From the NCBI GenBank assembly GCA_012719295.1, contig JAAYAQ010000140.1:1-32309 (forward strand): DNA of 32,309 nt, in the 5' to 3' direction. The DNA comes from Candidatus Hydrogenedentota bacterium. GTDB taxonomy: Bacteria > Hydrogenedentota > Hydrogenedentia > Hydrogenedentales > SLHB01. This document shows positions 1 to 32,309 of the stretch, one piece after another; position 1 is the first letter of the stretch, and every line of letters begins with the position of its first letter. The notes under the pieces are model-generated. The model worked only from the letters and a program-made list of their open reading frames with translations. It ran no database searches and was not told where the DNA came from. Both the position numbers and the translations under genes were made by a program.

Positions 1-2
1 CC

Positions 3-1112
3 ATCGAGAAACTCATCGCGCCCGACCGCCACAACCTCGTATTCGTGCGGCACAAGTCCGGGCCCGTGTATCTCTGGTACGAGATCGTCCATCCCCGCCT
101 GCTGCGCAAGACCGTTGACGAGTACGGCCAGCCGGGGCTCGACCCCTCCGACGTCATTGTCGATGAATACGGCGACATGCTCTGGCGCTTGCGTTCGCTC
201 TACGCGCTCAACAACACCGTCGGGTCGCGTATCGTCTGCATCGGCGGGCCGAGCGGCTGGGGCGCGGGCGGCCAGAAAGCCCCCGAAATCGCCGCCAAGC
301 TTTGGAAGATGGACCTCGTCACCGTCACGTACGACGATCTGGGCGCGCGAATCAAAGCGGCCCGCGCCAATCCCGAGCGCGTGGAACGCGCCGAGGCCGG
401 GGCGGCCGCCTACCTCAAGACTCCCGGCACGCATCTGAAAACCGATGCGGGGTTCGTCAGCCGCGCCTTCCTGTTGACCGAGGTATTCGAGGAGGTCATG
501 GCCGAAGCCAACGCCCAGGCCATCACCGTGAACCATTGCATGGGCACGATCATGCCGCTGTCCGAAACCACCGCCTGCCTCCCCCTGAGCCTCATCAACG
601 ACGCGGGCGCGCTGGCCTTCTGCGAATCCGATTTCGCGGTGATCCCGTCGGGCGTCCTGCTCCACCACATCGCCTCGATGCCCGTGTTCCTGCAGGATCC
701 GACCTACCCGCACCACGGCCTGATCACCCTCGCCCACTGCACCGCCCCGCGCAAGATGGACGGCAAACATCTCGAGGAGGCCTACATTCTCACCCATTTC
801 GAATCCGATTACGGCGCGGCGCCCAAGGTCAACATGCGCATCGGCGAAACCGTCACCGTCATTGACCCCGATTTCCACGACAAGAAATGGATCGGATTCC
901 GCGGCACCATACAGGACAACCCCTTCCTCGACATCTGCCGCTCCCAGGTCGACGTGGCCATCGAGGGCGATTGCGACCGGCTCGCGCGGGATATGCGCGG
1001 TTTCCACTGGATGCTGTCGTACGGCGACCACCTCAAGGAGACGGGCTACGCCCTGCGCAAACTCGGGATCGAGTGGTACAACCTCTCCGACGACAAGACC
1101 ATTGAGGCTTAG
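3..1112 (+). CDS. L-fucose/L-arabinose isomerase-like sugar isomerase, C-terminal part
   Basis: Partial gene: the frame is open to the left edge, so the N-terminus lies outside the window. A GTG at 45 is internal, not a convincing start. The visible ~370 residues resemble the C-terminal half of the L-fucose/L-arabinose isomerase fold, which interconverts aldoses and ketoses in the cytoplasm with a divalent metal. Seen: a NHCMGT segment, an acidic CESDF stretch where the family keeps metal-binding carboxylates, and near the end a GFHWMLSYGDH segment resembling the family's C-terminal histidine region. The exact sugar cannot be read from sequence. The stop is 19 bp before the sulfatase start, which suggests co-transcription and a role in sulfated-sugar use. 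The family call is fairly secure; the substrate is unknown. Confidence 0.72.
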   Translation: MEKLIAPDRHNLVFVRHKSGPVYLWYEIVHPRLLRKTVDEYGQPGLDPSDVIVDEYGDMLWRLRSLYALNNTVGSRIVCIGGPSGWGAGGQKAPEIAAKLWKMDLVTVTYDDLGARIKAARANPERVERAEAGAAAYLKTPGTHLKTDAGFVSRAFLLTEVFEEVMAEANAQAITVNHCMGTIMPLSETTACLPLSLINDAGALAFCESDFAVIPSGVLLHHIASMPVFLQDPTYPHHGLITLAHCTAPRKMDGKHLEEAYILTHFESDYGAAPKVNMRIGETVTVIDPDFHDKKWIGFRGTIQDNPFLDICRSQVDVAIEGDCDRLARDMRGFHWMLSYGDHLKETGYALRKLGIEWYNLSDDKTIEA

Positions 1113-1131
1113 CGGTTCCGGCATAGAGGAC

Positions 1132-2610
1132 ATGCGGCGCTCCCGGCGTGACTTCCTGCGGGCGGCCGGCCTCGCGGGCCTGGCCCTGGCCGGGGCACGC
1201 GGCGGCGCCGCGGCCGGCGCCCGGATCCCGCCCCGGCCGAACATCGTGTTCGTGATGGCCGACGATCTGGGCTATGGCGATCCCCGCTGCATGAACGCCG
1301 CCTCAAAGATCCCCACCCCCCACATGGATCGCCTCGCCCGGGAAGGCGTGCGGTTCACCGACGCGCACACGCCGTCCGCCGTATGCACCCCCACGCGCTA
1401 CGGCGTGCTGACCGGCCGATACTGCTGGCGGTCGCGTCTCACCCGCGGCGTGCTGGAGGGGTACGACCGCGCGCTGATCGAGCCCGGCCGTGTGACCGTC
1501 GCCTCGCTTCTGCGCGAACACGGCTACCACACGGCATGCATCGGCAAGTGGCACCTTGGGCTGGGCGCGGAAAACCCGACCGACTACACCAAACCGCTGC
1601 GTCCCGGCCCCCGCGAGGCCGGGTTCGACGAATTCTACGGCATCGCCGCCTCGCTCGACATGCCGCCCTACTGTTTTATCGAGAACGACCGGCCCGCCGC
1701 CGCTCCCACGGAACACATCGCCAAGTCCGAGCGCCCGGCCTTCTGGCGCGAGGGCGCCATCGCGCCCGGATTCACCCACGAAGCCGTCCTGCCTGTCCTG
1801 ACCGACAAGGCGGTGGCATACATCGAGCGGCGGGCCCAGGAACCGGCGCCCTTTTTCCTCTACTTCCCCCTGACCGCCCCGCACACGCCCTGGGTGCCCG
1901 TCGACACCGTGCACGGCCGCAGCCAGGCCGGGGACTACGGCGATTTCGTCGCACAGGTCGATGACGCGCTCGGCCAGGTCCTCGACGCCCTGGCGCGCAC
2001 CGGGTGCGCGGAACAGACCCTCGTCATCTTCACCAGCGACAACGGCTCGCACTGGACCCCCGCATTCCTCGAAGAATGGGGCCATCGCGCCAACGGCGCA
2101 TGGCGCGGCCAGAAAGCCGATATCTGGGACGGCGGCCACCGCGTCCCCTTCCTCGCCCGCTGGCCCGGCGTCACGCCCCCGGGCACGGCCTGCTCCGAGA
2201 TCATTTGCCTCACCGACCTGCTCGCCACCTGCGCCGCCATCGTGGGCGCCGGGCTCCCGGAGAACGCCGGCGAAGACAGCTTCAACCTCCTGCCGGCCCT
2301 GCGGGGCCAGCCGGGCGGGACCCCCATCCGCGAAGCGACCGTTCATCATGCCTACGACGGCTCGTTTGCGATCCGGCAAGGCCGATGGAAGCTCATCCAG
2401 GGCCTGGGATCCGGCGGATTCAGCGCCCCGCGCGCCATCGACCCCATCGAAGGCGGGCCCCGAGGCCAGTTATACGATCTCGATGCTGATCCCGGCGAAT
2501 CCGTCAACCTCTGGGCGGAACACCCCGACGTGGTGGTGCGTCTGTCGGCGCTGCTCGACCGCTACAAACGGGACGGCCGCAGCCGCCCCAAGCGGTACGA
2601 TCCGGTGTGA
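1132..2610 (+). CDS. Tat-exported sulfatase (formylglycine-dependent)
   Basis: 492-residue type I sulfatase that hydrolyses sulfate esters, probably on polysaccharides, in the periplasm or outside the cell. The N-terminus carries a twin-arginine signal (SRRDFLRAAG) and a hydrophobic stretch. Then come the metal-binding MADDLGYGD (Asp44, Asp45), the signature CTPTR with Cys85 as the residue converted to formylglycine, GKWHLG, and TSDNGSH toward the C-terminal half. Length is usual for the family. The open frame reaches back to 862 inside the preceding gene; ATG 1132 is chosen because the Tat signal starts there and AGAGGA lies just upstream. No formylglycine-generating enzyme or anaerobic maturase is in the window, so maturation must be encoded elsewhere. 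The substrate is not predictable. Confidence 0.93.
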   Translation: MRRSRRDFLRAAGLAGLALAGARGGAAAGARIPPRPNIVFVMADDLGYGDPRCMNAASKIPTPHMDRLAREGVRFTDAHTPSAVCTPTRYGVLTGRYCWRSRLTRGVLEGYDRALIEPGRVTVASLLREHGYHTACIGKWHLGLGAENPTDYTKPLRPGPREAGFDEFYGIAASLDMPPYCFIENDRPAAAPTEHIAKSERPAFWREGAIAPGFTHEAVLPVLTDKAVAYIERRAQEPAPFFLYFPLTAPHTPWVPVDTVHGRSQAGDYGDFVAQVDDALGQVLDALARTGCAEQTLVIFTSDNGSHWTPAFLEEWGHRANGAWRGQKADIWDGGHRVPFLARWPGVTPPGTACSEIICLTDLLATCAAIVGAGLPENAGEDSFNLLPALRGQPGGTPIREATVHHAYDGSFAIRQGRWKLIQGLGSGGFSAPRAIDPIEGGPRGQLYDLDADPGESVNLWAEHPDVVVRLSALLDRYKRDGRSRPKRYDPV

Positions 2611-2689
2611 CGCCTCACCCGGCCTCGGCGCCCTGCCCGTCTACCCCGGCCACGATACTGGATTTTGAATTCCTTCAACCGCAGTTACT

Positions 2690-2726
2690 CATCAAAAGTA
2701 GTTCAGATTTGAACGATCTTTTGATG
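2690..2726. promoter_or_regulatory. Nested palindrome, candidate enhancer/operator
   Basis: Outer arms CATCAAAAG (2690-2698) and CTTTTGATG (2718-2726) are perfect complements. Inside them GTTCA (2701-2705) and TGAAC (2710-2714) form a second perfect pair around GATT. The element is centred about 105 bp upstream of the -24 box, a usual distance for an activator of a sigma-54 promoter. It could instead be the transcript end of the sulfatase gene, but no T-run follows it and it starts 80 bp after that stop codon. Confidence 0.5.
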
Positions 2727-2809
2727 CGCACCTTTCGCATTAATCCGGGGTTCTGTCATCGGAAACTCTTAACACATTGAAAATTATTGACTTACACAAG
2801 AAGCTCGGC

Positions 2810-2825
2810 TGGCACGAAACTTGTT
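2810..2825 (+). promoter_or_regulatory. Sigma-54 (-24/-12) promoter
   Basis: The sequence TGGCACGAAACTTGTT matches the RpoN consensus TGGCACG-N4-TTGC(A/T) at every position of the -24 box and at all but one of the -12 box (GT instead of GC), with correct spacing. It lies about 100 bp before the PEP-CTERM start. RpoN-dependent expression of PEP-CTERM genes, through the PrsK/PrsR pair, is known in other bacteria. The regulator is not in this window. Confidence 0.72.
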
Positions 2826-2927
2826 CTCTCCAGCGTGTGGCGGAGCGGCCCGTGTGCCGCGGGGGCGTGGGGTCTTCCACCTCACACCACATCGTAACCA
2901 TGCAGAATACTGAGAGAGGAGAATCGT

Positions 2928-3614
2928 ATGTGCATACCCCATGGGAGTCGAGTGTCGATGCTTCTTGCTGTGGCGATGCTTCTCGGAGGAGTTGCCGCCC
3001 AGGGCGAACTCATCATAGACACGGGCGACCCGCCCGCGCGGGTTTCCGGGTGGAGTCTTTACGGAGTAGACGTTGTTGGAGAGGCGCCTCACGAGTTTGT
3101 GTGGCTGGCCGCGGAGATCGACCTGGCCCAGGCCTACACCGTGACGGCCATCGAGGCGTGGTTGTGGGAGATTACGCCCGGCGACATCAGCGTAGCCATC
3201 TACGGCGATGGCGGCGACGTGCCGGACACGGGCGTCGAGCTGTTCCGCAACACGTTTTACGCGGATATTCCGTATGTTCCGCTGGGATTTAATAACCAGT
3301 ATACCCTCGGCTGGGAAGGTCCGCAAGGGTTGAGCTGGAATCTTGGCCCGGGCAGCTATTGGGTGGCCCTTGAGGTACTCTCTTCGAGTGTGGCCGAATT
3401 TGCAGCGACGGACCCTGCTGCTAATCCATTGTCCCACTATGCCTTAGACTACGGCGAAGGCTGGCAGCCGGGCGGTGGCAACTGGGGCCTCCGCGTGTAC
3501 GGGACCGCCGAGTCTCAGGGCGATGTCGTTCCGGAACCGGCCACCGTGACCCTGTGCGGTCTGGGGCTCATCGCGCTGGCGGGCCGCTCCATCCGCAACC
3601 GCCGGCCCTTCTGA
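2928..3614 (+). CDS. PEP-CTERM sorting-domain protein
   Basis: 228-residue exported protein. It has an N-terminal signal peptide (hydrophobic run SMLLAVAMLLGG, likely cleavage after VAAQG), a body rich in aromatic and beta-forming residues with no enzyme motif that I recognise, and a C-terminal PEP-CTERM signal: VPEPAT, a transmembrane stretch of about 15 residues, then a basic RSIRNRR tail. Such tails are recognised and cut by exosortase, and the mature proteins are typically delivered to the cell surface or extracellular matrix. No exosortase is in the window. ATG 2928 is supported by a strong purine-rich site (GAGAGGAG) just upstream. It is a single-gene unit between a sigma-54-type promoter and a strong terminator. 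The molecular role is unknown. Confidence 0.9.
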   Translation: MCIPHGSRVSMLLAVAMLLGGVAAQGELIIDTGDPPARVSGWSLYGVDVVGEAPHEFVWLAAEIDLAQAYTVTAIEAWLWEITPGDISVAIYGDGGDVPDTGVELFRNTFYADIPYVPLGFNNQYTLGWEGPQGLSWNLGPGSYWVALEVLSSSVAEFAATDPAANPLSHYALDYGEGWQPGGGNWGLRVYGTAESQGDVVPEPATVTLCGLGLIALAGRSIRNRRPF

Positions 3615-3670
3615 GCCTGAGGGGATTTTCTTTTCACTGGAAACGGGTCGCGGCCGAACCCGGGGACGCC

Positions 3671-3719
3671 AAAAAAAGCGTCGCGCATCCCCTTCCCGCG
3701 CGAAGGGGATGCGCGTTTT
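3671..3719. terminator. Bidirectional intrinsic terminator
   Basis: A perfect 14-bp stem (3682-3695 with 3702-3715, loop CCGCGC) is followed on the plus strand by TTTT (3716-3719). On the minus strand it is followed, four bases after the stem, by seven T (A-run 3671-3677). It sits between the PEP-CTERM stop and the stop of the convergent STAS gene and can end both transcripts. Confidence 0.9.
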
Positions 3720-3758
3720 GTTCCGAACCGTGTCGCCGCCGGCGCGTCCCGCGCACGG

Positions 3759-4121
3759 CTACCCCGCCGTCTGGAGGTCTTCGTTGTACTGGCAGGCCGC
3801 TTCCGTTACGTCTTCCATGGAATGAAAGATGGTGTCGAGGTTGGTGACGTGAAACACGTCGGCCACGTAGGGATTCACGCCGCACACGCGCAAACCGCCG
3901 CCCTGCTTTTCGAGTTCGCGGTAGGCCTTGATGATCTGGGTGATGGCCGCGCTGCTCAGGTACTCGATCTGATGCAGATCGAGCAGCAGATGCGAGCCGG
4001 GATATTTCAGGCAGTATTCCGACAGCTGGCTGCCGAGCGGCTCGGCGTTGGTGGCATCAAGACGCGGCGCTTCGGTCACGGTGGCGATGGCAATCCTGCC
4101 GAACCGGTCGATCTGAAGCAT
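3759..4121 (-). CDS. STAS-domain anti-sigma factor antagonist-like protein
   Basis: 120-residue single STAS domain of the SpoIIAA/RsbV type. Such proteins bind an anti-sigma kinase and are switched by serine phosphorylation. The core is recognisable (LLLDLHQIEYLSSAAITQI). The usual D-S pair at the phosphosite reads S56-S57, so a phosphorylatable serine remains but the preceding aspartate is replaced. The domain fills the whole protein. ATG at 4121 follows a strong purine-rich ribosome site (GGAGGGAGGGG). It is the last gene of a minus-strand group, 72 bp after the aldolase gene, and runs into the shared terminator. No anti-sigma kinase is adjacent; the phosphatase/STAS pair at 12.5-14.1 kb may belong to the same network (inference). 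Confidence 0.82.
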   Translation of the reverse strand: MLQIDRFGRIAIATVTEAPRLDATNAEPLGSQLSEYCLKYPGSHLLLDLHQIEYLSSAAITQIIKAYRELEKQGGGLRVCGVNPYVADVFHVTNLDTIFHSMEDVTEAACQYNEDLQTAG

Positions 4122-4193
4122 TCCCCTCCCTCCTCCCGGCCCCTCTGCCGGAAAGCCCGCGGGTTGCCCAACACTGTCCGGAGATGTTGCGGC

Positions 4194-5171
4194 TCAGAGA
4201 TAGGGCGCAAGCTCCTCTTCGAGTAAACACTTGTACGCGGCGTATTGTTCCTCGCTCACGTTGCCGATGGCCTTGACGTAGTCCACGCCTTTCATCGGCC
4301 GGGCATAGCCGTCGACCGGATACCCCTGTTCCGTGGCATAGCGCTTGAAGAACTCGACGCTGTTGATGTTGAACGCCACAAGCTTGTACACCGCGTGCTG
4401 CGCCATGACCGCGCTCACCGCGTCGCCCGCCTCGAACCGTTCCTGCAGGAAATTGAGCATCTGCGGATACATGGCCGCGCCCTGGCCGATGACCGCCGTC
4501 GACCCGCAGTACAGCCCCGCATAAAAGGCATTCTCGTTGCCCGTAATGTAGGCGAAATCCCTGCCGTACACCGCCGCGCACAGCGTCGCGATGTAGCCCG
4601 CGTCCGCCGTCGACACCTTGATTCCGGCCATATTCGGCATGTCGGCCAGCTTCGCCAGCAGCTCGTGGGTCACGTTATAGGCCGCCGCGGTGCCCGGGGG
4701 CTGGTAGATAAAGGTCGGAATCGACACGGCCGCGCTGACGGTCTCGAAATAGTCCAGAATGACGTCCGCCTCGGTCTGCCCATCGCGGGGCAGAATGGCC
4801 TCCGGGATGGTGTGGACGACGCCGTCCGCGCCCTGCTCTTCGGCGTACCGGCTCAGCTCGACCGCCTCGTTGACGAACACCGCCGGATCGGGATAGTTGT
4901 TGCGGTCGCGGTCCCAGATGCCGGTAGTGCCCACGAGGACGGCGGCGCGGCCCTTCAGATGGCTGCATGCGGTGCGCGCCATGGCCTGCACGTCCTCGTA
5001 GCTGAACGTAAACATCTGGCCCATGCCCGAGCGGACAAAAAAGGCGCTGATGCCGCCGCGGTCAAGCAGGAAATCCAGGAAACGGCACTGGCCATCGGGG
5101 TCGAAGCTCAGATCGGAACGGAAAATGGAGAATGTCGGGGCAATGCACCCCCGTGCATAGGATGGAATCAT
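4194..5171 (-). CDS. Dihydrodipicolinate synthase/N-acetylneuraminate lyase family aldolase
   Basis: 325-residue (beta/alpha)8 class I aldolase-like protein of the DapA/NanA superfamily, which forms a Schiff base between a lysine and a 2-oxo acid such as pyruvate. Seen: the Schiff-base lysine K185 in MAGIKVSTAD and the catalytic tyrosine Y156 in FIYQPPG. The usual early GTTGE motif is replaced at the matching place by RSGMGQMFTF (about residues 47-56), while a GTTG at 81-84 belongs to a later strand. It is therefore unlikely to be the lysine-pathway DapA and more likely a sugar-acid or related aldolase. ATG at 5171 lies 15 bp after the stop of the membrane protein gene, so the two are probably co-transcribed. 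Substrate unknown. Confidence 0.85.
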   Translation of the reverse strand: MIPSYARGCIAPTFSIFRSDLSFDPDGQCRFLDFLLDRGGISAFFVRSGMGQMFTFSYEDVQAMARTACSHLKGRAAVLVGTTGIWDRDRNNYPDPAVFVNEAVELSRYAEEQGADGVVHTIPEAILPRDGQTEADVILDYFETVSAAVSIPTFIYQPPGTAAAYNVTHELLAKLADMPNMAGIKVSTADAGYIATLCAAVYGRDFAYITGNENAFYAGLYCGSTAVIGQGAAMYPQMLNFLQERFEAGDAVSAVMAQHAVYKLVAFNINSVEFFKRYATEQGYPVDGYARPMKGVDYVKAIGNVSEEQYAAYKCLLEEELAPYL

Positions 5172-5186
5172 GGGAATCCTCGTTTT

Positions 5187-5642
5187 CTAACGTTTGTTGC
5201 GGTATTTCTCGACCAGATTCTGGGCAGGGCCAACGCCTTTGGTAAGCGCCGGTTTGCGCGCCCTGACCTTCTGCGCGATCATGGGGCGATACCGGACCAT
5301 GGCGAGCAGAAACGCGACCACCACCGCAAGTTCCAGCCAGAAGATCCAGCCCGGATGGTAGCCCTCGCGATTCCAGAACTCCACCAGCGGCGTGGCCCAG
5401 TCCTTGTAGACGCGCTGTTCCTCGCGCATTTCCATCTGGGTGTTGAACTGAAACCATCGCACGAGGCGCACGAACAGATTCACCGCCACATGAAACAGCC
5501 CGCAGTAGATCACCCACTCCACCGCCCAGAAGATCACCGGGAACGTATACTTCCGGAAAACCAGGAGAATCGGCGTGGCACAAGCCAGAATCACCACATA
5601 CGCTTTCCAGTTCTCGGAAAAGTGCTGTGTCACCGCTTCCAT
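5187..5642 (-). CDS. Small membrane protein of unknown function (about 3 TM)
   Basis: 151 residues; I do not recognise the family. Hydrophobic segments lie at about residues 15-28, 34-57 and 98-113, separated by a charged stretch (MEMREEQRVYKDW), and a basic C-terminal tail follows (KVRARKPALTKG, ending YRNKR). The open frame continues upstream to 6350, but that part is the shadow of greA. ATG 5642 is chosen because AAGGGGAG stands about 8 bases before it and the hydrophobic protein begins there. It is the first gene of a minus-strand group with the aldolase (15 bp gap) and STAS gene, and is divergent from greA. A transporter-like partner for the aldolase's substrate is possible, but nothing in the sequence shows this. 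Confidence 0.75.
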   Translation of the reverse strand: MEAVTQHFSENWKAYVVILACATPILLVFRKYTFPVIFWAVEWVIYCGLFHVAVNLFVRLVRWFQFNTQMEMREEQRVYKDWATPLVEFWNREGYHPGWIFWLELAVVVAFLLAMVRYRPMIAQKVRARKPALTKGVGPAQNLVEKYRNKR

Positions 5643-5691
5643 GGATACGCGCTCCCCTTCCCCCGGCAGTGTAGCACAGGCTCCACAATCG

Positions 5692-5720
5692 TGCAAAACG
5701 CGCCCGGCGTTTGCTATAAT
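5692..5720 (+). promoter_or_regulatory. greA promoter with extended -10
   Basis: A perfect TATAAT (5715-5720) is preceded by TGC, giving an extended -10. The -35 is poor (TGCAAA at 5692-5697, 17-bp spacer), as expected when an extended -10 compensates. A 7-bp hairpin (5725-5731 with 5738-5744) falls at the expected start of the transcript, about 45 nt before the greA start. Confidence 0.7.
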
Positions 5721-5768
5721 CCCCTGCCGGCCGGTCAGCCGGCAATCAGCAAGAGGTGGAGAATCGCG

Positions 5769-6239
5769 TTGGTGGAAAAACTCTACATGTCCGCCGAGGG
5801 CCTCGAGAAGCTCAAGGCGGAGCTGCAGGAATGCCGTGCGCGCACCCGCATCGTGGCCGACGCCATCGAGCGAGCCCGGGAACTCGGCGATCTGCGCGAA
5901 AACGCCGACTACCACGCCGCCAAGGAAGAACAGGCCATGCTGGCGGCGCGGATCAAGGACATCGAGGACAAGGTCACCCGGGCCGCCATCGTGGATGACG
6001 CCGCCATCGACGCCACCAAAGCGTATATTGGCGCGACCGTGCGGGTATTGAATATCAAGACGCAGCGCGAGAACACCTACATGCTGGTCAGCCCCGTCGA
6101 AGCCGACGTCACCGAGGGGAAGATCTCCGTGCGGTCGCCGGTGGGCGAGGCGCTGCTTGGCAAGAGCGTCGGTGAACGCGCCGTGGCCAACGTGCCCGCG
6201 GGCGCGTTCGAGATGGAGATCCTCGAGATCACCCGATGA
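5769..6239 (+). CDS. greA: Transcription elongation factor GreA
   Basis: 156-residue factor that inserts its N-terminal coiled coil into the RNA polymerase secondary channel and stimulates cleavage of backtracked transcripts. Seen: an N-terminal coiled coil with the tip motif GDLRENADYHAAKEEQ carrying the functional acidic residues, then the C-terminal FKBP-like domain (SPVGEALLGKSVGE, ending EMEILEITR). Length is normal. Start choice: there is no ATG. TTG 5769 and GTG 5772 are adjacent in frame; TTG is 8 bases after AGGTGGA and GTG 11, so TTG is slightly favoured and the difference is one residue. It has its own promoter and a terminator candidate at 6337-6363, so carB may be transcribed separately. 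Confidence 0.95.
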   Translation: MVEKLYMSAEGLEKLKAELQECRARTRIVADAIERARELGDLRENADYHAAKEEQAMLAARIKDIEDKVTRAAIVDDAAIDATKAYIGATVRVLNIKTQRENTYMLVSPVEADVTEGKISVRSPVGEALLGKSVGERAVANVPAGAFEMEILEITR

Positions 6240-6336
6240 CCCGGCGCATCGGAAGCGGTGCGCGGCCGGTAGGCGCCGGCCGGCACGGCACGCCGCCCGA
6301 ACCGCGGCCGGCTTCGCGCGGGTCCGGGCGGGCTCC

Positions 6337-6363
6337 GGGGGTGCAGACATGCACGCCCGTTTT
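6337..6363 (+). terminator. Candidate terminator after greA
   Basis: A nine-pair stem (6337-6345 with 6350-6358) with one G-G mismatch and loop GACA is followed by GTTTT (6359-6363). It lies about 100 bp after the greA stop. The T-run is short, so partial read-through into carB is possible. Confidence 0.6.
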
Positions 6364-6383
6364 GTGTATCAGGGCGCCTGGAC

Positions 6384-6419
6384 GGCGCGCGCGGAACCGG
6401 CGCGGCCGGTGCGCGCGCC
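6384..6419 (+). promoter_or_regulatory. Stable G+C hairpin in the carB leader
   Basis: Arms GGCGCGCGC (6384-6392) and GCGCGCGCC (6411-6419) pair perfectly, and inside them ACCGGC (6396-6401) pairs with GCCGGT (6405-6410) around a 3-base loop. This gives 15 pairs with one 3-base bulge (GGA). It ends 33 bases before the carB ATG and no T-run follows. It could be a leader structure affecting carB expression, or only high-GC sequence folding on itself. Function not shown. Confidence 0.45.
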
Positions 6420-6452
6420 AGGGGTCGTAACCATCGGAATTGCAGGGAATCG

Positions 6453-9400
6453 ATGCCAAAGCGAACCGACATCCGCAAGATCTTCATCATCGGGTCCGGC
6501 CCGATCGTCATCGGGCAGGCCTGCGAGTTCGATTATTCCGGCACCCAGGCCTGCAAGGCGCTGCGGGAAGAAGGCTACGAAGTCGTCCTCGCCAACAGCA
6601 ATCCCGCCACGATCATGACCGACCCCGAGACGGCCGATCGCACCTACATCGAGCCGCTTACGGTCGAGGTGCTCGAACGGATCATCGCGCGCGAACGGCC
6701 CGACGCGCTCCTGCCTACGGTGGGCGGACAGACCGGCCTCAATCTCGCGGTCGACCTCGCCGAAGCGGGCATTCTCGACACGTACGGCTGCGAACTCATC
6801 GGCGCACGGCTGCCCGCCATCAAGAAGGCCGAAGACCGCGGCCTGTTCAAGGAGGCCATGCTCCGCTGCGGCTGCGAAGTGCCCGAAAGCCTCGTGGTGC
6901 ACTCGCTCGAAGAGGCCCGGGAGTTTGGGGCCGCGCTCAACTACGAAGCCATCATCCGGCCGGCGTTCACCCTGGGCGGTTCGGGGGCGGGCGTCTCGTT
7001 CAACCGCGAGGAATTCGACCGGGTGGTCAAATGGGGCCTCGAACTCAGCCCCATCCACGAAATCCTGGTCGAGGAATCCGTGCTCGGGTGGAAAGAATAC
7101 GAACTCGAGGTGATGCGCGACCTCAACGACAACGTCGTCATCATCTGTTCCATCGAAAACTTCGACCCGATGGGCATTCACACCGGCGACAGCATCACGG
7201 TCGCGCCCGCGCAGACCCTCACCGACAAGGAATACCAGGTGATGCGCGACGCCGCCATCGTGATCATCCGCGAGATCGGGGTCGATACCGGCGGCTCGAA
7301 CATCCAGTTCGCGGTACACCCCGACACGGGCCGCATGGTCGTCATCGAGATGAACCCGCGCGTGTCCCGCAGTTCCGCGCTGGCCTCGAAAGCCACGGGC
7401 TTCCCCATCGCCAAGATCGCGGCCAAACTCGCCGTGGGCTACAGCCTCGACGAAATCCCCAACGACATCACCCGCGAAACCCCGGCATCGTTCGAGCCCA
7501 CCATCGACTACTGCGTCACCAAGATACCCCGCTGGGCCTTCGAGAAGTTCCCCGGCGCCGACAATGTCCTCACGGTCCAGATGAAAAGCGTCGGCGAAGC
7601 CATGAGCATCGGCCGCACGTTCAAGGAATCGCTCCAGAAGGGCCTGCGCTCCCTCGAAATCGGCCGGTTCGGCCTGGGCGCCGACGGCAAGGACCGGCCC
7701 CTCACCGGAAACCCCGACCCCCGCGAGGAAAAGGAGGCCATTCTCCGGGCCATTCGCATCCCCCGGCCCGACCGGATCTTCCAGGTGGCCCGCGCGTTCC
7801 GCCTGGGCGCCGCCGAGGAGGAAGTGTATGACGCCACGAAAATCGACCCGTGGTTTCTGCGCAACCTCCGCGAGATCATCGAGGAAGAGGCGGCCCTGCG
7901 CGAAGCCGGCCCCGGCGACCCGGCCGTGCTGCGCCGCGCCAAGGAGTTCGGGTTCAGCGACCATCAACTCGGCTCTCTCTGGGGACTGGACCCCATGGAC
8001 GTCCGCCGCCTGCGAAAAGAGCACGGCATTACCGCGACCTACAAGCTCGTCGATACCTGTGCCGCCGAGTTCGAAGCCTATACCCCCTATTACTACAGCA
8101 CCTACAGCGACGAAGACGAAGTCCGGCCCTCGACCCGCGACAAGATCATGATCCTCGGCGGAGGACCCAACCGCATCGGCCAGGGCATCGAATTCGATTA
8201 CTGCTGCGTCCATGCCGCGTTCGCGCTGAAGGAAGACGGGTTCGAGACCATCATGGTCAACAGCAATCCGGAAACCGTTTCCACCGACTACGACACCTCC
8301 GACCGCCTCTACTTTGAACCGGTCACCCTGGAGGACGTGCTCAACATCTGCGACCGCGAACAGCCCCGGGGCGTGATCGTGCAGTTTGGCGGGCAGACCC
8401 CGCTCAATCTCGCCGACGCCCTCTGGAAAGCCGGCGTGCCCGTGATCGGCACCACGCCCGCCAGCATCGCGCGCGCCGAGGACCGCAAGGAATTCCGGGA
8501 ACTGGTCGAGAAACTTCAGCTGCTGCAGCCCCCGAACGATACCGCCACCTCGATCGAGGAGGCCCGGGAAGTCGCCGCCCGCATTGGCTATCCCGTGGTC
8601 GTGCGTCCCTCGTTCGTGCTGGGCGGGCGCGCGATGGAGATCGTCTACGACCAGGCCTCGCTTGACCGCTACATGGGCGAGGCCGTCAGCGCCTCGCCTG
8701 AACGCCCGATCCTGATCGACCGGTTCCTCGAAAACGCCATCGAGATCGACGTCGACGCCCTCTGCGACGGCCACGACGTGGTCATTGGCGGCATCATGCA
8801 ACACATCGAGGAGGCGGGCGTCCATTCGGGCGACAGCGCGTGCATCCTGCCGCCGCATGACCTCCCCGCGGAGATCATCGAGGAGATCAAGACGCAGACC
8901 CGCGCCCTCGCCCGTGAACTCAACGTGGTGGGGCTGATGAACATCCAGTACGCTGTGCAGAACCACGACATCTACGTGCTCGAGGTAAATCCCCGCGCGT
9001 CGCGCACGGTGCCGTTTGTCAGCAAGGCCACGGGGGTGCCGCTGGCCAAGCTCGCCGCGCGCGTCATGGCGGGCAAGACCCTGCGCGAACTCGGCGTGAC
9101 CGAAGATCCCTGGCCGGCGTACGTGTCCGCGAAAGAAGTGGTGCTGCCCTTCATCAAGTTTCCCGGCGTCGACATCCTGCTCGGCCCCGAAATGCGGAGC
9201 ACGGGCGAGGTCATGGGCATCGACAGTTCGATGGGGCTGGCCTTCGCCAAGAGCCAGGTCGCCGCGGGCAACCGCATTCCCATGAGCGGCACGGTTTTCC
9301 TGAGCCTCAACGATCGCGACAAGAACGACATGGGCTCCCTGGGACAGGACCTCGTGGATCTGGGCTTCTCCCTCATGGCCACGCACGGCACCGCCGAGTT

Positions 9401-9686
9401 TCTGCAGCAGCAGGGCATCGCGGTCCAGCTGGTGACCAAGGTGGGTGAAGAACGGCCCCACATCGTGGACCGGATCATCAACGGGGAAGTCCAGTGGATC
9501 ATCAATACCCCGCTGGGAGGAGCCTCGAAGTCGGACGGACGCGAAATCCGCCGCACCGCCCTCGAACGTTCGCTGCCCATCATGACGACCCTGTCGGCGG
9601 CGCGCGCGGCCGTGATGGGTATCCGCGCGATGCGGCAGGGGAATACGTCGGTGCGCTCCCTGCAGGAATACCACGGCAAGCGCTAA
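6453..9686 (+). CDS. carB: Carbamoyl-phosphate synthase large subunit
   Basis: 1077 residues, the normal length. CarB makes carbamoyl phosphate from ammonia (delivered by CarA), bicarbonate and two ATP, for pyrimidine and arginine synthesis. Two homologous halves are visible: the first opens [22 protein letters not shown] and the second [22 protein letters not shown] at about residue 563. Each holds an ATP-grasp with the paired motifs [14 protein letters not shown] and [14 protein letters not shown], and [13 protein letters not shown] and [15 protein letters not shown]-terminal allosteric MGS-like domain follows from about residue 935. ATG 6453 follows AGGGA. carA is not next to it; the gene before it is greA, 213 bp upstream. 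Nothing suggests damage. Confidence 0.98.
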
Positions 9687-9806
9687 GCCGGCGCCGGTCC
9701 GCGGGGGCGGGCGCCTTGAAACGCCGGCCCGCGCGTGAAACAATCGCGGTCATGCACAATCTGGCGCGTGCAGCCGGAGAAAACAACCGCCAAGGGAACC
9801 AGCATA

Positions 9807-11114
9807 GTGAACGAACCGGGCGCGATACAGACCGGACCACCGGGGAGCACGGAGCCCAATCCCTATGCGGTCATGATCCGGGGCATCGAGCGGGTCGCGC
9901 TGGCGGGGCGCTATCTCATCTTCACAACGATGCTGGCCCTGTTTGTCCTCGGCCATATCAAAGGCAACGTTCGCGACGCCGCGGTCATCAGCGCCGCCTT
10001 GATCCTCCACAGCGTCTTCGCGCATTGGGCGCTGTGGAAGAACCGGCTGGATCTCCTGGTCTCGCGCTTCAACTTTCTGTTGTATCTCGTGGAGCTTTCG
10101 ATCATCGTCTCGTTTTCGGGGGCGGATGAAAGCCCCACGTTCGTGCTGTACATCCTTTTTCTGATCGGGTTCAGCGCCTACCAGCGGCAGCTGCGAAGTC
10201 TCATTGCCGCGGCCATCGTCTGCTGCCTTGCCTACACCCTGGTGCTGTTCATCGAGTGGCGCCTGGTGGGTCTGTCGAGCTCCCTGGGCGAACTGGTCTT
10301 CAAACAGATGTCCATTCTTCTCGCGGGGTGGCTCGTCGGCAACCTCAGCCAGCGGATTCGGCGCGCCGAAGAGGAATCCCACAGCCAGGCCCTGCGCGTC
10401 GCGTCTTCGGAGGCTGCCTTGCGCGCGATCCTGGACCATACCGCCGACCCCATCCTGGTGTTCGACGAGAACGACCTCGTGGTCGACGCCAACGACAGCG
10501 CCGGTCAGTATTTCGGCCAGGCCCGCGAGACCTTGCTCGGACAACGCATGCGCACGTTCATATTCGATGACGGCACGCTCCCCCAGAAACGTTCCGTCCT
10601 GCGGCATAAGGGCCAGCTTCGGGGGGAACAACTGCTGATCGGACCCGACGGAGAGGAGCGCGCGGCCGACGTCCTCGTGCGCTCGTTCATCCGCGACGGC
10701 AAACCGTATTACGTCACGCTGATCCACGACATCACCCCGCAGAAGGACCTCCAGGAGGCCACCCGGCAGGCCAATCTGCGCCTCGAACGCCTGAACCGCC
10801 AGCTGCGCCACCTCGACGAGCTCCGAACCGGGTTCCTCGCGGCCATTTCACAGAAGCTGAGATCGCCGCTCTCGGCCGTTTTGGGCTATATCGAGATGCT
10901 GCTGCAGGAAGAGCTCGGCGACATCACCCGGGAGCAGCGGAAAGCCCTGCAGACCTGCCGGCGGGGAACCGTCCGGGCGTTCCGCATCATCGACGAGGCG
11001 CTGGCGCTTGGAAGCGAAGGGGAAACCCAGAAAATGCCCGAGCCCGCGGAAGCGCCGCCCCGGCCCGCAAAAAACGCGGACGTCAACGCGCCGTCCGGCG
11101 AACCGGGGAAATAG
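9807..11114 (+). CDS. Membrane PAS protein with degenerate histidine-kinase dimerisation domain
   Basis: 435 residues from GTG 9807; the frame opens at GTG 9735, but only 9807 has a good ribosome site (AAGGGA, 9 bases upstream). About six membrane helices (residues ~30-185) are followed by a short coiled linker, a PAS domain (~200-310, beginning near AILDHTADPILVFDENDLVV), a coiled coil, and a HisKA-like helix pair (~325-400). In the H-box, where kinases read S-H-E-L-R-x-P-L, this protein reads S-Q-K-L-R-S-P-L: Gln349 replaces the phosphorylated histidine. No ATP-binding HATPase domain follows; after the helix pair there is only a Pro/Ala-rich tail. It cannot be a conventional kinase and may be a sensor or scaffold that dimerises with, or titrates, a true kinase. 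It ends 9 bp from the convergent PHP gene. Confidence 0.85.
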   Translation: MNEPGAIQTGPPGSTEPNPYAVMIRGIERVALAGRYLIFTTMLALFVLGHIKGNVRDAAVISAALILHSVFAHWALWKNRLDLLVSRFNFLLYLVELSIIVSFSGADESPTFVLYILFLIGFSAYQRQLRSLIAAAIVCCLAYTLVLFIEWRLVGLSSSLGELVFKQMSILLAGWLVGNLSQRIRRAEEESHSQALRVASSEAALRAILDHTADPILVFDENDLVVDANDSAGQYFGQARETLLGQRMRTFIFDDGTLPQKRSVLRHKGQLRGEQLLIGPDGEERAADVLVRSFIRDGKPYYVTLIHDITPQKDLQEATRQANLRLERLNRQLRHLDELRTGFLAAISQKLRSPLSAVLGYIEMLLQEELGDITREQRKALQTCRRGTVRAFRIIDEALALGSEGETQKMPEPAEAPPRPAKNADVNAPSGEPGK

Positions 11115-11123
11115 ATCCCTGAA

Positions 11124-11852
11124 CTACAGGGTGGGTTGCACCCAGAGCGCGAGCTGGTCCTCTTCCGTCAGATCGCTCATGCTGGCCACCTTCTCGGGCG
11201 GCGGCAACGGCATCTCGAACTCGCGCGTGTGGTTGGCGTAGCGTCCCGCCAGAATCAGACGGCGAAACTCCTGGGGCGAGTCAAAGGGCTCGGACGTCTC
11301 GAGCCAGAACTTGTTCATGAAATTCAGGCCGTGGGCGTCGGAGGCGTGGAGTTCCGCCATGTGCTGCGCGCGCGCGTACGCCCGGGCCGCCGCCGCGTGG
11401 TCTTCCAGGCCGTGGTTGCAGGTCAGCACCTCGACCGCGTCGGCCAGCCGGCAATACTCCGGCAGCACGCTGGACCAGCGGAACGGATGCGCCACCACCG
11501 TCAGGAAACCGTCCACGCACGCCTGGCCAAACACGTCGCTGGGGGTCTTGAGCCGCTCGTACACCGGTTCGTGCGCGCCCAGTACCAGCACGTGGACCTC
11601 GTCCGTGAGCGTGATTTCGATGCCCGGAAACAACCGGACGCGCTCCGCCAGCTCCTGCAGCCCCGCGATCTCGGATTTTGACCAGACCCGGTCGTGCTCG
11701 GTCAGAAACAGCGCGTCGTAGCCGCTGGCGTCCGCCATGGCGATCAGTTCCCGGGGCGGAATCCGCGAACACACCGAGTATTTCGCGGTATGGGCGTGCG
11801 TTTCCACCTTCGTCGTGCCGGGAAATCCTGCGCCGGGGAGTTTATCTATCAT
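11124..11852 (-). CDS. PHP-domain metal-dependent phosphoesterase
   Basis: 242-residue single PHP domain, a distorted (beta/alpha)7 barrel that uses a three-metal centre to hydrolyse phosphoesters. Metal-ligand motifs in order: ETHAHTAKYS (~17-26), TEHDR (~51-55), GIEIT (~76-80), AHPFRW (~120-125) and SDAHG (~170-174). Such free-standing PHP proteins include nucleases and small-molecule phosphatases such as nucleoside 3',5'-bisphosphatases; the substrate here cannot be told. ATG 11852 has no clear Shine-Dalgarno site, but no better start lies before the first metal motif. A candidate extended -10 promoter is about 55 bp upstream. Convergent with the degenerate kinase gene. Confidence 0.87.
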   Translation of the reverse strand: MIDKLPGAGFPGTTKVETHAHTAKYSVCSRIPPRELIAMADASGYDALFLTEHDRVWSKSEIAGLQELAERVRLFPGIEITLTDEVHVLVLGAHEPVYERLKTPSDVFGQACVDGFLTVVAHPFRWSSVLPEYCRLADAVEVLTCNHGLEDHAAAARAYARAQHMAELHASDAHGLNFMNKFWLETSEPFDSPQEFRRLILAGRYANHTREFEMPLPPPEKVASMSDLTEEDQLALWVQPTL

Positions 11853-11906
11853 TGCTGGTCCATTCTAAGCGGGGATTCGGTCAGCACCCGCCGTTTCTTC
11901 GCCTAT

Positions 11907-11915
11907 AGTATACCA
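11907..11915 (-). promoter_or_regulatory. Extended -10 promoter of the PHP gene
   Basis: Read on the minus strand: TGGTATACT, an extended -10 (TGn plus a hexamer matching TATAAT at five of six positions). No clear -35. It would start transcription near 11900, about 50 nt before the PHP start codon. Confidence 0.5.
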
Positions 11916-11955
11916 TGAGTCCGGGATACCCTTCCGTACATTCCCCGGTTGCCGG

Positions 11956-11969
11956 CGGTGGCGCCACCG
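11956..11969. repeat. 14-bp perfect palindrome
   Basis: CGGTGGCGCCACCG reads the same on both strands. It stands about 45 bp upstream of the PHP -10 on that gene's strand, so it could be an operator. In high-GC DNA it could also be chance. Confidence 0.35.
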
Positions 11970-12309
11970 TACGCACCGGTCATAACAGGTTCCGTCCGTC
12001 ACATCCGAAACACGGGACCGAAGTCTCGGATTCCCAACAGGTTCACCCGGCAGACCGCCCCGGGCGGCCGCCGGTCCCGGCCGGGCGTTCACCGAACTGG
12101 ACGCACGGGCTATCTGAACATTCAATCCCTGGCCCCCGGGTTCTGTTCCCTGGCAGGTCTCCCCGGCGCGGCGTCCGGCCTTCCGCCTGCGCAACGCTTA
12201 AAATGCGAAAGACAACGGAAATGACGGCATGAAACGAACGCGCAACGTTTCGTCCGGCACACTTTTGGCATTTCTGACAGGGCCGTTCTGGTCCAGCCTC
12301 GGCCGCGTT

Positions 12310-12338
12310 CTGACGCAACGGGCCCGAACAGGTATACT
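12310..12338 (+). promoter_or_regulatory. Promoter of the response regulator-phosphatase operon
   Basis: CTGACG (12310-12315; four of six match TTGACA) and TATACT (12333-12338; five of six match TATAAT) are separated by exactly 17 bp. The transcript would begin near 12345, giving a leader of about 120 nt before the GTG at 12467. Confidence 0.62.
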
Positions 12339-12466
12339 GGTGCCCGGAGAGCCGGCACGGGGAGGCGGAACATTGCGCCGCCTCCAAGGGGTTCTACCAG
12401 AAACCGCCGTGCAGGACGCCGCGGCGTGCGGAGGCAGAGGGCATCAACCCCGAGGAGCATGCGGCC

Positions 12467-13633
12467 GTGACGACGGACAAAGGGATCGCCATCCTCACGA
12501 TTGAAGACGAACCCATGGTGCGCCGCACGCTTGCCGCGTATCTGCGCAAGTCCGGGTTCACGGTGCACGAGGCGGGCGACGGCGCCGAAGGGCTCGCCCT
12601 GTTCGAACGCGAGCGGCCCGACCTGGTCCTGGTCGATCTGCGCATGCCGGGGATGGACGGGTTTGCCGTGCTCGAAGCCCTCAGCGCGCAATCCCCCCAG
12701 ACGCCTCTCGTGGTGGTGTCCGCCGCCGACGCCATCGACGACGCCATCGAGGCGCAACGTAAAGGCGCGTGGGATTACGTCATGAAACCCATCAGCCCGC
12801 TGAGCGCGCTCGGCCTGACCGTCGAGCGGGTGCTCGAACGGGCCGAACTCCTGCGGCAGAACGAGCGGTACCACCGCCAGATCGAGGAAACCCTCCGGAA
12901 AATCCGCGACGACGAAAAGGCCGGCAAGCGCGTCCAGATGCGGCTGCTGCCGCCGGAACAGTGCGTCTTCGGCCCCTGGGTCCTGGCCCATAAACTCATG
13001 TCGTCGATGGAGCTCAGCGGCGATTTCGTCGACTATTTTGCCATTGACGACGACCACATCGGGTTTTACACCGCGGACGTGTCGGGGCACGGGGTCTCGT
13101 CGGCGCTGGTGACCGTGATCATCAAAACGCTCATTCGGAAGTATCACGAACGGCATCTCAACGGCCTCGACGACGCCATCCTGAATCCCGGCGCGCTGCT
13201 CGAACGCCTCAACACCGAGTTGCTCAACGAAGACCTCGAAAAACACGTCACCATGTTCTACGGCGTGCTCAACACGCCGCGAAATGTGCTCCGGTTCTCG
13301 AGCGGCGGACAGTTTCCTCCGCCGCTCCTGTGGTCCAGCCACGGGGCCGAGGTGCTCCGGGAACAGGGCGCGGCGGTCGGTCTGTTCCCCTTTGCCCGTT
13401 ACGCCACCTTCGAGAGGCGCCTGCCCGCCCGCTTTCTGCTGGCGGTGTTCTCGGACGGCGTGCTCGACATCCTGCCGCAGCCCACCCTCGAACAAAAGCT
13501 CGGATTTCTCCAGTCGCTGGGCAGCGACGCGGGCATCGGCCGGTTCCTGGCGGTGATCAAAACCAACGCCCAGCCGCCCGACGATGTAACCGTCCTGACC
13601 ATCAAACGGGAGGAAACGCAGCATGGAGACTAG
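12467..13633 (+). CDS. Response regulator fused to PP2C (SpoIIE/RsbU-type) phosphatase
   Basis: 388 residues. The receiver domain (1-~120) has the acidic pocket E13-D14-E15, phosphoacceptor D57 in VLVDLRMPGMDG, and K107 in DYVMKP, so it looks functional. A coiled linker (~125-165) leads to a PP2C-like serine phosphatase domain with GDF, TADVSGHG, FSSGGQFPP, FSDGVLDI and PPDDVTVLTI, so the metal-binding aspartates are present. Known homologues, when phosphorylated by a sensor kinase, dephosphorylate a STAS anti-sigma antagonist and so release a sigma factor or another output. GTG 12467 is set by GAGGAG nine bases before it. The next gene, a STAS protein, overlaps its end by 11 bp and is the probable substrate. 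The cognate kinase and anti-sigma kinase are not in the window. Confidence 0.93.
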   Translation: MTTDKGIAILTIEDEPMVRRTLAAYLRKSGFTVHEAGDGAEGLALFERERPDLVLVDLRMPGMDGFAVLEALSAQSPQTPLVVVSAADAIDDAIEAQRKGAWDYVMKPISPLSALGLTVERVLERAELLRQNERYHRQIEETLRKIRDDEKAGKRVQMRLLPPEQCVFGPWVLAHKLMSSMELSGDFVDYFAIDDDHIGFYTADVSGHGVSSALVTVIIKTLIRKYHERHLNGLDDAILNPGALLERLNTELLNEDLEKHVTMFYGVLNTPRNVLRFSSGGQFPPPLLWSSHGAEVLREQGAAVGLFPFARYATFERRLPARFLLAVFSDGVLDILPQPTLEQKLGFLQSLGSDAGIGRFLAVIKTNAQPPDDVTVLTIKREETQHGD

Positions 13634-14126
13634 GATCCGTTACGCGCATGCGGGGCGCCGCTGCGTCCTGCAGCTCACGGGCGATGTCCGCCATCCGGTC
13701 AGTTCGGTCGTCGAGGCCATCGTCAACGAGTTCCTCCAGGCCGCAGACGCCCCCGAGGTGGTGATTGACCTGACGGGCGCGGCCTTTATCGACAGCACCA
13801 ATCTCGGGCTGCTTGCGAAAGTCGCCCGCGAATCGTGGCGCCGCGGCCAGGATCCCCCCATCCTCGTGTCGGCCAATCCCGACATCAATGCCGTGCTGGA
13901 GAGCATGGGGTTCGCCCACGCGTTCCGCATCGTCCCCGAGCATGAGGCGACCGGCGTGGAACTCCATGACGTGCCGACCCCGGCCGACTATTCCGACCCC
14001 CACAAGGCCCGGCGTATTCTCGAGGCCCACGAAGCGCTCATCGACCTCGACGAGAAAAACCGCCAGACGTTCCAGAGCGTCGTGGACGTGCTGCGCCGCA
14101 GCAACGTCCCCAACGAACTCCCCTAG
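13623..14126 (+). CDS. STAS anti-sigma factor antagonist with C-terminal extension
   Basis: 167 residues. The STAS domain (~1-105) contains the canonical phosphosite context AAFIDSTNLGLL with Ser58 as the likely phosphorylated residue. The remaining ~60 residues are an extra charged, mainly helical tail (ARRILEAHEALIDLDEKNRQ) that simple SpoIIAA-type proteins lack and that may mediate an additional contact. The ATG lies inside the end of the preceding phosphatase gene (11-bp overlap), with GGAGG upstream, so the two are translationally coupled and probably act together in a partner switch. It ends 9 bp from the stop of the convergent oxidoreductase, with no terminator between them. Confidence 0.9.
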   Translation: METRIRYAHAGRRCVLQLTGDVRHPVSSVVEAIVNEFLQAADAPEVVIDLTGAAFIDSTNLGLLAKVARESWRRGQDPPILVSANPDINAVLESMGFAHAFRIVPEHEATGVELHDVPTPADYSDPHKARRILEAHEALIDLDEKNRQTFQSVVDVLRRSNVPNELP

Positions 14127-14135
14127 CCGGCGCGG

Positions 14136-15422
14136 CTATACCCCCCGGGGCACGGCCCAATGGCCTTCGCGGTAGACGCGGGAGACCAGGGCGTTGGCGT
14201 CGGCGTCGTCAACAAACCGCTCGGTCCCGGGGTCAAACCGCAGGCTGCCCCGGCCCGTGCGCGCGAGGATGTTGGCCAGGTGCGCGAGCGTGGCCGCGCG
14301 ATGGCCGATCTCGATGTCCGCGCTGGGACGCCCGCCCGCGCGGATCGCGTTGATGAAGTCGTCGACGTGCTCGGGCACGGAGAACGCCCCGTCTTCCTGG
14401 TTCAGCAGTTCGTCATCAGGACCGTACAGGCGCCAGCCCCGGCCTTTGGCCAGGATCAGGTATCCCCGAGTGCCGTAGAACGCGTTCGCATTGTCGAAGC
14501 CCTGCTGCGGATACGGCGACCAGATGCGCTGTTCGTAGACCAGGCTCTTCAGAGTGCCGTCCGCCTGCGGGTATTCGAACGCCACGTACTGGCTGTCGGG
14601 AAACTGCTGGTCGTCCTGGAAATACATTTTCGCGCCATACCCGGAAATCCTCGACGGATGCGTCTCGACGCCGAGCGCCCACGCCGCAATGTCGAGTTCG
14701 TGGACGCCGTCGTTGCCCGCGTCGCCCGTGCCGAAATCGTACCACCAGTGCCACGTGTAATGGTGGCAATTGGCCTGGTATGGCCGCATGGGCGCGGGAC
14801 CCACCCAGAGATCGTAATCGAACCCCGGCGGAGGCTCGGACGGTTCCGCGTGGCCGATATCGGCCCGTTTCTGGCTGTTCCAGGCTTTCGCGATGAGCAC
14901 GTCGCCGATGGCGCCCTCGCGGACCAGTTGGAGGGCGTTCTGGATCACGCGCGTGCCGCGGCTTTGCGACCCGACCTGCACCACGCGGCCGGTCCGGCGG
15001 GCTGTCTCGAGCAGGAGCCGCCCCTCGCGGATATTGTGGGCGCATGGCTTCTCGACATACACGTGTTTTCCGGCCTCGCAGGCCAGCATCGCCATGGGCG
15101 CGTGCCAGTGGTCGGGCGGCGCGAGTACCACGGCGTCTACGGAGGGATCGTCCAGGACCTCGCGGAAATCCGCCACGGCCTTCCCGGCGCCGGTCTGTTC
15201 CCGGGCGCGGTTACGCCGGTCTTCGTCCGGATCGCACACGCAGGCCACACGCGCGCCCCGGTCAACGAAACTCTTGCCCACGGACAATCCGCGCGAGCAG
15301 CCCATGATTCCGATGACCACGCTCTCGTTGGCGCCGGCCGCCCGGGCCGCGCGCCCCGCGCGGGCGAAATACGCGCCTGCTGCCGCCGCGCCCAGGCCGC
15401 CAAAAAAGGTTCGCCGATCCAT
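14136..15422 (-). CDS. Tat-exported Gfo/Idh/MocA-family oxidoreductase
   Basis: 428 residues. The N-terminus MDRRTFFGGLGAAAAG is a twin-arginine signal. Next is a Rossmann NAD(P)-binding domain (VVIGIMGCSRG, CDPDEDRR), then the family signature EKPCAHNIREG with the conserved lysine, and an alpha/beta substrate domain with GNDGVHELDIAAWALG. Relatives oxidise or reduce sugar hydroxyls with tightly bound NAD(P), and exported members are common in polysaccharide-degrading PVC-type bacteria. The open frame extends to 15524, but ATG 15422 is preceded by GAGGAG and starts the Tat signal. Divergent from the metal-efflux operon. The precise reaction is unknown. Confidence 0.93.
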   Translation of the reverse strand: MDRRTFFGGLGAAAAGAYFARAGRAARAAGANESVVIGIMGCSRGLSVGKSFVDRGARVACVCDPDEDRRNRAREQTGAGKAVADFREVLDDPSVDAVVLAPPDHWHAPMAMLACEAGKHVYVEKPCAHNIREGRLLLETARRTGRVVQVGSQSRGTRVIQNALQLVREGAIGDVLIAKAWNSQKRADIGHAEPSEPPPGFDYDLWVGPAPMRPYQANCHHYTWHWWYDFGTGDAGNDGVHELDIAAWALGVETHPSRISGYGAKMYFQDDQQFPDSQYVAFEYPQADGTLKSLVYEQRIWSPYPQQGFDNANAFYGTRGYLILAKGRGWRLYGPDDELLNQEDGAFSVPEHVDDFINAIRAGGRPSADIEIGHRAATLAHLANILARTGRGSLRFDPGTERFVDDADANALVSRVYREGHWAVPRGV

Positions 15423-15490
15423 ACCACGCTCCTCGCCGCCCGTGAGATGCCGTCGGTGGGTCCGGTCGCGCATCTCCCGTGCTGCACCGC

Positions 15491-15508
15491 GTCCACGCCG
15501 TCCACGCA
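15491..15508. repeat. Two copies of a 9-bp repeat (GTGGAC-type)
   Basis: GTCCACGCC and GTCCACGCA stand head to tail; read on the minus strand they are copies of n-CGTGGACG-type units with period 9. They lie in the intergenic space upstream of the Gfo/Idh/MocA gene and before the metal operon, and resemble the period-9 GTGGACACA repeat at 27579-27602. Confidence 0.5.
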
Positions 15509-15593
15509 TACCAGGAAACAGCATACACCAAGGCGCCCGTGCGCGGACGGAATAGCCCCTTCACCCGGAATGTTGCTTTTAGAGAGGCAAAAA

Positions 15594-16061
15594 ATGTCAT
15601 TGATGACCGCAAAAACACCCCGGAACGGGGTGACGCTCCTCGCAGCGGCGCTCCTGGTATTCGCCATGGGTCCCGCGCAGTCGGCGTGCCTGTGCGGCAT
15701 GCCCGAGCACAGTGCGTGCACATCCCCTGCGTCCAGAGATGCCGCTTCATCCCCCGAGGCCTGTGTCTGCTGCGCCCCGGAGACCCCGGAACCGGCCGGT
15801 TGCGGGCCCCACGCCTCGCCGGGCGCGGACATCCACCGCTGCGATTGCGCGGCAAGCGCGCCGCAGGCCGACACCGCCGTCTTGACCGCCGCGACGGCGC
15901 CGTCCTCGCCCAAACCGATTGCGCCCATGCTTCCTGCCGGCGCCCCTCTGGCGCCGCACCCTGATCAGGCGGCCATCCACCGCGGTGGAGCCCCGGAGGA
16001 TGCCGGCTCGGCCGCCCCCCCACCCCCCTCGTATCTTCTGGCGTGCGCATTCCTGATCTAA
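15594..16061 (+). CDS. Small exported cysteine-rich protein, first gene of metal-efflux operon
   Basis: 155 residues; family not recognised. A signal peptide (hydrophobic VTLLAAALLVFAMGP, likely cleavage after AQSA) is followed by nine cysteines in about 60 residues, arranged as CLCG, SAC, CVCC, GCG and CDC, with some His. A Pro/Ala-rich spacer follows and then a short hydrophobic end, SYLLACAFLI, with a tenth Cys. The open frame begins far upstream at 14160 as the shadow of the oxidoreductase; ATG 15594 is chosen from AGAGAGG six bases before it and the signal peptide. Position (140 bp before the CusB gene) and composition suggest periplasmic binding or sensing of thiophilic metal ions such as Cu(I) or Ag(I). 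This is inference; no known chaperone motif was recognised. Confidence 0.75.
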   Translation: MSLMTAKTPRNGVTLLAAALLVFAMGPAQSACLCGMPEHSACTSPASRDAASSPEACVCCAPETPEPAGCGPHASPGADIHRCDCAASAPQADTAVLTAATAPSSPKPIAPMLPAGAPLAPHPDQAAIHRGGAPEDAGSAAPPPPSYLLACAFLI

Positions 16062-16201
16062 GGCGAACCCCGCCCCGTCCGGGCGGATGACGTGCGCAAT
16101 TCCCGGCACTCCGCGGATGCTCGGCAATCCGTGCGCGAGCCGGGCTGACGCAGCGGTGTTCGCGTCCTCGCAACCGGGGACAGTGCAGGAGTGTCAAGAG
16201 C

Positions 16202-18223
16202 ATGAAAACCATGAAGCCAACGCCTCGCCACGCCTGGCCCTATCTGAAGGCCGGAGCCATTGGGCTGGCCCTGCTAATAACGTTCTGGCTGGGCTACGTG
16301 TTACGCGGACCCGCGGCGCCCCCTTCCGCGGGCCCGGGCCATGAGCATGCCGCGGATGCGCAGGCCGGACAGCAGATCTGGACCTGTTCGATGCATCCCC
16401 AGATCCGCCAGAACAAGCCCGGTCAATGTCCCATCTGCGGGATGGATCTCGTCCCGGTAGCGGCGTCCAGCGATGCGGTTGCGGGACCGCGCGAATTCGC
16501 CGTCAGCGAGGGCGCGAAAGCCCTCATGAACATCGAGACGGCGGAGGTCACGCGGCAGTTCGTTACCCGCGAGGTCCGCATGATCGGCAAGATCGACTAC
16601 GACGAGACGCGCCTCGCCTACATCACCGCGTGGGTCCCCGGCCGGCTCGACCGCCTGTACGTGGATTACACGGGCATTCGCGTCAATCAGGGCGATCACA
16701 TGGTGCGCCTCTACAGTCCGGAGCTGCTCGTCGCGCAGGACGAGCTGCGCCGGGCGGCGCGGGCCATCAGCGAGATGCCCGCAAACGCCCCGGACGCCTT
16801 GCGCCGTACGGCCGAGGCCACCCGCAACGGGGCCCGGGAGAAACTGCGCCGGTGGGGGCTGGCCAACGCCCAGATCGAAGACGCCGAGAACCGGGGCATT
16901 GCGTCGGATCACGTCACCATCTACGCGCCCATGGGCGGCACGGTAATCCGCCGCGACGGCCAGGAAGGCATGTACGTCGACCAGGGCACGCGGCTCTACA
17001 CCCTCGCCGACCTCGAACACCTCTGGGTGAAACTCGACGCCTACGAGTCGGACCTCCCCTGGCTGCACTACGGGCAGAAGGCCCACTTCACCACCGAGGC
17101 GTATCCGGGCGAGGAATTCGAGGGACGGATCGCCTTCATCGATCCGTTGGTTGACGCCGTAACGCGCACCATTGACGTGCGGCTGGCCGTGTCCAATCCC
17201 GACGGGAAGCTGAAACCGGAGATGTTTGTCCGGGCCGTCGTACGCGCGCAACTGGCTACGGGCGGCCGCGTGATGGATCCCGAGCTGGCGGGGAAATGGA
17301 TCTCCCCCATGCACCCCGAGATCATTAAGGACGGCCCCGGTACCTGCGACATCTGCGGGATGGCGCTGGTCAAGGCCGAGGAGCTGGGTTACGTGCCCGC
17401 CAGAATCGATGAGGCTGCCGCCCCGCTGGTGATCCCCGCGACCGCCCCGCTCATCACGGGCGCGCGCGCCGTGGTGTATGTCGAGGTGCCCGGGCGCGAC
17501 CGGCCCACCTACGAAGGACGCGAGATCGTGCTCGGCCCGCGGGCGGGCGAGTTCTACCTGGTAGGCAGCGGCCTGAACGAAGGCGAGCGCGTGGTGGTCC
17601 GGGGCAACTTCAAGATCGACAGCGCCCTCCAAATCCAGGCCCGGCCCAGCATGATGCTGTCCGAGCATGAGTCCCGTACAGCTGAACCCGCCCGGCAGAA
17701 AACGGACCATCACGAACCGGTTCACGACGCGCCCGAATCGTTCCGCACCGGGTTGCGCGCGGTGTATGGCGCGTACACGCACCTCGTCGCGGCCTTGGCG
17801 GCCGACAAGTTCGACACCGCAAACGCAAGCGTGGAAGAACTGTCCGCCGCATTCGCGGAGATGGATGCCGGGGCCCTGGACGCCGCGCAACGCCAGGCCT
17901 GGGACGCCGCCGAGAGGGCCGTGCGTGAGGGCCTGGTGCACATGGAGCAGGCCAAGGCCATCGAGGACGTGCGCCGAGCCCTGCCTGGCATCACCGGGGG
18001 TCTGGCCGCGGCCATTGAAGTCTACGGGATCGCGGAAGGCCCGCCCGTCTACCGCGCCCACTGCCCCATGGCGCTTGATGGCAAAGGCGCCGACTGGCTT
18101 CAGCCGGATACGCCCATCCGCAACCCCTATTACGGCAGCGCGATGCTCGCGTGCGGCGAACTCACCGGACGCCTGGACGCGCCGGCCCACGGCGGCGCGC
18201 CCGAGGAAGCGGCCCATGAATAG
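16202..18223 (+). CDS. cusB: CusB-type RND periplasmic adaptor with two heavy-metal-binding motifs and DUF3347
   Basis: 673 residues. An N-terminal membrane anchor (~15-35) leads to a heavy-metal-binding motif at ~58-86 (TCSMHPQ...CPICGMDLVP), the membrane-fusion core (~100-360: barrel-sandwich hybrid with alpha-hairpin around EMPANAPDALRR and a beta-barrel), a second metal motif at ~362-390 (SPMHPE...CDICGMALVKAE, lacking the first Cys), a membrane-proximal domain with GLNEGERVVVRGNFKIDS, and a C-terminal DUF3347 (~510-655) with HCPMA, NPYYGSAML and ACGEL. Such adaptors bridge the inner-membrane pump and outer-membrane channel and pass metal to the pump. Length exceeds E. coli CusB (about 400) because of the added domains. 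ATG 16202 follows AGGAG. It overlaps the pump gene by 8 bp. Cu/Ag is the likeliest substrate. Confidence 0.93.
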   Translation: MKTMKPTPRHAWPYLKAGAIGLALLITFWLGYVLRGPAAPPSAGPGHEHAADAQAGQQIWTCSMHPQIRQNKPGQCPICGMDLVPVAASSDAVAGPREFAVSEGAKALMNIETAEVTRQFVTREVRMIGKIDYDETRLAYITAWVPGRLDRLYVDYTGIRVNQGDHMVRLYSPELLVAQDELRRAARAISEMPANAPDALRRTAEATRNGAREKLRRWGLANAQIEDAENRGIASDHVTIYAPMGGTVIRRDGQEGMYVDQGTRLYTLADLEHLWVKLDAYESDLPWLHYGQKAHFTTEAYPGEEFEGRIAFIDPLVDAVTRTIDVRLAVSNPDGKLKPEMFVRAVVRAQLATGGRVMDPELAGKWISPMHPEIIKDGPGTCDICGMALVKAEELGYVPARIDEAAAPLVIPATAPLITGARAVVYVEVPGRDRPTYEGREIVLGPRAGEFYLVGSGLNEGERVVVRGNFKIDSALQIQARPSMMLSEHESRTAEPARQKTDHHEPVHDAPESFRTGLRAVYGAYTHLVAALAADKFDTANASVEELSAAFAEMDAGALDAAQRQAWDAAERAVREGLVHMEQAKAIEDVRRALPGITGGLAAAIEVYGIAEGPPVYRAHCPMALDGKGADWLQPDTPIRNPYYGSAMLACGELTGRLDAPAHGGAPEEAAHE

Positions 18224-21200
18224 CCCGGCCAGCCAGACGCCCCGGCCGCGCGACCTGGGCTGGATAGACCGCGTCCTCTGGTTTTCGCTCAACAACAAGC
18301 TGGCGATCGCGCTGCTCATCGTCTTTTTCGCGGTCTGGGGCATCATGGCGGCCCCGTTCGACTGGGACACCGGCGCGCTCCCCCGCAGCCCCGTGCCCGT
18401 CGACGCCATCCCGGACCTCGGCGAGAATCAGCAAATCGTGTTCACCGACTGGCCGGGCCGGTCTCCCCAGGACGTGGAAGACCAGATCACCTACCCGCTC
18501 ACCGCCGCGCTCCTGGGCGTGCCGGAGGTCAAGACGATCCGGAGCGTCTCGGCGTTCGGGTTTTCGACCGTCTACGTCATTTTCGAGGAGGATGCCGACT
18601 TCTACTGGTCGCGAAGCCGCTTGCTCGAAAAACTTAACAGCCTGCCCGCGGACACCTTGCCCCAGGGGGTCCAGCCCGCCCTGGGACCCGACGCCACCGC
18701 GCTCGGCCAGGTCTTCTGGTACACCCTCGAGGGCCGCGAGCCCGGCGGCCGTCCCGCGGGCGGATGGGACCTCGCCGAACTGCGCAGCATCCAGGACTGG
18801 CTGGTCCGTTACGCCCTCCAATCGGCCCACGGCGTCAGCGAAGTGGCTTCGGTGGGCGGGTTCGTGCAGGAGTATCAGATCGACGTCGACCCGGACGCCA
18901 TGCGCGCCGCCAACATCACGCTCAGCGAGGTGTTTGATGCGGTCCGCGCGTCAAACGTCGATGTGGGCGCGCGCACCATCGAAGTCAACAAGGTCGAATA
19001 CGTGATTCGCGGCCTCGGGTTCATCGAGACGCTCGAAGACATCGAAGCGACCGTCATCAAGGTGGCCGGCAACACGCCCCTGCGCATCAGGGACGTCGCG
19101 CGGGTCTCGCTCGGGCCCGCATTGCGGCGCGGCGCGCTCGACAAGGCCGGTGCGGAGGCCGTGGGCGGCGTGGTGGTGGTGCGCTACGGCGCCAACCCGC
19201 TCGAGGCGATCAAAAACGTCAAAGCGAAGATCGCCGAGATCACACCGGCACTGCCCAGCAAGGCCTTCATCGATCTGTCGAAGGTAGACCGAAGCACCGT
19301 GGAAGCCTTTGCGGAACAGCACGGGTTCGAGGCGTTCGACGGAGCGGGGATCAATCAATCCGCCTGGCTGGACTGGTTGCGCGCGCATGACCGCGACGCG
19401 TGGCCCGGGTGGGCGGTGTTCAGCAAGGTGGAGATCGTCCCGTTCTACGACCGCACGGGGCTGATCTACGAGACCCTCGGCACGCTCAATGTCGCGATCG
19501 TGCTCGAGATCCTGGTGACGATCATCGTCGTGCTCGTCATGGTGCGCCATCTGCGGAGTTCGCTGCTCATCAGCATGCTGCTGCCCCTGGCCGTGCTCAT
19601 GTGCTTCATCGCCATGCGCGTGTTCGAGGTCGACGCCAACATCGTCGCGCTCTCGGGCATCGCCATTGCCATCGGCACCATGGTCGACATGGGGATCATC
19701 ATCTGTGAAAGCATCCTCAAGAAGCTCGACGAGGCCGGTCCCGGCGACAGCCGCCTCGTGGCGGTGTTCGAAGCCTCGAGCGAGGTGGGCAGCGCGGTCC
19801 TGACGGCCGTGGCCACGACGGTCGTGAGCTTCCTGCCCGTATTCGCCATGACCGGCGCTGAAGGCAAGCTGTTCCGGCCGCTCGCGTTCACCAAGACCTT
19901 CGCCCTGGTGGCGTCGGTCATCATCGCCGTCGTGCTGATCCCGCCGATGGCGCACGTGCTGATGGGCGGGCGGCCGTATGGCCTCCGCAAGCGGCGCGTG
20001 CTGAGCCTGCTGGCGGTAGCGGCGGGGCTCGGCGTATGGGTGCTCGCGTCATGGTGGGCCGGCGCGGCGCTTGTCGCGATGGGGCTGTATTATCTCGCGA
20101 GCGACGCCCTTCCCCGGCGCATAACCGGCGCTGCGTCTTCGGTTGCCAACGCGTTCGCGGTGCTGCTCGTGGCGCTGCTGCTCGCCGTGGCGTGGAACCC
20201 CCTCGGGCCCGAACGCGGTTTTGTAAGGAACGCCGTGTTCGTCGGGGCAGCCATCGGCGGATTGCTGGGGCTGTTCTTCGTGTTCCAGCGGTATTACGCC
20301 CGGCTTCTGCGGTGGTTTCTCGACCACAAACCGGTCTATTTGTTCATCGCGCTGGCCGTGGTGCTGGCGGGCGTCACGGCCTGGCTCGGATTCGACCGCG
20401 TGTTCGGATTCGTCCCGGCCGGGCTCGCGCGCGCGGGCGTCCCGTCCGAGCGCATCCGCACTACCCGCATCTGGAGCGCCGCCGCGCACGCCTTTCCCGG
20501 TTTCGGCAAGGAATTCATGCCGCCGCTCGACGAAGGCTCGTACCTCTACATGCCCACCACGATGCCGCACGCGTCGCTCGGAGAGGCCCTCGACGTCCTC
20601 CAGTACCAGGACCAGGCCATCGCCGCGCTCCCCGAGATCGAGTTGGTCGTCGGCAAGATCGGCCGTGTCGAAAGCGCGCTCGATCCCGCGCCCGCCTCGA
20701 TGATCGAAACTGTCATCACCTATAAACCGGAATACATCACCGACGCATCCGGACGACGCATGCGGTTCCGGTACGACCGCGAACACGGCGCGTTTGTGAG
20801 GGACCCCGACGGCCAGTTGATCCCGGATCCGGAGGGGCGGCCGTTCCGGCAGTGGCGCGACGAGATCCGCACGCCGGACGACCTCTGGAACGAGATCGTC
20901 CGCGCGGCCGAGATCCCCGGCACGACCACCGCGCCCAAGCTCCAGCCCATTGCCGCGCGCCAGGTCATGCTGCAGAGCGGCATGCGCGCCCCCATGGGCG
21001 TCAAAATCAAGGGACCCGATCTCGAAAGCATCGAGACCGCCGGCCTCGCGCTCGAACGCCTGCTCAGAGAGGTCCCCAGCGTGGAGCCGGACGCGGTCAT
21101 CGCCGACCGGATCGTCGGCAAACCGTATCTCGAGATCGATATCGACCGCGAGGCCATCGCGCGGTACGGCATCAGTATCCGCCAGGTGCAGGACGTGATC

Positions 21201-22244
21201 GAGGTCGCCATCGGCGGGCAGCCCATCACCACCACCGTCGAGGGACGCGAACGCTATCCCGTCCGCGTGCGGTATCTGCGCGAACTGCGCGACCAGATCG
21301 AGACGCTGGGACAGATCCTCGTGCCCTCGCCCGCCGGCGCCCAGATCCCCCTCGTCCAGTTGGCCGAGATTCGCTACGTGCGCGGGCCCGACGCCATCAA
21401 GAGCGAGGACACCTTCCTGGTCGGGTATGTGCTGTTCGACCGGAAACCCGCGTACGCCGAGGTGGATGTGGTCGAGCAGTGCCGCGCCTGGCTCGAAGAG
21501 AAGCTCTCCTCCGGCGAGCTGCAGTTGCCGCCCGGCGTCAGTTACCAGTTCGCGGGCGCCTACGAGAACCAGGTCCGGTCGCAGAAGACCCTGGCCCTCG
21601 TGCTGCCGCTGGCGCTGTTCATCATATTCATGATCCTCTATTTCCAGTTCCGGTCGGTGCCGACCGCGCTGCTGGTCTTTTCGGGGATCGGGCTCGCGTG
21701 GTCGGGCGGGTTTCTGCTGATGTGGCTGTACGCCCAGCCGTGGTTTCTTGATTTCAGCGTGTTCGGGGCGAACCTCCGGGAACTGTTCCAGGTGCGCGAA
21801 ATCAATCTGAGCGTGGCGATCTGGGTCGGGTTCCTCGCGCTGTTCGGCATCGCCTCCGACGACGGCGTGGTGCTCGCCACGTTTCTCGACCAGAGCTTCG
21901 CGAAACGCCGTCCCGAATCCATTCGCGAAATCCGCGACGCCACCGTGGCCGGCGCCCAGCGGCGCATCCGACCCTGCCTGATGACTACCGCAACCACCAT
22001 CCTCGCCCTGATCCCCGTGCTCACCTCGACAGGACGCGGCGCGGACATCATGGTCCCCATGGCGATTCCGTCGTTCGGGGGCATGCTGGTCGAACTGATG
22101 ACGATCTTTCTCGTGCCCATCCTCTATTGCTGGGTGCAGGAGTTCCGGCTCCGGTGGGGCCGATCCGCCCTGCCCGCACCCCTGGAAACCGAACACGCGG
22201 GCGGTCCGCACGAGCCGTCCGCGGACAAGGAGTACCCCTCATGA
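18216..22244 (+). CDS. cusA: CusA/CzcA-type heavy-metal RND efflux pump, enlarged
   Basis: 1342 residues, versus about 1050 for E. coli CusA. It drives metal export with the proton gradient as part of a three-component pump. Seen: N-terminal VDAIPDLGENQQIVFTDWPG; the TM4 proton-relay aspartate D491 in GTMVDMGIII; D1215/D1216 in GIASDDGVV, where CusA has its TM10 glutamate; and M829 and M918 (PASMIETV, RQVMLQSGM) at the places of two CusA metal-site methionines. Extra material includes ~40 residues before VEIVPFYDRTG, added hydrophobic segments at ~590-690, and a charged loop at ~845-890. Similar insertions occur in large Bacteroidota-type members. The open frame starts at 17667, but ATG 18216 overlaps the adaptor stop and starts the native N-terminus. 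It shares ATGA with the next gene. Confidence 0.95.
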   Translation: MNSPASQTPRPRDLGWIDRVLWFSLNNKLAIALLIVFFAVWGIMAAPFDWDTGALPRSPVPVDAIPDLGENQQIVFTDWPGRSPQDVEDQITYPLTAALLGVPEVKTIRSVSAFGFSTVYVIFEEDADFYWSRSRLLEKLNSLPADTLPQGVQPALGPDATALGQVFWYTLEGREPGGRPAGGWDLAELRSIQDWLVRYALQSAHGVSEVASVGGFVQEYQIDVDPDAMRAANITLSEVFDAVRASNVDVGARTIEVNKVEYVIRGLGFIETLEDIEATVIKVAGNTPLRIRDVARVSLGPALRRGALDKAGAEAVGGVVVVRYGANPLEAIKNVKAKIAEITPALPSKAFIDLSKVDRSTVEAFAEQHGFEAFDGAGINQSAWLDWLRAHDRDAWPGWAVFSKVEIVPFYDRTGLIYETLGTLNVAIVLEILVTIIVVLVMVRHLRSSLLISMLLPLAVLMCFIAMRVFEVDANIVALSGIAIAIGTMVDMGIIICESILKKLDEAGPGDSRLVAVFEASSEVGSAVLTAVATTVVSFLPVFAMTGAEGKLFRPLAFTKTFALVASVIIAVVLIPPMAHVLMGGRPYGLRKRRVLSLLAVAAGLGVWVLASWWAGAALVAMGLYYLASDALPRRITGAASSVANAFAVLLVALLLAVAWNPLGPERGFVRNAVFVGAAIGGLLGLFFVFQRYYARLLRWFLDHKPVYLFIALAVVLAGVTAWLGFDRVFGFVPAGLARAGVPSERIRTTRIWSAAAHAFPGFGKEFMPPLDEGSYLYMPTTMPHASLGEALDVLQYQDQAIAALPEIELVVGKIGRVESALDPAPASMIETVITYKPEYITDASGRRMRFRYDREHGAFVRDPDGQLIPDPEGRPFRQWRDEIRTPDDLWNEIVRAAEIPGTTTAPKLQPIAARQVMLQSGMRAPMGVKIKGPDLESIETAGLALERLLREVPSVEPDAVIADRIVGKPYLEIDIDREAIARYGISIRQVQDVIEVAIGGQPITTTVEGRERYPVRVRYLRELRDQIETLGQILVPSPAGAQIPLVQLAEIRYVRGPDAIKSEDTFLVGYVLFDRKPAYAEVDVVEQCRAWLEEKLSSGELQLPPGVSYQFAGAYENQVRSQKTLALVLPLALFIIFMILYFQFRSVPTALLVFSGIGLAWSGGFLLMWLYAQPWFLDFSVFGANLRELFQVREINLSVAIWVGFLALFGIASDDGVVLATFLDQSFAKRRPESIREIRDATVAGAQRRIRPCLMTTATTILALIPVLTSTGRGADIMVPMAIPSFGGMLVELMTIFLVPILYCWVQEFRLRWGRSALPAPLETEHAGGPHEPSADKEYPS

Positions 22245-23725
22245 TTATCATGCTGCTTGCGGCTGCGTTCGCCGCCACCGGCGTCGAGCCGCCCGACGTC
22301 TACGCCGGAAACGACGAGTTGCGCGGCTACCTGCTCGAAGCCGCCGAAAACAACCCGGCCCTCCTGGCGCGGTACGAAACCTGGCGCGCCGCCCTCGAAC
22401 GCATCCCCCAGGTCACCTCGCTGGACGACCCCATGCTGTCGTATGGCCAGTTCATCCAGTCCGAAGCGGCGCGGGCGCGGATCGCGCTGAGCCAGAAGTT
22501 CCCCTGGTTCGGCACGTTGCGCGCGCGGGGCGACAAGGCCGCCGCGGAAGCCGACGCCGCGCTCCAGGCGTTCTTCTCCGAGCGCAACCGCGTCATTGCC
22601 GAGGTCAAGAAGGCCTATTTCGAGTACGCCTTTCTGGCCGACGCCGTGCTCGTCACCGAGGCGCAGCTCGAAGTCCTCGATTACATGGAAGATGTGGTGG
22701 AGTCGAAGCTCGCCCTCGGCCTGGCCAACCAGGACGAGCTGTTGCGCGTTTCCATCGAGAAAGCCCAGGTGCGCGACCGGCACGACGGCTACCTGCAGAA
22801 CAAACCGGCCCGCATGGCCCGTCTCAACGAGGCCCTGGGACGCGACGTGCTCAGCGAGATCCCGTTTCCGCAGGCCACGCCGCTGCCGCCCGCGCTGCCG
22901 CCGGCGGAAACCGTTCTCGCGCGCGTCGACGAGGCCAACCCGGACCTCAAGGCGCTCGAGCATGTGCTCGAAAGCCGGGAACGCGATATCGAACTCGCGC
23001 GCAAGGAAGGATACCCGGAGTTCACGGCGGGCCTCGAATATGCCGCGATAAGCAAGCCCCGCCAGATTCGTCCCGACCGGGTATCCGCCGACAATCTGGC
23101 CACGGGTTACCGGCTCCTGAACACCTTCACGGGAAGGACGCCGTTCGAACCCGTCAATACCGCCATCGATGCCTATGGACTGGCCACCAGCCGCGAGCCC
23201 ATGAACTATTCCGACGGCGGGGACGACGAGATTATGCTCTCGCTCACGGTGAGCGTGCCGCTCTGGCGGAAACGGATCAAGGCGGGCATCGAAGAGGCGC
23301 GCCTGCTGCACCGTGCCGCCGGGCACGACAAACGCAGCCGTGAACTCGCGTTGCAACGCTCCGCGCGCATGGCGATATTCGAGGTCGAAGACGCGCTGCG
23401 CCGTTACCGCCTGTATCGCGACACCCTCGTTCCCCAGGCCGCGCAAACCTACGAGAGCCTGCAAAGCCAATACTCGACCGCGGCCGGCGGCGCCGATTTC
23501 CTCGATCTGCTCGACAGTGTTCAGACCCTGCTCTCCTTCGAGCTGGAACAGGTTCGGGCGACACGCGACGTGCAGCTCGCCGCGGCCGAACTCGAATTCC
23601 TGATGGGCGGTCCGTGGCCGCGGACCGGCGGCACGGCCGCGCCCGCGAAGGAAAATGCTTCTGATCAGGAGGCAACGTACCGTATCAACGTTCAACGAAG
23701 TGCGCACAACGAAACGGAGGGTTAA
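22241..23725 (+). CDS. cusC: Outer-membrane efflux protein (TolC/CusC family)
   Basis: 494 residues. A short signal peptide (MIIMLLAAAFAATG) is followed by two outer-membrane-factor repeats of long amphipathic helices, for example ALSQKFPWFGTLRARGDKA, VIAEVKKAYFEYAFLADAV and LTVSVPLWRKRIKAGIEEA, motifs typical of metal-efflux OMFs. No lipobox cysteine is visible, so unlike E. coli CusC it is probably not a lipoprotein. It trimerises to form the exit duct of the pump. The start is ATG 22241, overlapping the pump's TGA by 4 bp, with AAGGAG eight bases before it. The next gene follows 3 bp after its stop. Confidence 0.92.
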   Translation: MIIMLLAAAFAATGVEPPDVYAGNDELRGYLLEAAENNPALLARYETWRAALERIPQVTSLDDPMLSYGQFIQSEAARARIALSQKFPWFGTLRARGDKAAAEADAALQAFFSERNRVIAEVKKAYFEYAFLADAVLVTEAQLEVLDYMEDVVESKLALGLANQDELLRVSIEKAQVRDRHDGYLQNKPARMARLNEALGRDVLSEIPFPQATPLPPALPPAETVLARVDEANPDLKALEHVLESRERDIELARKEGYPEFTAGLEYAAISKPRQIRPDRVSADNLATGYRLLNTFTGRTPFEPVNTAIDAYGLATSREPMNYSDGGDDEIMLSLTVSVPLWRKRIKAGIEEARLLHRAAGHDKRSRELALQRSARMAIFEVEDALRRYRLYRDTLVPQAAQTYESLQSQYSTAAGGADFLDLLDSVQTLLSFELEQVRATRDVQLAAAELEFLMGGPWPRTGGTAAPAKENASDQEATYRINVQRSAHNETEG

Positions 23726-23728
23726 CCC

Positions 23729-24382
23729 ATGACGCGAATGATAATGATCCTGTTGGCGGGCGCCGCGGCGCTGGTGGGCAGGGCCGCACCTGCGGGCGAG
23801 ACTTCCCCGCCTTCCCGGGACGGCCTCTACACGCTCGCGACCTGCCCGGTCTCGGGCGCCCGGCTCGGCTCGATGGGCGAGCCGGTGGTCAAAAAGTACG
23901 ATGGGCGCGAGGTGCGCTTCTGTTGCGCGGGATGCGTCCCCACATTCGAGGCGGATAAGGAGACGTACTTCGGCAAGATCGACGCGGCCGTGGTCAAGGA
24001 ACAGAAGAAGCTCTATCCTCTCGACACCTGCCTTGTAAGCGGGCAGAAGCTCGGTTCCATGGGCGAACCCGTCGACAAGGTGTACCGGAACCGGCTCGTA
24101 CGGTTCTGCTGCGCGGGATGCAATGCCACATTCGACGCGGACCCGGCGAAGTACCTCAAGAAGCTCGATGCCGCCATTGTCGAGAAACAGAAAGACGCCT
24201 ACCCGGCCGGGACGTGCGTCGTATCGGGTGAGAAGCTCGGGGCCAAAGGCGAGCCCGTCGACTACGTCGCGGGAAACCGGCTGGTGCGGTTCTGCTGCGC
24301 CGGGTGCATCAAGGAGTTCGAGAAAGCCCCCCGAACATACCTCGACAAGCTCGACGCCATCGCCCCGTCTTCGGGTGAGTGA
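23729..24382 (+). CDS. Exported protein of three TRASH/YHS-like cysteine repeats
   Basis: 217 residues. A signal peptide (~1-22) is followed by three tandem copies of one unit, starting at residues 38, 100 and 162 with an exact 62-residue period. Each begins T-C-x-V-S-G and ends R-F-C-C-A-G-C, with a GEPV segment between and a helical linker after. The Cys pattern (one Cys, ~25 residues, then CC-x2-C) resembles metal-binding TRASH or YHS domains. It closes the efflux operon, 3 bp after the outer-membrane gene, with GGAGGG as ribosome site. Likely role: periplasmic binding or buffering of Cu/Ag and delivery to the pump, a place held by CusF in E. coli (inference). Repeats 1 and 2 are the closest pair and repeat 3 is truncated to ~56 residues. 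Confidence 0.85.
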   Translation: MTRMIMILLAGAAALVGRAAPAGETSPPSRDGLYTLATCPVSGARLGSMGEPVVKKYDGREVRFCCAGCVPTFEADKETYFGKIDAAVVKEQKKLYPLDTCLVSGQKLGSMGEPVDKVYRNRLVRFCCAGCNATFDADPAKYLKKLDAAIVEKQKDAYPAGTCVVSGEKLGAKGEPVDYVAGNRLVRFCCAGCIKEFEKAPRTYLDKLDAIAPSSGE

Positions 24383-24426
24383 TCCCCAAGAGCCAGACGG
24401 ACGATGAATCCCCCGCGAGGTTAAAG

Positions 24427-24493
24427 ACCTGAGCGAACGCCGCGGGCGCTGCTCCCGTGAGCCGGAAGCTCCTGCACGGTCAATTGCTCAGGT
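24427..24493 (+). promoter_or_regulatory. Inverted repeat between operon end and glycosidase gene
   Basis: ACCTGAGC (24427-24434) and GCTCAGGT (24486-24493) are perfect complements 51 bases apart, enclosing further G+C-rich complementary segments. No T-run follows, so this is not a classical intrinsic terminator. A weak -10 (TATGCT, 24516-24521) lies just downstream and could serve the glycosidase gene. Confidence 0.35.
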
Positions 24494-24577
24494 TCATTTC
24501 CGGGCGCGGGTGATGTATGCTGCCGTCTCCGCATGTACGCATGAAGAAATCCCGGGATACTACAAGGAGATCCAGTC

Positions 24578-27484
24578 ATGCAGAGCGGGGTTCACTCCGG
24601 TTGCCTGTCTCGAGTTCGCGCCGCGGCGCTTTCCCTGTGTTTCCTCAGCCTGTGTTTCCCGGTGAGCGCGGCGGCCGAGGCGGCAGACACCGCCGCGACG
24701 GACAACACGCACTTCGTGTGGGAGGCGCCCGGCGGCTCGGTGGTCAGCATGCCGAACGGCGCCTTCGAAGCCCGGGGCGAGGGCGGAAGAACGGTCGCGT
24801 GGCGGCTTGACCCCGGGGAACGCGCCGTGGACCCGGCCGGCATCGAAACGCGGGAAGACGGCGGCGCCCGAATTGAACGCGGCCGGCTCGCGCGCGGCGG
24901 AAACGCGCTTGCGGTTTCGTACGTGCAGGAATTGCGTGCGGAGAACGAAGCGCTTCAGGTGCGCTACACACTGACCAAGACCGGCGGCGACGCCTCCACC
25001 GCCACCGCGCTCACCATGACGCTGCCGTTCGATGTGTTTCAGGGGACGCGCCTGTTCCTGCGGCCCGGCCGTCCGGTCCGGTTTCCCGGCCATGTGCGCG
25101 CCGTCTCGGATGGCTGCCTCGTGGAAATCGCCGACGGCCGCGCGCTGGACATCCAGTTTGACGGGTTCCACCTGATGACCCTGTCCGCGCAGGACGCCGC
25201 AAGCGCCGCGCTCCGAATCGATCTGTTGCCAGACACCGGCGCCGGCCAGACGGTGAGTGCCGCAATGACCCTCCGGTTCACCGAAATGCCCGCGCGGTTG
25301 CCCGGCGAGATCACACCGTCCACGGAGGCCCTCACCCTGCGCGGCGCAACGCCCAACCGCACGCAGGTCCCCCGGTACGGCCTGTTTGAACTCGATGTGG
25401 ACCTCGCCGCCACCTGCGACAATCCCTTCGACCCCGGCCAGGTCGCGCTGGATGCCCGCTTCGTCGCTCCTTCCGGGAGATCGATCACCGTTCCGGGTTT
25501 TTACATGGTGGACTTTGCCGCCCAAACCCTCCCCGCCGGGCAGGTGCTCCATCCCGGCGGCACGCAAGGCTGGCGCGTGCGCTTCACCCCGGCGGAAACC
25601 GGCATCTATCACTACGAACTCACGGCGCGCGACAGCAGCGGCACGACGACCGGCGCCGCGGGCTCGTTCGAGGCCGTACCGTCCGAGAACCCCGGTTTCA
25701 TACGCACCAGCAGCCGTGATCCCCATTACTTCGCGTTCGACAACGGCACGTCCTACTTCCCCATCGGCCACAACCTGCCGTCCTATGCCATCACCGGCCA
25801 GACCGCTGAGCAGGCCCTGCGCACGATGGCCGCCGCGGGCGAAAACTACAACCGCCCCTGGATGTCCTCCTACACGGGCCTCGGCATCGAATGGGAACAT
25901 GCGCTGGGCTGGTACCGGCAGGACGAGGCCTGGCGCGTCGATGAAATGCTCCGGCTCGGCCAGGAACTCGGCATGTACTTCATGCTCTGCATGGACACCC
26001 ACCAGGATTTTCGCGAAGGACGGCTCTGGACCATCAACCCGTATAACGTCGCCCGGGGCGGGCCCTGCGAGACCCCCGCAGACTGGTTCTCGAACCCGGC
26101 CGCGCGCGCCGCGTACCGGAATCGCATGCGGTACACGGTCGCGCGCTGGGGTTTCTCGCCGCACATCCTCGCCTGGGAATTGGGCAACGAATTCGAGGGC
26201 TGGCCCGACACGCCCCGGGAACACCTCGCGGCATGGCACGAAGAGATGTCCGCCTGGCTCACCGCGGCGGACCCGTTCGGCCATCTCGTCACCACCAGTT
26301 TCTGGAGCAAGACGGGGCCGCCCGAATTCTGGCACATGCCCAACATCGGCATCGCCCAGACGCATTGCTACACCAATAACGACTACGGCGTCGGGCCGGT
26401 CCTGGGCGGTTATTGCGCGCATCAGGCCGCGCACTACCGGAAACCCAACCTGCTCGCCGAATTCGGCATCCGAAGCCACGAATCCACCAGTGACAAGGAT
26501 CCCGAAGGCTGGCACCTCCACAACGCCCTGTGGGCCGGCGTGATGTCGGGGTGCGCCGGCGCGCCGATGCCCTGGTGGCACGAAAACTATATCGAGCCGC
26601 TGAACCTCTACTTCCATTTCACCAGCGTCGGCCGCTTTGTGGCGGGGCTCGCGATGGACCAGGCGCGGTGGCGTCCGCTCGAAGCCCCCTCCATCGCGTA
26701 TGCCCCGGAACAGTTCGAATCCGTCCGGAAAGACGTCGAGCTCGTGCCGCAGTTTCATTGGGGAACGCCGCCCGTGAATGAGTTTGCCGTGGCCGACGAC
26801 GGCACGGTCAACGACATGGATATGCTCCCCCGCCTCCTCCAGGGGCGCGCCCATGCCGAGTTGCGCAATCCCCCGGTCTTTACCGTCCACTACCCGGAAG
26901 ACGGGCGGTTCCTGGTCCACGTCGGCCCGGTCTCCAACGCCGGGCGGCTCCGGATCCGGCTCGACGGCGAAGTGGCGCTCGAAAAGCCCCTTCCCTGCGC
27001 CGAGGGCCTGGGCAAGAAAAGCATCTGGCGGGAACAATGGAAACTCTGGGAAACAACCTACGACGAATCCTTCGGGATTGATGTGCCCAAGGGTTCCCAC
27101 CGGATTCAGGTCGACAACGACGAGGGGGTCGACTGGATTCACGTCGAGCGCTACATCTTTACCGGCTGCCAGACCCGGTCCATGGAGCCCTTGCTCGTCT
27201 ACGGCATGCAGAACGACGCGAGCGCCCTGATATGGCTGCAACACCGCGACAGCACCTGGCTCGCCCATGCCGGCAACCAGGCGCCCGCGCCCACAAAACC
27301 CGCCACCTTGACCCTGCCCGCATTCAAACCCGGCGAGTATGCTGTCGAGTGGTGGGAAACCTGGAATGCGGCCCTCACGCACCAGGAAACCGCAACGGCC
27401 GGCGCAAACGGCCTGAAGCTCGCCCTCCCGCCCATCGCGACGGATGTCGCCCTCAAGATACACCCCGTGCAGCCCGGACCCTGA
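24578..27484 (+). CDS. Secreted DUF5060-type clan GH-A-like glycoside hydrolase
   Basis: 968 residues. A signal peptide (LSLCFLSLCFPVSAAAEA) precedes an N-terminal beta-rich region of ~220 residues, a DUF5060-like beta-sandwich (~255-367, including GWRVRFTPAETGIYHYEL), and a TIM barrel (~380-720) opening with FIRTSSRDPHYFAFDNGTSYFPIGHN. The barrel has the expected clan GH-A pair: acid/base E538 in WELGNEFEGW and nucleophile E628 in LLAEFGIRS. The C-terminal ~230 residues look beta-rich and may bind carbohydrate. The enzyme probably cleaves a plant or algal polysaccharide; the linkage cannot be predicted. ATG 24578 follows AAGGAGA at seven bases. It stands alone, 195 bp after the metal operon, which looks functionally unrelated. 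Confidence 0.9.
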   Translation: MQSGVHSGCLSRVRAAALSLCFLSLCFPVSAAAEAADTAATDNTHFVWEAPGGSVVSMPNGAFEARGEGGRTVAWRLDPGERAVDPAGIETREDGGARIERGRLARGGNALAVSYVQELRAENEALQVRYTLTKTGGDASTATALTMTLPFDVFQGTRLFLRPGRPVRFPGHVRAVSDGCLVEIADGRALDIQFDGFHLMTLSAQDAASAALRIDLLPDTGAGQTVSAAMTLRFTEMPARLPGEITPSTEALTLRGATPNRTQVPRYGLFELDVDLAATCDNPFDPGQVALDARFVAPSGRSITVPGFYMVDFAAQTLPAGQVLHPGGTQGWRVRFTPAETGIYHYELTARDSSGTTTGAAGSFEAVPSENPGFIRTSSRDPHYFAFDNGTSYFPIGHNLPSYAITGQTAEQALRTMAAAGENYNRPWMSSYTGLGIEWEHALGWYRQDEAWRVDEMLRLGQELGMYFMLCMDTHQDFREGRLWTINPYNVARGGPCETPADWFSNPAARAAYRNRMRYTVARWGFSPHILAWELGNEFEGWPDTPREHLAAWHEEMSAWLTAADPFGHLVTTSFWSKTGPPEFWHMPNIGIAQTHCYTNNDYGVGPVLGGYCAHQAAHYRKPNLLAEFGIRSHESTSDKDPEGWHLHNALWAGVMSGCAGAPMPWWHENYIEPLNLYFHFTSVGRFVAGLAMDQARWRPLEAPSIAYAPEQFESVRKDVELVPQFHWGTPPVNEFAVADDGTVNDMDMLPRLLQGRAHAELRNPPVFTVHYPEDGRFLVHVGPVSNAGRLRIRLDGEVALEKPLPCAEGLGKKSIWREQWKLWETTYDESFGIDVPKGSHRIQVDNDEGVDWIHVERYIFTGCQTRSMEPLLVYGMQNDASALIWLQHRDSTWLAHAGNQAPAPTKPATLTLPAFKPGEYAVEWWETWNAALTHQETATAGANGLKLALPPIATDVALKIHPVQPGP

Positions 27485-27578
27485 GTCCCGCCGCCCCTTC
27501 GAGCGTCAAGGCCGCGGATCAAACCCGTGGATCTCGTTTCTTGTAGCGCAGGCGTCTGGCCTGCATTCTTGTCTTCTG

Positions 27579-27602
27579 GTGGACACAGTGGACACAGTGG
27601 AC
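27579..27602. repeat. Period-9 tandem repeat GTGGACACA
   Basis: Two perfect copies of GTGGACACA (27579-27587, 27588-27596) are followed by a partial copy (GTGGAC, 27597-27602). It is non-coding and lies within the hairpin cluster. Confidence 0.85.
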
Positions 27603-27809
27603 GGCCCCGCGGGAAAAGCGCTGCCGAATTTCAGAATCCTTGTGCGGGTCGCTTGGGATCGCCGAGTGCCGGAACAGTATTGCTCCCTAGCCTTTTTGCC
27701 CGGACTGCCCTTTCAGGGCGTCTCCAAAGGGGGGCGCGGAGCCGCGCCGGGGGATTGGCCATCCGATCCCACTTGTAGGGGCAGCCCCCCGTGGCTGCCC
27801 ATCCGGTTC

Positions 27810-27865
27810 GAACGGGGACACGTTGTCGCGCCGGGGCGGCGCTTGGAACATGTCCCCGTTCTTTT
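27810..27865 (+). terminator. Large hairpin followed by T-run
   Basis: A 15-bp stem (27810-27824 with 27847-27861) with a single C-A mismatch encloses a smaller hairpin (GCGCCG/CGGCGC). TTTT follows at 27862-27865. It is shaped like an intrinsic terminator but lies over 320 bp past the glycosidase stop, so it may be part of the repeat cluster rather than that gene's own terminator. Confidence 0.5.
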
Positions 27866-27957
27866 CAGGCGGCTGCAGACTCTGAGCCCTCCGTGGCCGA
27901 TCTCTTCCAAAACACGAGCGCCGAACGCCGCGCCGGCTTACCCGCCAGGAACGGATC

Positions 27958-27966
27958 TGCTATAGT
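27958..27966 (+). promoter_or_regulatory. Extended -10 promoter
   Basis: TGCTATAGT is an extended -10 (TGn plus a hexamer matching five of six positions of TATAAT). The -35 is poor (TTACCC). It would start transcription near 27973, about 33 nt before the small membrane protein gene. Confidence 0.55.
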
Positions 27967-28005
27967 GGATGCCGCAGTGCGTATGCGGAAGCCGAGGAAC
28001 GGGTC

Positions 28006-28194
28006 ATGCGCGATGTAATGAAGGCGGTTGAACTGATAGGCGGCGTCGGCGGTCTGCTGGCAGTGGTCTGCGGCGGCGCGGCTCTCGTGCTGGGGTACAC
28101 GGGGGCGGGCGCGGCGGCCATCAAATACGGCGCGATCGCGTTCATCATCGGGATCGCGGTGAAGCTTACCCGGCGCCTGGTGCTTCCCGACTGA
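28006..28194 (+). CDS. Small two-helix membrane protein, unknown
   Basis: 62 residues; family not recognised. Two hydrophobic, glycine-rich helices (~8-30 and ~38-52) are followed by a short basic end (KLTRRLVLPD). ATG 28006 has GAGGAA about eight bases upstream and a promoter-like extended -10 before it. The next gene follows after 30 bp, with its own strong ribosome site, so the two are likely co-transcribed. Small size leaves some doubt that it is real, but hydrophobicity, promoter and spacing support it. Confidence 0.6.
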   Translation: MRDVMKAVELIGGVGGLLAVVCGGAALVLGYTGAGAAAIKYGAIAFIIGIAVKLTRRLVLPD

Positions 28195-28224
28195 GACGTC
28201 CGGTCCTTGCGGAAGGAGACACCC

Positions 28225-28605
28225 ATGTGGAAGAAGTTCAAAGGCCTGTTTGTGCCGTCCCCCGAGAGCCAGGCGGCCTGGCGGGTGTTCCTGCGCATTG
28301 AATCCGCCGTGCTGTTTGTGGCGGCGCTGGCCCTGTTCTGGAAGCTGGCCGTCCCGCCGCCCCGGTGGGGCCTGTTCGTCCTGTTCGCGCTCCTCCCCGA
28401 AACCGGCTGGTTCGCCTACCTGTACCACAGGAAACCGTCACGCTGGCCGGCGCTGATCTACAACGCCGTGCATTCCTACGTCACGCCCATCCTGCTGCTG
28501 ATGCTGCTGTGGAAGTTCGCGCCGCTCTATCTGCTGGGCTGGGTGGCGAACATCGCCTTTCTGCGCGTGCTCGGGTTCGGGTTCCACGCGCCGCCGCGCG
28601 CCTGA
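28225..28605 (+). CDS. DUF4260-like membrane protein
   Basis: 126 residues. Three to four hydrophobic segments are visible, with the pattern FLRIESAVLFVAALALFWKL, then LLPETGWFAYLY, then YNAVHSYVTPILLL and a GWVANIAFLRVLGFGFH end. This order (E in the first helix, YN-x-VHSYV, R-x-LG-x-G near the end) fits what I know of DUF4260, a family without established function. The frame opens at TTG 28207; ATG 28225 is chosen because AAGGAG is seven bases before it. It ends 30 bp from the convergent fprA-like gene. Confidence 0.75.
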   Translation: MWKKFKGLFVPSPESQAAWRVFLRIESAVLFVAALALFWKLAVPPPRWGLFVLFALLPETGWFAYLYHRKPSRWPALIYNAVHSYVTPILLLMLLWKFAPLYLLGWVANIAFLRVLGFGFHAPPRA

Positions 28606-28635
28606 TCCGCCGGGACGCCCCGCAATCCACGGCCC

Positions 28636-30012
28636 CTACCGGCGGCACACCTCGAGAAAATCTTCGAGCCGCGTAAACTTCTCCCGGGGTTTGCCCGCCT
28701 GCTGGCCCCGCGCGATTTCCTCCGCATCGATGGCTTGCCAGTCGGCATAGGTCACGACCCGCACCCCGCGGTCGCGGAGCAACCGCGCCACGTCAAGACT
28801 GTCGCGCCGCGGACACGGCGGGAGCGAGGGCATGTCGTCGAGAAGCGCTTTGATCGTTTCCGCGCTGTCGGGTTTGTTCGTGCCGATGATGCCGCTCGGG
28901 CCGCGCTTGATCCATCCCGCCGCATACAGACCGGGAATCGGGCTGCCGCCTTCGAGGATGCGGCCCTGAACGTTCGGGAACACGCCGCGTTTCTCGTCAA
29001 ACGGCACGCCGGGGATGGCAATGCCGCGATACCCCACGCTGCGAAACACCAGACCGCATGCCAGCGTTTCCGTTTCACCGGTGCCCCGGGCCCGGAGATG
29101 GAACGGCTCGCCCTCGAGCGCGTTTCGTTCAAACTCCACCGATTCCACCCGCTCCGTGCCGTGTATTTTCACGGGACTGCGCAGAAACCGGATCTGGCAT
29201 TGTTTCGGCGCATCGGACGGCGGGCGCTGGGCGAATTCCCGCAGAATCGCGAGGTTCTTCTGGCTGTGCTTGTTATCGGGGTGGTCGAGTTCGGCCTGGC
29301 TGGCGGCATCCAGCTCGAGGTCCGCCGGAGCAACCACCGGCGCACACGCTTCGAGCGCGCCCAGTTCGCGCAATTCCTGCGACGTGAACTTGGCCTGCAC
29401 CGGGCCCCGGCGGCCGACAAGATAGATGCGACGGATCCGGCTCGCAGCCAGCGCTTCGAGCGCGTGCTGCGCGATGTCGGTGTCTTTCAGCTCGTTGACG
29501 GTCTTCGACAGGATGCGGCACACGTCGACCGCGACATTGCCCTGCCCCACAATTACGGCCACCTCCGAAGCGAGATCAAACACGCGGTCGCAATAGTCCG
29601 GGTGGCCGTTGTACCAGCCCACAAACTCGGTCGCGGTGTGGCTGCCCGGCAAGGATTCGCCGGGCACCTCAAGCCGACGGTCGGTCTCGGCCCCGCACGC
29701 AAAAAGCACGACGTCGTAATACTGCCGCAGTTCGTCCACCGCGATATCGCGCCCGACCTGCACGTTGCCGAAAAACTGAAACCCTTCGTGCGCGGCAATC
29801 CGGTCGAAGATCCGCGTCACCGTCTTGATCTTGGGATGATCCGGCGCCACCCCGCCCCGCACCAGCCCGAACGGGACGGGCAGCCGGTCGAACATGTCGA
29901 TCCGCACCGGCACGGCGGCCTTGTACAGGGACTCCGCCGCGTAAAAACCGCTCGGCCCGCTGCCGACAATCGCCACCCGTAACGGGCATTCGTGGGTCCC
30001 TGTGGCGTGCAT
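28636..30012 (-). CDS. fprA: FprA-type ferredoxin/adrenodoxin-NADP reductase
   Basis: 458 residues, matching mycobacterial FprA and mitochondrial adrenodoxin reductase in length and layout. It transfers electrons between NADP(H) and ferredoxin through FAD. Seen: the FAD-binding [34 protein letters not shown], the NADP-binding [37 protein letters not shown], and the late flavin motif [14 protein letters not shown]. The open frame reaches 30066; ATG 30012 is favoured by AGGAG five bases before it. It lies 110 bp downstream of the RND permease on the same strand and is convergent with the DUF4260-like gene. No ferredoxin or P450 gene is adjacent, so its electron partner must be elsewhere. Confidence 0.94.
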
Positions 30013-30122
30013 CACTGCTCCTGGAATGGGTTGAATTTCGTGTGCCTTCTTCCGGCGATACCGCATACGGCGAAGAACAGGCGGAACGCGTCCCGTATTT
30101 CATGACCGCGGCACACGGCGGC

Positions 30123-32309
30123 TCACTTCGCGGAAGTCAGTTCCCGGGGTGCCGCGGCCTTCACGCCCGGCACAACCGCGCGGCCGGCGCGGGTCACGTA
30201 ACGCCGCACATCGTCAATACCCAGATACATCGCCGGCACGATAACCAGGGTCACCGCGGTCCCGAACAGAATGCCGAACCCCAGAGACAGCGCCATCGGG
30301 ATCAGGAATTTCGCCTGCCGCGACGTCTCGAAAATCATCGGCGCCAGACCGCCAAACGTGGTCAGCGTGGTCAGCATGATCGGACGAAAACGCTGCACCG
30401 CCGCGGAATGAATCGCGTCGTGGTGCGACAGGCCCTCCTCGCGTTCGCGGAAGTTGGCGAAGTCGATCATCACCAGCGCGTCGTTCACCACCACGCCCGC
30501 CAGCGCCACGATGCCGAACATGCTCGGAATCGACAGATCGTACCCCATTATGAGGTGGCCCAGAAACGCGCCCACAATGCCGAAAGGAATGCTCAGCATG
30601 ACCACCAGCGGCTGGGTGTAGCTCCGGAACGGAATGGCCAGCATCGCGTAGATCGCCATCAGGGCCAGGATGAACGTGACCTTGAGGCTTCCCATGCTCT
30701 CGCGGATCTCCGCCTGGTGCCCTTCAAACGAATACGAGAGCCCCGGACGCTCGCGCAGGAATTCGGGCAGCACGTTCTCCTGAAGGTCGGTGAGCACTTC
30801 CCCGGCGCGGCTGCGCGGCGTGATGTCGGCCGACACTTCGACCACGCGGCGGCCGTTGCGGCGATCAATGGTGGTGTAGGCTCGCCCGCGGTTGATCTCG
30901 GCGATCTCGCGGAACGGCACATAGGCGCCTGCGGGCGTCCGGATCATCAGCGACTGGATCGTATGCTCCGACGAGCGTTCGTCCTCGGGCAGGCGCACCA
31001 TCACCTTGATCTCGTTCCGGCCCCGTTGCTGGCGCAACACCTCGGCCCCATAGAACGCATACCGCACCTGCCGGGCAACATCGCGCGGCGTCAGCCCCAG
31101 GCTCTTGCCTTCCGGCTTCAACGTAAAGTCGAGCTGTTCCTTGCCGGGCTGGAAACCATCGTCCACGTCGTCCACGCCGGGGTACGTCGCGAGGATTTCG
31201 GCCAACTCGCCGCTCGCCTGTTCGAGCATGTCAATGTTGCGGTGGCTGAGCTCGACCGCCAGCGGCCGGCCCCAGCTTCCCGGCCCGCCGGAATCCGACG
31301 CGAACCGCAGGTATTCCACGCCCGGAACCTCGCCCACGGTCGCGCGCCACCGTTGCGCGAATTCCGACGTGCTCATGATCGCTTCGCGGATGTCGGGCTC
31401 GGCGAGTTCGACGCGCATCCGCCCCGTGTGGCTCCCCGTCATGCCAATGTCGGCCGTGATCGACACCACCAGCTCCGGATGACCCGACTCCGCAATGACC
31501 TTCTCCGCACCCGCCTGAAGACGGTCCATGATGGCTTCGGTCTTCGCGACCGGCGAGCCGTACGGCAAGACCACCTGCGCGTCGGCATAGTCCGATTCGA
31601 TGATGGGAAATTGCTGGAAGCCCATCCGGCCGCTCAAGGCATACGACAGGCTCAGCGCAAGCGCGCCAATACCCACCGCGATCGTGATGTACCGGTGCCG
31701 CAGCGCATATTCCAGCGCCGGGCCGTAGTAGTCTCGCACCCAGTGCAGAAACCGGCGGCTGAACGCCTGCTGTTTCCCGTGCAGCCAGCGCTTGATGCCC
31801 TTTCGCGCCCGGTCCTGATGATGCGCCAGCTGCGAGGGCAGAACGTACAGGCTCTCGATCAGCGAGATCACAAAAACCACGCACACCACCACGGGGATCA
31901 TCTGAAACGTCTTGCCAACGTACCCCGGAATGAAATAAATGGGCACGAACCCCACAATATTCGTCAGCACGCTGAAGATGACCGGCGACGCGACTTCCCG
32001 TGTGCCGCGAATCGCCGCCTCGATGAACGGCAGGCCTTCCTGATGATAATAGTAGATGTTCTCGCCCACCACGATGTTGGTGTCCACCACGATCCCCAGC
32101 GCGATGATGAAGCCGAACAGCGACATCATGTTGATCGTCACGTCGCCCGCCGGAAGAAACAGAAAAGAGCCCATGAACGATACCGGCACGCCCATCATGA
32201 CCCAGAACGCCAGGCGCGCTTCCAGGAACACGCCCAGCAGCACCAGTACCAGCACCAGCCCCAGGACACCGTTCTTGACCAGCAGATCGACGCGCTGGCG
32301 GTAGGTTTC
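30123..32309 (-). CDS. HAE1-type RND efflux permease, C-terminal part (N-terminus beyond window)
   Basis: About 728 residues are visible; the frame is open to the right edge, so roughly the first third is missing. It is an inner-membrane, proton-driven pump of the hydrophobe/amphiphile type. Seen: GIVVDTNIVVGEN (TM4), in which the second of AcrB's paired aspartates is threonine; a central periplasmic region (RQVRYAFYGAEVLRQQRGRN); GVVVNDALVMIDF (TM10); and the C-terminal RFRPIMLTTLTTFGGL segment. A short cytoplasmic tail ends in TSAK. This is a different subfamily from the CusA pump at 18-22 kb. The adaptor and outer-membrane genes, if linked, would be upstream beyond the window. The stop is 110 bp before fprA. 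Confidence 0.93.
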   Translation of the reverse strand, partial: ETYRQRVDLLVKNGVLGLVLVLVLLGVFLEARLAFWVMMGVPVSFMGSFLFLPAGDVTINMMSLFGFIIALGIVVDTNIVVGENIYYYHQEGLPFIEAAIRGTREVASPVIFSVLTNIVGFVPIYFIPGYVGKTFQMIPVVVCVVFVISLIESLYVLPSQLAHHQDRARKGIKRWLHGKQQAFSRRFLHWVRDYYGPALEYALRHRYITIAVGIGALALSLSYALSGRMGFQQFPIIESDYADAQVVLPYGSPVAKTEAIMDRLQAGAEKVIAESGHPELVVSITADIGMTGSHTGRMRVELAEPDIREAIMSTSEFAQRWRATVGEVPGVEYLRFASDSGGPGSWGRPLAVELSHRNIDMLEQASGELAEILATYPGVDDVDDGFQPGKEQLDFTLKPEGKSLGLTPRDVARQVRYAFYGAEVLRQQRGRNEIKVMVRLPEDERSSEHTIQSLMIRTPAGAYVPFREIAEINRGRAYTTIDRRNGRRVVEVSADITPRSRAGEVLTDLQENVLPEFLRERPGLSYSFEGHQAEIRESMGSLKVTFILALMAIYAMLAIPFRSYTQPLVVMLSIPFGIVGAFLGHLIMGYDLSIPSMFGIVALAGVVVNDALVMIDFANFREREEGLSHHDAIHSAAVQRFRPIMLTTLTTFGGLAPMIFETSRQAKFLIPMALSLGFGILFGTAVTLVIVPAMYLGIDDVRRYVTRAGRAVVPGVKAAAPRELTSAK

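Follow-up and report, generated by a model that had tools for sequence, protein, structure and literature searches.

In E. coli the periplasmic carrier CusF uses Met, His and Trp ligands, and how bacteria that lack CusF deliver Cu(I)/Ag(I) to CusBA is, to our knowledge, still not settled. The window analysed here, a stretch of 32,309 nucleotides from a Candidatus Hydrogenedentota bacterium (contig JAAYAQ010000140.1), raises this question because its Cus-type genes are followed by one for a putatively exported protein with three cysteine-rich TRASH/YHS units (triple-TRASH). The preliminary description had proposed that this protein is a dedicated thiol-based replacement for CusF. Does it take that place?

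The features of the locus are collected in Table 1. The genes of CusB, CusA and CusC overlap by a few bases. Between the last base of the CusC stop codon (23725) and the ATG of triple-TRASH (from 23729) lie 3 bp, the gap after the outer-membrane gene described before. These overlaps and this gap suggest that the four genes form a single operon with triple-TRASH last. A promoter scan at the operon found one candidate (1.1 expected from shuffles), and a terminator scan gave a result only slightly above shuffles. The small Cys-rich reading frame at the head of the operon recurs in another genome (G022; L021:17931-18404), where a copy with 55% identity occupies the corresponding position.

Table 1. 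Coordinates of the Cus-type genes, the triple-TRASH gene and their parts in the window
Feature	Position	Strand	Remarks
Small exported-looking Cys-rich ORF, heads operon	15594..16061	+	155 aa, 10 Cys; no Pfam match
CusB-type periplasmic adaptor, two HMBD and C-terminal DUF3347	16202..18223	+	Pfam HlyD_D23 1.8e-68, HMBD 1.8e-27 (2 stretches), DUF3347 5e-9
First HMBD of CusB, residues 60-86	16379..16459	+	
CusA/CzcA-family RND pump	18216..22244	+	1342 aa; TIGR00914 752 bits, cut-off 701
CusC/TolC-type outer-membrane factor	22241..23725	+	Pfam OEP 2.8e-35
Exported triple TRASH/YHS protein (export predicted)	23729..24382	+	217 aa, 12 Cys
Putative signal peptide, residues 1-22	23729..23794	+	A-P-A before likely cleavage site; read from sequence
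TRASH unit 1	23825..24010	+	C39, C65, C66, C69
TRASH unit 2	24011..24196	+	C101, C127, C128, C131
TRASH unit 3	24197..24379	+	C163, C189, C190, C193

The residues that bind Cu(I) in E. coli CusA (M573, M623, E625 and M672; PMC8092243) are all kept in the window CusA when it is aligned with 3t51 (ligand numbers are the 3t51 chain numbers minus 7). The locus thus contains a CusA-family RND pump with a Cu(I) site, an adaptor and an outer-membrane factor, the set that defines a CusCBA pump operon, and given the retained ligand set Cu(I)/Ag(I) is the best guess for the pump substrate. The window CusA is longer than its E. coli counterpart (about 1050 residues), and three insertions (residues ~348-405, 580-763 and 839-875) account for the additional length; of these the middle one is hydrophobic and perhaps forms extra membrane helices. 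A second, partial RND permease runs off the window end (30123-32309, minus strand); it was matched by the CusA query and has the look of the multidrug (HAE) type.

In the source MAG (Candidatus Hydrogenedentes, about 94% complete) no CPx-type ATPase or CopA was seen, and the sole P-type ATPase found (L169; G000:C34:3950-4540) looks like a P2-type without CPx in the frame read. Since no CopA was seen, the Cus operon may be the only Cu(I) exporter of this genome. No YHS-type protein besides triple-TRASH was found in the same MAG.

The N-terminus of triple-TRASH, MTRMIMILLAGAAALVGRAAPA, reads by eye as a Sec signal peptide, and residues 1-29 of the structure model have low confidence. In the rest of the protein two motifs recur with a period of exactly 62 residues: TC-x-VSG (first residue 38, 100 and 162) and FCCAGC (64, 126 and 188). 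Self-identity at a shift of 62 amounts to 75 residues, against a best value of 28 in 2000 shuffles with all shifts tried. The three exactly spaced copies of a 62-residue unit claimed earlier are thereby confirmed, and their pairwise identities are 39/62, 35/61 and 28/61. Each unit contains four cysteines in the pattern C-x25-C-C-x2-C and there are none outside the units. Judging from this cysteine count, three metals per protein are possible.

The assignment of these units to TRASH/YHS, also made in the preliminary description, is supported by Pfam scores above cut-off for the whole protein (YHS 1.5e-11, 44.5 bits, cut-off 30.3; TRASH_HVO_1752_C 4.9e-9, 36.6 bits, cut-off 27; Arc_trans_TRASH 30.4 bits, cut-off 27) and by fold matches; units taken singly score below cut-off. 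The C-terminal knuckle F-C-x3-C is present as FCCAGC in all three units. In the first knuckle, C-x-V-S-G, a serine sits where the second ligand of YHS would be. The Ser of C-P-V-S-G precedes F-C by 23 residues, the distance that separates the Cys of classic YHS from its F-C and that also occurs in a YHS-type P-ATPase (L020), and by this spacing the first Cys appears to replace the Asp of the classic YHS motif D-P-V-C-G, while Ser replaces its Cys.

Searches of PDB sequences with phmmer and profiles gave nothing significant for triple-TRASH, so folds were compared instead. The full-length model had poor Foldseek scores and one unit was therefore modelled alone (AlphaFold2, built from 13 units; pLDDT 82), resulting in a beta hairpin followed by two helices. 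All of the 50 best PDB matches of this model are YHS-bearing diiron hydroxylases, L24e-type ribosomal proteins or the TRASH domain of ZMYM5. The YHS-bearing ones are phenol, toluene and methane monooxygenases, with TMq values of at most 0.62 and an rmsd of 2.2 A for 2inp. Because the Foldseek E-values are weak (all at least 0.22), the TRASH/L24e-like fold of the model is taken as agreement with the family assignment and not as proof. No CusF is found among the Pfam matches or the fold matches listed, in line with the earlier claim that the two proteins are unrelated.

The motif cysteines, which the preliminary description had expected to be conserved, are kept in at least 71 of 81 homologues in units 1 and 2 and in at least 73 of 77 in unit 3. 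For the columns of the C-terminal knuckle the counts of homologues with Cys are 71-79 of 81 or 73-76 of 77, and for the first position of the first knuckle they are 77/81, 80/81 and 77/77 (units 1-3). Among Cus-linked copies each motif Cys is retained in at least 17 of 18 or 18 of 20. The number of modules per chain varies from 1 to 4. Two homologues (L031 and L033) lost the CC pair of unit 2 and have a long His-rich C-terminal tail; the gene of L031 lies directly after cusA. Four proteins of the Planctomycetota sample (L148, L151, L153 and L167) have four CC-x2-C units, the N-terminal one starting with MCPIGKE, and three of them are encoded directly after cusA.

Four conserved cysteines per unit could also serve another metal. 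The TRASH domain of L24e binds Cd(II) through four Cys (PMC4626032), and a triple-TRASH protein acting in a similar manner would be a Zn/Cd/Hg or general soft-metal binder. Such a role is improbable: the CusA encoded alongside retains the triad for Cu(I)/Ag(I) together with its Glu, and Ser takes the second Cys position of the first knuckle of classic domains, which leaves a site of three to four thiolates including adjacent cysteines.

A search for CusF (PF11604) in 68 genomes of Hydrogenedentota gave no match, whereas the E. coli control was recovered. A Planctomycetota-centred sample of 294 genomes includes 12 with a match, and several of these matches are weak. Three genomes (G311, G339 and G347) contain a CusF match and triple-TRASH in different places, and the two are therefore not strictly exclusive. 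The missing CusF alone does not show a replacement by triple-TRASH, because it is missing across the phylum in genomes with or without the triple-TRASH gene.

Adaptor fusions link the module to the pump. One CusB (L072) carries a C-terminal TRASH unit of the type found in the window (L072:5916-6098; YHS 2.2e-9), and another (L158:360-2435) ends in a different YHS/TRASH-like domain. In Cupriavidus metallidurans, SilB ends in a CusF-like metallochaperone domain (PMC4446572). The occurrence of free and fused TRASH forms thus parallels that of CusF.

Triple-TRASH is present in 41 of 68 Hydrogenedentota genomes (E <= 1e-20) and in 42 of 294 genomes of the Planctomycetota-centred sample (E <= 1e-25), with further copies in Vicinamibacteraceae (L073) and on plasmid pPSMK1 of Phycisphaera mikurensis; a single-protein scan of genome contigs with triple-TRASH gave three loci. 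Of 86 copies, a set which includes near-duplicate relatives and three loci taken from direct searches and not from the samples (L072, L073 and L094), 20 have a Cus component on the same strand within 2 kb, 11 more have one within 7 kb, and 55 have none. When only loci flanked by 3 kb or more in each direction are counted, the numbers become 16, 8 and 30. The 20 close copies belong to Hydrogenedentota, where Cus-adjacent copies span several families, Planctomycetota and Acidobacteriota, and one is on a Phycisphaera plasmid. Gene order differs: triple-TRASH is last after the pump genes in the window and in L072, L148, L153 and L167, and first before them in L073, L074, L076 and L094. On pPSMK1 the gene, labelled 'hypothetical protein' in one RefSeq record, directly precedes TolC, the adaptor, the RND pump and a multicopper oxidase; the plasmid also carries a CsoR-type regulator.

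In the Hydrogenedentota genomes with CusA, 6 of 32 triple-TRASH copies are close to CusA, compared to 0.17 expected within 10 kb from the sizes of the genomes, a statistic that takes no account of phylogeny. Triple-TRASH occurs in 25 of 29 Hydrogenedentota genomes with CusA and in 16 of 39 without it (p = 1.7e-4, with relatedness likewise ignored). A quickly built tree of 81 copies requires 15 changes of the Cus label, at least five of which are forced by strongly supported branches, and this implies that the Cus association was gained or lost several times. One group of 17 copies that has weak support, almost all of them from Hydrogenedentota, is entirely without Cus neighbours.

A scan of 97 proteins encoded next to orphan copies led to rejection of the possibility that these copies belong to other metal loci, as the neighbours were miscellaneous. 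Most of the 25 commonest neighbour families listed for these proteins are unrelated to metals; the metal-related entries are one Cu-oxidase_4 and one P-type ATPase. The 97 proteins include five of the Exo_endo_phos family and four T2SSF, and their recurrence suggests conserved neighbours in some orphan lineages.

The expectation that homologues would mostly be found in metal-efflux operons largely did not hold: for 55 of the 86 copies the survey within 7 kb revealed no Cus component, and their neighbours are mixed. The triple-TRASH family is broader than Cus and was recruited to Cus operons repeatedly. The proposal of a dedicated CusF replacement survives in part. It is favoured by the recurrent Cus linkage in three phyla, the two CusB-TRASH fusions and the full Cu(I) ligand set of CusA, and it is possible, but weakened by the many orphan copies.

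In the oxidising periplasm neighbouring cysteines might be joined as disulphides, which would argue against a thiol carrier. CC pairs joined in this way, together with the predominance of orphan copies among miscellaneous neighbours, would fit a thiol-redox or structural disulphide-linked repeat protein that takes no part in metal traffic and lies in the operon incidentally. Little probability is given to this alternative, as both family and fold match metal-binding modules, no thioredoxin-type protein is among the matches listed, and the enrichment near CusA is well above chance.

The varying number of thiol modules per chain (1 to 4), the His-rich tails of L031 and L033 and the many copies away from pump operons would also suit a periplasmic store, which would sequester Cu(I)/Ag(I) or another soft metal stoichiometrically without specific hand-over and would owe its place in the cus operon to co-induction only. 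Storage alone is rather unlikely, since the CusB-TRASH fusions put the module on the pump itself and recruitment beside Cus happened repeatedly.

The preferred explanation, with a probability of roughly 0.55, is that triple-TRASH is a secreted three-module thiol protein which binds periplasmic Cu(I)/Ag(I) and buffers it or hands it to the CusCBA pump. The protein would be exported to the periplasm, where the cysteine thiolates of each unit would bind one soft metal ion, most likely Cu(I) or Ag(I). The metal would then be buffered or passed to CusB/CusA of the pump encoded in the same operon. Cys thiolates would do here what Met, His and Trp of CusF do in E. coli. A wider generalisation is possible but doubtful: free three-module proteins and CusB-fused modules may together be another class of periplasmic chaperones, one that serves Cus pumps with Cu(I)/Ag(I) through thiols, is unrelated to CusF and replaces it in Hydrogenedentota and part of Planctomycetota and Acidobacteriota.

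The TRASH/YHS module is already known, as is, in general terms, the part in metal traffic predicted for it (Ettema et al. 2003, as cited in PMC4626032). In the literature searched, mostly non-subscription journals, no description of a tie between TRASH/YHS and Cus pumps or adaptor fusions was found, nor were experiments on any member of the triple-TRASH repeat family. The presence of TRASH/YHS beside Cus pumps in three phyla and in two adaptor fusions provides a concrete, testable candidate for CusF-less delivery. If it is correct, TRASH/YHS domains would gain a defined role in the metal traffic predicted for them since 2003, according to the account in PMC4626032.

Among known systems, the HMBD (PF19335) of CusB-type adaptors is likewise a small Cys-containing metal-binding module of the same pump system, with two in the window CusB, but it belongs to another Pfam family and is part of the adaptor, not of a secreted tandem-repeat protein. 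Known TRASH/YHS domains (PF04945, PF24273 and PF08394) share with the triple-TRASH unit the F-C-x3-C core, the following F and P-x-x-Y, and the beta hairpin with two helices. They differ from triple-TRASH in that here three 62-residue units are arranged in tandem in a secreted protein, with C-x-V-S-G instead of D-P-V-C-G and an extra adjacent Cys (CC-x2-C). The YHS domain of the Mycobacterium phlei adenylyl cyclase, a member of the same superfamily with a biochemical copper response, is a single domain fused to the cyclase with Asp and three Cys as proposed ligands (PMC4626032). Triple-TRASH resembles the periplasmic Cu(I)/Ag(I) metallochaperone CusF/SilF in being a small exported putative metal carrier which is encoded with CusCBA and exists either as a separate protein or as a C-terminal adaptor fusion (SilB for CusF, L072 and L158 for TRASH). 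It differs from CusF/SilF by having no CusF family match, another fold class (alpha/beta), thiols as the predicted ligands instead of Met/His/Trp, and many members outside Cus operons.
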